Assembly (NCBI RefSeq): GCF_039830095.1
Contig: NZ_CP142435.1
Span: forward strand, 558,001 to 622,000
DNA: 64,000 nucleotides
From: Dolosigranulum savutiense
Lineage (GTDB): Bacteria > Bacillota > Bacilli > Lactobacillales > Carnobacteriaceae_A
Reading direction: 5' to 3'
Shown: piece by piece, positions 1 to 64,000 of the stretch
How positions within the stretch are numbered: position 1 is the first letter of the stretch
Layout of the letters: each line of letters starts with the position of its first letter
The notes under the pieces: generated by a model
Told to the model about the DNA's origin: nothing
The model's input: only the letters and a program-made list of their open reading frames with translations
The model's database searches: none
Position numbers and translations under genes: made by a program

Positions 1-1790
1 CCGCCTCCAATACCAGTTGTTCCACCGGCGCCTGTAGCTGGACTTGTTGCAGAACTGAACCCACCACTTGTAAGACCACTTGCACTCTCCACTCTCGCTC
101 CAAATGCACCATAATAATAAGGATAATAGTAGCTATAGAACGGATAATGCGCATCTGTCTCCGATAGCTCCTCTAGATAATCCATTATCGGTTGACTAGA
201 GCCCACTAACACACTCCAAATCATCGCTTCAGCTTCTGTATCCGCTTGATGAAATGTACTCAGAACCTGACCATAATCTTGATCTTGCAAGTATTGACGA
301 AACTGAACAATATGATCAACTAACGCTTGCCCTTGTTCACTCGGCACCATTGTCTCGTGTTTCGTCATCCAATATCTCGTATGGCCAAAACGGAAGTATC
401 CCTCTGCTTCTAAGTAATCTTCCGAATAGTCCATTAAGTAATCAGCCAAGTAATTCATCTGCTTAGCATGGTGTTTATGCCATTTTTTCAATGCTTCACC
501 GGTTACATGCCCAGTTACATCAGCGGCATCCATCAAAATGGCCCAGAGTGCATCCTCATAGGTTCCCGTATAAGTTTCAGCTTTGACTTCACGCAACACC
601 TCATCCGCAGAAAAATCCGTTCGTGCCACAATCTCTGCATAATCATGAATCTGGATGGTTGGATGATGCATCGTTCCTCTCCAGAGTGAGGTCTCTTTCT
701 GACCAGCCAACGTTATTAAATCCTGAGTCGCCCACTTCATAAAGTAGGCTTGCATAATCTCTTCGAAGTGACCATAACCTAACTGATGAAGCACCTTGGC
801 AATACCGGCATAATCATCAACAAGAGGCGGTTCACTGCGTTCTAATCCGTCATGCTGTCGTTCCAATTCTGCTGTCGGTAAGATATGTCCAAGCTTACGC
901 ATATGTTGTCGGAATTTATAATTAAGGCGGAAAATTCCTCCAAGCAAGGCACCAATCCCGCCAATAACACCTGCGATAATGAGGACAATTGTCTTGCCAG
1001 ATAGCGAATCATCTCCGAGATATCCAGCTGTATCCGTACTGCTAGCTGTTCCCGTCGCTTCTTCGCTATCATAATCGGACCCTTCCAGTGCCTGTTGACG
1101 TTGCTCAAGCAAGGTCTGATCCCGCATAGCTGTCAAATCAAAGAACCCTTCTGGAAACTGCAATAATAACGTAGCGCCTTCCGAAGCAGTCTCAGTCGAG
1201 GTCCATATAATCTCCTCTCCGTCCAACTGAATATCTCCTTTGAAGCCAAAGCCCCAAAAATTTACATTTTCAGTAGATAATGGCTCGCCGTCACCTTTTT
1301 TAACACGAATTGTTAAGGATTCAGCGGGAATATCACTAAAAGTATCAAAATCCCAATACAGCGCTTGACCATCTTGCAATTGCTTCACTAAGTTGGATAA
1401 GCTGTACGTTAAATGATAGGATTGCTGACCGTGTGACCCCATGCCCCATGCTAGCTCATACGTTCCATCGCCTTGATCAATAACCCCATATTTACCCGCC
1501 TTTTCTTCCATGGAAGCATCCAGATCCCATTCATCAACTTGTTGGTAACCTTCCACCGAAAAATCAAGCAAGGATTCTTGCTCTAAATTCGGCAAGGTGA
1601 AGTACAACTCTGTTCCCTCATCAACCGTCATCTCTCGCTGTTCAGATACAACGGCTGTTCCATCTGACTGTAGGCTAATATCAATCACTAAGCGGTGCAA
1701 TTCATTAGCGCTGACATCGTGATTAACCCCGATAAATAGACTGAACATCATTACTAACATTATGATTCCTCTAACACACCATCGCTTCAT
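1..1790 (-). CDS. DUF2207 family membrane protein, truncated by the window edge
   Basis: The frame is open from an ATG at 1790 (GAGGAT ribosome site) to the window edge, so the C-terminus is missing. Residues 1 to about 28 form a signal peptide (MKRWCVRG, then a hydrophobic run). An extracytoplasmic beta-rich domain follows, with the feel of DUF2207 (predicted membrane proteins of Firmicutes). A membrane segment lies near residues 264-286 (KTIVLIIAGVIGG), then a cytoplasmic helical part and a Tyr- and Gly/Ser-rich stretch (PFYSYYYPYYYG, later GGFSSATSP) at the visible end. The gene starts one base after the stop of the 61-aa gene, so it is in an operon with it and the flavoprotein gene. Function of the family is not known to me. 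The family call is from remembered architecture. Confidence 0.75.
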   Translation of the reverse strand, partial: MKRWCVRGIIMLVMMFSLFIGVNHDVSANELHRLVIDISLQSDGTAVVSEQREMTVDEGTELYFTLPNLEQESLLDFSVEGYQQVDEWDLDASMEEKAGKYGVIDQGDGTYELAWGMGSHGQQSYHLTYSLSNLVKQLQDGQALYWDFDTFSDIPAESLTIRVKKGDGEPLSTENVNFWGFGFKGDIQLDGEEIIWTSTETASEGATLLLQFPEGFFDLTAMRDQTLLEQRQQALEGSDYDSEEATGTASSTDTAGYLGDDSLSGKTIVLIIAGVIGGIGALLGGIFRLNYKFRQHMRKLGHILPTAELERQHDGLERSEPPLVDDYAGIAKVLHQLGYGHFEEIMQAYFMKWATQDLITLAGQKETSLWRGTMHHPTIQIHDYAEIVARTDFSADEVLREVKAETYTGTYEDALWAILMDAADVTGHVTGEALKKWHKHHAKQMNYLADYLMDYSEDYLEAEGYFRFGHTRYWMTKHETMVPSEQGQALVDHIVQFRQYLQDQDYGQVLSTFHQADTEAEAMIWSVLVGSSQPIMDYLEELSETDAHYPFYSYYYPYYYGAFGARVESASGLTSGGFSSATSPATGAGGTTGIGG

Positions 1791-1791
1791 C

Positions 1792-1977
1792 TTAATCCTC
1801 CCATTCTTCAGGTGACCACAGTGTTCCATCCAGTTCTCCTTGATTTTGCTGGCGTCGTAACACTAATTCCTCAATTAAGGCACTTGCTTCTAAGTAAAAG
1901 GCTTTTTGTGTATAATTCTGACTTGCTTCAGCTCGTTTAACTAACTCTGCTCGCGCCCAATCTGCTCTCTCCATCAT
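1792..1977 (-). CDS. 61-aa hypothetical protein
   Basis: Short acidic, helix-rich protein beginning MMERADWARAELVKRAEASQ and ending WSPEEWED. No signal peptide or membrane segment. The start overlaps the stop of the flavoprotein gene by 4 bp, with GGAGG six bases before the first ATG, and its stop is one base from the DUF2207 start. That tight coupling and the good ribosome site are the main evidence that it is real. I do not recognise a family. It may work with the neighbouring DUF2207 membrane protein. Confidence 0.6.
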   Translation of the reverse strand: MMERADWARAELVKRAEASQNYTQKAFYLEASALIEELVLRRQQNQGELDGTLWSPEEWED

Positions 1978-2648
1978 CGTCGTCCTCCATAATTCAAATG
2001 CAGTCGCATTTCATCAATCTCCAATTGCAAATCTTCTATCACATCAATCACTTGATCCATCTCGAAACTACCCGCCTCAGCTTCCAACTGCTCGATAAAC
2101 CAATTCATCCGTGCCGATAGTGACAAATCTGGCAAAGTCATATATTGCTGGTAACGAATTAATAAGGCTTGCTGCTCACGCTCAGTCATATACTGAAACT
2201 GATGAATCGCAAATGGGGCTAAAAATCGCATGCCCACCTTATTCGCCACTGCTTGATACGGTATTAATAGTTGACTAAGGGCGAATTGTTCAGCTCCACC
2301 TGCTTGATAGGCTTGCTCAGCAATGCCAACTGTCAAGACTAAGCCCAGTTCCTTCCCTACAAGTACATGACCACTAACACCGTACGCAAACCCTTCTGTC
2401 AACACCTCATCTTGCCACTTCTTCAACAGTGGCGGACTTGAATACCAGTACAATGGAAACTGAAAAATAATCCGATCGTGCGCCATCAACAATGCTTGTT
2501 CTGCTTGACGGTTAATGTTTTCATCGGGATAAGTTGTCTCCAAATGATGATAGGTTATGTCCTCGCTCACTGGCAAGGATTCTTTCAGAAATTGTTGGCT
2601 ATTCGATCCCGGTATATCCGGATGTGATACAATAACTAATGTCTTCAT
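1974..2648 (-). CDS. NAD(P)H:quinone oxidoreductase-like flavoprotein (flavodoxin fold)
   Basis: A 224-aa protein of the NQO/KefF/general stress protein 14 group. The N-terminus MKTLVIVSHPDIPGSNSQ is the strand-loop of a flavodoxin fold that binds FMN or FAD phosphate. The motif FQFPLYWYSSPPLLKKWQDEVLTEGFAYG (residues about 76-104) is typical of the family, where aromatic residues stack on the flavin. An NAD(P)H-dependent two-electron reduction of quinones or similar acceptors in the cytoplasm is expected. The start at 2648 is preferred over the upstream ATG at 2660 because GGAGG lies six bases before it. It is first of three tightly packed genes. Substrate unknown. Confidence 0.8.
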   Translation of the reverse strand: MKTLVIVSHPDIPGSNSQQFLKESLPVSEDITYHHLETTYPDENINRQAEQALLMAHDRIIFQFPLYWYSSPPLLKKWQDEVLTEGFAYGVSGHVLVGKELGLVLTVGIAEQAYQAGGAEQFALSQLLIPYQAVANKVGMRFLAPFAIHQFQYMTEREQQALLIRYQQYMTLPDLSLSARMNWFIEQLEAEAGSFEMDQVIDVIEDLQLEIDEMRLHLNYGGRR

Positions 2649-2803
2649 AAAACCCTCCATTCCCTTACTTCCCTCTTATTATATCAAACATCCACCATAA
2701 CATGGAACTGATTCATTAATATCATACAACTTATTTCGCTATCCTTACCTTCCCATCCTCCAAAGATTTCTTATGCTATCTGCTACTTCTAAGTTTTTAC
2801 ATA

Positions 2804-2845
2804 GAAAAAAACCAACTGCTATCCACAAAGATAGCAGTCAGTTTT
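2804..2845 (-). terminator. Rho-independent terminator of the methionine transport operon
   Basis: ACTGCTATC pairs with GATAGCAGT across a short loop (stem about 2816-2839). On the minus strand it is followed by a T run (2804-2813). It lies just after the distal metQ. Confidence 0.85.
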
Positions 2846-2858
2846 CCATCAGATTGTA

Positions 2859-3737
2859 TTAGTCTGTTGCTGGAAGTACAGCACCTTCCCATTTTTCGAG
2901 AATATAATCTTGCGTTTCTTTTTCTTGAAGTAGTTCAACCAAGCGTTTCAAGGCTGGATTATCCTTATCTTCGCTACGAACAGCAATCAAGTTCGCGTAC
3001 GGTGAGTCAGCATCTTGAATAGCAATATTTTCTTCTAAGATATTGATTCCCGCATCCACTGCGAAGTTGGAGTTAATAAAGATCGCATCTGCTTCATCGT
3101 TTTCGTACAATGTTGGCATCAAACCTGGATCATAGTCTGTTTCAAACTTGTAGTCGTGTGGATTTTCCTTAATATCTTCGAAGGATGCTTCCGTAATATC
3201 AATAGCATCATCGATTTCCAGTAAGCCTGCTTTTTCAAAAATTTCTAAAATTCGGCCATGGTCAGGACGGTTGTTGCTGACGTAAATTGTGGCACCATCT
3301 GGTAATTCTTCTAAGCTCTTAAAGCGCTTAGAGAAGGCAGCAATTGGCTCTAAGTGAATGTGACCAATATCGGCAATATCGTAATCATTCTCTTTAATTT
3401 GCTCATTAAAGTATGGAACATGCTGGAAGTAGTTCGCATCTACATCCCCATTTACTAAAGCAGGGTTCTGTAGCGCATAGTCATCATAGACGGTAATTTC
3501 TAATTCAATACCTTCCTCAGCTAATTTTGGTTGGACGTATTCTAATAACTCAGCGTGTGGTGTGTTAGACGCACCGACATGAATATGCTGGTCATCCACT
3601 TGCTCTGCAGTGGTATCAGCCGCTTGATCATCCGCACCAGCTGCTCCCTCTTCACTCTTATTACCCGCACCACATGCTGCAAGTACCAATGCTGCTGAAA
3701 GTGTTAAGCCTGATTTAATCCATTTGTTGTTTGTCAT
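2859..3737 (-). CDS. metQ: Methionine ABC transporter substrate-binding lipoprotein (distal copy)
   Basis: A 292-aa NlpA/MetQ family lipoprotein. The signal peptide ends in the lipobox LVLAAC, so the Cys is expected to be lipidated and the protein tethered outside the membrane to capture methionine for MetNI. Family signatures include HVGASNTPHAELLEYVQPKLAEEGIELE and DVDANYFQHVPYF. The start at 3737 is chosen because GGAGG precedes it; the longer frame to 3785 has no such site and would bury the signal peptide. Ser/Gly/Asp-rich linker after the lipobox (GAAGADDQAAD). It is closely similar to the other MetQ at 5547-6371, so the operon carries two binding proteins, one at each end. Confidence 0.95.
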   Translation of the reverse strand: MTNNKWIKSGLTLSAALVLAACGAGNKSEEGAAGADDQAADTTAEQVDDQHIHVGASNTPHAELLEYVQPKLAEEGIELEITVYDDYALQNPALVNGDVDANYFQHVPYFNEQIKENDYDIADIGHIHLEPIAAFSKRFKSLEELPDGATIYVSNNRPDHGRILEIFEKAGLLEIDDAIDITEASFEDIKENPHDYKFETDYDPGLMPTLYENDEADAIFINSNFAVDAGINILEENIAIQDADSPYANLIAVRSEDKDNPALKRLVELLQEKETQDYILEKWEGAVLPATD

Positions 3738-3809
3738 TGTAAATTCCTCCATATAATAATTAATGATTTTTATAATTTTTCTCACAATTTTAGTTAATAG
3801 TGCTTTGAT

Positions 3810-4511
3810 TTATCGCTTGTCTAACGTCTTAACCGCCCAATCTCCCAGTGCTTGTACAACGAAGACAATCGCCAGAATAATTAGTGTTGCAACTAAGGTC
3901 ACTGAGTGCTTATTACGCTGAAACCCTTGTAAGTAAGCTAGATTCCCAAGTCCACCGGCTCCGATAACCCCAGCCATTGCCGTAAAACCAACGACTGCAA
4001 TAGCGGTTGTTGTTAGGCCTGCCACAATACTGGGAGAACTTTCTGGGATCAAGACTTTATAAATCACTTCCCACTTACTTGCCCCCATGGCTTCGGCTGC
4101 TTCAATGACTCCTTTATCTACATCGCGGAAACCTGCTTCGACAATTCGGGCATAGAATGGTCCCGATGATAGAATTAGGGCAGGTAGGGCAGCAGTTGGT
4201 CCTGTCATTCGCCCGACTAGAATTTGGGTCAATGGGATAAGGAGTACAATTAAAATAATAAAGGGGATCGAACGGAATATATTAACAATACCGGCCACCA
4301 CTTTATGCAAGGCTTGGACTCCTCGATGATCTGATACGCGCGTTTCGAATAAGAGTAAGCCCAAGAGCAGTCCGAGTAAGAAGATAGCAATGATCGAGAC
4401 TGCTGACATATAGATGGTCTCATAGGTCGCATCCCAAACTTTGGCCCAATCAACTTCACTGAATTGGAAATAATCAGCAAACGTTCCGCCCACTAATGAT
4501 AATAATTTCAT
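3810..4511 (-). CDS. metI: Methionine ABC transporter permease
   Basis: A 233-aa inner-membrane permease of the MetI family with about five membrane segments. The cytoplasmic EAA-type loop that contacts the ATPase is visible as EAAEAMGASKWEVIYKVLIPESSPSI (about residues 137-162). The ATG overlaps the metN stop (TAATG), with GGAGGTG eight bases upstream, indicating translational coupling. It forms the channel of the MetNIQ importer with two MetN subunits. Confidence 0.95.
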   Translation of the reverse strand: MKLLSLVGGTFADYFQFSEVDWAKVWDATYETIYMSAVSIIAIFLLGLLLGLLLFETRVSDHRGVQALHKVVAGIVNIFRSIPFIILIVLLIPLTQILVGRMTGPTAALPALILSSGPFYARIVEAGFRDVDKGVIEAAEAMGASKWEVIYKVLIPESSPSIVAGLTTTAIAVVGFTAMAGVIGAGGLGNLAYLQGFQRNKHSVTLVATLIILAIVFVVQALGDWAVKTLDKR

Positions 4512-5521
4512 TATGATAACACCTCCGTATTGAGTGCTTGCAATTCTTCAATCGCCCGGTCAACATCATTCGTATCACCGAAAACCTGGACATAAAGGGT
4601 TCCAACCGGTGAATCCTGGGTGGTATAGATTGAACCGCGAATAATATTAATATCCACATTGAATTCGCGCGATACCCGTGAAATAATTGGCGCCCGCGAC
4701 TGATTCCCTGGATAAGTCACCCGAAGAATACGCCCTTCCGGGAAATATTCTCGGAAGTCACTCAACAGCTGATCAATATCTTCATCCTCATCTTGTTGAA
4801 TAAATTGTCGTGTAATTGGTTCTTTAGGATTTTGGAAAATATCAGTCGTTTTCCCTGTCTCAACAACGCGACCCCCTTGCATAACAGCAACGCGATCACA
4901 AATCTTCCGAATAACTTCCATCTCATGAGTAATAATCACGATTGTCAAATTCAGGCGACGATTAATATCCAAGAGCAATTCCAAAACATCATCCGTTGTT
5001 TTCGGATCCAGTGCACTAGTTGCCTCATCACAGAGCAACACATCCGGATCATTCGCTAACGCCCGTGCAATCCCAACGCGTTGCTTCTGCCCCCCTGACA
5101 ATTCAGACGGATAGGCCCCTTCACGCCCATCTAATCCGACTAATCGCACTAATTCTTGCGCCCGCTCAAGGCGTTCTTTCTTCGGTACCCCTGCAATTTC
5201 AAGTGGGAACATAATATTTTCAACAACGGTCCGGCTCCATAAAATATTAAAGTGTTGGAAAATCATTCCAATTTTCTGCCGGCTCTGACGTAACTGCTTG
5301 CCGCTTAGACGACTGAGCTCTTTACCCGCTACAGTAATGCTTCCTGATGTCGGCTGTTCCAAGCCATTAAGTGTTCGTACTAAAGTACTCTTCCCGGCTC
5401 CAGAATAGCCAATAATTCCAAATATTTCTCCTTCATCAATGTGTAGTGAGACATCATCGACGGCTACAATATCTTGTGCGCCATCGCTGAATACTTTTGA
5501 CACATTTTTTAATTCAATCAT
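4511..5521 (-). CDS. metN: Methionine ABC transporter ATP-binding protein
   Basis: A 336-aa ATPase. Walker A is GYSGAGKSTLVRTLNGLE, signature LSGGQKQRVGIARAL, Walker B VLLCDEATSALD, switch His in IITHEMEVI. The C-terminal part (about residues 250-336) is the NIL/ACT-like domain found in MetN, which binds methionine and inhibits transport when the internal pool is high. The start at 5521 (MIELKNVSK) is preferred to 5536 because GAGGAG lies seven bases before it. Sits between metQ and metI in one operon under a T-box leader. Confidence 0.96.
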   Translation of the reverse strand: MIELKNVSKVFSDGAQDIVAVDDVSLHIDEGEIFGIIGYSGAGKSTLVRTLNGLEQPTSGSITVAGKELSRLSGKQLRQSRQKIGMIFQHFNILWSRTVVENIMFPLEIAGVPKKERLERAQELVRLVGLDGREGAYPSELSGGQKQRVGIARALANDPDVLLCDEATSALDPKTTDDVLELLLDINRRLNLTIVIITHEMEVIRKICDRVAVMQGGRVVETGKTTDIFQNPKEPITRQFIQQDEDEDIDQLLSDFREYFPEGRILRVTYPGNQSRAPIISRVSREFNVDINIIRGSIYTTQDSPVGTLYVQVFGDTNDVDRAIEELQALNTEVLS

Positions 5522-5546
5522 TCGCTCACTCCTCATGACATCTCTT

Positions 5547-6371
5547 TTATTTTTGTTCTTGGCCGACTGGAAGGACTGAGCCTTTCCATGTTTCTAAAAT
5601 ATAATCGGCTACTTCTTGTGACTGCAATTCTTCGACTAACCGTTTAATATGCGGATCATTCTCGCGTCCTGATTTGACCGCTAGTATATTCACATACGGC
5701 GTGGCTTTACTTTCCAAGGCAATGCTTTCTTCCAATACATCAATGCCCGTCTCTACTGCGAAGTTGGAATTAATAAAGACCACATCTGCCTCATCTTCCC
5801 GGTAAAGTGTGACCATCAAGCCCGAATCATAATCCGCATCAAAGTTGAAATTGTGCGGGTTCTCCGTAATGACATCAAAACTCGATTGGGTTAAATCCGC
5901 ATCTGGATCCACTTCAATCAGCCCAGCTTCTTCGAACATAGCAATCACGCGACCATGATCGGGACGGTTGTTGCTGACAAAAATATCCGCTCCATCTGGC
6001 AATTCTTCCAAGCTATTATAGCGTTGCGAATAGGCGCCTAGTGGTTCCAAGTGAATGCTCCCGGCATTGACCAAATCATAGCCATTCTCGCGATTGGACT
6101 CTTCCAAGTAAGGAATATGTTGGAAGTAATTCGCATCCGACTCTTCCTCGAAGACCGCTCGATTCGGTAAGACATAATCGTCAAAGACACTAATTTCTAA
6201 TTCAATACCTTCTTCAGCTAATTTCGGCTTCACAAACTCTAGAATATCCGCATGCGGTGAATTGCTAGCTCCGATATGAAGTGTAGTTGTCTCTTCTTCT
6301 GTCGGCTGACAAGCCATTAATAATCCTGCCCCAAGTAACAATATCGCACTAGATTTTATCCATTTTTTCAT
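5547..6371 (-). CDS. metQ: Methionine ABC transporter substrate-binding lipoprotein (promoter-proximal copy)
   Basis: A 274-aa MetQ/NlpA lipoprotein with lipobox LLMAC near residue 21. It shares long blocks with the distal MetQ (SNSPHADILEFVKPKLAEEG, DANYFQHIPY, FVSNNRPDHGRV), so the two derive from a duplication but have diverged. It is the first gene after the T-box terminator, and thus the gene most directly controlled by uncharged tRNA. The two copies could differ in affinity or in preference for L-Met, D-Met or methionine-containing peptides; the sequence cannot say which. Confidence 0.95.
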   Translation of the reverse strand: MKKWIKSSAILLLGAGLLMACQPTEEETTTLHIGASNSPHADILEFVKPKLAEEGIELEISVFDDYVLPNRAVFEEESDANYFQHIPYLEESNRENGYDLVNAGSIHLEPLGAYSQRYNSLEELPDGADIFVSNNRPDHGRVIAMFEEAGLIEVDPDADLTQSSFDVITENPHNFNFDADYDSGLMVTLYREDEADVVFINSNFAVETGIDVLEESIALESKATPYVNILAVKSGRENDPHIKRLVEELQSQEVADYILETWKGSVLPVGQEQK

Positions 6372-6401
6372 CCATCATACTCCTACTCTATATATAATTT
6401 T

Positions 6402-6724
6402 GCATAAAGAAAAGTCCTCACCTCTTATGATAATTCAAGATTATCATAAAGGGTGAAGACTTCACGGTACCACCTTTATTCACACATCCATCACTGGATG
6501 TGCCTCATTAAGTACTCTGCCAAATAAACTAACATTCGCATTCATACTCATATCTGGTAACGGAGATTTCCGAGTGACACTCGCTTGACAGCTCACACCA
6601 CTATACTCATGGACCATTTTGGGCTAACTTCCCTTACCTACTCACACCAAACGCAGGCTCTCTGACAATTTCCGTTAACTTACTTATCCACTCACAGCAA
6701 CTTATTCAATTTGCTTAACTAACT
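6402..6724 (-). ncRNA. T-box riboswitch leader (expected tRNA-Met sensor)
   Basis: Read on the minus strand, 6477-6463 is AAAGGTGGTACCGTG, the conserved T-box that pairs in the antiterminator and contacts the tRNA acceptor end. It is followed by a long terminator stem (6411-6463: AAGTCTTCACC... with ...GGTGAGGACTT, arms joined by TTATGATAAT/ATTATCATAA) and a T-rich run at 6402-6414. Upstream lies about 250 nt of Stem I-like structure, with GGTGTGAG resembling the GNUG element. Uncharged tRNA should stabilise the antiterminator and allow transcription of metQNIQ. The specifier codon is inferred to be AUG from the genes; several ATG triplets occur in the stem region and I could not settle which is used. 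Confidence 0.9.
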
Positions 6725-6730
6725 ATGTAT

Positions 6731-6759
6731 ACTTTACCGTATATTCATCACCCTGTCAA
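6731..6759 (-). promoter_or_regulatory. Promoter of the T-box-metQNIQ operon
   Basis: On the minus strand TTGACA (6759-6754) is a perfect -35, followed after 17 bases by TAAAGT (6736-6731). Transcription would start near 6724, just upstream of the T-box leader. Confidence 0.75.
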
Positions 6760-6851
6760 CACTTTTTTAGAAAAAATCACTAAAAGTTAGAAAAAAGACA
6801 TTAAAATATGAGTTTAAAAAGAGAAACTCTGTCCCATTATCTATTCTAGTA

Positions 6852-6900
6852 CAAAAAAAGAGGTGTAACCACTCGCAAAATGCGAGCCGTTATACCTCTT
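6852..6900 (-). terminator. Terminator of the flavin gene cluster
   Basis: Long stem AAGAGGT(A/G)TAAC with an inner GCTCGC/GCGAGT arm, followed on the minus strand by a run of seven T. It lies just past the stop of the FMN reductase gene at 6916. Confidence 0.85.
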
Positions 6901-6915
6901 ATATTAAATAGATGA

Positions 6916-8247
6916 TTAGCCTTCTGATGCTCCAGATGAAGTATCTACGGCTGCTTGTGTGTCAATATCACTAGCTGCTGCATCCCACGTATTGCTGGTT
7001 GTGTCACTTGCCCCACTATCAGCATCTGTTGCAGGTTGTGCTCCTTCTGCTGTTGCTGGAACTTGACCGCCACCGGATTCGCTGGCACCACTGTCGGTAT
7101 CTGTTCCTGCATCACTAGCACCACTTGACGTGTCGCCACCACCAACTAATGACTGACCTGTTTTTTGGAGGTAGAAGTCAACAATTGGCTTGAAGTCTAA
7201 GATATATTCATTAATTCCTGCATAGTCACCATTCTCATAGTACATGGCTTGGTAATTGTGAACAACATATTTGTCTGGACCATAGTGTGTAATCGGAACA
7301 CGGATCACGTCAGTCTGACCTGAACGTAATTGTTGGATAACATACTCTGCTCCCTTACGCGCCCTCTCTGGGTGACACTCAGCAAGGGAGAATCCAACTT
7401 GGTGCTCATAACGAGATGCTAACATGTCATCCCCCATACGTACTCGGTTGTAGTATAAGAATTGGTTGTTATCATCAGCATAGGTCAGTTCCATTGGCAT
7501 TGAACGTAAGAACATGTTCAACTGGTCAACCGTTAAAATCCCACGGTCTAGCTTCACATAGTCTGAACCTTCTGCCGCTCCAACTAATTCAGCAGCTTTC
7601 TCAACCCACTCTGGGTCAGACTTATCGACTCCTTCAATGGTTGATTCAATAGAATCTGTTGCCCACAAATCTTCAGATGGCAACGGGCCCTTTTGTTCAA
7701 ATGCTTTATTCACTTTTACAAATCTTACAAATTTATCCAAGCACAGTTCCAAGTAATCAATGGTTCGTTGATCAATTAAGTGATCCTTTTCATTGAAAGC
7801 TTCCTTAACTTTTCCTAACAAGAATTCCTGTCCCGGGAAGACATGTGCGCCAACACCTGGTGCTTCTAACACTTGACGTAAGTGCAGTTGTGAACGTGAA
7901 GTCCCTTGGTTATAGTATGATGCGCCCATCACCATAACTGGCTTACCCTCAAATGGGTGTAACTTGTAAGATAACCATTCGAGCGTACTTTTCAGTGCTG
8001 GTGGTAATGTATGATTATGCTCTGGTGTTGCAATAATGACCCCATCTGCATTTTCAATCCGTTCATTTAAATGTTGAATCGCTGCACAGTCCGACTGATC
8101 ATCGGATTGGTTAAACATCGGTACATCTTTAATTTCTAAAATCTCGAAGCGGAACTTCGCCTTGAAGCGACGTTTAATCGCTTGAAGTAATAATCGGTTA
8201 TACGAACGGTCCGCATTTGATCCTACTAATCCTACTATTTTAAGCAT
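6916..8247 (-). CDS. NAD(P)H-dependent FMN reductase with PAS-like domain and a tail of four flavinylation motifs
   Basis: A 443-aa cytoplasmic protein, no signal peptide. Residues 1 to about 185 are an NADPH-dependent FMN reductase/azoreductase domain: GLVGSNADRSYNR binds FMN phosphate and ATPEHNHTLPPALKSTLEWLSY is the dimer/flavin loop. Residues about 235-362 resemble the PAS-like domain of DUF438-type proteins (RSMPMELTYADDNNQFLYYNR). Residues 366-443 are low complexity (Gly, Ser, Ala, Asp, Thr) and contain D-x-x-S-G-A-S four times: D372-S378, D383-S389, D408-S414, D435-S441. That matches the ApbE acceptor consensus Dxx(S/T)GA(S/T), in which the last Ser/Thr takes FMN through a phosphoester bond. 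apbE is encoded two genes upstream on the same strand. Seen: the motifs and context. Inferred: covalent flavins and electron relay. The final acceptor is unknown. RBS AAGGAG precedes the ATG. Confidence 0.85.
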   Translation of the reverse strand: MLKIVGLVGSNADRSYNRLLLQAIKRRFKAKFRFEILEIKDVPMFNQSDDQSDCAAIQHLNERIENADGVIIATPEHNHTLPPALKSTLEWLSYKLHPFEGKPVMVMGASYYNQGTSRSQLHLRQVLEAPGVGAHVFPGQEFLLGKVKEAFNEKDHLIDQRTIDYLELCLDKFVRFVKVNKAFEQKGPLPSEDLWATDSIESTIEGVDKSDPEWVEKAAELVGAAEGSDYVKLDRGILTVDQLNMFLRSMPMELTYADDNNQFLYYNRVRMGDDMLASRYEHQVGFSLAECHPERARKGAEYVIQQLRSGQTDVIRVPITHYGPDKYVVHNYQAMYYENGDYAGINEYILDFKPIVDFYLQKTGQSLVGGGDTSSGASDAGTDTDSGASESGGGQVPATAEGAQPATDADSGASDTTSNTWDAAASDIDTQAAVDTSSGASEG

Positions 8248-8259
8248 AATATTCTCCTT

Positions 8260-8868
8260 CTACAATGATTCCCAATCGAAGTTTTCAGCATCTTTTTTGT
8301 TTGATGAATAGGCATGTGTTAATTTTTCCATAATCTCGATAAAGACGAGGAAATCTGCAAAGAGTTCATCCAATTTTTCAACTTTTTCCTCATCGATTAA
8401 CTGATTCTCTTCATCGAATGCTTCAAGTGAGTGTCCTAATAAGAACTCAGAACTTGGCATAATACGTGCTTTCAATTCTGGTGCATCTAAGATCTGACGT
8501 AAGTGTTGTTGTGCGCGTGATGATCCTAATGTCCCATAAGACGCTCCCGTAATCATAACCGGTTTATCCACAAATGGATAAATACCGTAAGATAACCAAG
8601 CCAATGCATTATTTAACGCAGCAGTAATCGAGTGATCATATTCTGGTGTACTAATAATAACACCATCTGCTTTTTCAATTTTTTCTGCCACATCTTTCAC
8701 AATCTTAGGTAAATCTTTTTCGTCAGGTTTGTTGAACATTGGGAAATCCTTAATTTCAACCAATTCAATCTTAGCTTTTTCTTTGAAGTGCTCCTTCATG
8801 AACTGCAATAATTGACGGTTGGTTGACTGATCAGAATTCGTTCCCACTAATCCGATTAATTGTTTCAT
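8260..8868 (-). CDS. NAD(P)H-dependent FMN reductase
   Basis: A 202-aa single-domain protein of the NADPH-dependent FMN reductase family (flavodoxin fold), cytoplasmic. GLVGTNSDQSTNRQLL is the FMN-phosphate loop and STPEYDHSITAALNNALAWLSYG the family signature. It closely resembles residues 1-185 of the larger neighbour 12 bp downstream but lacks the PAS-like domain and the D-x-x-S-G-A-S tail, ending ENFDWESL. The start at 8868 is chosen because GAGGG lies seven bases upstream; the ATG at 8886 touches its GAGG. The two reductases may form mixed dimers, with this one as the untailed partner (inference). Confidence 0.9.
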   Translation of the reverse strand: MKQLIGLVGTNSDQSTNRQLLQFMKEHFKEKAKIELVEIKDFPMFNKPDEKDLPKIVKDVAEKIEKADGVIISTPEYDHSITAALNNALAWLSYGIYPFVDKPVMITGASYGTLGSSRAQQHLRQILDAPELKARIMPSSEFLLGHSLEAFDEENQLIDEEKVEKLDELFADFLVFIEIMEKLTHAYSSNKKDAENFDWESL

Positions 8869-8943
8869 TTTTTTACCCTCTTTCATCCTCTATACTATTA
8901 TACTATAAACTCATTATATCAAACATTATCTAAAGTTGCATCT

Positions 8944-9885
8944 TTATAAAAATGCATCAATCCGTGACTTAATTCCCGATGTATACGCAATATTATGTTG
9001 CTGGTCAATGACGATAGCTTCGATCCGATCTAGTGCCTCTACTTGTTGCAAAATAGTTGCTTTATCATGACCGAATAGACGTGTCGTCCAAATCTCACCT
9101 TCCAATGAAGTTGGCGAAATAATGGTAATACTTGCTAAATCAGTAGCAATCGGCCGCCCCGTCTCCGCATCAAATACGTGATGAAATTCACGTCCATCAG
9201 CAGCAATAAGTCGTCGCTCATAAATCCCCGATGTCACCACTGAACAAGCCGGCAACTTCAGAATCATACAATTCTGTCCCCGTGGCTTATCTGGATGCTG
9301 AATGCCGACACGCCACAAATTATCAGGATGATGATGTGCCTTTCCTGATAAAAGTAAATTGCCCCCTAAATTAATAAAAGCTGTTCGCGGAGCAAAGGAT
9401 TGAATATCCGCCATAATTTTATCAGCAATATAGCCTTTTGCCAATGCACCTAGGTCAATTTCCATCTTCGGTTGTGCTAATTTTACAGCGTGCATTGATG
9501 CATCAAGCTCGACTTGATGCACATCGATTCGCTTCATCACTTGCTCAATAGCCTGATTACTAGGCACATTAGCATCACTGAAGCCAATTCGCCATAATTT
9601 TACTAAAGGACCAATTGCAATATTCAAAAAACTATCATCTGGCAAACTGTGTTGCTTACCTATTTGAATCAATTCGAATAATTCTGGATGGACTTTCACC
9701 GCTTCTCGGCCAGCTGCCTGATTAACTTGGGCCAACTCGGATCTATCATCATTCGCACTAAAGCGGTGATTATATAGCTCCAGCAATTCCTTCATGCGTT
9801 CAATAATACGTCCGGCTTGCCATCCTTCTGCCATCAAATGAATGGTCGTTCCCATCATTCGCACAGAATCTGTTTCTTTGAACAC
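8944..9885 (-). CDS. apbE: FAD:protein FMN transferase
   Basis: A 313-aa ApbE family enzyme, which takes FMN from FAD and joins it to a Ser/Thr of acceptor proteins in a Mg2+-dependent reaction. Motifs seen: MEIDLGALAKGYIADKI (about residues 140-156), NLGGNLLLSG, TSGIYER, and HHVFDAETGRPI. There is no signal peptide or lipobox, unlike many ApbE proteins, so it should act in the cytoplasm. One oddity: the late metal-site motif usually reads like DALxTALF, and here it is GEIWTTRLF (Glu near residue 264 in place of Asp). The start is GTG at 9885 with AAGGTGG upstream. The likely target in this window is the four-motif tail of the FMN reductase in the same cluster. Confidence 0.92.
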   Translation of the reverse strand: MFKETDSVRMMGTTIHLMAEGWQAGRIIERMKELLELYNHRFSANDDRSELAQVNQAAGREAVKVHPELFELIQIGKQHSLPDDSFLNIAIGPLVKLWRIGFSDANVPSNQAIEQVMKRIDVHQVELDASMHAVKLAQPKMEIDLGALAKGYIADKIMADIQSFAPRTAFINLGGNLLLSGKAHHHPDNLWRVGIQHPDKPRGQNCMILKLPACSVVTSGIYERRLIAADGREFHHVFDAETGRPIATDLASITIISPTSLEGEIWTTRLFGHDKATILQQVEALDRIEAIVIDQQHNIAYTSGIKSRIDAFL

Positions 9886-10189
9886 CGCATCACCACCTTC
9901 ATAATCATTCTACACTTTGAATTTTACCAATTATTCCAAGCAAGGTCAATATTTTTCTATATATATTGATGATATTTCCACCAACATAAGGTTTACGACT
10001 AATTCCACACCCTATTTTTTAGCACGTATTTATCGTATTTAAAGCAAAATTTTTCATTCGCTAAAACGTACGAAGCAACATCCTCATACACATTAAAAAA
10101 TCCTTCCAAAGTACAAGCTGATGCCGATACACTAGAAGGATTTTCATGTAAGTTATTTAGTCGGTCTATCTTACCATCTTACGAAAAAG
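9886..10189 (-). terminator. Intergenic region with a terminator for the MacAB-like operon
   Basis: About 300 bp without a gene. At 10097-10144 AAAATCCTTC pairs with GAAGGATTTT around a 28-nt loop that can fold further; on the minus strand a run of six T follows, so it ends the permease gene at 10190. The remainder (9900-10090) is AT-rich and should hold the apbE promoter, but I see no convincing -35/-10 pair. Confidence 0.7.
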
Positions 10190-11425
10190 TTATCGCAAGA
10201 TTTCAATTAAGTTCTTATTGGCAGCAGATCGGGCCGGGAAGACACTAAAGACAATTCCAATTAACGTGGAGACTCCGATCGTCCCGACAACCATGATTGG
10301 CGTCAAACCTATGCCGAATGGTAGGAATGTACTGACCCCATAAGCGATAGCAAGTCCCAGCACGAATCCGAATATCCCACCAATTACCGTAATTAAGATC
10401 CCTTCCAACAAGAATTGAAGTTGAATTGCTTGCTTCGTGGATCCAAGTGATCGCCGAATTCCGATTTCACGAATACGCTCTGATACGGAGATATACATCA
10501 TATTCATAACTCCAACTCCGGCAATGAACAGAGAAATTCCCGCTACACTGGATACAAAGTAAGTGGTTGTCTGCAATTGCTTACCGATCTCACGCATAAT
10601 CTCACTATTATCAATAAATGAGTAGGTTCCATATTTAGCCCCTGATCCGAATTCATCCAGAGCAGATTTAACCCGTTCAGAAACTTTTTTCGGATCCCGA
10701 CCCGGTTCGATATAAACCGTAATCCCAAATCGTGGCATTTCTTCTTTAAAGAGTTGTTCATATGTTCGAGCCGGAATAATGGCATTGCCCGGCGGTGTCT
10801 CCAATTCTTCGCCCGGCGTTGCGAATACATTACTCCCAAACGAGCTATCTCCTTCACGGGCCATCACACCAATGATAGTAAAGGAATAGTTATTAATTTT
10901 TACTCCCTTATTTAAAGCATTCTCTTCTGTTCCATACATCTTGCGTGCTAACTCATCATCAATCACGGCGTAAGGTAAGAATGTTTTTTGTTCATCTAGC
11001 GTCAACATCCGCCCAGCCACCATGGTTCGATCATAATTTTTGGCGGCAACATCCACAGCTAGCGATTCGGAATGTTCACGTGCTTTAATCTCATAATACG
11101 GCTGATTATCTGCTTCATATTGACTTTCAGCGGCCTCACTAACCCCGTCGATCTCATTTAATTTCTCCAATGTCTCATCCGAAAACGGCGAGAAGTTCGG
11201 TACATCAACTTCCGATGTCATTTCATAGAAGAAGTCAACGTTCTGACGACCTTGCTCATCTTTAGTCAATGTTTCAACACTGTGGCGACTATAGCCATTT
11301 CCCAAACTCATAATTGTAATAACCGACGCGATACCGATAATAATTCCTAGCATCGTCAGAAACGTTCGCCGGGCATTCTTTTTCAGTGAGTACAGCGATG
11401 ATCTTAAAATTACACTAAATTTCAC
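10190..11425 (-). CDS. MacB-type ABC transporter permease (FtsX/MacB core)
   Basis: A 411-aa permease with four membrane segments. The N-terminal segment follows SLYSLKKNARRTFLTMLGIIIGIASVITIMSLG, the hallmark start of MacB permeases. A large extracytoplasmic domain (about residues 50-280) follows, then three C-terminal helices (AGISLFIAGVGVMNMMYISVSERIREIGIRRSLGS). Overlaps the ATPase stop by 4 bp. Such proteins act as mechanotransmission exporters of peptides, lipids or drugs together with a periplasm-type adaptor, here the MacA-like lipoprotein encoded two genes upstream. Substrate not predictable. Confidence 0.92.
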   Translation of the reverse strand: MKFSVILRSSLYSLKKNARRTFLTMLGIIIGIASVITIMSLGNGYSRHSVETLTKDEQGRQNVDFFYEMTSEVDVPNFSPFSDETLEKLNEIDGVSEAAESQYEADNQPYYEIKAREHSESLAVDVAAKNYDRTMVAGRMLTLDEQKTFLPYAVIDDELARKMYGTEENALNKGVKINNYSFTIIGVMAREGDSSFGSNVFATPGEELETPPGNAIIPARTYEQLFKEEMPRFGITVYIEPGRDPKKVSERVKSALDEFGSGAKYGTYSFIDNSEIMREIGKQLQTTTYFVSSVAGISLFIAGVGVMNMMYISVSERIREIGIRRSLGSTKQAIQLQFLLEGILITVIGGIFGFVLGLAIAYGVSTFLPFGIGLTPIMVVGTIGVSTLIGIVFSVFPARSAANKNLIEILR

Positions 11426-12270
11426 GATTTATCGCCTCCTGACTTCTTCCCTCGTTTAAAGAAGCGGCGTGCAACCCGTGAACGTTGTCGGGATGCTTCA
11501 ACCTTATCTTCCGGAACAGTCTGCATTGATTGTTCTTCAGATTCAAAGTAAACCGGCTGATACTTTTCTTTCCCACGAAGGTAGGTTTCATCATCGATCA
11601 ATGTATTGGTTACAACATGGCCATCCACGACTCGAATACGACGGTTCGTATAATCTTCCAATGTCGGATCATGGGTAACCATTACAATCGTCACGCCATC
11701 TTCACGGTTTAATCGCTCGAGTGTTGTCATAATCATACGACTGGTCTTTGTATCCAAGGCTCCTGTTGGCTCATCGGCAATGATAAAACGAGGCTCATTC
11801 ACCAAGGCACGAGCAATAGCAACACGCTGTTTTTGTCCCCCAGATAATTCTTTCGGCGTACTCTTCAATTTATTTCCTAAGCCTACACGTTCTAAAGATT
11901 TTTTCACTTTTTCATGTGTCTCAGCAACAGAATAACCATTATAGAGTAACGGCAACTGGACATTATCCTCGATACTAATCGAATCAATTAAGTTGAAAGA
12001 CTGGTAGACAAACCCAACCATCTCATTGCGCAATTTTGAAATTTGATTATCATTACGGCTAACTGTTGACTCTCCATCAAAGATATATTCCCCTTCATAA
12101 TCAGCATCTAAGAAGCCTAACACATTCACTAGAGTGGACTTCCCAGACCCAGACGGCCCCATAATTGAGACAAATTCACCTTGCTCGATATTTAAAGAGA
12201 CTTCATTCAACACTTGATGACGGTTCGGTCCTTGCTGATAAAATTTACTCACACGTTTTAATTCAATCAT
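11422..12270 (-). CDS. MacB-type ABC transporter ATP-binding protein
   Basis: A 282-aa ATPase. Walker A GPSGSGKSTLVNVLGFLD, signature LSGGQKQRVAIARAL, Walker B FIIADEPTGALD, switch MVTHDP. The family core ends near residue 225; the last ~55 residues (EEQSMQTVPEDKVEASRQRSRVARRFFKRGKK) are a basic extension of unknown role. Begins four bases after the adaptor stop and overlaps the permease start, so the three genes are co-transcribed. Confidence 0.93.
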   Translation of the reverse strand: MIELKRVSKFYQQGPNRHQVLNEVSLNIEQGEFVSIMGPSGSGKSTLVNVLGFLDADYEGEYIFDGESTVSRNDNQISKLRNEMVGFVYQSFNLIDSISIEDNVQLPLLYNGYSVAETHEKVKKSLERVGLGNKLKSTPKELSGGQKQRVAIARALVNEPRFIIADEPTGALDTKTSRMIMTTLERLNREDGVTIVMVTHDPTLEDYTNRRIRVVDGHVVTNTLIDDETYLRGKEKYQPVYFESEEQSMQTVPEDKVEASRQRSRVARRFFKRGKKSGGDKS

Positions 12271-12273
12271 GGC

Positions 12274-13785
12274 TTACTCCCCTTCACTTTGAGGTTTAAG
12301 ATCCATATCTTTTACGTCAGCATCATCAGCAGGGTTTTCAACTGTTTCTGCATTAGCCGGGGCATCATCAGCTGCATCTTTATCTTTTTTGTCTTTATCC
12401 TCTTTGTTATCCGTATCGCTTGCTTCGACATCTTTGTCTGCATTTTCTGCACCTTCTGCATCTTTAGCAGCTGGATCAGCCATGAAATCTTCATCTGTTT
12501 CCATACGGTTTTCTCCGGCAAGTTTGACGGGGTCGCCATCTTTCAAGCCCGTTGGATCTTGGATAACTTCATCCCCTTCTGATAGACCTTTTGTAATCAC
12601 TTCTTGAATACCAATTTTTTCCATCTTCACTTTTGTTTTCTTCGCAACACCATCAACATACTTGAAGACATATTTTTCACCATTCATCTCAAGAATAGAT
12701 TCAGGTGGTAAGACGAATCCTTTTCTCGGGATAGAGATTTGTGTACTGAAGCCAATTTGAACATCTTCTTCTGGTTCTACCATGAAGCCAAACTTTGCAG
12801 CTTGTGATTCTGATTGGCTTGGTGATACATCATCGCCACCACTATCTTTTCCACCAGCACCACCGGAAGCCCCACTACCGCCATGTTGTGATGAACTACT
12901 TTGTGGCAAGCGGTCGTACGATGTAATTTTCCCTTTAATCGTACGGTCTTCTGCGTTAATATACATATCAACTTCTAAGTCATTTTCTAATAAATGGTAG
13001 TTGTACTCATCAACTGTTCCATTCACGACTAACCCTTGACCAATGATACGAACGAGCGGCACTGAACCGTCATCGCGACCACGTTCATCGATATAGACCT
13101 GTCCCGCATAGTCCGCTTTAATAGTTGGATTTTTCTTCTCTTGAGCACGAAGTAATTTAATCTCAACCTCTTTAATTTGCGCATTCACTTGACGAATAGA
13201 GGCTTTAATCGAATCCGCATCATTCCCACCTGAATCAGGTGTTTGTGCGCCGCCACCTTGGTTATTGGCTTGATCACTTGAATTGGTCGTGTTAGTTCGT
13301 GCACCGTAATCTACACCAATTGGATCGGTAACGACATAGCGACCTTGTGCGTAAGACCAGACAATACGATCTCCCACCATGTTATACGTCCCACCTGTCA
13401 AGCGTGACAGGTCAGCGATTAAAGCTTCACGCTGGTTATATAGATTGGTCTGCTCGCGGTTCAAATCTTCCAGCTCATGATCATCTTCCTTGGCTGCATA
13501 TGTAAATAAAGCATCGCCTTTTTGAACTTGTTGACCGTCTGAGACATGTACTTGCGAAATATTCCCAATATCTGAACTGTAGAAATATCCCTTATCGATT
13601 CTAGAAGCAACTACTCCATCAACTGTTGCTGGTTCTTCAGGACGGACAACCACCGTATTATATGTTAATTCATCGGACTCTTCCGTTTGGTCATTTCCTC
13701 CGAACGCCTGACACCCAGCCAATGTCAGCGTACTGACCACCGCCATACTCCCTACTATTTTCTTCACACTCAACCAATTTTTCAT
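12274..13785 (-). CDS. MacA-like membrane-fusion adaptor, probable lipoprotein
   Basis: A 503-aa HlyD/MacA-family subunit. The signal peptide ends with lipobox LTLAGC (Cys about residue 24). It has the barrel-sandwich/lipoyl halves (YFYSSDIGNISQVHVSDGQQVQKGDALFTY and later TIKADYAGQVYID), a coiled coil between (LEDLNREQTNLYNQREALIADL, IRQVNAQIKEVEIKLLRAQEKK), and two Gly/Ser-rich inserts (near residues 180 and 300). The final ~75 residues are strongly acidic (KEDKDKKDKDAADDAP), a likely wall-facing tail. The start at 13785 has AGAAGGGGAAT upstream; the longer frame to 13878 would place 31 residues before the signal peptide and overlap the promoter. Confidence 0.9.
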   Translation of the reverse strand: MKNWLSVKKIVGSMAVVSTLTLAGCQAFGGNDQTEESDELTYNTVVVRPEEPATVDGVVASRIDKGYFYSSDIGNISQVHVSDGQQVQKGDALFTYAAKEDDHELEDLNREQTNLYNQREALIADLSRLTGGTYNMVGDRIVWSYAQGRYVVTDPIGVDYGARTNTTNSSDQANNQGGGAQTPDSGGNDADSIKASIRQVNAQIKEVEIKLLRAQEKKNPTIKADYAGQVYIDERGRDDGSVPLVRIIGQGLVVNGTVDEYNYHLLENDLEVDMYINAEDRTIKGKITSYDRLPQSSSSQHGGSGASGGAGGKDSGGDDVSPSQSESQAAKFGFMVEPEEDVQIGFSTQISIPRKGFVLPPESILEMNGEKYVFKYVDGVAKKTKVKMEKIGIQEVITKGLSEGDEVIQDPTGLKDGDPVKLAGENRMETDEDFMADPAAKDAEGAENADKDVEASDTDNKEDKDKKDKDAADDAPANAETVENPADDADVKDMDLKPQSEGE

Positions 13786-13855
13786 CGCTATTCCCCTTCT
13801 ATCTATACTAATCATTCTAATATTCCCGCACTCTTTTGTGAGTGACATCACACCA

Positions 13856-13884
13856 ATTGTACGGTAAAAGCAACTCATTGTCTA
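13856..13884 (-). promoter_or_regulatory. Promoter of the MacAB-like operon
   Basis: On the minus strand TAGACA (13884-13879), 17 bases, then TACAAT (13861-13856). It lies about 70 bp upstream of the chosen adaptor start, and it contradicts the longer reading frame to 13878. Confidence 0.7.
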
Positions 13885-14051
13885 CCGAATTTCTTTGATA
13901 TTTTTATGAATTTAGTTATACTCATTCGTTATTTACTTATTATGTGATAACTAATGGTCAATTTCATAACGTTTCATTTCATGTTATCAATTGCAAAAAA
14001 TCAATAAATCGAAGCAAACAAGCCACATTGTGTTACATTATTTATCATCTG

Positions 14052-14082
14052 ACTGCTAGTTAAATTACTAGTTACTAGCAGT
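14052..14082. repeat. 9-bp inverted repeat in the 13.8-14.2 kb intergenic region
   Basis: ACTGCTAGT (14052-14060) and ACTAGCAGT (14074-14082) are perfect inverted copies, with a further CTAGTT between. No gene ends here on the plus strand, so it is more likely a protein-binding site or a remnant than a terminator. The rest of this ~320-bp gap is AT-rich with no gene visible. Confidence 0.5.
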
Positions 14083-14154
14083 TTCTTAATTTCAATCTGT
14101 ATTTTTATATATGCAGATATTTTTTAAAAATAAATAAAAAAACTTTTAAAAAGC

Positions 14155-14185
14155 ACTTGACGTAAACAAGTGTTTACGGTATAAT
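14155..14185 (+). promoter_or_regulatory. Promoter with embedded operator for the mini-HTH gene
   Basis: TTGACG (14157-14162), 17 bases, TATAAT (14180-14185). The spacer is almost filled by the perfect palindrome CGTAAACAAGTGTTTACG (14161-14178; 8-bp arms). A second, overlapping inverted repeat is CACTTG (14155-14160) with CAAGTG (14167-14172). A repressor bound here would block RNA polymerase directly. Confidence 0.85.
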
Positions 14186-14208
14186 GTAGTTAGAAAGGGA
14201 GAAAAAAT

Positions 14209-14433
14209 ATGATTATTAACTTAAAACAGATCTACGACTTGATTAACAATGAAGAAATATCAGCTTATCAAATAGGGGAAGCGACTAGCGTATCGCGCCA
14301 AGCCATCGCAGCTGTAAGACGCGGAGATAGAGATTTAGAAAATTTCCAATTAAAAACCATTATCGAATTACAAAAATTCATTAACACAGGGGAATCTACC
14401 ATGACAAACACCAGCACAAAAGTTAACTTATAA
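14209..14433 (+). CDS. Small helix-turn-helix protein, probable autorepressor
   Basis: A 74-aa protein. Residues about 15-45 (EISAYQIGEATSVSRQAIAAVRRGDRDLEN) read as an XRE/Cro-like helix-turn-helix: turn at GEATSVS and recognition helix SRQAIAAVRRG. Residues 46-61 (FQLKTIIELQKFINTG) resemble the dimerising helix of mini-XRE proteins. The last 13 residues are polar. AAAGGGAG lies seven bases before the ATG. The promoter directly upstream contains an 18-bp palindrome between -35 and -10, so autoregulation is likely. No other gene follows on the plus strand for 580 bp, so any further target is elsewhere. Confidence 0.8.
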   Translation: MIINLKQIYDLINNEEISAYQIGEATSVSRQAIAAVRRGDRDLENFQLKTIIELQKFINTGESTMTNTSTKVNL

Positions 14434-14533
14434 TTATAAACAAAACTAAGCATATATGACTAGACAAACGCTCACTCAAGCGAGCTATCTTTATTGTTGC
14501 AGCTTCCCTACAAAGCTCTAACTCTTTCTATAC

Positions 14534-14566
14534 AAAAAGGCCCCCGAGAGTATCGGAGAGCCTTTT
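14534..14566 (-). terminator. Terminator downstream of the small lipoprotein gene
   Basis: AAAAGGC...CCGA, loop GAGTA, TCGG...GCCTTTT. T-rich on the minus strand after the stem. It could also stop plus-strand transcription from the mini-HTH gene. Confidence 0.7.
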
Positions 14567-14581
14567 AAGGAAAGCTGACAA

Positions 14582-14815
14582 TTATTGTTTGTCGTCTTTG
14601 TCCATGTCTTTGTCCATGTCCATATCTTTGTCCATGTCACCGTCTTTAACTTCAGCGTCGTCTAATGAAGTACCCTCTTCAGCGCCTTCTTCAGTAATTG
14701 TTGCGTTCTCAGGTGAAACAGTTTCTGTTCCGTTTTCTTTTGTTACCTTGCTACCACACGCTGCTAAAGTACCTGCTGCCAATAAGATTGTTAAAAATTT
14801 TGATGCTTTTTTCAT
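14582..14815 (-). CDS. 77-aa lipoprotein with an Asp/Met/Lys repeat tail
   Basis: Signal peptide MKKASKFLTILLAAGTLAAC with lipobox TLAAC, then an acidic, disordered chain ending in DMDKDMDMDKDMDKDDKQ, written by near-repeats of a 12-bp unit (positions 14585-14640). AGGAG-like site upstream. Nothing enzymatic can be seen. It resembles in style the D/K-rich lipoprotein at 29059-29613. The Met-Asp tail could bind metal ions, but that is speculation. Confidence 0.75.
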   Translation of the reverse strand: MKKASKFLTILLAAGTLAACGSKVTKENGTETVSPENATITEEGAEEGTSLDDAEVKDGDMDKDMDMDKDMDKDDKQ

Positions 14816-15019
14816 CTGTAATTCTCCTATCTCTATTTTTGATAACTATAGTTTAACAAGTAATGCTCTGCGAAGCAATGAACAAACTGCTTTTATTACA
14901 TTACTTTTTTTCGGCGAAATGATGAATATTTTTGGATATAACACCTCTAAGCTACTCATTCTTATTTATTCTCTTTATTTTATTGTATAATGAAGCTAAC
15001 TAGGGAAAAGAGGGATACC

Positions 15020-15340
15020 ATGAAAGAACGAGATTGGAAAAGTTTAGGGATTAATTTACTTATCGTAGCACTTATTATTTATGGGGTACATCTATTAAAT
15101 ATTGTTCATGGCATTGATTTTATTTATCTAGTTTATATTGTTCCTGGTGTCATTGGCATAACCGGACTTGTTCACGGAATCCTGACACCAACGTATGATT
15201 ATCTTTTCGGGATGGGTGTCTCACTCGTCCTACTTATTGCTTGGCTGATTTACTTCCCGCACCAATCGTGGCCCATTATTATCGGTTACATTCTCTGGGG
15301 ATTTATCAGTCATTGGATCGGTTGGCACTTCTCAAAATAA
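15020..15340 (+). CDS. Small integral membrane protein (106 aa)
   Basis: Three membrane segments (SLGINLLIVALIIYGVHLL; FIYLVYIVPGVIGITGLVHGIL; YDYLFGMGVSLVLLIAWLIYF) plus an amphipathic C-terminus ending SHWIGWHFSK. The start at 15020 follows AGAGGGATACC; the in-frame ATG at 14990 has no ribosome site. Single gene with its own terminator. No family recognised. Confidence 0.75.
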   Translation: MKERDWKSLGINLLIVALIIYGVHLLNIVHGIDFIYLVYIVPGVIGITGLVHGILTPTYDYLFGMGVSLVLLIAWLIYFPHQSWPIIIGYILWGFISHWIGWHFSK

Positions 15341-15350
15341 GCTCATAACG

Positions 15351-15393
15351 AAAGAAAGCTCTGCAGTCTCAAATAACTGTAGAGCTTTCTTTA
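15351..15393. terminator. Bidirectional terminator between convergent small membrane-protein genes
   Basis: AAAGAAAGCTCTGCAGT pairs with ACTGTAGAGCTTTCTTT across eight bases (one G:T). A/T runs on both sides let it serve the plus gene ending at 15340 and the minus gene ending at 15403. Confidence 0.85.
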
Positions 15394-15402
15394 TGCAATT
15401 GA

Positions 15403-15543
15403 TTAGCGACGCCCGCGAATAAGATCCACAACGAATGAAATAATAGCCAATACTAAGACAAAGTGAATAAATCCTGCCGCAATATTCAACACCAGTCCAC
15501 CAATCCAAATAACTAATAAAATAAGTGCTAATGTTTTTAACAT
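15403..15543 (-). CDS. 46-aa lmo0937-family membrane protein
   Basis: Tiny protein MLKTLALILLVIWIGG... ending VVDLIRGRR: two membrane helices joined by a Gly-containing turn and a basic tail. This is the layout of the lmo0937 (DUF5670) small membrane proteins of Firmicutes, function unknown. GGAGGGG lies six bases before the ATG at 15543. Confidence 0.8.
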   Translation of the reverse strand: MLKTLALILLVIWIGGLVLNIAAGFIHFVLVLAIISFVVDLIRGRR

Positions 15544-15702
15544 ACTAACCCCTCCTATCTCTATACAAGCATTATAACACGAAAAAAAGGATATTAGATA
15601 ATCAAATTATATTCTGAAGAACTCAATAAACAATACATTAACACAAATCCCTACTATCCTGATAGACAGCAGGGATATACTATTTATTCAAGCCACTGTA
15701 AG

Positions 15703-17064
15703 TTAAGCAAGTCCTTGGGCGTACATGGCTTTAATAACGGTATCAAATCCAGCAATATTGGCACCAGCGATAAAGTCTTCTTTACCCAAGTAATGTTGGG
15801 AGGTATCGCGACACTTTTCATAAATTTCTTGCATAATAGCTTGTAATTCTTGATCCGTTTGTTCATAAGACCACTTCACGCGTTGGGCATTTTGGGCCAT
15901 TTCCAGTGCTGAGACGGCAACTCCACCCGCGTTCACTGCTTTACCTGGCAAGTGAATAACACCTGCTTCTTTGAAGGTAGCGATTCCTTCAATATCGACT
16001 GGCATATTCGCTCCTTCTGCAATCAGTGAAATTCCACAATCTACCATATTTTTTGCACGTGTTTTGTTGATTTCATTCTGAGTGGCACATGGCATCGCAA
16101 TATCGTAATTTAAAGCTGCATCCCAGACGGATTCTTCCTCATAGAATTCTCCGTGGTCGCATTCCTGGGCAAATTCTTTTAGGGAATAACTTGAATCATC
16201 CACCATTGTTAATATTTTGTCAATATCAACACCAGCCTCTGTTGTTAAATAACCCGTAATATCAGAAATAGCTACAACTTTTCCACCGAGCTCAGTGACT
16301 TTTTCCAACGCTCGTGATCCCACCGCACCTGTTCCCGAAATAACAACTCGCTTGCCTTCAAAGCTGTCATCGTGATCCTGCAAATAATTCGCCACAAAAT
16401 ACGCGGCACCATGTCCAGTCGCTTCCGCACGTCCACAAATGCCATTTAAGGTCACTGGCTTGCCGGTAATCACACCCGGATTATTATGATTTATACGCTT
16501 ATACTGCCCGTACAAATACCCAATCTCACGTGCATGCACGCCAATATCTCCTGCCGGCACATCTAAATCTGGACCTAGATAGCGTTGCATTTCGGTCATG
16601 AAGCTTTGGCAAAAACGCATAATCTCACCATCAGATTTGCCTTTAGGATCGAAATTAGCTCCACCCTTACCGCCTCCAATCGGCAAACCGGTTAAGCCAT
16701 TTTTGAAAATCTGTTCGAAACCTAAGAAGCGAACAACACTTTCTGTCACACTAGGATCAAAGCGCAAACCCCCTTTATACGGACCGATTGCTGAATTAAA
16801 CTGTACTCGAATCCCCATATTCACGCGCCAGTTCCCTTCGTCATCTTGCCACGGAATACGAAACTTAATAATACGTTCTGGCTCAGCAATTAACCCTAAC
16901 ACATTATGTGCCTTCAACTCTGGATGCTCATCAATATACGGCTCAATCGTCGGCAAGAATTCCTCCAATGCTTGGCGATATTCTGGCATCTCTGGATGAA
17001 CCTTCTCCGCATTCTCCAAGATGACTTCAATATATTCCTTGGACGACAATTCTGAATACATCAT
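15703..17064 (-). CDS. gdhA: NADP-type glutamate dehydrogenase
   Basis: A 453-aa cytoplasmic hexameric enzyme that interconverts glutamate with 2-oxoglutarate and ammonium. Seen: substrate segment GPYKGGLRFDPSV, catalytic Lys region LPIGGGKGGANFDPKGKSDGEIMRFCQSFM, catalytic Asp in VPAGDIGVHAREIGYL, and the Rossmann loop ISGTGAVGSRALEKV. Length and the MRFCQSFM stretch match the NADP-dependent class. The start at 17064 has GGAGG six bases upstream (a second ATG follows directly). Single gene; 15655-15685 may form a weak terminator (ATCCCTGCT/AGTAGGGAT on the minus strand). Confidence 0.96.
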   Translation of the reverse strand: MMYSELSSKEYIEVILENAEKVHPEMPEYRQALEEFLPTIEPYIDEHPELKAHNVLGLIAEPERIIKFRIPWQDDEGNWRVNMGIRVQFNSAIGPYKGGLRFDPSVTESVVRFLGFEQIFKNGLTGLPIGGGKGGANFDPKGKSDGEIMRFCQSFMTEMQRYLGPDLDVPAGDIGVHAREIGYLYGQYKRINHNNPGVITGKPVTLNGICGRAEATGHGAAYFVANYLQDHDDSFEGKRVVISGTGAVGSRALEKVTELGGKVVAISDITGYLTTEAGVDIDKILTMVDDSSYSLKEFAQECDHGEFYEEESVWDAALNYDIAMPCATQNEINKTRAKNMVDCGISLIAEGANMPVDIEGIATFKEAGVIHLPGKAVNAGGVAVSALEMAQNAQRVKWSYEQTDQELQAIMQEIYEKCRDTSQHYLGKEDFIAGANIAGFDTVIKAMYAQGLA

Positions 17065-17271
17065 TCCACCCCTCCATAAGATAGCGATTACATTTTCCGT
17101 CAACATTGTATCCCTTTACAATCATTATAAATCAAGTTCTCGATAGATACTATACTTTCGTCGCATTTTTAATTTATTTCCAACTTCACTTGATTTGCTT
17201 CTCTCGATCACTCTGATAACGGTTACAACAAAAGGTTCTCACATGCCAAATAGTGAGATAATTCACGCAGC

Positions 17272-18606
17272 CTATATTCGATAAACTGCGCGCTCGTCTT
17301 TATGATCCGTAAATTTTTTTCCAACTCCAGCATATTTGCCAATCAGACCAAATATAATACTCAAGATAATTGCTGGCATTATCCAAGCTAAACCGATATT
17401 GGCTAATGGAATCCAATGATCTACCCATTGACTGAGCGCTTCCCAGCCCAACAATTGACTCACTACCTCAACTAAGCTCATCAATAACGTTCCTACAACC
17501 GCCCCGACATAAATCATATCGTATACAATAAACCGATCGACTGCTGACAACAGCACCAACGTCATAATAACCGGATAGATCACTTCCAACATCGGACCTG
17601 CATAAATAATAATCTCATCTACCGTAAATAAAGAAATCAAGAAACTAACACCTACCGAAAGCAGAACAATTGCTTTATAGCTAAACCGACCATTTGATAT
17701 GGAATGGAAAAAATCTCCACAAGTTGCTGTTAAACCAACTGAAGTAGTCAAGCAAGCCAAGGTTACAATTAGCGCAATAAGTACTGCTCCCATGTCGCCA
17801 AACACTTGTGAAAATGCCCCCAGTAAAATCTCCACACGGGTTACACTAGCTGGAAAATGACTCCCCATCGTAGCTCCAATATAAGTCAATCCACCATAGA
17901 CAAAAATTAATAAAATTAGCGCAATATAGCCCGCTTTTTTCACCATATGATAGCTCTGCTGTGGACTATCATAACCTCGTCGAACAAAATCAGTCACAAC
18001 AATTCCTGCCATCAACGGTGCCGCCAGCGCATCCATTGTCTGATAACCTTCTGTAAAACCACGAATAAATGAATTCCCCTCAACAGTGGGGGCCAATAAC
18101 TCACCTGGAGGATTGAACACCACGCGGATAATAAAAACAGCTAAGGTAATTAACAACATCGGCGTTAGAAAATTACCAATCAGATCCATCACACGTCCTT
18201 CATTGAACACAAAGTACATTGTCAAACCAAAGAAAACTACCGAAGTCCATATTGGCGAAAAAGCCGGTAGGTTGGGGGCAACCGCAATCTCATGGACAGT
18301 AGCCGCTGTTCTTGGAACAGCCACAAGTGACGTAATTAACAAAATAGTTAAAATTCCAAGTCCCTTAGCAAAGTGCACACCTACCCGTCGTCCAATATCA
18401 TCAATCCGCCCGCCTAATTTTGTTGTCACCACAACGGTTAAAATAGCCAGAAACGGGTCCGTTAATAAGAAACCTCCTGTCGCACTGGCCCAATCACGTC
18501 CCGCTGAAAACCCCAAATAAGGCGGAAAAATTAAATTCCCTGCCCCAAAAAATATAGCAAACATGGCAAATCCTACTGTAATACTATCACGATATGATCG
18601 TTTCAT
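17272..18606 (-). CDS. brnQ: Branched-chain amino acid transporter (LIVCS family)
   Basis: A 444-aa polytopic membrane protein with about 12 segments. The start MKRSYRDSITVGFAMFAIFFGAGNLIFPPYLG is the hallmark of BrnQ carriers, which import Leu/Ile/Val with Na+ or H+. The ATG at 18606 has GGGAG five bases upstream; the ATG three bases before it is crowded by the site. Single gene. The 165 bp between its stop and gdhA hold no clear terminator. Confidence 0.95.
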   Translation of the reverse strand: MKRSYRDSITVGFAMFAIFFGAGNLIFPPYLGFSAGRDWASATGGFLLTDPFLAILTVVVTTKLGGRIDDIGRRVGVHFAKGLGILTILLITSLVAVPRTAATVHEIAVAPNLPAFSPIWTSVVFFGLTMYFVFNEGRVMDLIGNFLTPMLLITLAVFIIRVVFNPPGELLAPTVEGNSFIRGFTEGYQTMDALAAPLMAGIVVTDFVRRGYDSPQQSYHMVKKAGYIALILLIFVYGGLTYIGATMGSHFPASVTRVEILLGAFSQVFGDMGAVLIALIVTLACLTTSVGLTATCGDFFHSISNGRFSYKAIVLLSVGVSFLISLFTVDEIIIYAGPMLEVIYPVIMTLVLLSAVDRFIVYDMIYVGAVVGTLLMSLVEVVSQLLGWEALSQWVDHWIPLANIGLAWIMPAIILSIIFGLIGKYAGVGKKFTDHKDERAVYRI

Positions 18607-18805
18607 CATAGCTCCCTTCCGGATAATCACTACAGCAACCATCCTACGTCCTTATTCATTAAACATCTCTGTATCATATAATTTTTATTTTCATAAGTGT
18701 TTTATCAATCTGTTAAACAACACGCTGCAGCCTATTAAAAACATCGTCCGCACCATATCATTTCATTATTTTATATTTTTTTCAGCATGAATTCAACTTA
18801 TTTAC

Positions 18806-18835
18806 GAAAAAATAGCCCCGATAAGGGCTATTTTT
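18806..18835. terminator. Strong terminator downstream of the surface-protein gene
   Basis: AAAAAATAGCCC, loop CGATAA, GGGCTATTTTT. Works for minus-strand transcripts from 20384. The ~190 bp between it and the brnQ start (18610-18800) hold no gene that I can see. Confidence 0.9.
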
Positions 18836-18846
18836 GAACTATGTAG

Positions 18847-18874
18847 GGAAGAAGGACATGGGGTTCCTTCTTCC
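18847..18874. repeat. Perfect 10-bp hairpin between the surface-protein stop and its terminator
   Basis: GGAAGAAGGA (18847-18856) and TCCTTCTTCC (18865-18874), loop CATGGGGT. No T run follows, so it is not itself a terminator. It could protect the 3' end of the mRNA or bind a protein. Confidence 0.7.
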
Positions 18875-18905
18875 TAGACTAAACCTTCAATAAGAGACTA
18901 ATGAA

Positions 18906-20384
18906 TTAGTCTTTCTTGAATTTTTTGACACCGAGACCTGCTAGAATAGTTGATAAACCAACAGCGCCTAATGCCCAAGCACCTGTTGCCGTGTCTGGTA
19001 GACGTTCACCACGTGCTTCTTGTTTTTGAGTATCTTGTTGTTGCTTGTCTTGAGCTTGTTTTTGACCATCATTTTGTTGTTGTTTATCTTGGGCTTGTTT
19101 TTGGCGTTCAACTTCTTCGTAGTGACGTTTTTGGTAGTGATAAAAAGCTGTTTCAGCTCCATTAACATTTTCTAGTTTTAAGTCATTAATCACTTCAATT
19201 AATTGTTTTTTGGCACTCTCTGTTAAGTCTGATGCTTCCACTCGAGCTAATAAATCTTTACGTTTTGCGACTAACTCTGGATCTTGTTTATCTGATTGAA
19301 CAGATCCTTGTTTGTCAGCCACTTTAGGTAGGCCAAATTTCTCGATGTAAGCTTGTTTCTTCGCTTCACTCCAGTTTACTGGGAAACCTCGGTCATCGAA
19401 TGATGATGCGTGGCCACCTAAAGGTAATTCCTCTAACGGACGAAGATCATCGAATGATTCGTCTTTTTTGTCTTCTTTTTTATCTTCTGGTGTTTGTTCT
19501 TCTTTTGTTGGAGCCTCTGGTTTTTTCTCTTCTTGCTTGCCTGCTTCTTGTTTTTCTTCTTCTTTTTTGTCTGCATCATTTTCAGTAGATTCTTCATTAG
19601 TTGGTTCTTCATCTACTTTATCAGCAGGCTGTTCAGGTTCTGGTGTTTTTTCCGGTTCTTTCTCTTCAGGTGCCGGTTCTGGCGTTACTTCTGGTTCTTG
19701 AGGTTCTTCCGGAGTCGGCGCTTCAACTTCTGGTTCTACTGAAACTTCTTCTGTTTCTTTTAAATCCTTATAAGCTTTACCATCTTTAACTGTAAATATA
19801 AAAGTATCTGCAAATTTTTGGTTATTATCTTTTTCATCTGCTTGACCTTCGATAGTAATAGTATAGACCCCATCTGGATATTCTCTAATTCTTTTCCAAA
19901 TAATTTGGTGCCGTAAGTTATCAGTTGATTTAAACTCTCCATCATCCATATATTGTCCACTTGAATTAGTAATTTGGTACGTTCCTGTTAACTCTTTAAC
20001 TCGCCAATCAAGATTTATATAAACACGTAAATAGCTGCTCGAACCATTTCCCTCAGCATTACTGCTCAAGTTCAATCCTAATACTTCTTCCGGTTGTGCA
20101 ATTGTATTATCTTGTTCTACTTCTGCCACTTCTTCTGCTGCTCGTGTGCTAACTTCCTCAGTCGCTTCAGTCACTGTTTCTTCTTCAGGTGCTGTTTCTA
20201 CTGCTTCAGATTCGACGCCTTCAAGGAATCCATCAACATCAAAGTCTTCAACAACCTCTTCTCCCTCTTCTGCATTCACATCAGCTTCTTCTGCTGCAGC
20301 ACTGTCAACAGCTAATACCGCTGATAAGGCTAAGGCTGTTGCTGACAAGCCTAATTTCTTAAGTAATTGACTGTATTTGTTCAT
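18906..20384 (-). CDS. Sortase-anchored surface protein with an LPDTA sorting signal
   Basis: A 492-aa protein with a signal peptide (residues 1 to about 31, cut after DSAAA), an acidic N-terminal region, an Ig-like beta domain near residues 105-205 (SSYLRVYINLDWRVKELTGTYQI), a long Pro/Glu/Lys-rich stalk (about 215-315), a helical domain (about 340-430), a Gln-rich repeat KQAQDKQQQ (twice), and a C-terminal cell-wall sorting signal: LPDTA, hydrophobic segment, KKFKKD. The motif reads LPDTAT, with Ala where Gly is usual in LPxTG. It lies outside the membrane, presumably fixed to peptidoglycan by a sortase not in this window. Adhesion is a guess. Single gene between two terminators. Confidence 0.88.
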   Translation of the reverse strand: MNKYSQLLKKLGLSATALALSAVLAVDSAAAEEADVNAEEGEEVVEDFDVDGFLEGVESEAVETAPEEETVTEATEEVSTRAAEEVAEVEQDNTIAQPEEVLGLNLSSNAEGNGSSSYLRVYINLDWRVKELTGTYQITNSSGQYMDDGEFKSTDNLRHQIIWKRIREYPDGVYTITIEGQADEKDNNQKFADTFIFTVKDGKAYKDLKETEEVSVEPEVEAPTPEEPQEPEVTPEPAPEEKEPEKTPEPEQPADKVDEEPTNEESTENDADKKEEEKQEAGKQEEKKPEAPTKEEQTPEDKKEDKKDESFDDLRPLEELPLGGHASSFDDRGFPVNWSEAKKQAYIEKFGLPKVADKQGSVQSDKQDPELVAKRKDLLARVEASDLTESAKKQLIEVINDLKLENVNGAETAFYHYQKRHYEEVERQKQAQDKQQQNDGQKQAQDKQQQDTQKQEARGERLPDTATGAWALGAVGLSTILAGLGVKKFKKD

Positions 20385-20685
20385 TTAATTTCCCCCTAAA
20401 TCTTTTTATTGTGATTGTAATGCCGCCCCATGTCCAATAAATCTCACAATCTACTCATGCACTCACAAATTGCATACTTTCGGTCATTACCACCAGATTA
20501 CTACCGCTACCTTACCAGAAAAAAAAACAAGTCTTTTTCACAGAATCTTCAACAATTTCCTGTCGTCCTGCTCATTAAAGTTGTTTTTCTGCATTACTCT
20601 TAATTCTCCCCACCCACAAACTCAATATTGTCTTTGCAACTTAAAAAACCCCGGTATATGCCGGGGCTTCCTTCATTCTGCTATT
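20385..20685 (-). terminator. Intergenic region with the ABC exporter terminator
   Basis: About 300 bp. CCCCGG (20649-20654), loop TATATG, CCGGGG (20661-20666), with six T after it on the minus strand, ends the exporter operon. The stretch 20400-20640 should hold the promoter of the surface-protein gene, but no good -35/-10 pair is evident. No gene seen. Confidence 0.8.
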
Positions 20686-22560
20686 TTAACTATTCCAACC
20701 GAGGTTATCGGCAGCTTCATCGATGTTGGAGAATTGGGCGTTGTACAAGCCAGCGTAGAAGCCGTCTTGAGCTAATAATTCATCGTGGGTGCCCGTTTCG
20801 ATAACGTCTCCTTGATTCATCACAATAATCTTATCGGCATCTTGAATCGTACTCAAGCGGTGAGCAATGACGAAACTGGTTCGTTCAGCTAAGATGTTAT
20901 TCATCGCTTCTTGGATCAAGGTTTCGGTTCGTGTATCGACACTGGAGGTCGCTTCATCCAGAATTAATATCTCAGGATCAGCTAGGAACGCTCGGGCAAT
21001 CGTAATGAGCTGGCGTTGACCTTGCGATAAGTTACTGCCTTCTTCGTTAATAATGGTCTCATATCCATGAGGAAGTCGGCGCACGAAACTGTCAACACGG
21101 GCGGCTTTCGACGCTTCCAGAATCGCTTCATCATCGTCAGCCTTATCATCATTCCCGTAAGCGATGTTCTCCCAGATCGTGCCGTTAAACAGCCACGTAT
21201 CCTGCAGTACCATCGAGAAGCGCTCGCGTAATTGCTCACGCGGAATATTACGAATGTCGGTGCCTTCTAAGTAAATCCCACCGCCACTCACATCGTAGAA
21301 GCGTTCCAACAAGTTAATCAGCGTCGATTTACCCGCACCCGTTGGACCGACAATCGCAACCATCTCACCGGGATGAACTTGCAAGTTGAAGTCTGTCATC
21401 AACAGTGAATCTTCCGGTTCATCACCATAGCCGAACTGAACGCCATCGAACTCAACTTTGTACGGCGAATTCGGCTTATTCTCAACATGGGCGACTTCAT
21501 CATTCATCGCATCTTCATCGATAATCTCAAAGATTCGCTCGGCTGAGGCAATCGTAACTTGAACAGTATTCGAGAGTTGTGCAAAAAATCGCACGGGTTG
21601 GGCGAATTGGTTCACGTAATCCATGAACGCTTGCACATGCCCGATCGAAATTGTCCCGTTAATCACTCCCCATCCACCGATAATACCAATACCGAAGTAC
21701 CCAATATCGCGGGCAAAACTCACTAATGGCATCATTGTTCCGGCTAAGAACTGCGCTTTCCACGAGGCTTCATTCAGCTTAGCACTGCGCTCGAGGAACT
21801 TATCGATTTCATCCTCTTCCTTGTTATACGTCTTAATAATTGTATGTCCCGAGTAGGCTTCTTCCACTTGATCGGTCAATTTCCCCAATTCACGCTGTTG
21901 ATTAGAAAATTGACGTTGGGATTTAGGGGCAATGTAGTAAATTAACAGCGCACTGATCGGAGTCGTCACCACTACAACCGTCGCCAAAATCCAGTTCACC
22001 ATATACATAATGACTAGGACTCCAACAAACATAATCACTCCATTCATCAACTGAATTAAGGATTGTTGCAAGGTGTTGGCAATTTGGTCCACATCATTGA
22101 CGGCTCGTGACATAATATCACCGTTCCCGTGTGTATCGAAGTATTCAATCGGCAGTTCACTGATTTTTTGCTTGAGGTCCTTACGTAGGTGATAGACCGT
22201 GCGTTGTGAACTTCGCGCTAGAATGAAACTCTGGAAGAAGCGTAATATGGCTTGAATAACGTAGAGAATAATCAAGGTTAGAATGATCTCTTTAATCAAG
22301 TCAAAGTTAATCGGAATGCCATCCAATACTTCGCCAGTTGCTCGTAATTCATGGGCTTCTTGAATCGCACGGTAGACTTCATCAGTGGCGCGTCCTAAGT
22401 AACTCGGGGCGATTGCTCCTAGAATAATGGCCCCAGCTGACATGAGAACCGCAAAGGACAACCCCCATGCACGTTTGAACATATATTGCAACAAACGCAG
22501 AACCGTTCCCCAGAAGTTATGGGCTTTTCGTCGGCGCTTATGTTGGGCAGATGCTGGCAT
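20686..22560 (-). CDS. Heterodimeric ABC exporter, subunit with the canonical nucleotide site
   Basis: A 624-aa half-transporter: six-helix membrane domain (about residues 30-340) then an ATPase. Walker A GPTGAGKSTLINLLERF, signature NLSQGQRQLITIARAF, Walker B EILILDEATSSVD with the catalytic Glu, switch IAHRLSTI. It pairs with the product of the gene it overlaps by one base. The BmrCD/LmrCD/EfrCD type of exporter, which expels drugs and other amphiphiles, is the best match. Walker B Glu is present here and replaced by Asp in the partner, the usual asymmetry of these heterodimers. N-terminal basic extension ASAQHKRRRKAHN. Confidence 0.93.
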   Translation of the reverse strand: MPASAQHKRRRKAHNFWGTVLRLLQYMFKRAWGLSFAVLMSAGAIILGAIAPSYLGRATDEVYRAIQEAHELRATGEVLDGIPINFDLIKEIILTLIILYVIQAILRFFQSFILARSSQRTVYHLRKDLKQKISELPIEYFDTHGNGDIMSRAVNDVDQIANTLQQSLIQLMNGVIMFVGVLVIMYMVNWILATVVVVTTPISALLIYYIAPKSQRQFSNQQRELGKLTDQVEEAYSGHTIIKTYNKEEDEIDKFLERSAKLNEASWKAQFLAGTMMPLVSFARDIGYFGIGIIGGWGVINGTISIGHVQAFMDYVNQFAQPVRFFAQLSNTVQVTIASAERIFEIIDEDAMNDEVAHVENKPNSPYKVEFDGVQFGYGDEPEDSLLMTDFNLQVHPGEMVAIVGPTGAGKSTLINLLERFYDVSGGGIYLEGTDIRNIPREQLRERFSMVLQDTWLFNGTIWENIAYGNDDKADDDEAILEASKAARVDSFVRRLPHGYETIINEEGSNLSQGQRQLITIARAFLADPEILILDEATSSVDTRTETLIQEAMNNILAERTSFVIAHRLSTIQDADKIIVMNQGDVIETGTHDELLAQDGFYAGLYNAQFSNIDEAADNLGWNS

Positions 22561-24278
22561 TATAATTCCTCTCCTTTCATCTGTGAATTCATAATCTCTT
22601 GGTAAACATCATTGGTCGCTTTTAATGCTTCGTGTGTGCCACGACCAACCATGCGTCCATCATCTAAGACAACAATCGTATCGGCATCCGCTACCGTACT
22701 GATACGCTGGGCAATAATAATAACGACCTTATCTTCAGTCACAGGCTTCAAGGCAGCTCGCAAGTTGGCATCTGTCTTGAAGTCCAAGGCAGAGAAGGAA
22801 TCATCGAAGACCAAAATATCCGCATCGGTCACTAACGCACGGGCAATACTTAATCGTTGGCGCTGTCCACCAGAGAAGTTCCCGCCACCATGTTCGACTT
22901 TGCTGTCCAAACCAGCTTCTAATTCACGGACAAAGTTAGCTCCTTGGGCAATCTCCAAGGCTTCCCAGATATCGGCATCCGTTGCATCGGGCTTCCCGTA
23001 TGTTAAGTTGTCGCGAATGGTACCGGAGAATAAGACTGCATCTTGGGGTGCAAAGCCAATTTTATGGCGCAAATCACGCTGACGAACTTCTCGAATATCA
23101 ATACCGTTCACAGCCACCGATCCATCTGTCACATCATACATTCTGACCAACAAGTTGGCTAACGTACTTTTCCCAGCTCCTGTTCCACCGATAACGGCCA
23201 GAGTTTCCCCCGTATCAATCTGGAAGTCAATCTGGTCAAGCGCTAACTTCTCCGCTCCCGGATAACGGAAGTCGACTTGATCATAAGTCACTTGGACTGG
23301 CCCGTCAGGAATGGCGACCGGCTCCTTCACATCTTCAATGGTAGACTCCGTATGAATAACTTCCATCACCCGCTCAGCAGCAATACTCCCACGCGGTAAG
23401 AAGGCCAAGACACTTGCAATCAGCATAATACCGACAATAATAAGAGACGCATAGGTTAAGAACGCCACCATATTCCCAACTTGCATGACTTCTTGACCTA
23501 CTAATTGCGCTCCGAACCATATAATTAAAATACTCGTCGCACTCCCCACTAAGAGCAATGTTGGCATAAAAAAGGCCGCCACCGTTTGTCCCTTAATCGA
23601 CGTCTCCATAAAGTCTTCATTCGCCTCGTCGAAGCGGTCAATCTCGTATTGATCCTTCTTAAAGGCTCGCACAACCCGAACCCCGGTCAATCCTTCGCGG
23701 AAAATACGGTTCAATACATCTGTCTTCTTCTGCAGGGACCGGAAAATTGGATGAGCTTTTTTCAGAATAAAGCCAATCGCAAGAATAAGCACCGGAATTG
23801 TGATGATAAAGACTGCCGCTAAGCGCGGTTCACGAATGAGCGCCATAATTGAAGCACCAATAATTAACATCGGATCCAACCCCAGCATGTAAATCATGTG
23901 ATACATCACAAATTGAATCTGCATCGTATCATTGCTAGACCGGGTAATTAGCGAAGACGTCCCGAATCCATCCAAATCTTCATTGGTAAAGTTCACAATC
24001 TTCTTAAAGATTTTGTTACGCAAGGTTTGGCCTAAGCGCTGACTCTCTGTCGCGGTAAAGTAGACCCCAACAATCGCCCCCGCAATCGCCAATAGCGTCA
24101 CTCCAATCATAATGAGTCCTTGATTGACAATATATTGCATATCTCCTTCAACAACACCGTAATCAATAATATTAGCCGTCAGTGTCGGAATCGCTAGCAT
24201 CCCAACTACGCGGAAAGCTGCAAAAAATATCGCCAGTGCCACACGTTTTAAATTCATTTCTTTAAATAATTGAAACAT
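22560..24278 (-). CDS. Heterodimeric ABC exporter, subunit with the degenerate nucleotide site
   Basis: A 572-aa half-transporter with six membrane helices (residues about 15-300) and an ATPase: Walker A GGTGAGKSTLANLLVRM, signature NFSGGQRQRLSIARAL, Walker B DILVFDDSFSALD, switch IIAQRISTV. The catalytic Glu after Walker B is Asp and the switch His is Gln, so this subunit supplies the degenerate site. It begins four bases after the tetR stop and ends on the start of its partner, giving one operon tetR-ABC-ABC. Likely induced when the repressor binds an exported drug. Confidence 0.93.
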   Translation of the reverse strand: MFQLFKEMNLKRVALAIFFAAFRVVGMLAIPTLTANIIDYGVVEGDMQYIVNQGLIMIGVTLLAIAGAIVGVYFTATESQRLGQTLRNKIFKKIVNFTNEDLDGFGTSSLITRSSNDTMQIQFVMYHMIYMLGLDPMLIIGASIMALIREPRLAAVFIITIPVLILAIGFILKKAHPIFRSLQKKTDVLNRIFREGLTGVRVVRAFKKDQYEIDRFDEANEDFMETSIKGQTVAAFFMPTLLLVGSATSILIIWFGAQLVGQEVMQVGNMVAFLTYASLIIVGIMLIASVLAFLPRGSIAAERVMEVIHTESTIEDVKEPVAIPDGPVQVTYDQVDFRYPGAEKLALDQIDFQIDTGETLAVIGGTGAGKSTLANLLVRMYDVTDGSVAVNGIDIREVRQRDLRHKIGFAPQDAVLFSGTIRDNLTYGKPDATDADIWEALEIAQGANFVRELEAGLDSKVEHGGGNFSGGQRQRLSIARALVTDADILVFDDSFSALDFKTDANLRAALKPVTEDKVVIIIAQRISTVADADTIVVLDDGRMVGRGTHEALKATNDVYQEIMNSQMKGEEL

Positions 24279-24282
24279 CTAC

Positions 24283-24909
24283 TCACTCCCTCTCCTTATC
24301 CTGTGGTGAATGATTCTTCAACCCATCAAACAGCCAATCTAACTGCCGCTTGAACTGCGCATTCGTCTGCTCAATCGACCATTCTTGCCAGAATCCCTCC
24401 ATAATCGTCTGATTCAACAACTTATGTAAAAATTCAAACACATCTTCCACCTCACTCTGATCCACCACTAAATCAGCCACACTCACCACGTCAACTAATT
24501 TTTCTTGCTTATCATTTTCGAACAAAATATCAATACTCTGCTTGTTCAACTGGTAATTCATATTTAAGTACAACTGCTCGAAAAAACCAAACTTCGGACT
24601 CTCCAAAATCGCCCGAATATAATACTCACTGAACGCCAAGTATCCCGCATAGAAGTCACCCGCATGCTCGCGGAACTTCGCCACCATCAATTCATGATAA
24701 TTGCGCTTAAATCTCCGAATCAAATAACAATACAAATCCATCTTATGTTCAAAATATTGGTAAAAACTCCCCCGCGAAATATCGGCATGCTGGATAATCT
24801 TCGCAATGGACACCTCACTAAACGGCAACTGCGAGAATTCCTTCATCGCCCCTTGTATAATACGCTCTTGTTTATCTTTGGGTAAATTAAAAAAAGTTTG
24901 TGTCGGCAC
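24283..24909 (-). CDS. TetR family transcriptional repressor
   Basis: A 208-aa protein. Residues about 10-57 hold the HTH: KQERIIQGAMKEFSQLPFSEVSIAKIIQHADISRGSFYQYFEHKMDLY, a textbook TetR DNA-binding domain. The C-terminal part is an all-helical ligand domain with no close family evident. First gene of the exporter operon, just downstream of a promoter containing two identical-spacing palindromes TGACA-N3-TGTCA, so it should repress itself and the exporter until bound by a ligand. Confidence 0.92.
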   Translation of the reverse strand: MPTQTFFNLPKDKQERIIQGAMKEFSQLPFSEVSIAKIIQHADISRGSFYQYFEHKMDLYCYLIRRFKRNYHELMVAKFREHAGDFYAGYLAFSEYYIRAILESPKFGFFEQLYLNMNYQLNKQSIDILFENDKQEKLVDVVSVADLVVDQSEVEDVFEFLHKLLNQTIMEGFWQEWSIEQTNAQFKRQLDWLFDGLKNHSPQDKERE

Positions 24910-24967
24910 TTATTCTTCCTCCTTCACGTCATCTGGTCTATCCTTTTATTGTTAATCTGTTCACTAT

Positions 24968-25027
24968 GACAACCTGTCACATTTTAACCGTATTATCCAT
25001 TATAAATGACACACTGTCACTTTTCAA
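24968..25027 (-). promoter_or_regulatory. Promoter and twin operators of the TetR-exporter operon
   Basis: On the minus strand TTGAAA (25027-25022), 17 bases, TATAAT (25005-25000). Inside the spacer lies TGACACACTGTCA (25008-25020, plus-strand reading), and a second site TGACAACCTGTCA (24968-24980) lies downstream of the start point. Both are TGACA-N3-TGTCA, with centres exactly 40 bp apart (about four helical turns). Confidence 0.88.
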
Positions 25028-25126
25028 CCCATAAAATTATAAAACGCCTCTTTATTTTAAGGGTGGATTTCAAAAAAGCCCCCTTCTGATGTGACCCCCA
25101 AAAGTTGGAGTTTTGAATAGTGACGA

Positions 25127-25945
25127 TTAAGCACGTGATTGAGTGGCTTGTTTCCGGTAATTGACCGGAGATAAGCCGCTCAATTTTACTTTTATTCGAT
25201 CATTATTGTAGAAATGAATGTAGTTTTCGATTCTGCACTTGAGCTCATTAAAAGGCACTTTGTCTTGACCATAATACATTTCTTGCTTTAAGAGCCCAAA
25301 GAAATTCTCCATCGGTGAATTATCAAGGCAGTTCCCTTTCCGAGACATGCTTTGATAAATACCGTGCTCCTTTAAACAATTGATCCATGCACGGTGTTGA
25401 TAATGCCATCCCTGATCACTGTGAATTGTTGTACGATAAGGGGCATGACGTTCAATGCGAGAAATTGCCTCTGTTAATGGCTCTAGGGCAATATCTAATG
25501 TCGGACGTTTCGCGATCTTAAAGGCAATAATTTCGCTATTATATAAATCCATTACCGGGCTTAGGTACAGTTTTTCATCCTTGAGACACTTAAATTCTGT
25601 GACATCGGTGACCAGTTTTTGAAGTGGAATGGATGTCGTGAATCGTCGATTTACCCGATTGCTGGCTACCTTCCCTACTTTCCCTTTATAGGAATTATAA
25701 CGACGACTTTTATGGAAGAATTTCATACATTTGATACCGAGCTTCTGCATAAGACGTTGGACGCGTTTATGATTCACACAGTACCCCAGGTTTCTTAAGG
25801 CAAGCGTTATTCGTCGATAACCGTATGTCTCGTTTGAATCGTTAAAAATCTTTTGAATAAGCTGTTCAAGCGGATAATCTTTTGGGTTATTTGCTTTTTG
25901 GGCCATATAATAGTGATATGTTGATGCCGGTAAATCAATAACCAT
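25127..25945 (-). CDS. IS3-family transposase OrfB (DDE integrase part)
   Basis: Catalytic rve domain: first Asp in LVTDVTEFKCL, second in TIHSDQGWHYQH, Glu in SPMENFFGLLKQEMYYG, with the usual DD(35)E spacing, preceded by an HTH_21 region (SNETYGYRRITLALRNLG). The frame is open upstream of the ATG at 25945 all the way to the slippery site at 26047, and the extra residues (ERPSRRQQSRIAFELTEDHF) fit the usual OrfAB linker. The active transposase is therefore probably the OrfAB fusion made by frameshifting rather than a protein started at 25945. It appears intact. Confidence 0.92.
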   Translation of the reverse strand: MVIDLPASTYHYYMAQKANNPKDYPLEQLIQKIFNDSNETYGYRRITLALRNLGYCVNHKRVQRLMQKLGIKCMKFFHKSRRYNSYKGKVGKVASNRVNRRFTTSIPLQKLVTDVTEFKCLKDEKLYLSPVMDLYNSEIIAFKIAKRPTLDIALEPLTEAISRIERHAPYRTTIHSDQGWHYQHRAWINCLKEHGIYQSMSRKGNCLDNSPMENFFGLLKQEMYYGQDKVPFNELKCRIENYIHFYNNDRIKVKLSGLSPVNYRKQATQSRA

Positions 25946-25989
25946 TAAGACATCTTTTAAGCGAAAGTGGTCTTCAGTTAGCTCAAAGG

Positions 25990-26538
25990 CTATCCTTGAT
26001 TGTTGTCTTCGCGAGGGTCGCTCAATCCCCGCTCTCTCAACTTTTTTAAGTAGGCTAACTCAATCTTTAGTAAAGTATTTTCTTCTCGTAATTGTGCATT
26101 CTCACGAGCTATTTGATCTGTTTTTTGCTTTGGCTGTGTTGTTTTCTGGTTAGAAGAACGTGATGATTTAGGCATTTTTGGGGGCCTCCCTATTGGCTTA
26201 TTTAGACGTTGTGCGCCTCCTTCCATAAATAGCCGTTTCCAATTCGCTATAATAGAGGGTTCGCCTATGCCAAAGGCGTTAGCCGTCTCTTTATAGGAAG
26301 CGCCAGTCTCTAGCTTAAAGTTTAATACATTGAGCTTGAAACGTAACCTATATTTCTTCTTTGTCTTCTTTCGTTTTAGCCCAGCTTCCCCATAAAGTTG
26401 ATACTGATTGACCCAATTTTTAATAAGTCGAACGCTAGATACATCATATTTTTTAACCAGCAGACGATAGCCTAATGGACCATCGAGATATGCTTGAACA
26501 ATATTTAATTTAAACTGATATGAATATGTTTTGGACAT
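25990..26538 (-). CDS. IS3-family transposase OrfA (HTH and leucine zipper)
   Basis: A 182-aa protein with two HTH segments (SYQFKLNIVQAYLDGPLGYRLLVKKYDVSS and KLETGASYKETANAFGIGEPSII) and a C-terminal coiled coil (QIARENAQLREENTLLKIELAYLKKL). Near its end the codons TTA AAA AAG form the A-AAA-AAG slippery heptamer (26047-26041 on the minus strand); slipping back one base enters the OrfB frame. The GGGGG ribosome site is inside the hairpin at 26546-26584. Confidence 0.92.
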   Translation of the reverse strand: MSKTYSYQFKLNIVQAYLDGPLGYRLLVKKYDVSSVRLIKNWVNQYQLYGEAGLKRKKTKKKYRLRFKLNVLNFKLETGASYKETANAFGIGEPSIIANWKRLFMEGGAQRLNKPIGRPPKMPKSSRSSNQKTTQPKQKTDQIARENAQLREENTLLKIELAYLKKLRERGLSDPREDNNQG

Positions 26539-26545
26539 AAATGAA

Positions 26546-26584
26546 CCCCCGAAAATTAGAATAATTTACTCTAACTTTTGGGGG
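26546..26584 (-). repeat. Hairpin formed by the IS right end and an internal partial copy of it
   Basis: CCCCCGAAAATTAGA (26546-26560) and TCTAACTTTTGGGGG (26570-26584) pair with two mismatches. In a transcript entering the IS from the right the hairpin would hide the GGGGG that precedes the orfA ATG at 26538. Confidence 0.75.
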
Positions 26585-26599
26585 ATTATTTATGAGTGA

Positions 26600-27772
26600 T
26601 TACTTTTCTTCCGATGTCGTATCGATTAATACTTTTTCACTTCGATTAGATGGCCGTTCTTCTGCCGGGTATAGCTCTGTATGCTCACGAATATAATCGA
26701 AGATCATATGGAACATAATTTTTAAAATAGCATAAATCGGTATCCCGAGCAATAATCCCATTACGCCCATCATCTTACCTGCTGTTAACATAATGAATAA
26801 AATCGTAATCGGATGAATATTCAACTGGTTCCCTAAGATGAAAGGTTGGATAATACGATTTTCAACTAGCGATTCTAATGAAATCACAATTAGCACATAC
26901 ACAACCATTATCGGCGCTTGGAAAAATCCGATAATAAGTGCTAACAGCGTCGCAGTAATTGATCCTAAATAAGGAACTAAATTCAAGATGCCTCCGATAA
27001 TAGCTAAAACAATGTAAAAATCCAATCCAATAATCGCAAAACCTACTAAAAATGACAATCCGACAAAAAAAGCTACCATTAATTGTCCACGCACATAAAT
27101 ACTAAGTTGCTCGTGCACCCGTGTTAAAAAACTAGAGACCGTTTGACGCCAACGGGTAGGTACAATCCGGATGATATTATTCGGCACTTTTTCTGGAGAG
27201 ACTAACAAGAAATACAAAATAAACGGCACGGTAAAGATGATAAAGACCGCTTGCGTAATAATATTGACGAAGCTGCCGACACCGCTAAGCGTGGCATTCA
27301 GCACATTCGTTCCTTGTTCAGTTATGGTTTGGACAATATTTGAATTTTGGATTTGTTGGTACATTTCCCGGAAGTCACTTGTCTGAATGAGTGGATCGAT
27401 AATTTCAATTAACTCATTAAAATAGCGCGGTAAGACGACAATAATGGATGCTACTTGTCCTTGAATAATCGGAAAAATATAAAATACTGAAATAACGATA
27501 ATTCCTAAAATAGCCAGAAATAAAATTAAAACGCCCATCGATCGGGCTACTCCTCGCTTTTGTAACCAAGTAATAATCGGATTAAACAGGTAAAAGAAAA
27601 TCGTAGCGATAACTAGGGGTGGGCCAATAATACTTGTAATGACCCGCACTGGATATAATAACCCCGGCATCACCGACAGCATAAATAGGTTTAATAGTAA
27701 TAATAAAAAGCCAAACATATAGACAATGACTTTATGGGCAGTTAGTTGTTCGAACACTGATTTTTTCTCCAT
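26600..27772 (-). CDS. AI-2E family transporter (PerM/YdgG-like permease)
   Basis: A 390-aa membrane protein with about eight segments. N-terminal pair (VIYMFGFLLLLLNLFM; VITSIIGPPLVIATIFFYLF), the family motif NPIITWLQKRGVARSMGVLILF, and the C-terminal block GGILNLVPYLGSITATLLALIIGF...LVENRIIQPFILGNQLNIHPI...GVMGLLLGIPIYAIL are all typical. Members export AI-2 or move Na+/H+; which applies here cannot be read. Acidic tail EERPSNRSEKVLIDTTSEEK. The IS lies 12 bp past the stop, so its own terminator may have been displaced. Confidence 0.93.
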   Translation of the reverse strand: MEKKSVFEQLTAHKVIVYMFGFLLLLLNLFMLSVMPGLLYPVRVITSIIGPPLVIATIFFYLFNPIITWLQKRGVARSMGVLILFLAILGIIVISVFYIFPIIQGQVASIIVVLPRYFNELIEIIDPLIQTSDFREMYQQIQNSNIVQTITEQGTNVLNATLSGVGSFVNIITQAVFIIFTVPFILYFLLVSPEKVPNNIIRIVPTRWRQTVSSFLTRVHEQLSIYVRGQLMVAFFVGLSFLVGFAIIGLDFYIVLAIIGGILNLVPYLGSITATLLALIIGFFQAPIMVVYVLIVISLESLVENRIIQPFILGNQLNIHPITILFIMLTAGKMMGVMGLLLGIPIYAILKIMFHMIFDYIREHTELYPAEERPSNRSEKVLIDTTSEEK

Positions 27773-27830
27773 CTACTTCACTCCGTTCTTTCCTATTATA
27801 CAATGAATAAGGCAACTTTCCTCAGTCTAA

Positions 27831-27870
27831 GGTCTCAATATTAGAGACCCTCGCATCAATTTGTTATAAT
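27831..27870 (+). promoter_or_regulatory. Promoter region of the lactonase gene with a palindrome
   Basis: TATAAT (27865-27870) with a weak TTAGAG (27841-27846) 18 bases upstream. GGTCTC (27831-27836) and GAGACC (27844-27849) form an inverted repeat overlapping the -35. Confidence 0.55.
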
Positions 27871-27899
27871 GAAGGTACATTACTGAGGAGGAATTTTTC

Positions 27900-28931
27900 A
27901 TGACCATACACTTACTGCTCGGCACATACACACGAGCGACTAGCCAAGGACTGTACATGATTGACTTTGATCAACAGTCAACTACGCTAGATAATTTACA
28001 ATTAATTGACGACATCGGTAGTCCCACTTACGTTACCACAGGCTATTCTGGCAATGTAATCTTTACTATCGTGAACGAAAATGGTCAAGGAGGGGTCGGT
28101 GCTTTAGTCAAACAAGCTGACGGCTCTTACCAACTGCAAGACCAAGTACTAGAAGACGGGCCAGCTCCTTGTTATGTCGCCTTCGATCAAAAACGCGAGC
28201 TCTTATATGAAGCTAATTATCATACGGGAGCACTTAGCATCTACCAAGCGACGGCGGACGGACAATTAACCTTAACTGAGCGCATCCAACATTCGGGTAG
28301 CTCGATCCATAAAAATCAAGACGGACCACATGCGCATTACTTCGATCTCGACACTGCTGGAGAATTTGTCCTATCTTGTGATCTTGGAACTGATGAGGTA
28401 AGTACTTACCGAATATCCGAGACAGGAAAAGCCACCGAAATTAGTACACTCTCTGTAAAACCGGGGACTGGTCCTCGCCACTTAACTTTTCATCCGAATG
28501 GGAAATATGTGTATATCTTTGGCGAGTTAAGTAGTGAGATTTTAGTGGGCACGTATGATCAAGCAAGTGGGGAAATCGAGCTAATTCAGACCCTCTCTAC
28601 CTTGCCCGGAGATTTCAACGGTGAAAGCAGCGGTGCGGCCATTCGCATCTCCAACGACGGACAATTCCTCTATGCCTCAAATCGTGGGCATGATTCGATT
28701 GTGGTCTATCACATTCAAGCTGACTTCACCTTAGAAGCGATTCAATGGGCAGAGACACATGGTCAGAACCCACGTGACTTCAACTTCACTCCGGATGAAC
28801 AGTTTATCATTTGTGGACATCAGCATACTGATACACTCAGCTTATTCCAGCGTGATGTGTCATCAGGTAAGCTTAGCTTACTCTCCACTGATACGATTGC
28901 ACCGGAAGTTGTCTGCGTAACACCACTTTAA
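27900..28931 (+). CDS. pgl: 6-phosphogluconolactonase (YkgB/Pgl beta-propeller family)
   Basis: A 343-aa seven-bladed propeller of the lactonase family. Family landmarks: LLGTYTRATSQGLY at the start, HSGSSIHKNQDGPHAHYFDLDTAGEF (about residues 139-165), VKPGTGPRHLTFHPNGKYVYIFGELSSEI and ISNDGQFLYASNRGHDSI. It hydrolyses 6-phosphogluconolactone in the oxidative pentose phosphate route in the cytoplasm. Start supported by GAGGAGGAATTTTTC. Single gene with its own promoter and terminator. Confidence 0.92.
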   Translation: MTIHLLLGTYTRATSQGLYMIDFDQQSTTLDNLQLIDDIGSPTYVTTGYSGNVIFTIVNENGQGGVGALVKQADGSYQLQDQVLEDGPAPCYVAFDQKRELLYEANYHTGALSIYQATADGQLTLTERIQHSGSSIHKNQDGPHAHYFDLDTAGEFVLSCDLGTDEVSTYRISETGKATEISTLSVKPGTGPRHLTFHPNGKYVYIFGELSSEILVGTYDQASGEIELIQTLSTLPGDFNGESSGAAIRISNDGQFLYASNRGHDSIVVYHIQADFTLEAIQWAETHGQNPRDFNFTPDEQFIICGHQHTDTLSLFQRDVSSGKLSLLSTDTIAPEVVCVTPL

Positions 28932-28993
28932 TATTCCCTTTATGGGTCACACAACATATTCGCTATTAAATAAACGACCTTATTAACGAAAGA

Positions 28994-29037
28994 GACTGAA
29001 CGCAGCCGTTATTGATCGGGGCGTTCAGTCCTTTTTT
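28994..29037 (+). terminator. Terminator of the lactonase gene
   Basis: GACTGAACGC, 17-nt loop, GCGTTCAGTC followed by CTTTTTT. Confidence 0.92.
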
Positions 29038-29058
29038 ATCACTCACAATAACTCGTTT

Positions 29059-29613
29059 TTATTCGAAGCTATCGGTCTCTTCATTGTAAACTTGGTATTC
29101 ATCTGTTGTTGAGTTGTAACGATAAATTTTGTGTAAGGTGGATACATCTGGGTTATCCTCAGAAAGTTCACGAATCTCAACTTTTACCCAGCCTGCTTCG
29201 TCATCTTTTAATACCATAAAGGTGTACTTCATAATATCTTGTTCTAAGCCAGCAATTTCAACGATACGGTCCAAAATAGCTTGTTCTTCTTCTGGAACTA
29301 AATCTGCTTTTTCTGAAGTGCTTGTTTTAGCCGTGTTATTGGCTGGAGTAGACGCATCAGCTGAGTCATCTGATTTATCAGACTTGTCTGTTGCTGAAGC
29401 ATCTTTCTCAGTTTTCACATCTTCGTCAGCTACTTTATCTTTTTGGTCAGCTGTATCGTTCATTTTTTTGTCGTCTTTTTCATCTACTTTTTTATTCTCT
29501 TCCACAACAGATTCTGTTGCAGTGTCCTCTTGTTCGGTAGGTGCTTGCTCATTGCCACATGCTGCTAGAACAACTGGAGCAACGAGTAATAAGGCTAATT
29601 TTTTCATCTTCAT
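29059..29613 (-). CDS. Lipoprotein with a charged linker and a small C-terminal domain
   Basis: A 184-aa protein: signal peptide with lipobox VVLAAC, then about 85 residues rich in Asp, Lys, Thr and Ser (VEENKKVDEKDDKKMNDT), then a folded C-terminal domain of about 70 residues (ILDRIVEIAGLEQDIMKYTFMVLKDDEAGWVKVEIREL...LHKIYRYNSTTDEYQVYNEE), which is PepSY-like in feel but not firmly so. The start at 29613 has AGGAGG eight bases upstream; the frame runs on to 29715 without a better start. Twenty bp downstream of rsmI, so probably the last gene of the replication/translation block. Function unknown. Confidence 0.8.
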   Translation of the reverse strand: MKMKKLALLLVAPVVLAACGNEQAPTEQEDTATESVVEENKKVDEKDDKKMNDTADQKDKVADEDVKTEKDASATDKSDKSDDSADASTPANNTAKTSTSEKADLVPEEEQAILDRIVEIAGLEQDIMKYTFMVLKDDEAGWVKVEIRELSEDNPDVSTLHKIYRYNSTTDEYQVYNEETDSFE

Positions 29614-29632
29614 TATAATTACCTCCTGAAAA

Positions 29633-30517
29633 TTAAATCTCATGATAAGCTGCATAGACGTCGCGCTTCGGTAAATCCCGTAAGCTGGCAACCTTTTTAA
29701 TCGCCCACTTATCACGAATATCTTCTAGCTTCATTATATACTCAACATGTTCTTTTAGCGAGAGATTTTCCCATTCTTTAGATTTTTCTAATTTTTCTGG
29801 TTGATCATTCCCGCTAAAAATTAAGACAAATTCGCCTCGGATGAGTTGACTGTTATCGGATAAGAAGTCGCTTACTTCTGCAATCGTCCCTCTTATAAAT
29901 TCCTCATATTGCTTCGTTAACTCACGAGCAACTGCTACTTCACGCGCACGGCCAAAGACTTCTTCTGCAATAGCGAGTACATTTTTAACACGATAAGGAG
30001 ACTCATAAAAAATTAACGTCTCTGTTTTTTGATTCAATTCTGTTAATACGGCTGTTATCTCACTCGACTTGCGTGGTAAAAAACCATGGAAATAAAATGG
30101 TTGCGGCGCTATCCCGCTAGCCACAAGCGCAGTCAATGCGGCGTTAGCCCCCGGTAATGGCACAACCGCACAGTGATTAGCAATCGCCGCTTGCGTCAAC
30201 TCTCGACCCGGATCACTAATACTTGGCATCCCGGCGTCGCTCACTTGCGCAACCGACTGCCCCTCCAACAACTTCTGAATCAATTCTGGAATCCGCTGTT
30301 GGGTATTATGTTCATGGAAGCTAATCTGTGGGGTTTGAATATTGAAGTGGTTGAGCAATTTTTGGGTATGACGCGTATCTTCGGCTGCAATCAAATCCAC
30401 TTGGTGCAGGATATCGACTGCCCGGAACGTCATATCATCTAAGTTTCCAATTGGTGTCGGCACTAAATATAACTTTCCCAATTTTGTTTCATCTTTAAAG
30501 CTACTCTGTCGATTCAT
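29633..30517 (-). CDS. rsmI: 16S rRNA (cytidine-1402 2'-O)-methyltransferase
   Basis: A 294-aa SAM-dependent enzyme of the tetrapyrrole-methylase fold. [55 protein letters not shown] and [12 protein letters not shown] are the family blocks. It methylates the ribose of C1402 in the 30S decoding centre. It overlaps the GIY-YIG gene by 17 bp in the usual Firmicute yabA-yabB-yazA-yabC order. Confidence 0.96.
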
Positions 30518-30836
30518 CCGTTGCTCCCCTCTTATCTATAATCACTGCCCGATAGCGCCGATCATACGGCACATGCACCCCTTGATTGGCTAAGTATTGG
30601 TTCTTTTGTGGGCGAGTCTGTTGTTTAAATAAGGCCTCTGCCCGCATCGCCTCACTTCTAGTCTTGAAACATTCAGCATAAATAAGCTTCACCGGTCGCC
30701 TTGCTTGGGCTCGGGTATACTTCGCACCGGTTCCATTATTATGTTCCTGTTCACGTCGCTGTAAGTCGGTTGTATAGCCTCCATAGAGCGATGTATCTTG
30801 ACATAATAAGACATAAAAATAATGTGCATCAGCCAT
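30501..30836 (-). CDS. GIY-YIG nuclease-fold protein (YazA/UPF0213)
   Basis: A 111-aa protein. [48 protein letters not shown] contains the GIY-YIG core (YVL and YGGYT), the Arg of the first helix and the family YTR element. UPF0213 members are small predicted nucleases of unknown cellular target. Overlaps the preceding methyltransferase gene by 8 bp and rsmI by 17 bp. Confidence 0.93.
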
Positions 30837-31581
30837 GAATAATCGCTCGCATTTCGGGGGTGTAGTTGCCTACTTCATCCATCACATAGAGTGGTGAATC
30901 CACCGCAAAACCAGCTGCACTCCCTTGCTTAATGGCTTCAACTAACAAAATTGTTGCTTGGCGGTTCGGCTTAGGATAGACAAAACGAATGCGCTTCGGC
31001 ACCAATTGATGTGCCTGCAACTCGTCTAACAACTCCAAAAATCGTTCCGGACGATAGACCATAAAAAAAGTCCCTTTCATCTTCAACAAGCGACTAACTT
31101 CCTGTATTAACACCGACAGCTCCAAATGAAGTTCATGGCGTGCAATGGCCAAATGTGGATTGGGACTTATTTTAGCCTCATCCACCTTGAAATAAGGTGG
31201 ATTGCAAACAATGGCATCGATCGTATCATAGGAGAAGATCCCCGACAAACGAGCAACATCTCCTTGCATAATCTGTACTTGATCATCTAACTTATTCAAG
31301 CTGACACTCCGTTGCGCCATATCCACCAAACGTTCCTGCAATTCCACGCCAATAATTTGAGCATTCGTCTGCTCAGACAACAGCATGGTCACAGCCCCCG
31401 TTCCCGCACACAAATCTAACACCTTCGCCCGAGTACTCTGAGGCACGCGCGCAAAATCGCCTAACACTAAGGCATCTGTTGAATATGAAAAGACAGACGA
31501 ACTTTGGATAATACGCAAGTCGTCTCGTCCCAATGTGTCTAACCGCTCATCATCTCTTAACATCCGTGATCTCTCCGTCAT
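30829..31581 (-). CDS. tRNA1(Val) (adenine-37 N6)-methyltransferase family (YabB)
   Basis: A 250-aa class I SAM-dependent methyltransferase. [18 protein letters not shown] is the SAM motif I, and IVCNPPYFK is the catalytic N-P-P-Y motif of N6-adenine methylases. Matches the YabB/TrmN6 group that lies next to yabA and yazA in Firmicutes. The start shares a base with the yabA stop. Confidence 0.9.
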
Positions 31582-31928
31582 TACTTACGATCTCCATAAA
31601 TGACATCCAAACAAAATGCACACGACTCATCATCAATACGGCGTTGCCCATACAGATGATTACACACATGAAACCCATCATCATAGATGCTCTCTAAGTT
31701 TAGACGCGATTTGGTCAGGCCGGCCGGATTGTCTGATTCAATAACGCCATCTTCTTCAATTAAGTTCCCATTTAATCGGTCACGTAAATGTTGATTTTCA
31801 ACTTTAAGTGCCTGATTCTCTTCAGCTAAATCTGATAACTGTTGACGAACTGCACGCAAGGTCTCGACATTTCCTTTAGCTTGTTCTTCTAGTAACATTA
31901 ATGTATCGTATAAGTCTTTTTTATCCAT
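31581..31928 (-). CDS. yabA: Replication initiation control protein YabA
   Basis: A 115-aa protein with an N-terminal coiled coil (residues about 5-55, LMLLEEQAKGNVETLRAVRQQL) that tetramerises, a linker, and a C-terminal zinc domain with the pattern HVCNHLYG...CAFC. YabA binds DnaA and DnaN and limits over-initiation at the origin. In this order a ricT gene is normally found between holB and yabA; here that place holds only 107 bp. Confidence 0.93.
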   Translation of the reverse strand: MDKKDLYDTLMLLEEQAKGNVETLRAVRQQLSDLAEENQALKVENQHLRDRLNGNLIEEDGVIESDNPAGLTKSRLNLESIYDDGFHVCNHLYGQRRIDDESCAFCLDVIYGDRK

Positions 31929-32035
31929 CTTTCACCACTCTAACTTATCTGATTTCTATTCTAACCGTATTACTGGTGATTTATTCTATTCGTCCCCAAG
32001 ATCGCCGTCAATCTTCTCAAACTTAGCTTCTATCC

Positions 32036-33028
32036 CTATCTTTCATCGTTCAATAATTCAAGTGTAAGATATTCTAATACACCCTGTAAGTTAACGTAAC
32101 TATCCAACATTTTTTGTGCTTGTAGTGTCCTTTCAATCGCGCTACTCACTCTTGCCGTCGACCATTTCTCGGCTAATGCATCTAACTGCGGACCATATGC
32201 GGAAAAAGCCGGAATATGGTCTAATCCTAGCTGTCCTTTCAACAGATCACGAAGAAGTAACAAGATAACATCTAGCGTTAATTGTTTCACTTCATTTTCC
32301 TTAGCTAGCGGAAGTAAGGTCTTCGTAACCTGAATGAAGGCTTGATCATCTTTCCGATCAATCAGATTCAACCATTGCCAGACGCCTTTAGCTATTTCTT
32401 GCAAATTCGTCTCTTGCATGAGTTGGACCGCTTGCTCATTATCTTCGACCAATTGAGCACTCAATACTGCTTGATTACTTGTTAATCCCAATTGTCTTAA
32501 AGCAACCACGCGCTGGTCAATCGGCTGTGTCTGAAAAGTAATCACTTGACACCTTGAAACAATTGTCGGCAATAAATTCTGCTTAGCTGTTGCCAGCAAG
32601 AATAGAATAATATCGCCTTGCGGTTCTTCCAAAAACTTCAGCAAACTATTGGCCGCACTTGTTGTCATCAGATCGGCTTCTTCGATAATAATCACCTTAC
32701 GCGAACTTTCTAGCCCGCTCGTCGTTAGTTCACTCTTAAGTTGTCGAATCTGTTCTACCTTAATCGAAGCACCGGATTTCTCAACTATTACCGTATCCAC
32801 ATGCTGATCAGCTGCAATATTCTGACATATGCCACATTCCAAGCACGGCTCAACTGATTCTGGCGCTTTATTCTGACAAAATAAAGCTTGTGAAACATAC
32901 TTAGCCATTGCCTTCTTGCCGGACCCCGACACTCCTTCAAAAATATAGGCATGACCTAATTTATTTTCATTAACTAACTTAGAAAACAGCCGATACACAT
33001 TCGGCTGTCTCTGTTCCAGTGTCGTCAC
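32036..33028 (-). CDS. holB: DNA polymerase III delta-prime subunit
   Basis: A 330-aa clamp-loader subunit. P-loop-like EGVSGSGKKAMAKYV, zinc Cys cluster (CQNKAPESVEPCLECGICQ), sensor region IIEEADLMTTSAANSLLKFLEEP and LPTIVSRCQ. It opens the beta clamp with DnaX and HolA. Separated from yaaQ by 20 bp. Confidence 0.94.
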   Translation of the reverse strand: MTTLEQRQPNVYRLFSKLVNENKLGHAYIFEGVSGSGKKAMAKYVSQALFCQNKAPESVEPCLECGICQNIAADQHVDTVIVEKSGASIKVEQIRQLKSELTTSGLESSRKVIIIEEADLMTTSAANSLLKFLEEPQGDIILFLLATAKQNLLPTIVSRCQVITFQTQPIDQRVVALRQLGLTSNQAVLSAQLVEDNEQAVQLMQETNLQEIAKGVWQWLNLIDRKDDQAFIQVTKTLLPLAKENEVKQLTLDVILLLLRDLLKGQLGLDHIPAFSAYGPQLDALAEKWSTARVSSAIERTLQAQKMLDSYVNLQGVLEYLTLELLNDER

Positions 33029-33048
33029 GTCCTATTCACCTCACTAAA

Positions 33049-33378
33049 TTAAAACTGGTGAAATGCTTCAACCGGCAAGACGAACACCGTCGCACCGCCT
33101 ACTTCGACATCGATTGGAAATGTTAGATCTGTTTCAATCGTAAAATCGTAGGAGGCAGGATTAACCATCTTCTGTTCACGAGTTGAACAATTTTCTTGGA
33201 TAATTGCTAATATGTCATCAACTTTCCGATCTTTTGCCCCAATCAAGAATGTGGTGTTCCCTGCCCGCAAGAAGCCTCCCGTTGATGATAATTTTGTGGC
33301 ACGGATACCTTGTTCTACAAAAATATCTTGCAATCGTCGACTATCTTGATTCTGAATAATAGCTACAACTAACTTCAC
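33049..33378 (-). CDS. darA: Cyclic-di-AMP receptor protein (DarA/PstA, YaaQ)
   Basis: A 109-aa PII-like protein. Sequence MKLVVAIIQNQDSRRLQDIF...TGGFLRAGNTTFLIG...GGATVFVLPVEAFHQF matches YaaQ along its length, including TGGFLRxGNTT at the nucleotide loop. The start is taken as GTG at 33378, with AAGGAGGAG six bases upstream, which gives the standard 109 aa; upstream ATGs would add six residues made of the ribosome site. Lies between tmk and holB as usual. Confidence 0.92.
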   Translation of the reverse strand: MKLVVAIIQNQDSRRLQDIFVEQGIRATKLSSTGGFLRAGNTTFLIGAKDRKVDDILAIIQENCSTREQKMVNPASYDFTIETDLTFPIDVEVGGATVFVLPVEAFHQF

Positions 33379-33419
33379 CGTCATCTCCTCCTTCATCCGA
33401 CTATCTTCATATGCTTATT

Positions 33420-34082
33420 CTACCACAGATACGACTCGTCCACTAGCGTATCCAAGTATTTGTTCAAAAGCTTCCAAGTTTCTTCTAACACCTCAGCAGG
33501 ATCGCGTGTAGCATCGATGTAAATAAACCGCTCCGGCTCAGCTTCTCGCAACGTCTGATACCCTGCTCGAACCCGGTTATGGAACGCAATATCTTCCTGT
33601 TCTAAACGATCGACCACGCGCCCAGATCGCTTATCCTGAATGCGAGCCAATCCCGTCTGCGCATCTACATCCAACAGAATCGTCACAGTTGGCAAAACAT
33701 CTTGAATCGCAAACGCATTAATCGCACGAATAGCTTCCATACCCAATTCTCGACCAGCTCCTTGATAAGCCAGTGAACTATCTACATACCGATCAGATAG
33801 GATAATTCTCCCCGTCGTTAATGCTGGAAGAATCGTATCTACAATATGCTGACGGCGACTGGCCGCCATTAGCAGAGCTTCCGTCCGCGCATCCATCTCA
33901 CCATGCCGATTATCCAACAGCACACCGCGAATAACCTCAGCTAACGGACTCCCACCCGGCTCGCGCGTCAAGATAACTTCACACGCGAACCGCGCTTCCA
34001 AGCGCTCCTTTAGCCCGCGAATAAGGGTCGACTTCCCCGCACCATCTGGGCCCTCAACCGTAATAAATAATCCTTCTGACAT
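33420..34082 (-). CDS. tmk: Thymidylate kinase
   Basis: A 220-aa P-loop kinase making dTDP from dTMP. P-loop EGPDGAGKSTLIRGL, DRY-type motif LSDRYVDSSLAYQG, and EPGG (TREPGGSPLAEVIR). Essential DNA-precursor enzyme. 42 bp upstream of yaaQ. Confidence 0.96.
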   Translation of the reverse strand: MSEGLFITVEGPDGAGKSTLIRGLKERLEARFACEVILTREPGGSPLAEVIRGVLLDNRHGEMDARTEALLMAASRRQHIVDTILPALTTGRIILSDRYVDSSLAYQGAGRELGMEAIRAINAFAIQDVLPTVTILLDVDAQTGLARIQDKRSGRVVDRLEQEDIAFHNRVRAGYQTLREAEPERFIYIDATRDPAEVLEETWKLLNKYLDTLVDESYLW

Positions 34083-34153
34083 ACTTGGCTTTCCTTTCTT
34101 CAGTTCATGCTAAATAAACAACTCCACCTGAGCAAAAATCATCAAACGGAAGT

Positions 34154-34753
34154 CTACATCTCACGCCGTCCTTCAACCGCCTTCAGCAAGGTGACTTCAT
34201 CCGCATATTCAATATCGCTCCCCACTGACAAACCGTGCGCCAACCGCGAGACAGTAATGCCACTCGGTTTAATTAACCGCGATAAATACATCGCTGTTGC
34301 TTCTCCTTCAGCCGTTGCATTCGTCGCTACAATAACTTCTTCAACCACTTCATCTTGCAAGCGCTGAATCAATTCTGAAATGTTAATATCTTCGGGTCCT
34401 GTTCCTTCAATTGGGGATAAAATACCGCCCAGCACATGATACAACCCTTTATATTCAGACATCCGCTCCATTGAGATAACATCTTTCGGATGTTCGACGA
34501 CAAGAATCTTCGTCTCATCTCGGCTCTTATCAGCACAGATATAACACGGATCATCCTCAGTCATATTGCCACAGACCGAGCAGTAAACCAAATCCCGCTT
34601 AACGCTAATTAGCGACTTGGCAAAATCTGTCACATCATCTTCTTTCATATTCACCACATAAAAAGCTAATCGTGAAGCCGTCTTTTCCCCGATTCCGGGT
34701 AACTTCATAAAACTATCCATTAACTTCGAGATGGGCTCTGGATATTGCTGCAT
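34154..34753 (-). CDS. recR: Recombination protein RecR
   Basis: A 199-aa protein with N-terminal helix-hairpin-helix ([17 protein letters not shown]), C4 zinc finger ([17 protein letters not shown]) and TOPRIM domain ([16 protein letters not shown]...YHVLGG). Acts with RecF/RecO to load RecA at gaps. 32 bp after ybaB. Confidence 0.96.
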
Positions 34754-34785
34754 CGACTCACCTCATTATCTATTCTTTCCTCAGC

Positions 34786-35106
34786 TTAAATACCTGGGAA
34801 GCCACCAAGTCCTTTCGTGTATTTGCCCATTACACGTTCATCCTCAGCATCCACTTGATCTAACGCGTCATTCATTGCTAATTGCACCAAGTCTTCGATC
34901 ATTTCCTTATCATCTGGATCGATAATTTCTTCTTTAATATCGACTTTGACTACTTTTTTGTCTCCAGTTAGGGTAACTTGCACTAAGTCATTGTTAGCTG
35001 AACCGACAAATTCTTGTGCCGCCAACTTCGCTTGGGCTTGTTCCATTTCCTTCTGTAACTTCTTCATCTTCTTCATCATACCTTGCATATTTCCCATACC
35101 ACGCAT
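34786..35106 (-). CDS. Nucleoid-associated protein YbaB/EbfC
   Basis: A 106-aa DNA-binding protein. MGNMQGMMKKMKKLQKEMEQAQAKLAAQEF is the N-terminal helix that forms the dimer tweezers; the rest (VQVTLTGDKKVVKVDIKEEIIDPDDKEMIEDLV) matches the family. Between dnaX and recR as usual. Confidence 0.95.
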   Translation of the reverse strand: MRGMGNMQGMMKKMKKLQKEMEQAQAKLAAQEFVGSANNDLVQVTLTGDKKVVKVDIKEEIIDPDDKEMIEDLVQLAMNDALDQVDAEDERVMGKYTKGLGGFPGI

Positions 35107-35145
35107 TATAATTCTCTCCTTTTAATTTTTTTATTCATTCATTTG

Positions 35146-36876
35146 TTAATCTTTAATTTCAATATTATCCCGACCAAACAGTTCTACAGCAGTAGCTACG
35201 GCTGAATTGGTCTCTTCAATCGGCTCACTTTGGCCGTTCGTTTCTGTATGATTATGCGTATCCGATTGATCCGCGTCTTCTTTCATTTGTTTAATATAAT
35301 TCTTGCGGATTGTTGGCCACTTCGCTTCTGGAATACAGACCAGATCTGGCTGGGTACCGATGACCTTATCCAAAAACTGAACAATGCCTTGCTTCAGCTC
35401 CTCGTCCCCTTCGGCCTTCTCACACAAAATCGGAAACTCAAATGTCACGACTAAAGCTTCTGGACTGGCCGCAACTGGCTTAGAATTGTTTAATATTGCT
35501 CGCGATGACGTATCCAGTGAATGGATCAAGTCTCCCCAGATATCTTGCAATTCAGCTAAGTTTTGTTTGGTAGCATTCGCCAACACCCGGTGAACTTGGG
35601 CCAGATTCACTTTAAACTCACCACGCGATTTCCGCTTCGGTTTCGCCTGTTTCACACGTGTCGGGCTATCCGATGATGACTGTCCACTAACATCCAACTG
35701 CTTAATCTGTGTCTTCAGTGCCTCAAGTTGTTGCTTCAAGTCAGCTACTTCCTCACTCGCAGCTGCTTCTTGTGTTTGAACAGTCGGAGATTCAGCTATT
35801 TTTTGCGTTAACTTCACCGTCGCTACTTCTAAATAAATATCCGCATGGTTACTCTGGCGCAGTTCACGCCCGGTTTCGTTAAACACATGAATGATACGAT
35901 AAGCGACTGCAGGTACCAAGTTGGCAGTTAACGCTCGGAACGGCTCGCTGACAATCGCTAACTTCGGCTGGATATCCCCTTCGTGCTGTTGGTACAACAG
36001 CATATCACGCACTAGTAAGATCGTATCTTCAATAAATCGGGCCGGATCTTTTCCTTCTGCTAGAACATCGGATAAAATACTCAACGCTGCTTCCGTCTGC
36101 TGATTCGCAATCTGCTCAACATAATCTAACAAACGTTCTTGTGTAATACTACCGGTAATTTGGAGCGCATCGTCAACAGTCAACTGATCATCCATAAAGC
36201 TGAGGGCTTGATCAAGCAAACTCAATGCATCTCGCATCCCACCTTCAGCCGCATTCGCAATAACGACCAATGCATCCGCATCATAAGCAATCTCGTCTGC
36301 TTCCAGCACATGTTCCAAGCGCTCAATAATCACTTGAGGTGGAATTCGCTTAAAATCAAAACGTTGTAACCTAGAAATAATTGTTGCTGGAATTTTATGT
36401 GGTTCCGTCGTTGCCAGAATAAATATAACATTCTGAGGCGGCTCTTCTAATGTCTTCAACAGTGCATTAAACGCCCCCGTCGACAACATATGAACCTCAT
36501 CGATAATATAGACTTTGTACGGAGCTTGCGTCGGTGCATATTGTGCTTTTTCACGAATATCCCGAATCTCATCAACCCCATTATTACTCGCCGCATCGAT
36601 TTCAATCACATCGCCAAGTGCCCCTTTAGTAATCTCTGTACACAGATGGCACTCATTACATGGTTGCCCGTCTTCTGAGTACGGACAATTAATCGCCTTA
36701 GCTAAAATCTTCGCCACACTGGTCTTCCCCGTTCCACGCGGTCCTGAGAACAAATAAGCATGGCTAGTATTCCCATGTGCAACCGCATTTTTCAATGTGT
36801 GGACCACTACATCTTGGCCAAGCACATCGCTGAAGCTTTGCGGACGCCAAACTCGATACAATGCTTGGTAACTCAC
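35146..36876 (-). CDS. dnaX: DNA polymerase III gamma/tau subunit
   Basis: A 576-aa clamp-loader ATPase. Walker A SGPRGTGKTSVAKIL, zinc cluster CPYSEDGQPCNECHLC, Walker B YIIDEVHML, sensor 1 ATTEPHKIPATIISRLQRFDFKR. C-terminal tau part (about 370-576) includes a coiled coil and a domain III/IV-like region. Start is GTG at 36876 with GGGGGAG four bases upstream. A TATAAT lies at 36915-36910 (minus strand) but with a poor -35. First gene of the block dnaX-ybaB-recR-tmk-yaaQ-holB-yabA-trmN6-yazA-rsmI. No slippery motif was looked for beyond the one frame, which is full length. Confidence 0.96.
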   Translation of the reverse strand: MSYQALYRVWRPQSFSDVLGQDVVVHTLKNAVAHGNTSHAYLFSGPRGTGKTSVAKILAKAINCPYSEDGQPCNECHLCTEITKGALGDVIEIDAASNNGVDEIRDIREKAQYAPTQAPYKVYIIDEVHMLSTGAFNALLKTLEEPPQNVIFILATTEPHKIPATIISRLQRFDFKRIPPQVIIERLEHVLEADEIAYDADALVVIANAAEGGMRDALSLLDQALSFMDDQLTVDDALQITGSITQERLLDYVEQIANQQTEAALSILSDVLAEGKDPARFIEDTILLVRDMLLYQQHEGDIQPKLAIVSEPFRALTANLVPAVAYRIIHVFNETGRELRQSNHADIYLEVATVKLTQKIAESPTVQTQEAAASEEVADLKQQLEALKTQIKQLDVSGQSSSDSPTRVKQAKPKRKSRGEFKVNLAQVHRVLANATKQNLAELQDIWGDLIHSLDTSSRAILNNSKPVAASPEALVVTFEFPILCEKAEGDEELKQGIVQFLDKVIGTQPDLVCIPEAKWPTIRKNYIKQMKEDADQSDTHNHTETNGQSEPIEETNSAVATAVELFGRDNIEIKD

Positions 36877-37095
36877 CGAACTCCCCCTTCCAGAAACTCT
36901 CTACTCTCTATTATAGGACAAAACAGCCCAAAATTGAAATGATTGTCATCTCCTAAGTCAAAATACGTTCAAAAATCTATTCAATTATTTTTTCACATTG
37001 TCATAAGAATGTTAAGATTGGTATACACAAATGTCACAATATGATGTATAATGGCGTTGGATTACTTTGTTATTTGTTATGAGAAGGAGCATATT

Positions 37096-38766
37096 ATGGA
37101 GATTACACATATTTTTTCTTTACTCGGCGGACTCGCCCTCTTCCTGTACGGGATGAATGTTATGTCGAACGGGCTAGAAGTGGCAGCCGGCAACCGGTTA
37201 AAAGCAATCTTAGAGCGATTGACAGCGAATCGACTCGTCGGTGTTGGAGTCGGTGCCTTAGTGACTGCTCTCGTTCAGTCCAGTTCAGCCACGACGGTTA
37301 TGGTAGTCGGGTTTGTTAACTCTGGTTTAATGACGCTGAATAATGCTGTTTGGCTCATTATGGGGGCCAACATCGGGACAACCATTACGGGTCAATTAAT
37401 TGCCATCAATATTAATGCCATCGCCCCACTGATTGCCTTTATTGGTGTCAGTTTAATTTCATTCTTCAAGAGCCAGAAGTTAGACCCGTACGGACGAATT
37501 CTAGTTGGGTTAGGTATTTTATTTATTGGGATGGATATCATGTCAACAGCCGTCTCGCCATTGCGCGAGATGCCTGAGTTTGTCAATCTCATTACCCGTT
37601 TCCAAAACCCAATTTTAGGTATTTTAGCTGGGGCGATTTTTTCGGCTATTTTACAAAGTTCATCAGCTTCGATTGGTATTTTACAAGCTTTTGCAGCCAG
37701 TGGGGTAATTACCTTACCGAGTGCGATCTTCATTCTATTCGGTCAAAATATTGGAACAGTCATTACTGCTTTAATTGCCTCTATTGGAGTAAGCAAGAAT
37801 GGAAAACGGACCACTTTACTGCACTTGCTATTCAATCTTGTCGGGTCCATTATCTTTGTTACTTTAGCTTTAACAACTCCCTTCACAAGTTGGATGGAGA
37901 ATTTCACGCCAGATAACGTACAAGCTCAAATCGCTAACGTACATACTGTTTTTAATGTCGTAACAGCCTTTATTTTACTTCCATTTGGCTCGCAGTTAGT
38001 CGATTTAACTTACAAATTATTGCCAGACCGCACAGATGAACAAACCGGAATGCAACTCAAGTACTTGGATTTCAGCTTATTCGGCAATGATTATCGTGTT
38101 GGAACAAGTGCCGTAACAACAATGCAGCTCTTTAAAGAAACACAAAATATGCTGGATCAACTCATCATGAATGTGCAAGCAACATTCGATCTTGTTGGGA
38201 ACTACAGCGACGATGCGTTCACTAAGATTGAAGAGACTGAAGAATATATTGACTTCTTGAACGATGGTATTATTCGCTTCACCACTACTACACTTTCATT
38301 CGAAGCACCAGAGAGCGGGACATCAGCATTAGGATTATTCGTCAAGATTTCCAGTGACTTGGAGCGAATTGGCGATCACGCCATTAATATTGCCGAACGT
38401 GCTCGCGTCATTCATCGCTCTGGCGACAGCTTATCAGATGAAGCCTTAGAAGAACTACAAGCTATGAAAAAATTAGCTCGTAAAATCATGGCACTCCTAC
38501 AAGTGCGTGACCGTTCTGAAATTCAAGATCTAGTCTCACATGTCAATATTATTGAAGATCAAATGGACTTTGCTACGGAAGAATTCGAGAATAATCAACT
38601 CCTCCGTCTTCAAGACCAAGAATGTACGGTAAATAACAGTATTCTCTTCTCTAAAATTTTGACTGACTTCGAGCGAATGGGAGACTTATCGCTTAACGTA
38701 GCGAAGAACTTTGAATCGATCCAGTCAACCATCCAATCGCTCCGTAATCTCCAAGAATCTGAATAA
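37096..38766 (+). CDS. Na/Pi-cotransporter family protein with a PhoU-like domain
   Basis: A 556-aa protein. The membrane half carries the duplicated signature VQSSSATTVMVVGFVNSGLMT and LQSSSASIGILQAFAASGVIT with QNIGTVITALIA, as in NptA/YjbB. Residues about 355-556 are two PhoU-like helical repeats. Probable Na+-coupled phosphate carrier or exporter. The start at 37096 (AGAAGGAG seven bases away) is preferred to 37051, which would lie at the TATAAT near 37046. Confidence 0.92.
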   Translation: MEITHIFSLLGGLALFLYGMNVMSNGLEVAAGNRLKAILERLTANRLVGVGVGALVTALVQSSSATTVMVVGFVNSGLMTLNNAVWLIMGANIGTTITGQLIAININAIAPLIAFIGVSLISFFKSQKLDPYGRILVGLGILFIGMDIMSTAVSPLREMPEFVNLITRFQNPILGILAGAIFSAILQSSSASIGILQAFAASGVITLPSAIFILFGQNIGTVITALIASIGVSKNGKRTTLLHLLFNLVGSIIFVTLALTTPFTSWMENFTPDNVQAQIANVHTVFNVVTAFILLPFGSQLVDLTYKLLPDRTDEQTGMQLKYLDFSLFGNDYRVGTSAVTTMQLFKETQNMLDQLIMNVQATFDLVGNYSDDAFTKIEETEEYIDFLNDGIIRFTTTTLSFEAPESGTSALGLFVKISSDLERIGDHAINIAERARVIHRSGDSLSDEALEELQAMKKLARKIMALLQVRDRSEIQDLVSHVNIIEDQMDFATEEFENNQLLRLQDQECTVNNSILFSKILTDFERMGDLSLNVAKNFESIQSTIQSLRNLQESE

Positions 38767-38777
38767 CTTAAGACATG

Positions 38778-38808
38778 ACCTAGTTCACTTTGAACTAGGT
38801 TTTTCTTT
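38778..38808 (+). terminator. Terminator of the Na/Pi transporter gene
   Basis: ACCTAGTTC, loop ACTTT, GAACTAGGT, TTTTTCTTT. Confidence 0.93.
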
Positions 38809-38980
38809 ATCCGCCCTATCGCCCCACTACCCAGTCTTATTTTTATAACACTTCTCCTCTCGCCAATAAGACTCCCTGTTCATTCAACCTAACACCAATG
38901 CAAAATTCTCTGAACATATTTACTTCTTTGATTGTACATGTTACATTAAAGTTAATCTTATAAATGAAAGAGGGATTTTT

Positions 38981-40375
38981 TTGACAACATTATTGCAATC
39001 TTATCGAGAGCAGATTAAGCCAAAATTACTGCTCATCATCGTGGCTGTTATGGGGGGCTTATTGCTACTTAATCCTTTTGCCTTTAATGAACAGCAACAG
39101 CTTATTTTCTTATCTTTACTCTTTATTGTCTACTCATGGGCAACAAAAGCACTCCCGAGAACACCGGCATCATTGTTACTTCTTATTTTATTTGCGTTAT
39201 TCGGGAACACGCCTGCCACGCAAGTTTTTAGCTTCGCTTGGTCCCCGACATTATTCTTAATTGTCACTACTTCACTGCTTTCCGTCGCTTTAAGTAAAAA
39301 CACACTCATTCGCTCTTGGATGAATCAAGTCATCCACTACTCGAAAGGGCATTTATTCATCTTACTCGCTTTGCCATATGTGTTTAGCTTCTTACTTATT
39401 CCGGTGATTCCCCAGGCTTTCGCCCGAGGTATTATTCTGGGCACACTTTTCCACCATGTTTTAAGTGATGATCCGAAGTTCGCTGACGTCAAAAAAATTA
39501 TGCTACTCAATGTCTTTGTCGCTATCAGTATTACCTATATGGCGGTCTCTAATGGAGATATTGTTCTGAATCATGCAATCTTAGCTTTCTCTGGAGAGGC
39601 GGTTGATACGGCGCTCCAAGGTATGCCATGGATCACTTATATGGCGGTCCCTACCCTTATTTTTGCCCTTATTTCGCCATTTATCATCCGAGGCCTGTTC
39701 CAAAAAGACTTAGCTCAGTATGACCCCGCTATCTTAGCGAAAAAGCAAGTTGCCGACGCTGTAACATCAGCAGACAAAATTGGATTAGTGGTCATCTTGC
39801 TCGTCTTCCTCGGCTGGATGTTAGAGCCGGTGCATGGAATTGCTGCTTGGATAATTTGCTTAATTGCTTTACCAGTCCTATTCTACGTCGGCATTCTCGG
39901 CCCCGCTGATAAAAAAGCCGTCAACTTAGATTTGCTTATCTTCTTAGTCGCTGCCTTCAGTATCGGACGTGTGATTCAAGATGTTGGCATCAGCGAGCGA
40001 ATTGTTGACTTACTTACACTGGTGATCCCAAGTGCTCAATCAATTTGGTTCTTGCCTTCATTAATACTTGTTATTATGGGATTACACATGGTGATTGGCT
40101 CAGCAATCGCAACTGGTTCAGTCGCTTTACCGATATTAATTCCTTTAGTTACCCAAGCAGGATATGACCCAATTGTTATCACACTCATTCTTTATATTAC
40201 AGTAAATATGCACTACTTGTTACCCTTCCATCATGCAACTATGATGATTGGTATCGGTCAACGTTACTACCATGATCAACACATGTTCAAGCATGGTCTA
40301 TTCATGACAGGGGGCATTTTCCTTCTTATCTTAGGAATCTTCTTACCTTGGTGGACATTCACCGGTCTCCTGTAA
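38981..40375 (+). CDS. DASS-family (SLC13-like) anion transporter
   Basis: A 464-aa protein with about 12 membrane segments. NGDIVLNHAIL and the late GSAIATGSVALPILIPL resemble the two substrate/Na+ motifs of divalent anion:Na+ symporters (dicarboxylate, sulfate). The usual SNT motif is altered (MAVSNGDIV; IGSAIATGS), so the substrate is uncertain. Start codon TTG at 38981 with GAAAGAGGGA upstream. The 170-bp gap before it holds the previous terminator and no clear promoter. Confidence 0.82.
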   Translation: MTTLLQSYREQIKPKLLLIIVAVMGGLLLLNPFAFNEQQQLIFLSLLFIVYSWATKALPRTPASLLLLILFALFGNTPATQVFSFAWSPTLFLIVTTSLLSVALSKNTLIRSWMNQVIHYSKGHLFILLALPYVFSFLLIPVIPQAFARGIILGTLFHHVLSDDPKFADVKKIMLLNVFVAISITYMAVSNGDIVLNHAILAFSGEAVDTALQGMPWITYMAVPTLIFALISPFIIRGLFQKDLAQYDPAILAKKQVADAVTSADKIGLVVILLVFLGWMLEPVHGIAAWIICLIALPVLFYVGILGPADKKAVNLDLLIFLVAAFSIGRVIQDVGISERIVDLLTLVIPSAQSIWFLPSLILVIMGLHMVIGSAIATGSVALPILIPLVTQAGYDPIVITLILYITVNMHYLLPFHHATMMIGIGQRYYHDQHMFKHGLFMTGGIFLLILGIFLPWWTFTGLL

Positions 40376-40388
40376 ATAATCTCTAAAC

Positions 40389-40433
40389 GCCACTGACGCG
40401 AGCAAGCTTTATTCCCGCATCAGTGGCATTTTT
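40389..40433 (+). terminator. Terminator of the DASS transporter gene
   Basis: GCCACTGA-CGCG, loop, CCGCATCAGTGGC, then ATTTTT. Confidence 0.85.
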
Positions 40434-40471
40434 GATGTATAATTTATGGCAATACTTTAACCTCAGACCGT

Positions 40472-40500
40472 TTGATTTGGTCATTTAATTGTGATAAAAT
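40472..40500 (+). promoter_or_regulatory. Promoter of the ATP synthase operon
   Basis: TTGATT (40472-40477), 17 bases, TAAAAT (40495-40500), about 75 bp before atpB. Confidence 0.75.
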
Positions 40501-40576
40501 AAATTAGCTTATGAAGGGATATTTTTAGCCATACTAAAAAATCCGTTCACTATGAATGTAGAAAGAAGGTGAAACT

Positions 40577-41290
40577 GTGGAAAGTACCATTCTGATTGAT
40601 CAATTAGGACTGCCAATTAGTTTGAATGTTTTTCTCGCTTTGGTAACATCTGTCATTATCGTCATCGGCTTATGTTTATTGTTTACCCGCCATTTATCTG
40701 TAGATAACCCCGGCAAATTACAGCTGACGCTAGAATGGTTAGTGGACATTATGCGAGGCATTATCAAAGATACGATGGGCGATGAAACAACCAATACGCA
40801 AGTTGTGATTGCGCTCACTGTCTTTTTATTCATCGGAGTGTCAAACCTAGTCGGATTACCTCTTCTAGTTGATGCACATGAGCTGTCGTATTGGAAAAGT
40901 CCCACAGCTGATTTAGCGGTATGTTTAACGCTAGCAGTCACGATGAACCTCATTTCACAATATTTGGGCATTCGGAAGTACGGCTTAGCCACTCACTTCC
41001 AGTTGAGTTATGCCAAACCCGCTTTATTATTACCTTACCATATATTGGAAGATCTTATTAATATTGTAACCTTATCTCTTCGTTTATATGGAAATATTTT
41101 TGCGGGAGAAATCTTACTAAAATTAATTGCGGAATTAGGTAACATTGCGGGTGTCGCGACTTGGCCGATTGGAATTCCCATCCAGATTATCTGGCAAGGA
41201 TTCTCTGTCTTCGTCGGCATCTTACAAGCTTATATTTTTGTAAACTTGTCTAGTGTATATATGTCCCACAAGCTTGTCCATCACGATTAA
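40577..41290 (+). CDS. atpB: F-type ATP synthase subunit a
   Basis: A 237-aa membrane subunit with about five to six helices. The essential Arg is in TLSLRLYGNIFAGEILLKLI (about residues 164-183), which lets protons reach the c-ring Glu. GTG start with AGAAGGTGAAAC upstream. First gene of atpBEFHAGDC; no atpI precedes it. Confidence 0.95.
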   Translation: MESTILIDQLGLPISLNVFLALVTSVIIVIGLCLLFTRHLSVDNPGKLQLTLEWLVDIMRGIIKDTMGDETTNTQVVIALTVFLFIGVSNLVGLPLLVDAHELSYWKSPTADLAVCLTLAVTMNLISQYLGIRKYGLATHFQLSYAKPALLLPYHILEDLINIVTLSLRLYGNIFAGEILLKLIAELGNIAGVATWPIGIPIQIIWQGFSVFVGILQAYIFVNLSSVYMSHKLVHHD

Positions 41291-41357
41291 GGAACCGATC
41301 CTATCGTGATCAGTGTAGAGTAAAATAATCTAATAAACAAAACAAAAAGGAGAATAA

Positions 41358-41573
<216 letters not shown>

Positions 41574-41613
41574 GTGTTTCTTATGCCGAATGATATAGAT
41601 TGGAGTAATTACT

Positions 41614-42123
41614 ATGGGTAGTTTATTAGGAAGTACATCGCTCGGTCAAGCACTCATGACGCTTGTATCTTTCCTTATCTTACTGTACTGTGTCCGGCGC
41701 TTCGCTTGGAAGCCGTTGATGGACATATTACAACAACGTAAACAAATGATCGACAAAGATATCAATGAAGGTCGTCAATTGAAAGAATCCTCTCAGCGAG
41801 CAAATAAAGAAGCGCAGGCAACATTGCGTGAGGCCAAAGTGACGGCTAATAAAATCTTGGCTGATGCCAAAAAGCAAGGGGAACAACTCAAACATAAACT
41901 TAAAGAAGACGGTCAAAAAGACGTCACTTATATGAAAGACCAAGCCCAAAAACGAATGGAACATGAACGTCAACAGTCCCTTGAAAAATCCAAAAAAATA
42001 ATTGAAAATGTCTCGATTGAACTCGCTGAAAAAATTATCCAACGTGAGATTACAAACGAAGACCATCATCGCTTAATTAATGATTTTATTCATAGATTGG
42101 AAGATGAAGTAAGACATGGATAA
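41614..42123 (+). CDS. atpF: F-type ATP synthase subunit b
   Basis: A 169-aa stator subunit: one N-terminal membrane helix (LMTLVSFLILLYCVRRFAWKPL) and a long coiled-coil rod rich in Lys, Gln and Glu. It overlaps the following delta gene by 8 bp. In a normal enzyme its end is held by delta; here delta is truncated, so the b-F1 link must differ. Confidence 0.95.
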   Translation: MGSLLGSTSLGQALMTLVSFLILLYCVRRFAWKPLMDILQQRKQMIDKDINEGRQLKESSQRANKEAQATLREAKVTANKILADAKKQGEQLKHKLKEDGQKDVTYMKDQAQKRMEHERQQSLEKSKKIIENVSIELAEKIIQREITNEDHHRLINDFIHRLEDEVRHG

Positions 42124-42445
42124 ACCACATGAAACCAATAATGATTACCAACAACAAATCGATGAACTACTAAAACGTTCACAACAAGAACAAACGACCT
42201 CACTCTTCTGTGATATGCCTGAGCATTTAACCATTCGTTCTGTCGTTCCGCTAACTGAACAAGAACGTACGCAAATTGTAGAACTCTTCTCGGCCATTAT
42301 CGAGCGACCACTCGGCAATGTGACCGAAATTATTGACCCAAATTTGATTTGTGGTGTCTCGCTACAGAGTGATTCCCATTACTTCGAAGTCAGTGGTCGA
42401 CAACAACTACAAAAAATGAAATTAAAATTTCACACACAAGTGTAG
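42116..42445 (+). CDS. atpH: F-type ATP synthase subunit delta, lacking the N-terminal domain
   Basis: Only 109 aa, against about 175-180 in the family. Residues about 45-105 (RSVVPLTEQERTQIVELFSAI...EIIDPNLICGVSLQSDSHYFEVSGRQQLQKMK) match the C-terminal domain that binds subunit b. The N-terminal six-helix domain that binds the tip of the alpha subunits is absent, replaced by about 40 polar residues (DKPHETNNDYQQQIDELLKRSQQEQ). The reading frame is clean at both ends, overlaps atpF by 8 bp, and atpA follows after 14 bp, so there is no room for a missing 5' part and no obvious frameshift. Confidence 0.88.
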   Translation: MDKPHETNNDYQQQIDELLKRSQQEQTTSLFCDMPEHLTIRSVVPLTEQERTQIVELFSAIIERPLGNVTEIIDPNLICGVSLQSDSHYFEVSGRQQLQKMKLKFHTQV

Positions 42446-42459
42446 GGGGGATGAAATAA

Positions 42460-43986
42460 ATGGATACTAAACATGTTGAGGCTCGGTTACTCAAACAAAT
42501 TCAAAAATTCGATGCCGTTAATCACTTAGAAGAAATCGGAACCGTCGTCTATATTGGTGATGGAATTGCTCGTATCAGCGGTCTCGAGAATGCCATGTAT
42601 GGCGAGATGATTCAATTCCCTAACGGCGCCATTGGAATGGTCCAAAACCTAGAACTTACCGAAGTCGGTGTTATTGTCTTTGGTGATTATTATGATATTA
42701 ATGAAGGTGACTTAGCACACCGGTTAAATCGTGTAATGGAAGTTCCAGTTGGTGCAGAACTACTGGGTCGTGTCGTGAATCCATTAGGGCAACCCATCGA
42801 CGGATTAGGTGATATTTCAACTGAGCGAACTCGCCCCGTTGAAACTGAAGCCCCATCTATTATGGACCGAGAAAGTGTTAAGAGACCCCTACAAACAGGA
42901 ATTAAAGCGATTGATGCACTTGTACCAATTGGACGGGGACAGCGTGAACTAATCGTAGGTGACCGCAAGACGGGTAAAACTACCTTAGCGATTGATGCGA
43001 TATTAAATCAAAAAGACCAAGATGTGTTATGTATTTATGTAGCAATCGGGCAAAAAGAATCAACGGTTAAAAACATTGTTAACACGCTAAAACGCTACGA
43101 AGCGTTAGAATATACAATCGTCATGTCCGCTGCCGCATCACGTCCTTCTAGTCAACTCTACTTAGCTCCCTATGCAGCTACTGCGATGGCTGAAGAGTTT
43201 ATGTATCAAGGGAAACACGTCTTAATTGTCTACGATGACTTATCCAAGCAAGCTGCGGCTTATCGAGAAATGAGCTTGCTCTTAAAACGCCCACCTGGCC
43301 GTGAAGCTTATCCTGGTGATGTCTTCTACTTACACTCACGACTACTAGAACGTTCTGCAAAATTGAACCAGTCACTCGGGGGAGGCTCTATTACATCACT
43401 ACCGATTATCGAAACACAAGCAGGAGATATCTCTGCTTATATTCCGACCAATGTAATCTCTATTACAGATGGCCAAATCTTCTTAGAAGGTGACTTGTTC
43501 AACTCCGGTGTACGCCCAGCTATCAATGCTGGACTATCCGTGTCTAGGGTTGGAGGCTCCGCACAGCTTAAAGCTATGAAAAAAGTAGCCGGAACGCTCC
43601 GAATTGACTTGGCTAGTTACCGTGAATTAGAAGCCTTTAGTCAGTTTGGGTCGGATTTAGATGAGCACACACAAAAGAGTCTCGAACGCGGGCAGCGTAC
43701 AGTTGAACTCTTGAAACAATCAGCACATCGCCCGCTAGATGTAGCTAAGCAAGTTGTGATTTTATACGCACTCGCTCACCATTTACTAGAAGATATTCCG
43801 CTCAATGAACTTCGCTTATTTGAAAAAGAACTATATGATTACATCGAGCAAGGATCTCCTGACATACTGGATGACATTCGTACCCAAACCGTTATTACAG
43901 ATGAAGAGCGTCTAGCATCAGCGATTAAAGATTACGTGGATATCTTCTTAAGTTCATATCACGCCCAAATTGACTCCAAGGAGTAG
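42460..43986 (+). CDS. atpA: F-type ATP synthase subunit alpha
   Basis: A 508-aa subunit with the noncatalytic nucleotide site: Walker [16 protein letters not shown], and conserved [30 protein letters not shown]. The N-terminus [20 protein letters not shown] is close to ordinary length, so the delta-binding segment of alpha seems kept even though the delta domain it would bind is missing. Strong GGGGG ribosome site. Confidence 0.97.
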
Positions 43987-43995
43987 GTGATTCGA

Positions 43996-44928
43996 TTGGC
44001 ACTTAATACGATTAAGAAAAAAATGAACTCGGTCAAAAAAACCGCTCAAATTACAAATGCCTTACGTTTAGTCTCAACGACTAAGTATAATCGCATTATT
44101 ACAGAAGCGGAGCATTATGACCAATATGCCCAAAAAGTTAAAACGATGGTCTCTAACTTAATCACGCCAGATATGCTTTATGATTCCAAACATATTGCTC
44201 CTCGCGCTAGTCATCCATCAGCTAACCATAATCGCATTGACTATCACGTCATGATGCAAGTAAGACCGGTCAAAAAAACAGGCTTTCTTGTTATTACGGC
44301 GGACAAGGGACTATGTGGTAGTTATAATTCAGCTTTACTGAAAGAATTTCACGATTTCATTCGCCCAATGGATAAAGAGGCGATCGAAGTCGTTGCAATT
44401 GGTCGCCCCATTGTCAAATTTTGTCAGAAGCATCGATTAAATATTGTTTCGGAACGCTATCATTTATCTGATTATCCTAATTTTACCGAAGTGCAGACTA
44501 TTATCAAAGCGGCTATACGCTTTTTCCAAAACAATATATATGATGAATTATATCTCGTCTATAACTATGCCCCTAACGTCTTAAAAAACGTTAAACGGAT
44601 TGAAAAAATATTACCGATTACTCGCGACAATATAGCGGATGACATGATCGACGCCAACAAACCAACTGGCCCTCGTCCCCTCATCGAGCCTGATATTGAC
44701 TCAGTACTTGATGTCATCTTGCCTCTCTACGCCGAAACGCAAATTTACGGTGCCATTATTGATGCAAAAACGGCTGAACAAGCAAGCCGCATGCAGGCAA
44801 TGGGACAAGCCACCGATAACGCGAACTCGCTAATTGACGACTTACACCAAGAATACCACCATGAACGACAGAAAAAAATCACAAACGAAATTATTGAAAT
44901 TATAAGTGGAGCAAATGCTCAAAACTGA
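43996..44928 (+). CDS. atpG: F-type ATP synthase subunit gamma
   Basis: A 310-aa rotor shaft. N-terminal coiled coil MALNTIKKKMNSVKKTAQITNALRLVSTTK, core GFLVITADKGLCGSYNSALLKEF, C-terminal coiled coil EQASRMQAMGQATDNANSLIDDLHQEYHHERQKKITNEIIEIISGA. TTG at 43996 (AGGTGA five bases upstream) gives the usual N-terminus; a GTG at 43987 directly after the atpA stop is the alternative. Confidence 0.95.
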   Translation: MALNTIKKKMNSVKKTAQITNALRLVSTTKYNRIITEAEHYDQYAQKVKTMVSNLITPDMLYDSKHIAPRASHPSANHNRIDYHVMMQVRPVKKTGFLVITADKGLCGSYNSALLKEFHDFIRPMDKEAIEVVAIGRPIVKFCQKHRLNIVSERYHLSDYPNFTEVQTIIKAAIRFFQNNIYDELYLVYNYAPNVLKNVKRIEKILPITRDNIADDMIDANKPTGPRPLIEPDIDSVLDVILPLYAETQIYGAIIDAKTAEQASRMQAMGQATDNANSLIDDLHQEYHHERQKKITNEIIEIISGANAQN

Positions 44929-44931
44929 TGA

Positions 44932-46404
<1,473 letters not shown>

Positions 46405-46480
46405 CCCTCCTCCGATCGCCGTACTAGATACAACAACCATAAGCGGTCAGTTTAATCATATTTAGAAAGTAGGCCAATAG

Positions 46481-46945
46481 ATGGAACCCGTAAAACAACC
46501 CAAAACTTCCTCAGATGAAAAATATATCCACGTGAATATCACCTCTCCTGAAGGTGATATCTATGCTCACCGTTCATACGGATGTCGCGTTCATACCATT
46601 GACGGTTGGCTGACTATTTTACCTGATCATCTGCCGATTGTTACGGTCTTAGATATTGGTGCGGTCATTGTTACTCGGTTAAATGATGATCAACCCGACT
46701 ACATCGCCATTAACGGTGGTGCACTCACTTTCCAAAATAACACCTTAGATATTGCAGCCACTTATGCGATTCGAGCACGTAATATCGATGAAGCCCATGT
46801 TAAAATCATGAAAAACCAAGCTGAAGCTGATATGCAAGATGCACTTAGCAAAGATGAACGCTCTGCTTATCGTCGTGCTCAAGTCATGCTAAACCGCGCC
46901 ATTAACCAAATCAACGTCAGTGCTCACCGAAAGCATAAACGTTAA
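46481..46945 (+). CDS. atpC: F-type ATP synthase subunit epsilon
   Basis: A 154-aa subunit: an N-terminal extension of about 12 polar residues (MEPVKQPKTSSDEK), a beta-sandwich (VNITSPEGDIYAHRSYGCRVHTIDGWLTILPDHLPIVTVLDIG), and a C-terminal helical pair (DEAHVKIMKNQAEADMQDALSKDERSAYRRAQVMLNRAINQINV) that can inhibit the enzyme. Last gene of the operon, 76 bp after atpD. Confidence 0.93.
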   Translation: MEPVKQPKTSSDEKYIHVNITSPEGDIYAHRSYGCRVHTIDGWLTILPDHLPIVTVLDIGAVIVTRLNDDQPDYIAINGGALTFQNNTLDIAATYAIRARNIDEAHVKIMKNQAEADMQDALSKDERSAYRRAQVMLNRAINQINVSAHRKHKR

Positions 46946-46966
46946 CATCAATTAATTTTAAAGAGC

Positions 46967-47003
46967 CTGCTAGGTAGAGAGCACTTCTATCTAGCAGTTT
47001 TTT
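46967..47003 (+). terminator. Terminator of the ATP synthase operon
   Basis: CTGCTAG...TAGA, loop, TCTATCTAGCAG followed by TTTTTT. Confidence 0.88.
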
Positions 47004-47042
47004 ACCCTGAGAATACCGTCTCATAACAGTGTTAATGGCATC

Positions 47043-47092
47043 AAAAAAGCAACGCCTCTTTAGATAGTTCCTAAAAGGCGCTGCTTCTTTTT
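47043..47092 (-). terminator. Terminator of the SRP RNA gene
   Basis: On the minus strand AAGCAGCGCCTTTT pairs with AAGAGGCGTTGCTT, followed by TTTT. It begins just past the RNA's 3' end. Confidence 0.85.
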
Positions 47093-47104
47093 ATCTATCA
47101 AACT

Positions 47105-47192
47105 ATGTACACGCACGGCACATGGCTGCCATACTTAGTGCTGCTTCCGTCAGGACCTGACACGATTCATACACATACCATTGCCGTGCGAT
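47105..47192 (-). ncRNA. ffs: Signal recognition particle RNA (4.5S type)
   Basis: The minus strand carries the invariant apical core GTCAGGTCCTGACGGAAGCA then GCAC, with the symmetric loop binding Ffh. The 5' CGCACGGCAA pairs with the 3' TGCCGTGCG, closing a single long hairpin of about 85-90 nt, so this is the small (4.5S) bacterial form. TATAAT at 47204-47199 on the minus strand lies seven bases before the predicted start. Ends are estimated from pairing. Confidence 0.93.
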
Positions 47193-47258
47193 ACATTTAT
47201 TATATCATATTCTTTTAGCCATTACCAGCTGAATTATTGTTTTTTTCATCCGAAATCA

Positions 47259-48455
47259 CTATAACTGAAAGTCAGTAAGGGCGCGTTTGTAAATCTGTCG
47301 GTTAACAGTCTGGTTCTGATCACCTCGCTCCGAAAGATTAGTCTTGTCATGTCGCACTAATTGTTCCGTCAAAAAGTCAATATCGGCTTCTTCTATCCCT
47401 ACGTCAGTCAGACAAGTCGGCATCCCCAGCGAACGGAAAAACTCAGCTGTTTTCATAATCGCTTGATTAATTTTCGCTTCTTGGGTTCCCTCAGTGATCC
47501 CCCAGACACGCTCAGCATACATGACTAGTTTACCGGCTTTTTGTTGACGGCGAATATCCATTAATGCAGGTAATATCGCTGTTAAACTACGCGCATGATC
47601 TGTTCCATTCAAGGCGGTAATCTCATGCCCTAACCAATGTGTCGACCAATCTTCCGGCACACCCGTTCTGAGCCATCCATTCAAAGCAACCGTCGCACTC
47701 CACATAAAATTCGCACGCGCAGCATAATTATGCTGCTCTGTGTCCACTACATCAGGAGCAATCTCCACTAACGTCTGCAAAATTCCCTCTGCAAATCGAT
47801 CAGGAATTTTAGCATCAACAGGATAAGTTAAATATATCTCTAACGTATGAACGAACGCATCACAAATCCCATTCGCTAGCTGACGTTCCGGCAACGTATA
47901 AGTCAACGTCGGATCCAAAATCGAAAATTGCGGATAAACAAGCGGTGAATGCCAACCCAATTTTGCCTGATGTTCCGGGAAAGTTATGACTGACCCTTTA
48001 TTTGCTTCAGAACCCGTCGCAGGCAGCGTAACAATACTGGCTAGCGGAAGCGCTGCTGTAATGGGCTTATTCTCTCCGATATCGCCACCAAAAATCAACC
48101 GTGGCTCCTCTTCCATCATCGCACCTACTGCAATAAATTTAGTCGCATCAATAATCGAACCCCCACCAACTGCAAGTAAAAAATCAAATCCTTCATCTTT
48201 CACTTTTTGAATAGCCTGCACACAGGTTTCATACTGCGGATTAGCTTCAATACCACCGAATTCATCGACCGTATATTCCCTTAACACTTCATAAACTTGA
48301 TCCAATGTCCCATACTTTTTAGCACTATTTTGCCCATAAATAATCAATACTTTCTTATCTATTGGAATTAACTCAGCTAATTTAGCAATTTTCCCTGGAC
48401 CAAATTCAATTTTGGTCGGATTATAATAGGAAAATTCTCCCATATGTCTCATCAT
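47259..48455 (-). CDS. Iron-containing alcohol dehydrogenase (YqhD/BDH group)
   Basis: A 398-aa group III dehydrogenase. NAD(P) site GGGSIIDATKFIA, metal-binding His residues in DAFVHTLEIYL and NGTDHARSLTAILP with WLGHEITALN. Likely NADPH-dependent reduction of aldehydes such as butyraldehyde or methylglyoxal. The ATG at 48455 has GAGGAG seven bases upstream; the TTG/ATG at 48473/48470 overlap that site. Single gene. Confidence 0.93.
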   Translation of the reverse strand: MMRHMGEFSYYNPTKIEFGPGKIAKLAELIPIDKKVLIIYGQNSAKKYGTLDQVYEVLREYTVDEFGGIEANPQYETCVQAIQKVKDEGFDFLLAVGGGSIIDATKFIAVGAMMEEEPRLIFGGDIGENKPITAALPLASIVTLPATGSEANKGSVITFPEHQAKLGWHSPLVYPQFSILDPTLTYTLPERQLANGICDAFVHTLEIYLTYPVDAKIPDRFAEGILQTLVEIAPDVVDTEQHNYAARANFMWSATVALNGWLRTGVPEDWSTHWLGHEITALNGTDHARSLTAILPALMDIRRQQKAGKLVMYAERVWGITEGTQEAKINQAIMKTAEFFRSLGMPTCLTDVGIEEADIDFLTEQLVRHDKTNLSERGDQNQTVNRQIYKRALTDFQL

Positions 48456-48618
48456 AAAATCACTCCTCATCAAAAGTATAGCAAATTGACCCTTTAATGA
48501 GAACTAAAACTAACTAATAAAAATAACACTTTTTCTATCAAAGTAATTATTGTAGCCTGTGATTCAATTACCTACCAGAACAACCCACATATTTCTTCAA
48601 AATCCTTCTTCAACCTCT

Positions 48619-49371
48619 CTACTTTCTAGCGACTAACCACGTCAGCATACTGCTCGTAATTAATTGTCCTATAATATGATACTCCAATATCACCTTACTA
48701 CGGTCAATTAATGGATACATTCCCGGCAACAGATAACTGATTGCTGGTAAAAATGTACTAACTCCCACTGAAAAAATAACGCCTATAACAAAAACCATAA
48801 ACCCTACTATTGGCTGACTAAAGCACTTCATACTCCCTTCGAATAAAACACTTAACAGATACAAGCCAACTGTCATGTGTAACCATATAATCAATAACAC
48901 ATATGGCACCCACTGACTACCCCCGATAAAGAAAAATTTACCTGTAGCAGACCCATTCTTCAAGATACTGATACCAAAAAGAAGACCAATCCATAGTGCA
49001 CTTATAATCATATGAAAAATACCACTACTAACCAATCCACTCAACCGTAAACAACCCATCCGTCTCACTCGTCCGACAAAATAATGTCTAATCCTCTCTT
49101 GAGACTCACGCACTAAATATATAACAAAGAATGGTCCTAAACTAATACATAATACTCTAATCATATGAAAACCATATAGACGTGATGTTATTCCACCGAG
49201 TGAGAAATAAAATAGTTCAGCCAATGAAGCTGACTGCTCTCCCACTTCAACTAAACTAAAAAATTGTAATACAGTCAAAAAAACTAGCCCTAATTGAGCA
49301 GCCAAGAGCCATCCTAATGGCTTCTTATGCTCTACTAAAACTTGCCAGTGCATTTTTATTAAGTTAATCAT
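48619..49371 (-). CDS. ABC transporter permease-like membrane protein (ABC operon, third membrane subunit)
   Basis: A 250-aa protein with about six membrane helices (WLLAAQLGLVFLTVLQFF; VLCISLGPFFVIYLV; MIISALWIGLLFGISIL; PIVGFMVFVIGVIFSVGVS). Last of four genes on the minus strand; shares a base with the gene before it. Such small ABC-2-like permeases occur in sets of two or three with one ATPase in bacteriocin-immunity transporters. No precise family assigned. Confidence 0.75.
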   Translation of the reverse strand: MINLIKMHWQVLVEHKKPLGWLLAAQLGLVFLTVLQFFSLVEVGEQSASLAELFYFSLGGITSRLYGFHMIRVLCISLGPFFVIYLVRESQERIRHYFVGRVRRMGCLRLSGLVSSGIFHMIISALWIGLLFGISILKNGSATGKFFFIGGSQWVPYVLLIIWLHMTVGLYLLSVLFEGSMKCFSQPIVGFMVFVIGVIFSVGVSTFLPAISYLLPGMYPLIDRSKVILEYHIIGQLITSSMLTWLVARK

Positions 49372-50195
49372 TAATCGTCACCCTGCTGACTGATTAAAAG
49401 AGTCGTTCGTTTGAATAATTGATCCAGCATTAAAATAACTAGCCCAATATAACTCAATAACATCCCCACTTGAACAATAGGAGAATAATAATTCACAATC
49501 GGTTCAATATCTGTCACTAATGTATAAACCATCTGTGTATAAGGCAATAGAGATAACACCCCGTCCAGACCCAGTACAAATGCAACTGAATGTACTAACG
49601 TCAAACCCAATAATGCGAAAACCACAATATACTGGCGCTTAACTATCAAAAACAAGCCACCCACTAACAAACCAATTAAGATTAGACCCAAATACATCTG
49701 CAAGCCCATTTGAACAAAGATCACTCCACTGCTCCCTTCATTAATTTGATTGAAAAAATTGCTGAATCGCAACTCTGTACTAAACTCAGCCCCACCTATC
49801 CCCCAAACCAATAGACTAACCACATTAAGAGCTACAAAATAGATTGTCGATTGCTTGACAATCATCATTAGTTTCTCAAATAAATAAGAGGTCGTTGTCT
49901 CGTGACGGATCAAATAACAATAAAATAAGTCACTATTAATTTCTCGAAAACAGCTCGACAATATCATTAAGCCAAGAGATAACGGAATAAATGTAAAAGT
50001 CGTAAATAATGGATTATTGTATAAAGTTACCCATAACTCAACTACCGTAAAATCTTTCAGTGAATTGCTCCCAATGAGATGTGGGAGCATTGCATTAAGT
50101 TCATTGGGAATAATAATTCCTGACAAGCCTATGAATAAAACAACTAATCTCCCCCACCGTTTCAGTTCGGGTTTAAGGGGTCTCATATAAGTCAC
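49371..50195 (-). CDS. ABC transporter permease-like membrane protein (ABC operon, second membrane subunit)
   Basis: A 274-aa protein with about six membrane helices (LVVLFIGLSGIIIP; TFTFIPLSLGLMILSSCF; LILIGLLVGGLFLIV; VGMLLSYIGLVILMLDQLF). It overlaps the ATPase gene by 23 bp and the next permease by one base. Low similarity to any family I know; context makes it a membrane subunit of the same transporter. Confidence 0.75.
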   Translation of the reverse strand: MTYMRPLKPELKRWGRLVVLFIGLSGIIIPNELNAMLPHLIGSNSLKDFTVVELWVTLYNNPLFTTFTFIPLSLGLMILSSCFREINSDLFYCYLIRHETTTSYLFEKLMMIVKQSTIYFVALNVVSLLVWGIGGAEFSTELRFSNFFNQINEGSSGVIFVQMGLQMYLGLILIGLLVGGLFLIVKRQYIVVFALLGLTLVHSVAFVLGLDGVLSLLPYTQMVYTLVTDIEPIVNYYSPIVQVGMLLSYIGLVILMLDQLFKRTTLLISQQGDD

Positions 50196-50829
50196 CTGAC
50201 ACAGGGAGTAATTGGTTGTCTAGAAGTTGTAGTACCCGATCGGTAAATTCATTAATCTCATCTTTGCGGTGAGAGACTAATACAATACCTACTCCTTGTT
50301 GCTTCATCTCTTGCACTAAGTGACGAAACATCTCAACCCCGTCATCATCAAGCGTATTTGTTGGCTCGTCGAATAATAAAATAGTGGGCGACTCCATAAC
50401 AGCTTGTGCTATACCCAATCGTTGGCGCATGCCCAATGAATAATTTTTGACAATCGTATCGGCTTTGGACCCTAATCCGACTCTGTCAAGTACTTGTTGA
50501 ATATCTTTATCACCGATAATTTGTTTAATCCGAGCAAGATATTGGAGGTTCTCTCGACCAGTCAGCTGTTTAATAAATTGTGGTGTCTCAATCAATATCC
50601 CCATATCAGTCGCTAATTCTCCCGCACCGAGTGTCCGCTCGTGAACTCGCACAGTTCCCCGCTGAGGGCTTAGTAATCCCGTCATCAATCTCAGAAGTGA
50701 TGTCTTCCCTGAACCGTTCGCTCCAATAATTCCGACAACTTCTCCAGGATTAAGACAAAATTTGATTCTTTCCAATACTTGTTCGTTTCCGAACGATAAA
50801 CTCACATGATCTAATGTAATTAGACTCAT
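50173..50829 (-). CDS. ABC transporter ATP-binding protein (immunity-type)
   Basis: A 218-aa ATPase. Walker A GANGSGKTSLLRLMTG, signature NYSLGMRQRLGIAQAV, Walker B ILLFDEPTNTLDDDG, switch LVSHRKDEI. The NYSLGMRQRLGIA signature is typical of lantibiotic/bacteriocin self-protection and ABC-2 exporters. Starts directly after the first permease stop. Confidence 0.92.
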   Translation of the reverse strand: MSLITLDHVSLSFGNEQVLERIKFCLNPGEVVGIIGANGSGKTSLLRLMTGLLSPQRGTVRVHERTLGAGELATDMGILIETPQFIKQLTGRENLQYLARIKQIIGDKDIQQVLDRVGLGSKADTIVKNYSLGMRQRLGIAQAVMESPTILLFDEPTNTLDDDGVEMFRHLVQEMKQQGVGIVLVSHRKDEINEFTDRVLQLLDNQLLPVSGDLYETP

Positions 50830-51642
50830 TTAAATAGCTCCTTTCTTTACTCTAAATCTAAATTGACTGAGAATAGCTCCGTACAATAAACCAATAAGCA
50901 CACCCCAATACACGATAGGTTCCCAAGTAGCATTCACACCGGTGTGGGGCTCAATCATCATCATAAGTGGCGTATAATCATCAAGTGGTGAGCGACCGAT
51001 GCCATATTTGTACACATAGGGGATAACATAAATAAACGTAAATCCCATTGCGAATAATGAGCCACGACTTGTAGCCCATAAACTAATACATATCATGAAG
51101 AGAGAGATAGAACAGGCGGCCAGACTTATAATGAAAATTAAAAATATCATGTACAGCCATGGATTCATATCAAATAATCCTCGACCAACTATGTCTTCAT
51201 ACATCATCTGTTGGCCCACTAACTGGCTATCAAGCGGATAAAATATCATATGGAACAACAACACACCGCCTAATAGACAAGTTATTCCGATAAAGGTTGT
51301 CAGTAAAATTGTATTCATCCGTTGCTTAATATACGTTGTAGGATTGATCCGCATAAGACAATACCTAATTGTAGAAGAATGCAACTCATCAAAGAACAAA
51401 AAACCAAACATCCCCATTACAAAGAGCGGTATAAAAACGATCAAAAAAGTCGCCAAGGGATCTAATTGCTCAATAAAATGTGTCGTTGCATGTTTATACT
51501 GCACCACACCTTCATACCGCGCTGTTGACATTCTAATTAAAAATTGATCAATCGTAATAATAATGATGAGAGCGACCAATAACACATAAGTTAATTTTTG
51601 ACGTTTTAATTTTTTGAACGCCATTAAGACGGATTGAACCAT
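50830..51642 (-). CDS. ABC transporter permease (ABC operon, first membrane subunit)
   Basis: A 270-aa ABC-2-like permease with six membrane helices (LTYVLLVALIIIITIDQFLI; FLIVFIPLFVMGMFGFLFF; ILLTTFIGITCLLGGVLLF; WLYMIFLIFIISLAACSISLFMICISL). The start at 51642 has AGGAG eight bases upstream; the frame runs on to 51804, but that would cross the divergent promoter and overlap the regulator. First gene of the four-gene operon, divergent from the Rgg-type regulator 117 bp away. Confidence 0.85.
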   Translation of the reverse strand: MVQSVLMAFKKLKRQKLTYVLLVALIIIITIDQFLIRMSTARYEGVVQYKHATTHFIEQLDPLATFLIVFIPLFVMGMFGFLFFDELHSSTIRYCLMRINPTTYIKQRMNTILLTTFIGITCLLGGVLLFHMIFYPLDSQLVGQQMMYEDIVGRGLFDMNPWLYMIFLIFIISLAACSISLFMICISLWATSRGSLFAMGFTFIYVIPYVYKYGIGRSPLDDYTPLMMMIEPHTGVNATWEPIVYWGVLIGLLYGAILSQFRFRVKKGAI

Positions 51643-51708
51643 ACTACACACTCCTATTATCTTGGATTCGTTATAAGCTATTTTCATGTAATTTTTACCA
51701 CAAAATAT

Positions 51709-51737
51709 TTGACTTAGCGATTTCATTATCATATAGT
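51709..51737 (+). promoter_or_regulatory. Promoter of the rgg-type regulator
   Basis: TTGACT (51709-51714), 17 bases, TATAGT (51732-51737). The divergent operon has a possible -10 TATAAC at about 51682-51687 (minus strand) with no good -35, as expected for an activator-dependent promoter. Confidence 0.7.
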
Positions 51738-51759
51738 TCAAGTAGGGATGTGAGATAGC

Positions 51760-52626
51760 ATGAAAATAGGTACTAAATTCAAACAAATTAGACAAGATAA
51801 ACACTTAACTCAAGCAGATGTGGCACAAGGAATTATATCAGTCTCTTATTTATCTAAATTTGAACAAAATAAAGTAAATATTAGTTATAATAAATTAATT
51901 CAGTTAATTCAAAGACTAAATATTACTATTGTAGAGTTTGAAATGTTTATGAATCATGATAATTTACCTAGTCAGGCTGATTTTTACCACGACTTGCACT
52001 ATGCGAAACAAAACCAGAATCTGATCAAAATCAATGCAATTCGTGACAAACAAGAAGAGCTCTACCACCAGACGCATAATCAACGATTCTTGTTCAACAC
52101 AATTATTGCCAACCAAGAAATCAATCGATTATCTGACCTTGACTATCATACCGAAGATATCCAAAAAATAATTGATTACTTATATCAAGTGAATCATTGG
52201 TATACATATGAAATAAACCTGTTTGGTAATGCATTATTTTGTTTCCCCTATGCTGATGTCAAATTTTTGACGCGTACACTGATTAAACATCTTTCTTCTC
52301 AGAATAATCGTATATATCGCCGAAATGATGCTGCCCTTCATATACTCAATATTTGCCTACTCTGCATTGAAAAAACTAAATTGGCAGATGCTAGGCATTT
52401 CCTAGCTCAACTCGATCAATTTACAGATGCAAGCTATGATTACTTTGAACAAGTACGAAAATTGGCGTTATTAGGGATTTTAAAAATTCGTGAAGGTCAT
52501 ACAGAAGCAGGGAAAGCGCAAGCTCAAGAAGCATTGGATATAATGGTACAACTCGGCGACCATACGAGTGCCGACCGCTACCAAAATTATTTAAACAAGA
52601 CACTGGATAACTGTTCCTCTCAATAA
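51760..52626 (+). CDS. Rgg/MutR-family transcriptional regulator
   Basis: A 288-aa protein. Residues about 6-60 are an XRE HTH (FKQIRQDKHLTQADVAQGIISVSYLSKFEQNKVNISYNKLIQLIQRL). The rest is a TPR-like helical domain that in Rgg/PlcR-type proteins binds a peptide pheromone. It is divergent from the four-gene ABC operon and is the obvious candidate to control it. I found no short hydrophobic-peptide gene in the 117-bp gap. Confidence 0.88.
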   Translation: MKIGTKFKQIRQDKHLTQADVAQGIISVSYLSKFEQNKVNISYNKLIQLIQRLNITIVEFEMFMNHDNLPSQADFYHDLHYAKQNQNLIKINAIRDKQEELYHQTHNQRFLFNTIIANQEINRLSDLDYHTEDIQKIIDYLYQVNHWYTYEINLFGNALFCFPYADVKFLTRTLIKHLSSQNNRIYRRNDAALHILNICLLCIEKTKLADARHFLAQLDQFTDASYDYFEQVRKLALLGILKIREGHTEAGKAQAQEALDIMVQLGDHTSADRYQNYLNKTLDNCSSQ

Positions 52627-52780
52627 TGTGTTGAATAAAATTGTATCTTCTTCCATCATTCTTTGGAAATTCATAAAGCGATAAAAAATTGGAAGCCCTG
52701 AATGGAAAGAATCTGATTATATCCCATTCCTTCTCGGTACAATGTCTTATTCTGTTATCTTAATTTTCTTATAATATCCA

Positions 52781-54652
52781 ATCGAGTAGGAGACTAGCCA
52801 TTAATTGACTAGTCGACCTCTCACACCACCGTACGTACGGTTCCGTATACGGCGGTTCAATATCTTGCATAAGCAGACTCCGCTATGGCGACTAATGATT
52901 TTAGTTCCCATTTGTGGAGTCTTTCTGTTGTAATCGCCTTATTGACTTCATATGTTTGAGATAGACGCCAATAGGCTTTCCGAGAGAAGGCAATTCGTTT
53001 TGCCTCATCTTCTGTTAATCCATATTTCTGAAGCATCTTAATCTTAGTTGAGCATTTCTTCCAACGCTTCAATATAAGCTGTCTAAGTCGCCTTCGCAAC
53101 CACTCTTCAGTCCTTCTCACGAAGCCTTTAACGAAACCTAACCCAAAGTAATTAATCCAACCTTGTGTCACTTGGTTAATTTCTTTCACAATCTCCGCAA
53201 ATATTCCTGGTCGATTGCGTTTTGTTAATCTCTTAAGTCTCTTCTTAAATTTTGCTTTCGCTTCGTCCGTTGGTCGGAATCGACAATTGCCGAAGTTGTT
53301 GTGGATTAGACAGCTCAAGAACTTTAACTGAGTCGGACTTCCTGTCTTGCTCTTTTCTTGATTAACTTGAAGTTTCAAGTCTTTTTCAATGAATTGAGTT
53401 ATACTCTTCAGGATTCGTTCGCATGCTCGTTTTGATGATTTAAAGATTATAAAATCATCCGCATATCGCACAAATTTATGTCCGCGTCGTTCAAGCTCTT
53501 TATCTAACTCATTCAGATAGATATTACACAGCAATGGTGATATCACACCACCTTGTGGTGCACCCGTTTCACTATCCGTAAATTCGCCAGATAGTTCAAT
53601 GGTGCCACATCTCAATGATTTACGTATGAATTTTAAGATAGCTTTATCTTGAACAAATTGTTCCACGTGATACATCATCTTATCATGATTAAGTGTATCA
53701 AAGCATTGCTTCAAATCACAATCTACCACATATTTTAAGCCAGATTCGTAATATTCTACGCATTGTTTCCGAGCAGTTTCTGTTCCTTTTCCTGGTCGAA
53801 ATCCATGACTACTATTAGAAAAGTGTTTATCTATTATAGGCTCAATTATCTGTTTAATAGCCATTTGGATTACTCGATCTCGTGCTACTGGTATGCCCAG
53901 CTTCCGTGTTTTCCCATTGCCTTTTGGAATTTCCACTCGTCTCACTGGTTGTGGTTGATACGTTCCATTGAGTAACTTCTTTCTGATATATGGATAATAT
54001 TCTCTGATATGGTGCTCAACTTCTTGAACAGTCATACCATCAATACCAGGAGCTCCATTATTCTTTCGAACTTTTCCGGCTGCTAGTATTAAATTCTCTT
54101 TTGTTACAACTTGCTTCATCAACGATGAAGACTTATGATACATTTCTGTCATTTCTTCCTAGGAGTATACTTAACACATCCATATCTTGTCGTTTTCAGT
54201 TCCACCTACTTGACTCATTGGATTGCCAGCTCTCGCTGTTTTCTGTTGTAATCGCAACTCCTAACCTCCAATCTTTACTCTGTATTGATATTGTTCTGTC
54301 CTTCATGCGCAATGCGCACTACTATGACGTCGGCTGACTTCTGTCTATTCGCTATTGCTACAGTTTCCCGCTAGACAGACCTCCCCGGGTAAGAGCGACA
54401 ACCTTCCACCCATGTCACTGCCTCATTTACCTGACGGTGCTCGTACAGTATTGGACTTCACTTTGTATTGCAAGCTTATCCACACCTATCCGGCCTTCTT
54501 TATGAGATTTCTGTTCGTCAGTGCAGGTGTTTGCCTCTGGCTTCCTTCAGATTCCACCTCACGATGGACACCCTTGCCTTTGGCTAATAATTCCTACTGT
54601 AAAGGCTTATAGTGGACTTTCACCACCAAGTTGTCGCCCATGCCGGGCGCAC
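52781..54652 (-). mobile_element. Group II intron (bacterial class C-like), apparently complete
   Basis: The minus strand starts GTGCGCCCGGCATGGG at 54652, the group II 5' consensus. About 500 nt of ribozyme domains follow (54153-54652), then the maturase ORF, then a domain V/VI region (52855-52781): ACCGCCGTATACGG... then ...CTCCTACTCGAT, ending at 52781. Total 1872 nt. The 5' exon is the rho-independent terminator hairpin of the ABC-2 exporter gene, the known target type of class C introns. The 150 bp between the intron and the rgg gene (52627-52780) hold no gene. Domain boundaries were not folded in full. Confidence 0.88.
52857..54152 (-). CDS. ltrA: Group II intron reverse transcriptase/maturase
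   Basis: A 431-aa intron-encoded protein. RT blocks: NGAPGIDGMTVQEVE, RPLGIPVARDRV-like region RKLGIPVARDRVIQMAIKQIIEPI, SHGFRPGKGTETARKQ, DCDLKQCFDTLNHD, GAPQGGVISPLLCNIYLNELD, and the catalytic YADD (KFVRYADDFIIFKS). A maturase X domain (about 330-400, GIFAEIVKEINQVTQGWINYFGL) follows. There is no HNH endonuclease domain, which fits class C. The ORF lies in domain IV. Confidence 0.95.
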   Translation of the reverse strand: MTEMYHKSSSLMKQVVTKENLILAAGKVRKNNGAPGIDGMTVQEVEHHIREYYPYIRKKLLNGTYQPQPVRRVEIPKGNGKTRKLGIPVARDRVIQMAIKQIIEPIIDKHFSNSSHGFRPGKGTETARKQCVEYYESGLKYVVDCDLKQCFDTLNHDKMMYHVEQFVQDKAILKFIRKSLRCGTIELSGEFTDSETGAPQGGVISPLLCNIYLNELDKELERRGHKFVRYADDFIIFKSSKRACERILKSITQFIEKDLKLQVNQEKSKTGSPTQLKFLSCLIHNNFGNCRFRPTDEAKAKFKKRLKRLTKRNRPGIFAEIVKEINQVTQGWINYFGLGFVKGFVRRTEEWLRRRLRQLILKRWKKCSTKIKMLQKYGLTEDEAKRIAFSRKAYWRLSQTYEVNKAITTERLHKWELKSLVAIAESAYARY

Positions 54653-54657
54653 AACAG

Positions 54658-54684
54658 AAAGCCACCCATGATTGGGTGGCTTTT
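54658..54684 (-). terminator. Terminator of the NatAB-like operon and 5' exon of the group II intron
   Basis: AAAGCCACCC, loop, GGGTGGCTTT. The intron's first base lies six bases past the stem, so the native T run has been replaced by TCTGTT plus the intron. Confidence 0.88.
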
Positions 54685-54697
54685 AATATATCAATAG

Positions 54698-55972
54698 TTA
54701 TTGTTGCTGTGCATTTTGATTCGACTTTCGTAAGGAACGTACTTGCTTGAAGGTATTCAATACACCGGTATCATCATAGACGAGCACACTTGCTTGATAG
54801 AATTTAAGTGAGATGAAGATAATGATTAGCGCAAATAGGAAGGTCCATCCCACGCCTAACCAGCCTTCCAGCAATGAAGCACTCTCCGCAGCCACTCGCA
54901 TCGGCATAAGTAGCGGTGTAAACGGTGGGAAATAAGAAGCATACTGAACCAGCACTGATTCTGCTGGGGCAAAATAACCAATATACAAACCAGCCATCAT
55001 GAACATCGATAGCGGTGAAACAACTTTTTGACCATCTTCTGCCTTCGTCGCCAATGATCCTAAAAAAGCTGATACAGATAGGTACATTAAGAACGCACTT
55101 ACAAAGTATAGTGCAATGATCCAACCCAATTGACTAGATATTGCAAATACATCGGCCGGCAATTCAGCCAAGAATGCTTGATAAAATGCTTGTCGGCTAA
55201 TATAAGCATATCCTGCCACGCCGAGCACAACATAAATGACTGCGTGTAAGAAAATCAACCCTAGCATCCCTAATAGCTTGCCAAAAAATTGCTCTGTCGC
55301 ACTCACGCTGGAGAGTAAGATCTCCATCACACGTGACCCTTTCTCTCGGGCAATCTCTTCGATAATAAAGCCCACATAGATCAGAACGAAGAAGAAGATA
55401 GCTGCATTACTTATAATGGTAAGCCCTTGTGACATAAATTGACCAAATGGATCCTGGTCATCTCCACCAGGCGTCACTTCTTGAGTAGCCAAGTTGACCG
55501 GCTCGGACAGACGCATGGCTTCTTCTGGCGCGATGTCCAGTGCCTGTGCTCGCAAATTCATCTGTACTTGCGTCAGAGTATCTTCCAATCGCGCGGCTTC
55601 TTGCTCCAACCCATCATGATAGAAGGTGGACTGAATGGTATCCCCTTGCTCTTGGACAACCAGATAACCCGCAATCTCTTCCTGATTGAAGGCTTCACGC
55701 GCCGCTTCTTCACTATCATATGTGCTAGGATCTATCACTGAGACAGAAGGCGTTTCATATTGGCTGAAGACATCCTCGACAGCTTGGCTTTCTGTGACTA
55801 CTGCAATTTGTTCAGACACTTGATCCCCGTTATCCTCACTCTGAGCAACATAATAGCCAACCCCTATCACCACCGCCATAAATATGACTGGACCTAGCAC
55901 AAATCCCCAGTAACCCCATGTTTTAACCCGCTTCATGAAGAGATTTTTTGCAACAATCATCATCTTATTCAT
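54698..55972 (-). CDS. ABC-2 type exporter permease (NatB-like)
   Basis: A 424-aa permease: one N-terminal helix (WGYWGFVLGPVIFMAVVIGVGYYV), an extracytoplasmic domain of about 140 residues, then five or more helices (IFFFVLIYVGFIIEEIAREKGSRVMEILLSSVSATEQFFGKLLGM is the family block). Resembles NatB/YhaP-type sodium or peptide exporters. The ATG at 55972 overlaps the ATPase stop by 8 bp; the longer frame to 56095 lies within the ATPase gene. Confidence 0.9.
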   Translation of the reverse strand: MNKMMIVAKNLFMKRVKTWGYWGFVLGPVIFMAVVIGVGYYVAQSEDNGDQVSEQIAVVTESQAVEDVFSQYETPSVSVIDPSTYDSEEAAREAFNQEEIAGYLVVQEQGDTIQSTFYHDGLEQEAARLEDTLTQVQMNLRAQALDIAPEEAMRLSEPVNLATQEVTPGGDDQDPFGQFMSQGLTIISNAAIFFFVLIYVGFIIEEIAREKGSRVMEILLSSVSATEQFFGKLLGMLGLIFLHAVIYVVLGVAGYAYISRQAFYQAFLAELPADVFAISSQLGWIIALYFVSAFLMYLSVSAFLGSLATKAEDGQKVVSPLSMFMMAGLYIGYFAPAESVLVQYASYFPPFTPLLMPMRVAAESASLLEGWLGVGWTFLFALIIIFISLKFYQASVLVYDDTGVLNTFKQVRSLRKSNQNAQQQ

Positions 55973-56864
55973 CACTCTCAACCGCCCTTTCTTTAAAGAT
56001 TTCTTCCAGTGTCGGTGCTTGTTGACTAAATTGATAAACGGTTCCCGACTGATCGGCAGCTTCAAAAACCTCACGTCCGACTGCTTCCCGTTCAATATGA
56101 ATCAAGCGGTGCCGCGCATCTAACTGCTCAACCGACCGTACGCCTGAGATGGCTTCCAACTCAGCTGTTGTAATCGGTGCTTCCAAGTAAATCTTCAATC
56201 GATCGAACAGACTCTTGACTTCATCAATCGTTCCTCCTAAGACTTGACGCCCATTCTTGAGCATCACCACCGACTGACAGAGTGACTCGACATTGGCCAT
56301 ATTATGACTAGAAAAAATAATACTGGCTCCCCGCTTGGCAGCCCGGCGAATCCCATCCTCCAGCAACTCGGCATTAACCGGGTCTAAGCCACTGAATGGC
56401 TCATCCAGAATAATCAGATCAGGCTCATGCATTAGCGTCGCAATCAGCTGAACCTTTTGCTGATTTCCCTTCGATAAGCTGGAAATCTTGTCCTTACGAT
56501 CACCTTTCACTTGAAAGCGTTCCATCCATGTATCGATTGATTCCGTCACTTCACGCTTCGTCATTCCATTCAACTGACCGAAGTAAAGCAATTGCTGTTC
56601 AACTGTTAATTTCTCATCTAGACCACGTTCTTCCGGCAGATAACCAATATTGTCTAATAACCCTTTTCCAATTGCTTCCCCATTCCATAACGTCTGCCCT
56701 GCATTTGCCACTAACAAGTTCAACACAAGACGAAACGTGGTCGTTTTTCCTGCCCCATTCTGGCCGATCAACCCCATGATCTCACCCGGTTCAATCGTGA
56801 AGCTGAGCCCATCGACCGCCACCTTCTCTCCAAAGCTCTTCCTTAAATTAGATACTTCTAACAT
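55965..56864 (-). CDS. ABC exporter ATP-binding protein (NatA-like)
   Basis: A 299-aa ATPase. Walker A GQNGAGKTTTFRLVLNLL, signature SLSKGNQQKVQLIATLM, Walker B LIILDEPFSGLDPVNAELL, switch FSSHNM. C-terminal domain of about 80 residues as in NatA/YhaQ. The ATG at 56864 is chosen; a GTG at 56876 is the alternative with a weaker site. First gene of the pair. Confidence 0.92.
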   Translation of the reverse strand: MLEVSNLRKSFGEKVAVDGLSFTIEPGEIMGLIGQNGAGKTTTFRLVLNLLVANAGQTLWNGEAIGKGLLDNIGYLPEERGLDEKLTVEQQLLYFGQLNGMTKREVTESIDTWMERFQVKGDRKDKISSLSKGNQQKVQLIATLMHEPDLIILDEPFSGLDPVNAELLEDGIRRAAKRGASIIFSSHNMANVESLCQSVVMLKNGRQVLGGTIDEVKSLFDRLKIYLEAPITTAELEAISGVRSVEQLDARHRLIHIEREAVGREVFEAADQSGTVYQFSQQAPTLEEIFKERAVESDE

Positions 56865-56986
56865 TTGAATTCCCACTTTCTTATGATTGATACGACTAGT
56901 TTACCGCTAACATAGCTAATATACAACTTTTTATAGGTAAAATTTGTTTTTTTTGTTATATATTAAAAAATACCCTGTTATACTCA

Positions 56987-57388
56987 TTAATCTGCCATGA
57001 TTTTAACATATACTTGACGCGACCGCGGACCATCCGCCTCGACAAAAAACACACTCTGCCACCGTCCAAGAATTGGCTCACCATCGTCAATAATGACGGT
57101 CTCACTCGCTCCAATCACACTCGACTTCATATGGCCATCCGAGTTTCCTTCGAAGTGAACATAATAGTCATGATTCGGGAAGGTATCATCTAGTCCCTTG
57201 TTCAAGTCACGCTTCACATCTGGATCTGCATTCTCATTAATCGTAACGGCTGCCGTCGTGTGTGGACAATAAACCACGGCCAGCCCACTCTTCACACCAC
57301 TCTCGCGAATGGCCTCGAACAAAAACTCATCAATATTCACAAACGCTTGCTTCTGACTTGTCTGCAATTCAAATTTATATACACTCAT
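56987..57388 (-). CDS. UPF0047/YjbQ family protein
   Basis: A 133-aa single-domain protein. VVYCPHTTAAVTINENADPDVKRDL and HMKSSVIGASETVIIDDGEPILGRWQSVFFVEADGPRSRQVYVKI match the YjbQ family along the full length, with the conserved His residues and Glu that form a putative metal site. Some members show weak thiamine-phosphate synthase activity. ATG at 57388 with AAGGAG nine bases upstream. Single gene. Confidence 0.93.
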   Translation of the reverse strand: MSVYKFELQTSQKQAFVNIDEFLFEAIRESGVKSGLAVVYCPHTTAAVTINENADPDVKRDLNKGLDDTFPNHDYYVHFEGNSDGHMKSSVIGASETVIIDDGEPILGRWQSVFFVEADGPRSRQVYVKIMAD

Positions 57389-57461
57389 ATCCTTCAACTC
57401 CTTTATTACATTATAACGCTTACGATTTGTGATGTCACCCTATACCGAAAGTCTACCGACT

Positions 57462-57495
57462 AAAAAAGTCACAACAGATTCATGTGACTTTTTCA
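57462..57495 (-). terminator. Terminator of the 227-aa membrane protein gene
   Basis: AAAAAAGTCAC, loop, GTGACTTTTT. A T run follows on the minus strand. Confidence 0.88.
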
Positions 57496-57526
57496 GTGTC
57501 CTGTTATAATATCTTACTTAACTCTG

Positions 57527-58210
57527 CTAAAATATCCAGCGCCCGAATAACTTCTCTGCACGCTCAGTTAAGTTATACGCACTATCATCGTAGGTTTTTT
57601 GTTCTTCTTTGGGCAAGCGAATAGTCTCTAAGAAATAATCATACTGATTCAAAAAACCAATCTCTTCAAATCGCTGATCCGTCAACTGATAGGCATATCC
57701 CACTAATTCTCGCGAGCCATCATCAGTCCATTCGATGGGTCCCGTATAGCGAAAACTGTAAAAATCACCATCTTGTCGCGCAAAGTAATGTTCGTCATTA
57801 ATCTCACCTAAATAGACTGCTTCCAACTCCTTAGCAACCGGCTGACGCTCATACATATCCAACGCCTCTAAATGTTGGTATAAATACCGCGATTCCTGCA
57901 AATTCCGAACTGCGTCCGCCGAGTACGGCACCTCTAGCCCAAAAATATATTGCCGATCACGCACACCAGGCGTAATATGCTTATTCTGCTCCACCCAATG
58001 TTGATAGCGTCCATGTCCCACCAGTCCCATAACAATGACAACACCCGCAACACCTAAAATTCCGTAGTTCAAGAACTTTTGTGCCGACTTCCGAGCATCC
58101 ACGTGACTCCGCATCATGAAGTAGCCCATCAATAACACTAAGAAGATTGCGACCGCACTAGGCAAAATCACTGTATAGAACCGTTCTTCTCTCAACCATT
58201 GCTCATACAT
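57527..58210 (-). CDS. Membrane protein of unknown function (227 aa)
   Basis: Two N-terminal membrane helices (TVILPSAVAIFLVLLMGYFMM, residues about 13-33; FLNYGILGVAGVVIVMGLVGH, about 46-66) joined by a short basic loop, then an outside soluble domain of about 155 residues rich in Tyr, Asp and Glu (HYFARQDGDFYSFRYTGPIEWTDDGSRELVGYAYQL). Single gene between two terminators. No family recognised. Confidence 0.8.
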   Translation of the reverse strand: MYEQWLREERFYTVILPSAVAIFLVLLMGYFMMRSHVDARKSAQKFLNYGILGVAGVVIVMGLVGHGRYQHWVEQNKHITPGVRDRQYIFGLEVPYSADAVRNLQESRYLYQHLEALDMYERQPVAKELEAVYLGEINDEHYFARQDGDFYSFRYTGPIEWTDDGSRELVGYAYQLTDQRFEEIGFLNQYDYFLETIRLPKEEQKTYDDSAYNLTERAEKLFGRWIF

Positions 58211-58317
58211 CCGTCATCCTCCTCCATTCACCTTATAATCCCTTCTTCATAAAACCGCTTTAAATATCTGATTTCTCTTATTATAGCACTAAACTATGAC
58301 TCAGACAACTAGACAAA

Positions 58318-58364
58318 CAAAAAACTGTTCCCCGCTCACTTCGACTAGAAGAGCTGAGAACAGT
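58318..58364 (-). terminator. Terminator of mgtE
   Basis: AACTGTTC..AGCTC pairs with GAGCG..GAACAGTT, followed by TTTTTT on the minus strand. Confidence 0.88.
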
Positions 58365-58373
58365 TGGTATAAT

Positions 58374-59738
58374 TTAAATTAAAACAGTTGCAATAGAGAA
58401 GTATAAGAATAATCCAATCGCGTCGGCAAAAATCGTAATGAATGGGCCACTTGCCACACTAATGTCAAAGCCAAGTTTGTCGACAATTAAGGGAATAATC
58501 ACCCCAAGAATGGTAGAGACTACAATCGTAATAATGAGCGAAAGTGACACAACTGCTGCAATCGCCATATCGCGGTAGAAAATATTAATCACAACAAACA
58601 TCATCGCCGCTGAAGTCACTCCCATATAAATACCGGCCAAAATCTCAACCCGCAACGTCTTTAATAACTCGGTAAACGTCATGCCTGTTAAATTCTTCTC
58701 ACTAATCGTAACAGCTAGTGATTGCGTACCGACATTCCCAGCCGTATCCATAATCGCTGGAATAAAGGCTGATAGGAGCACAGCTTGTTGGAGCGTATCT
58801 TCGAATAAGTTCGTCAACCCACCAATTGCCATTGCAATTAACATAAAAATAGCCAGCCACGGTGTTCGACTAAAAGCTGTCTGGATAATACTTTTTTTCT
58901 GACCGGTCTCATCGGTCATATCTTGCTTACGAATCCCGGCAAACTCATGGAAATCTTCTGTACTTTCTTCTTCCATAATATCAATCATATCATCAACGGT
59001 AATGATCCCTTGCATCATATTATCTTCAGACACAACTGGAATTGCCAATAGATCATAATCCTTCATCGTCTGCAAGACATCTTCCTGGTCATCACTGACA
59101 TGGGCACTGACGATTTGTTGAATCATTATATCTTTCATCAACGTATCCGTCGAACTCATCAAAATATCACGTAATGATGTAACCCCGGTCAGCCGGTGAT
59201 GTTCATCGACAATATACACATAATAAATTGTCTCTGCATATTCACCAATCTCACGCAAATATTCAATCACTTGCTCTACCGTCTGATGCTCGAGTACCAC
59301 AGCACACTCTTTGGTCATAATTGATCCAGCTGTTTCGCTCGCATACGAGAGAATCTCTAGAACTTCTCGCTGTTTAGTCGAATCTAAGTACTTCAGCACC
59401 CATTGCTTCTTCGTCTGGTTACTACGATTAATGAAGTAAGCAATACTATCGTTCGGCATCTGCACCATAACGTCTTTAATATATTGATACGGGAGATGTT
59501 CGATTGCTGCTTCCTGATCTTCTACTTCCATCATACGGAAGATATCGCGAAACTCCAATGGTTCTACATACTCGGCAATCTTCCGCTTATTATCCACCGT
59601 CAACTCGCGGAACGCATCTGACTTATCCCGGTCATGCAGTCGCAAGAACAACTTACGAAATGTTTCTTTATTCCCACTATTTAACGCACTATTTAAACTG
59701 CTGTAGTATGATTCTTTGTTGAATTTTAAGTAACTCAT
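58374..59738 (-). CDS. mgtE: Magnesium transporter MgtE
   Basis: A 454-aa protein: N domain with superhelical repeats (about 25-130), a pair of CBS domains (about 135-255, SYASETAGSIMTKE...TVDDMIDIMEEE), a connecting helix and five membrane segments (WLAIFMLIAMAIGGLTNLF; DTAGNVGTQSLAVTI at the pore; VSLSLIITIVVSTILGVIIPLIVDKL). The N and CBS domains close the channel at high Mg2+. AGAGGAGGG site upstream. The leader has no M-box signature. Confidence 0.95.
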   Translation of the reverse strand: MSYLKFNKESYYSSLNSALNSGNKETFRKLFLRLHDRDKSDAFRELTVDNKRKIAEYVEPLEFRDIFRMMEVEDQEAAIEHLPYQYIKDVMVQMPNDSIAYFINRSNQTKKQWVLKYLDSTKQREVLEILSYASETAGSIMTKECAVVLEHQTVEQVIEYLREIGEYAETIYYVYIVDEHHRLTGVTSLRDILMSSTDTLMKDIMIQQIVSAHVSDDQEDVLQTMKDYDLLAIPVVSEDNMMQGIITVDDMIDIMEEESTEDFHEFAGIRKQDMTDETGQKKSIIQTAFSRTPWLAIFMLIAMAIGGLTNLFEDTLQQAVLLSAFIPAIMDTAGNVGTQSLAVTISEKNLTGMTFTELLKTLRVEILAGIYMGVTSAAMMFVVINIFYRDMAIAAVVSLSLIITIVVSTILGVIIPLIVDKLGFDISVASGPFITIFADAIGLFLYFSIATVLI

Positions 59739-59772
59739 CTAACGCCCTCCTCTAATTCAGTCCTCATCATTC

Positions 59773-59801
59773 ATTGTATTACGACTGAGGTAAAAAAGCA
59801 A
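59773..59801 (-). promoter_or_regulatory. Promoter of mgtE
   Basis: On the minus strand TTGCTT (59801-59796), 17 bases, TACAAT (59778-59773). Confidence 0.65.
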
Positions 59802-59815
59802 AATATTTTTCAGTT

Positions 59816-59854
59816 CTTATTACATTTGGTGAGTGTACCTCTAAATGTAATAAG
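59816..59854. repeat. Perfect 12-bp inverted repeat upstream of the mgtE promoter
   Basis: CTTATTACATTT (59816-59827) and AAATGTAATAAG (59843-59854), with an inner GGT/ACC. No T run on either side. It lies just upstream of the -35, where a regulator could bind. The rest of the 480-bp gap (59855-59976) is AT-rich with nothing clear. Confidence 0.75.
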
Positions 59855-59976
59855 TAAGGCCATTCAAAAAAGCCATATTCTCTGTTAATCTGAAAGTACA
59901 AACTATACAGAAAAGTCAGAGACATATGACTTATATTGAATGTTCCAAAAATTTCATTATTTAAAAGTTGCTAAAT

Positions 59977-60162
59977 TCAAAACCAAATATCTAATACTTT
60001 AAATATTAAAACTCCCAACAAAGCGCCAAACAAAATTAAAACTAAATAATAAATCAAAATATAATTAAACATTTGTGGACTAGGAAAATTACTCAATCCA
60101 GAAATTAAAATCACTAAAAAGAAGGTAAATAAAAGTTTAATAAAAAAATTATCACTAATAAT
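59977..60162 (-). CDS. Possible 61-aa membrane protein with a non-standard ATT start, or a decayed gene
   Basis: The frame is open over 61 codons and encodes two hydrophobic helices (FFIKLLFTFFLVILISGLS and YILIYYLVLILFGALLGVLIF). A strong AGGAGG lies at 60167-60172 on the minus strand, but six bases after it stands ATT (60162), not ATG, GTG or TTG. Either ATT is used, or the start codon was lost. The position, third in a row with the two IDSYW proteins, suggests a related accessory function. Confidence 0.45.
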   Translation of the reverse strand: MISDNFFIKLLFTFFLVILISGLSNFPSPQMFNYILIYYLVLILFGALLGVLIFKVLDIWF

Positions 60163-60217
60163 ATCTTTCCTCCTTTTATAAATAAATTATTGACTAGTAA
60201 CCCCAATCCTTTCTGTT

Positions 60218-60433
60218 TTACCAGTAACTGTCAATTTCTCCTTGTTTTTTTGCAATAACAAGATGACGTGTGTATACAACCAAACAAATTAAATTTACAA
60301 AGGTCGTAGTCGAGAAAAGCACTTCCCAAAAATCAAATGAAGACAATACATATCTTAACAGAGAGGCAAGCACACTAATGACTAAAAATGATATTAGCAT
60401 GTAGCCATTCATTACCTTAGCTCTATCACTCAT
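60218..60433 (-). CDS. Small membrane protein of the IDSYW pair (71 aa)
   Basis: Two membrane segments (YMLISFLVISVLASLLRYVL and TTTFVNLICLVVYTRHLVIA), a short loop SSFDFWEVLFS, and the C-terminus KKQGEIDSYW. It is a clear paralogue of 60569-60778: both have NGYM near the start, D-FWG/EAVLFS-S/T-TF in the middle, and end in QG-IDSYW. GAGGTAATTT precedes the ATG. A degenerate peptide frame ending GAADHCF lies just upstream. Size and place recall bacteriocin immunity proteins, but no known family was recognised. Confidence 0.75.
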   Translation of the reverse strand: MSDRAKVMNGYMLISFLVISVLASLLRYVLSSFDFWEVLFSTTTFVNLICLVVYTRHLVIAKKQGEIDSYW

Positions 60434-60451
60434 AAATTACCTCTACTTTCT

Positions 60452-60539
60452 TTAATCAGATTCGTTAAAACAATGATCAGCTGCACCAATCAAGCCACCA
60501 ATAATTTCAGGAATGAAAGGTATTTTTTGATTGTTTCAT
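60452..60539 (-). pseudogene. Peptide gene with a phase break (or slippage) in an A run
   Basis: ATG AAA CAA TCA AAA AAT starts at 60539 and stops after ten codons. The next phase is open from 60535 to the stop at 60452 and encodes ...KIPFIPEIIGGLIGAADHC..., homologous to the frame at 60815-60892. Removing one A from the run of six (60525-60530) joins the two parts into a 28-aa peptide. Either a recent frameshift or transcriptional slippage. No good ribosome site is seen for the ATG. Confidence 0.45.
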
Positions 60540-60568
60540 CCTTATTCTAGGTACTTTTTAAGCCATTT

Positions 60569-60778
60569 CTACCAATAGCTATCGATTATACCCTGACGTT
60601 TCATATTGATCATACATGCTATATATGTCGATAGAGCCACTAAATGATAGAAGGTAGAGGATGAGAATACGGCCCCCCAGAAATCCATGGTTAATGCATA
60701 ATCTAATAATCGCCCCATGATAAACAGCAAAAATAGTGCAATCATCATATAGCCATTGATTATTTTTTCAAGTTTCAT
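60569..60778 (-). CDS. Small membrane protein of the IDSYW pair (69 aa)
   Basis: Two membrane segments (YMMIALFLLFIMGRLLDYAL and STFYHLVALSTYIACMINM), middle loop TMDFWGAVFSSS, C-terminus KRQGIIDSYW. Paralogue of the 71-aa protein 135 bp downstream. AGGTGAAAAAAG before the ATG. It too follows a peptide frame (60815-60892, ending GGAAEHCL). Function unknown; immunity or peptide-sensing are guesses from context. Confidence 0.75.
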   Translation of the reverse strand: MKLEKIINGYMMIALFLLFIMGRLLDYALTMDFWGAVFSSSTFYHLVALSTYIACMINMKRQGIIDSYW

Positions 60779-60814
60779 CTTTTTTCACCTATCTTCTGTC
60801 AAGTGAGAGAATTA

Positions 60815-60892
60815 TTACAAACAATGCTCAGCTGCACCACCAGTTGCTCCCACTACACCTACTCCTAGCTCCATTGTAATCGGCTTCTTCTA
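60815..60892 (-). pseudogene. Peptide frame related to 60452-60539, possibly decayed
   Basis: After a TAG at 60892-60890 the frame encodes KKPITMELGVGVVG then ATGGAAEHCL and stops at 60815. The only ATG inside it (60874) gives 19 aa and has a weak AGAAG nine bases upstream. The Pro-x3-Glu start, Gly-rich middle and GAA[DE]HC end match the other peptide frame. Confidence 0.4.
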
Positions 60893-61034
60893 AAATTTTT
60901 AACACTTCATTTACTTATGAAATTTCATCCACATTTTAACAACTAGTTTTTAGAAATACAAGTATCAACCGACTAGTTCCCTGAATGATTAAACGATTCA
61001 ACTTTCAAAATTTTATCATCTTAATTCATTCATC

Positions 61035-61119
61035 ATACAGCTAGCTTATCCAACCATTCCTATGATCAAGTCTGCCGTGGTCTCTCACCACCAAATTATT
61101 ACCTATGCCGGGCGCCAGA
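61035..61119 (-). mobile_element. Degenerate 5' fragment of a group II intron
   Basis: On the minus strand GGCGCCCGGCATAGG then TTTGGTGGTGAGAGACCAC matches the first ~45 nt of the intact intron at 54652 (GTGCGCCCGGCATGGG, TTGGTGGTGAAAGTCCAC) with about eight changes; a weaker TAGGAAT match continues beyond. It starts directly after a terminator hairpin, the same kind of site. The 5' GUGCG is altered and the rest of the intron is missing. Confidence 0.75.
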
Positions 61120-61121
61120 CC

Positions 61122-61157
61122 AAAAAAGCTTCCTCTCATCATCGAGGGGAAACTTCT
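61122..61157 (-). terminator. Terminator of the agaS operon
   Basis: AAGTTTCCCCTC, loop GATGATGA, GAGGAAGCTT followed by TTTT on the minus strand, then the intron fragment. Confidence 0.85.
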
Positions 61158-61182
61158 TGGTGTTTAAATTCTATAGATATAA

Positions 61183-62349
61183 TTAGTCACGATTATAGTC
61201 GTGAATAATGACCCCTTGGACAACTCGGTTTACGGTACCGCTTGGAGATGGGTTGTCAACGCCATTATCAATGCTGACCGCTTTATGCAGCGCGATAATC
61301 TGAGCGACAACAATATATGGTAGTGCCAGATAAGCGTCGGGAAGTGTCAGGTCGCTATCTTCTACTAAGATACTAGACCCTTCGAATGTTGACTGATCAC
61401 CTTGTTCCACTGAGTAGACATGTTCTGTGATCTTATCATGGTAGACTTCCTTCAAGATATCTTGATCGTATTGTCTCGTGTACTCATTGTTGGACTGGAA
61501 GACAACCACGGCTGTTTTGTCGTCAACAATTGATTTAGGTCCGTGACGGAATCCGAGTGATGATTCGAAGAAGGTTGCAATTTTTCCAGCTGTCAACTCC
61601 AACAACTTCAGTGATGCTTCATGGCTTAGCCCTTCTAGACTACCACTTCCAAGATAGACAATTCGATTAAAGTCGGCAGTTGCTACTTCGGCGATTTCGG
61701 ACTCACGCGCGATAATCTCTTCAGCAAGAGGTACAATCTCTTTAGCGTAAGCTTCTTTATCCGCAGCGGTGTCGAAGATTAAGAGTGCGGATAACGTCAT
61801 TGCCGTGAATGCACCTGTCATCGCAAAGCCTTTATCATTGGCTCTTGCTGGCATTAGAAGCGATAAGTTATTGGCATCTCCTTTTGCATTCTGCGCCAAT
61901 TCTCCATCTGCGTTACAGGTAATGGTCACTTGATATAAGTCCTTAACGATCTGCTTAGCTAACTCGACAGTCGCGACACTTTCCGGCGAATTCCCACTGC
62001 GAGCGAACGAAACCAAAATCGTCGCTACCTCTTCTGATAAGAACTCTTCGGGATTGGAGACAATCGATGTTGTTGGAATGCTTTGGACAGAAATGGCTGT
62101 ATTACGATATTTGCCATGTAAGTATGGTTGAATTGTCTCGCCCACAAAAGCCGAAGTTCCTGCTCCCGTAAAAATAATATTAATCTGGTTATGCTGTTCT
62201 TTAATCTGATCTAAAAACGTATCGATCCGCTCTTTATTTTCCCGATAAATAGCAAGTGTTTCTCGCCACAAATCTGGTTGTTGTTTAATTTCTGTCGTAG
62301 TATGCAAGGCATCCAGTGCTTTCAGTTCGTCAGTTGATTTATTAAACAT
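61183..62349 (-). CDS. agaS: SIS-domain sugar isomerase/deaminase (AgaS family)
   Basis: A 388-aa protein with two SIS domains: IIFTGAGTSAFVGETIQPYL (about 55-74) with VSFARSGNSPESVATVELAK, and IVYLGSGSLEGLSHEASLKLLELTAG (about 210-235) with SSLGFRHGPKSIV. Members convert galactosamine-6-phosphate or related sugar phosphates to tagatose-6-phosphate. Cytoplasmic. GGAAGGATG site before the ATG. Follows a GntR/UTRA regulator, likely its controller; no sugar transporter gene is nearby in this window. Confidence 0.92.
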   Translation of the reverse strand: MFNKSTDELKALDALHTTTEIKQQPDLWRETLAIYRENKERIDTFLDQIKEQHNQINIIFTGAGTSAFVGETIQPYLHGKYRNTAISVQSIPTTSIVSNPEEFLSEEVATILVSFARSGNSPESVATVELAKQIVKDLYQVTITCNADGELAQNAKGDANNLSLLMPARANDKGFAMTGAFTAMTLSALLIFDTAADKEAYAKEIVPLAEEIIARESEIAEVATADFNRIVYLGSGSLEGLSHEASLKLLELTAGKIATFFESSLGFRHGPKSIVDDKTAVVVFQSNNEYTRQYDQDILKEVYHDKITEHVYSVEQGDQSTFEGSSILVEDSDLTLPDAYLALPYIVVAQIIALHKAVSIDNGVDNPSPSGTVNRVVQGVIIHDYNRD

Positions 62350-62402
62350 GATATCATCCTTCCAATTCTTTACTTGTTATAACCAATTATTATTATATCA
62401 AG

Positions 62403-62438
62403 TAACTAGATGGATTGCAATCGATTGACTTCTAGTTA
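62403..62438. promoter_or_regulatory. 8-bp inverted repeat between gntR and agaS, candidate operator
   Basis: TAACTAGA (62403-62410) and TCTAGTTA (62431-62438) are perfect inverted copies with 20 bases between. TTGTTATAACCAA lies a little further downstream on the minus strand. Each half resembles sites bound by GntR/HutC regulators. Confidence 0.45.
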
Positions 62439-62447
62439 TCCAGGAGA

Positions 62448-63167
62448 CTATTGTTGTAATTCAACTTTATATTTATACTTTTGTCCATTAATGACACTAA
62501 TTGTATATTCAATCACTTCTTCTAACTTATCATAGGCCGTTCGCTTCACTAACATAGCTGGATCTCCAACCGCTTCCGCTAGTAGTTCTGCCTCGTGATC
62601 ACGCAACGTTGTAATACTAAATTCTTCTTCCGCCCGGGTTGCTTGGATATTGTACGCTCGATTGAAGACATCATACATCGGCGAGTTAGCCAGATCTTTT
62701 TCCGTCAAGTGGGCAAACTTATACCGCGGTAAGTAAGATGTCTCAACGATCAGCGGTTCCTGATCAGCTAGTCGACATCGGACAACTCGGTACATCTCGT
62801 CCCCCACCCGAATCCCTAACTTGCTGGCATACTTCTTATCTGCCAATACAAGCTCGAACGACACGATATTGGTTTGTGGCGTTTTGCCCATCTTTTTCGT
62901 CTCTTCGGTAAAACTATAGACATTCAGTAAGTTCTGTTGGTACGTTGTATTAGCAATGAATGTTCCTTTTCCTTGAAACTTTTTCACATATCCATCTCGT
63001 TCCAATTCACTCAGTGCACTCCGTACCGTAATGCGGCTCATATCATAAATATGACACAATTCGCGTTCTGACGGTAATTTATCTCCCGCTTCATAAGTAC
63101 CGTCATTAATTTGGTCAATAATCTTTTCTGTTAGTTGTAAGTATAATGGGACTCTTTTAGTGGTCAC
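62448..63167 (-). CDS. GntR/HutC-family regulator with UTRA domain
   Basis: A 239-aa protein. Winged HTH (about 5-70): KIIDQINDGTYEAGDKLPSERELCHIYDMSRITVRSALSELERDGYVKKFQGKGTFI, a textbook GntR domain. UTRA ligand domain (about 90-235) typically senses sugar phosphates such as GlcNAc-6-P. Located 98 bp upstream of agaS, so it probably controls amino-sugar use. Confidence 0.93.
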   Translation of the reverse strand: MTTKRVPLYLQLTEKIIDQINDGTYEAGDKLPSERELCHIYDMSRITVRSALSELERDGYVKKFQGKGTFIANTTYQQNLLNVYSFTEETKKMGKTPQTNIVSFELVLADKKYASKLGIRVGDEMYRVVRCRLADQEPLIVETSYLPRYKFAHLTEKDLANSPMYDVFNRAYNIQATRAEEEFSITTLRDHEAELLAEAVGDPAMLVKRTAYDKLEEVIEYTISVINGQKYKYKVELQQ

Positions 63168-63197
63168 ACTATCCCTCCTTTTCTTTAATATTTATTT

Positions 63198-63893
63198 CTA
63201 AACTTCATCCGATGAGACGTGGTGAGGAAGTTCCCAATTAATCGGCTCCATCTCTAGTGCCTGCAACACCGTATTCGTCTTGGAGAACGGCTGAGATCCA
63301 AAAAAGCTACGATAAGCTGCCAATGGACTCGGATGAGAACTACGGATAATCGCATGTCGCGTCTCATCAATCATCGCTTCTTTGGCAATGGCTTGGTTGC
63401 CCCACAGAATGAAGACAATCGGGGTTGAGCGTTCATTTAACGCTTTGATGACATGATCGGTCAATGCTTCCCAGCCCTTCCCGCGGTGTGAATTCGCTTC
63501 TCCGGCCCGAACTGTCAGCACCGTGTTCAGCATCAGTACACCTTCTTCTGTCCATGCTCGTAAAAAGCCATGATTAACCGGCGCAATCCCGAGATCAGAC
63601 TGCAACTCTTTATAAATATTGTTCAGTGATGGTGGAATCGGTATGCCAGGCTGTACAGAGAATGATAAGCCGTGTGCTTGTCCTTCCCCATGATACGGAT
63701 CTTGTCCTAAGATAACAGCCTTCACCTTCTCATAAGGGGTCTGCTCGAAGGCATTCCAAATATGTTCCATCGCTGGATATACCGTATTTTCGCGATATTC
63801 TTGCTTTAAGAATGCTCGTAATTGTTGATACGCCTCTGTCTGCATCGCTTCTTCTAATATCGGTCGCCAGTCATTCATCACCGGTAAATTCAT
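63198..63893 (-). CDS. ung: Uracil-DNA glycosylase
   Basis: A 231-aa family 1 enzyme. Water-activating motif AVILGQDPYHGEGQAHGLSFSV, DNA-intercalating motif SSHPSPLAAYRSFFGSQPFS, and FILWGNQA. Removes uracil from DNA to start base excision repair. ATG at 63893 with GGAGGAG six bases upstream; the frame start at 63908 is within that site. Last ~107 bp of the window (63894-64000) hold no gene I can see. Confidence 0.97.
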   Translation of the reverse strand: MNLPVMNDWRPILEEAMQTEAYQQLRAFLKQEYRENTVYPAMEHIWNAFEQTPYEKVKAVILGQDPYHGEGQAHGLSFSVQPGIPIPPSLNNIYKELQSDLGIAPVNHGFLRAWTEEGVLMLNTVLTVRAGEANSHRGKGWEALTDHVIKALNERSTPIVFILWGNQAIAKEAMIDETRHAIIRSSHPSPLAAYRSFFGSQPFSKTNTVLQALEMEPINWELPHHVSSDEV

Positions 63894-64000
63894 CTGTCTC
63901 TCCTCCAATTCTTATCTCTATCATACTAGTAATTGCCTAAAATTTCATCCCTAATCCTAATTCTCCCTACTTTCATCACATTCGCTACATAAACTAGCTC

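What the first reader, a model, noticed from the sequence alone, without database searches (positions are those of the whole stretch)
6916..7150. FMN reductase with a tail of four ApbE flavinylation motifs
Seen: the last ~78 residues of the 443-aa reductase are low complexity and contain D-x-x-S-G-A-S four times (Ser378, 389, 414, 441). Known: ApbE transfers FMN to the last Ser/Thr of Dxx(S/T)GA(S/T), and short terminal tags of this kind are accepted by ApbE. apbE is in the same cluster, and neither protein has a signal peptide. Inferred: a cytoplasmic NAD(P)H oxidoreductase carrying up to four covalent FMNs on a flexible tail, a flavin 'wire' or relay without FMN-bind domains. Most multi-flavinylated proteins I know of are extracytosolic and use folded FMN-bind domains, so this layout may be undescribed.
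Basis: partly seen in the sequence, partly recalled or inferred. Interest (0 to 1): 0.92.

Follow-up and report, generated by a model that had tools for sequence, protein, structure and literature searches.

The report
Enzyme with four flavin attachment tags
A redox enzyme of lactic-acid-type bacteria ends in a floppy tail with four sites where a neighbouring enzyme probably attaches vitamin-B2 cofactors; one- and two-site relatives were published in 2024, but the link made here to a known peroxide-forming enzyme system and its PAS domain appears to be new and is easy to test.

Summary
In detail: four DxxSGAS motifs (Ser378, 389, 414, 441) lie in a predicted-disordered C-terminal tail of the 443-aa protein (6916-8247, minus strand), next to a signal-less apbE. 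They are not chance: 0 of 200,000 tail shuffles gave more than two, 92 of 92 homologues keep the motif or a near variant, and the four copies differ in codons. It was also unaware of prior work: FMN_red proteins with C-terminal motifs were shown to be flavinylated in 2024, and the FMN_red pair plus PAS protein is the H2O2-forming FRedA/FRedB-LjPAS system of Lactobacillus johnsonii (2015). Neither paper connects the two. New here: stand-alone LjPAS-like proteins carry ApbE motifs; the PAS-tail unit recurs in several architectures, including a lipoprotein of this same genome and a triple-PAS protein with nine motifs; all 53 PAS-tail-family genomes sampled have a short, apparently cytosolic ApbE, against 9 of 65 others. 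Most likely: a cytosolic NADH:flavin oxidoreductase whose tethered FMNs accept electrons for O2 or another acceptor. A linear 'wire' is unsupported. New variant of a known kind.

The parts
6916..8247 (-). large FMN_red-PAS_10-tail oxidoreductase, 443 aa
   Evidence: 92 homologues
7807..8241 (-). FMN_red domain (residues 3-147)
   Evidence: Pfam PF03358 E=2.5e-36; PDB relatives YieF/ChrR 3svl, 1rtt
7192..7521 (-). PAS_10 domain (residues 243-352)
   Evidence: Pfam PF13596 E=5.4e-24; modelled fold matches 2qkp, Z 15.8, rmsd 2.0 over 137 residues
6916..7149 (-). disordered tail (residues 367-443) with four flavinylation motifs
   Evidence: pLDDT under 50 from residue 370 on; motif count and shuffles
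7114..7134 (-). motif 1 DTSSGAS (372-378)
7081..7101 (-). motif 2 DTDSGAS (383-389)
7006..7026 (-). motif 3 DADSGAS (408-414)
6925..6945 (-). motif 4 DTSSGAS (435-441), two residues before the C-terminus
   Evidence: the last motif lies 0-6 residues from the C-terminus in all 92 homologues
8260..8886 (-). small FMN_red partner (208 aa; coordinates are those of the longest ORF), probable heterodimer subunit
   Evidence: Pfam PF03358; an FMN_red partner gene lies beside the large gene in all 80 homologue loci
8944..9885 (-). apbE, FAD:protein FMN transferase without signal peptide, GTG start
   Evidence: Pfam PF02424 E=5.8e-68; 34-50% identical to other cytosolic ApbEs, invariant His235/His236 and Thr218-Ser219-Gly220, Glu264 where lipoprotein ApbEs have Asp

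Best explanation
The cluster apbE - small FMN_red - FMN_red-PAS_10-tail encodes a cytosolic NADH:flavin oxidoreductase of the FRedA/FRedB type. The small protein and the FMN_red domain of the large one form a heterodimer with FMN sites at the interface (inferred from L. johnsonii FRedA/B). The neighbouring signal-less ApbE attaches FMN from FAD to the last Ser of up to four DxxSGAS motifs in the disordered tail (strongly inferred). The tethered FMNs act as a high local concentration of flavin: they are reduced at the NADH-linked site, either by visiting it in turn or by exchange with the bound FMN, and pass electrons to O2, giving H2O2, or to another acceptor, with no loss of free FMN. The PAS_10 domain, on which the tail usually sits, is proposed to dock a tethered flavin and/or gate assembly of the dimer. 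The four sites are independent and partly redundant carriers, not an ordered wire. Shown here: domains, tail, conservation, co-occurrence with cytosolic ApbE. Inferred: flavinylation of this protein, heterodimer, electron path, O2 as acceptor, role of PAS.
For: Four exact motifs in a disordered tail, beyond chance. 88 of 92 homologues keep at least one canonical motif, all 92 a relaxed one, always in the tail and never in the core. 53 of 53 PAS-tail-family genomes have a short ApbE, 9 of 65 others do. In this genome the second ApbE is a lipoprotein (L001) and all three FMN_bind proteins have a lipobox or membrane anchor, so no FMN_bind protein is left as client of the window ApbE. In four genomes of genus g17 the FRedA/FRedB pair has no motif but lies in a conserved cluster with a signal-less apbE, while the motifs are on stand-alone 28-kDa PAS proteins that match LjPAS in size and architecture (PMC4500961). 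In vitro flavinylation of FMN_red C-terminal motifs: PMC11334425. FRedA/B: NADH oxidase making H2O2, two FMN sites, FMN Kd about 2 uM, slowed by LjPAS (PMC4500961).
Against: No covalent flavin has been shown on any FMN_red-PAS protein. FRedA/B works in vitro with free FMN and without a flavinylated PAS protein, so tethering is not strictly needed. LjPAS slowed assembly of the active complex rather than accepting electrons, though it was made in E. coli without its cognate cytosolic ApbE. A few proteins have only variant motifs (DxxSSAS in Vagococcus fluvialis and E. faecium plasmids, DxxASAS in G095), whose competence is unknown. The cytosolic ApbEs have Glu where lipoprotein ApbEs have Asp near the presumed metal site. 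The co-occurrence test is not corrected for phylogeny and rests on frame length as a proxy for a missing signal peptide.
Confidence: 0.6

Rival explanations
1. Anchoring: one covalent FMN docks permanently in the FMN_red active site and the linkage only prevents cofactor loss; the extra motifs are redundant or unused.
For: This is the published view for Lactococcus FMN_red proteins, whose C-terminal sites are modelled near the FMN pocket (PMC11334425). FRedA/B binds FMN weakly and was purified with 0.58 FMN per dimer (PMC4500961), so anchoring would help. Copy number is labile.
Against: In the FMN_red-PAS proteins about 190 residues including a whole PAS domain lie between the FMN_red domain and the tail. 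Stand-alone PAS-tail proteins have no FMN_red domain. The 882-aa protein has motifs after each of three PAS domains. Two to four sites are kept in most homologues.
Confidence: 0.25
2. Sensor: the tail flavin docks in the PAS_10 pocket and reports redox or oxygen state, gating assembly of the FMN reductase dimer.
For: The tail follows PAS_10 in FMN_red-PAS, FMN_bind-PAS, PAS alone and triple PAS proteins, while DUF438-hemerythrin PAS_10 proteins have no tail. Residues His330, Asn346, Asn260, Gln262 and Gln283 are conserved in tail-PAS and not in the others. LjPAS slows complex formation in vitro and is repressed more than 3-fold under low oxygen (PMC4500961).
Against: Lactococcus FMN_red proteins carry tails without any PAS. 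Several flavins per PAS are not needed for sensing. Only 11 no-tail sequences, two of them truncated, were compared. The ligand of PAS_10 is unknown.
Confidence: 0.25
3. Ordered flavin wire: electrons hop along four FMNs in series to a distant acceptor.
For: Four sites spaced 11, 25 and 27 residues apart in one chain; multi-flavin proteins are discussed as multiheme-like in PMC8238504 and PMC11334425.
Against: Tail predicted disordered. Copy number changes 24 times on the tree. The protein appears soluble and cytosolic, so no long distance needs to be bridged.
Confidence: 0.07
4. The tail is a low-complexity linker whose motif likeness has no function, or it is not flavinylated.
For: The tail is rich in D, S, G, A and T, and no mass data exist.
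Against: 0 of 200,000 shuffles reach the count; conserved in 92 of 92 homologues; different codons per copy; apbE linkage.
Confidence: 0.04

Closest known systems
ApbE-flavinylated FMN_red proteins (Lactococcus lactis WP_021723379.1, L. taiwanensis WP_205872264.1), Huang et al. 2024, PMC11334425
   Same: FMN_red domain, disordered C-terminal extension with ApbE motifs, apbE next door, Firmicutes; flavinylation shown by UV-fluorescent bands and Ser/Thr-to-Ala controls.
   Different: Published proteins have one or two motifs and no PAS domain is mentioned. The Lactococcus FMN_red-apbE pairs seen here mostly lack PAS and have the tail directly on FMN_red; that the published accessions are of this type is likely but was not checked. 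Here: FMN_red-PAS_10-tail, four motifs, separate small FMN_red partner.
FRedA/FRedB-LjPAS of Lactobacillus johnsonii and its fused homologues Lp2732 (L. plantarum) and EF1227 (E. faecalis), Valladares et al. 2015, PMC4500961
   Same: Two adjacent FMN_red genes and a PAS_10 protein, fused in other Firmicutes as in this window; NADH-dependent, FMN-using, H2O2-forming heterodimer.
   Different: The paper contains no mention of flavinylation motifs, ApbE or covalent flavin. In genus g17 the PAS protein is separate and carries the motifs.
HcrAB hydroxycinnamate reductase of L. plantarum (PMC10295242) and similar FMN_red-FMN_bind-FAD_binding_2 proteins
   Same: A small FMN_red partner beside a large protein with an N-terminal FMN_red domain and a further flavin module; one such pair, with a DAISGAS motif in FMN_bind, is in G049 (L173), which also has the FMN_red-PAS-tail protein.
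   Different: There the motif is in a folded FMN_bind domain that feeds a FAD-containing reductase domain; here it is in a disordered tail after PAS_10 and there is no terminal reductase domain.
Multi-flavinylated FMN_bind proteins (PMC8238504, PMC10339131)
   Same: Several predicted covalent FMNs per polypeptide.
   Different: Those are extracytosolic and use folded FMN_bind domains; this protein has neither.
Engineered Flv-tag (reviewed in PMC12052999)
   Same: A seven-residue DxxSGA[ST] sequence at a terminus is enough for ApbE.
   Different: Engineered; here it is a natural, repeated, conserved tag.

Membership tests
ApbE-flavinylated FMN_red proteins (PMC11334425) | FMN_red domain (PF03358) | tested here: met
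   E=2.5e-36
ApbE-flavinylated FMN_red proteins (PMC11334425) | extended, unstructured C-terminal region with ApbE motif(s) | tested here: met
   four motifs, pLDDT under 50; the published class has one or two
ApbE-flavinylated FMN_red proteins (PMC11334425) | co-localised apbE | tested here: met
   8944-9885, same strand
ApbE-flavinylated FMN_red proteins (PMC11334425) | covalent FMN on the motif Ser/Thr | not testable with these tools
   needs mass spectrometry or in-gel fluorescence
FRedA/FRedB-PAS H2O2-forming system (PMC4500961) | two adjacent FMN_red genes | tested here: met
   8260-8886 and 6916-8247
FRedA/FRedB-PAS H2O2-forming system (PMC4500961) | PAS_10 domain fused to or accompanying the reductase | tested here: met
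   PF13596 E=5.4e-24; fold match 2qkp Z 15.8
FRedA/FRedB-PAS H2O2-forming system (PMC4500961) | obligate heterodimer with NADH oxidase activity giving H2O2 | not testable with these tools
   inferred from homology only
multi-flavinylated FMN_bind proteins | FMN_bind domain(s) (PF04205) | tested here: not met
   no PF04205 match in the 443-aa protein
multi-flavinylated FMN_bind proteins | signal peptide or lipidation site | tested here: not met
   N-terminus MLKIVGLVGSNADRSYN has none, read by eye; no predictor was available
cytosolic ApbE | ApbE domain without signal peptide or lipobox | tested here: met
   PF02424 E=5.8e-68; starts MFKETDSVRMMGTTI, whereas the second ApbE of the genome has a lipobox LAAC
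cytosolic ApbE | catalytic and metal-binding residues of ApbE | tested here: inconclusive
   TSG and HH invariant, but Glu264 replaces the Asp of lipoprotein ApbEs, as in the other cytosolic ones aligned

The most novel reading that the evidence does not exclude
PAS_10-plus-tail is a portable multi-flavin carrier module, fused to FMN_red, to (PAS)x3, to an extracytosolic FMN_bind lipoprotein, or standing alone. The 'regulatory' LjPAS protein of lactobacilli is then really a covalently flavinylated electron carrier that was studied in its unflavinylated form, and ApbE controls peroxide formation in lactic acid bacteria.
Probability: 0.35. Interest if true: 0.75.

Novelty: new variant of a known kind. 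Interest (0 to 1): 0.58.

Why it matters
It joins two unconnected literatures: ApbE flavinylation and peroxide formation by lactic acid bacteria. If right, a cytosolic ApbE with multi-FMN carrier proteins is common in Lactobacillales (53 of 118 genomes sampled), LjPAS needs re-study in its flavinylated form, and the open question of what cytosolic ApbEs do and why flavin is covalently bound inside the cell becomes testable in harmless lactobacilli. It also gives natural examples of the repeated flavin tag used in protein engineering.

Tried and rejected
Flavin wire: no support beyond the motif number. Tail motifs strictly tied to PAS_10: rejected, because Lactococcus has FMN_red-tail proteins without PAS. 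Copy-number gain by recent DNA repeat expansion: rejected for this gene, as no direct repeats are found and codons differ. Motif decay after loss of apbE: not supported, as the 27 genomes tested, including some with only variant tails, all have an apbE, as do G095 and the E. faecium plasmid. Fold search of the PAS domain gave DUF438-type, heme and other PAS structures but did not settle its ligand. A phylum-wide sample of 299 genomes found the PAS-tail type only in Lactobacillales, though Bacillaceae such as Oceanobacillus have it. The published accession WP_021723379.1 could not be read; that it is of the PAS-less type is an inference. The paper by Hertzberger et al. 2014 (PMC3993133) is not held.

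Full report
OBSERVATION. Shuffling the tail 200,000 times never gave more than two. No other ORF of 60 aa or more in the window has the motif; of 1808 unrelated ORFs from all fetched loci 11 do, eight of which are lipoprotein-like ORFs with two DVV[ST]GAT sites beside an apbE and one more is a lipoprotein. The four copies use different synonymous codons and there is no DNA repeat, so the motif is kept by selection on the protein.

ANATOMY. An AlphaFold model has both domains confident and everything from residue 370 on disordered (pLDDT under 50). The PAS model matches 2qkp, the PAS domain of S. mutans SMU_1151c, at Z 15.8, rmsd 2.0 over 137 residues. Twelve bases upstream lies a second, small FMN_red gene (8260-8886) and before it a signal-less apbE (8944-9885); all three are on the minus strand.

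CONSERVATION. 80 loci from public genomes all have a small FMN_red beside the large gene, and most have apbE next door. In 92 homologues 88 have at least one canonical motif, all have at least one relaxed motif (D..[STA][GSAN]A[ST]), the last motif lies 0-6 residues from the C-terminus, and no canonical motif occurs in the folded part. Canonical copy number is 0 to 4, most often 2, and changes 24 times on an 89-row tree. A search of 27 of these genomes, chosen because apbE was not adjacent or the motif was only a variant, found apbE in all 27.

CO-OCCURRENCE. In 118 genomes of the order, 53 encode a PAS-tail-family protein; all 53 have an ApbE with a short reading frame, against 9 of the other 65 (Fisher p 2e-24, not corrected for phylogeny; frame length is a proxy for lack of a signal peptide; one of the 53, G133, has a PAS-PAS protein without motifs). 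Seven of the 9 exceptions have FMN_bind proteins, a possible other client. Within the window's own family, the eight sampled genomes that have an ApbE but no PAS-tail protein have only a long-frame ApbE. In the window's genome the other ApbE is a lipoprotein and the three FMN_bind proteins all carry a lipobox or membrane segment, so no FMN_bind protein is left for the cytosolic ApbE.

ARCHITECTURES. PAS_10 with motif tail occurs as: FMN_red-PAS-tail (this gene); FMN_red-(PAS-tail)x3, 882 aa with nine canonical or variant motifs (L154); stand-alone PAS-tail of 244-246 aa, 27.8-28.0 kDa, with three motifs (one of them a variant in L160), and of 178-182 aa with one, in genus g17 (L157-L160); stand-alone 230 aa (L145); and an FMN_bind-PAS lipoprotein in this same genome with DADSGAS before the PAS and DADSSAS at its very end (L142). 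Hemerythrin-DUF438-PAS_10 proteins have no tail. Residues His330, Asn346, Asn260, Gln262 and Gln283 are conserved in tail-PAS and not in the few others. In Lactococcus many FMN_red proteins carry the tail directly, without PAS, beside apbE. The tail is therefore portable, and PAS_10 is its commonest but not its only partner.

PRIOR WORK. Huang et al. 2024 (PMC11334425) found FMN_red proteins with one or two C-terminal motifs next to apbE and showed flavinylation of two Lactococcus proteins with Ala controls; the Results say co-expression with the cognate apbE, the Methods describe in vitro reaction with Listeria ApbE. Valladares et al. 2015 (PMC4500961) described L. johnsonii FRedA/FRedB as an obligate heterodimeric NADH:FMN oxidoreductase that makes H2O2, and LjPAS, a 28-kDa PAS protein fused to FMN reductase in L. 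plantarum and E. faecalis, that slows formation of the active complex. The words motif, ApbE and covalent do not occur in that paper. In four g17 genomes the FRedA/B-like pair has no motif, sits in a conserved cluster with a signal-less apbE, and the motifs are on the unlinked 28-kDa PAS protein.

MECHANISM. Best supported: a cytosolic NADH:flavin oxidoreductase with tethered FMN carriers. Flavinylation of this protein is strongly inferred; the heterodimer and NADH specificity are inferred from FRedA/B; O2 as acceptor is plausible; the role of PAS (docking, gating) is a hypothesis. An ordered wire is not supported. The published anchoring view and a PAS-sensor view remain live rivals.

CAVEATS. 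Variant motifs (DxxSSAS in Vagococcus fluvialis and on E. faecium plasmids; DxxASAS in G095) are found with an apbE present; the review PMC12052999 reports that Gly-to-Ala in the motif halves flavinylation, so Gly-to-Ser may be tolerated, but this is untested. Cytosolic ApbEs have Glu for Asp near the presumed metal site. Lack of signal peptides was judged by eye.

VERDICT. Observation confirmed; interpretation partly right and partly already published; new variant of a known kind, of interest mainly because it links ApbE flavinylation with the FRedA/B-PAS peroxide system.

Noticed in passing
L142:1498-2700 (-), same genome, outside the window: Extracytosolic lipoprotein with FMN_bind, a DADSGAS linker, the same kind of PAS_10 domain (54% identical to that of the window protein) and a C-terminal DADSSAS: an envelope counterpart of the cytosolic protein.
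   Followed up: partly
L154:4496-7144 (-): 882-aa FMN_red protein with three PAS_10 domains and nine canonical or variant flavinylation motifs, mostly placed after each PAS.
   Followed up: partly
L204:4395-7221 (+), E. faecium plasmid NZ_CP011282.1: The same three-gene cluster on an E. faecium plasmid, flanked by IS1216 elements, with all motifs changed to Dxx[ST]SAS; the plasmid collection has 94 records with a match at 60-80% identity, the top-listed ones all E. faecium.
   Followed up: partly
L161:4992-6368 (-): Homologue whose four tail motifs all lack the Gly (DANANAS, DTEASAS, DASASAS, DTDASAS) although the genome has a short-frame apbE elsewhere.
   Followed up: no
L180, L181, L182, L196 (Lactococcus-genus genomes): FMN_red proteins with long tails of two to four motifs interleaved with a repeated GEGWWIE-like sequence of unknown role.
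   Followed up: no
L155:4621-5838 (-): 405-aa protein with two PAS_10 domains related to the tail type but with no motif and no FMN_red domain.
   Followed up: no
window 6446-6704 (-): T-box leader (Rfam RF00230, 97.4 bits) upstream of a MetQ-like lipoprotein gene and a methionine-type ABC transporter cluster.
   Followed up: partly
L003:1282-1809 (+), same genome: Membrane-anchored FMN_bind protein that ends in a degenerate motif DADSNAS besides its canonical DAYSGAT.
   Followed up: no
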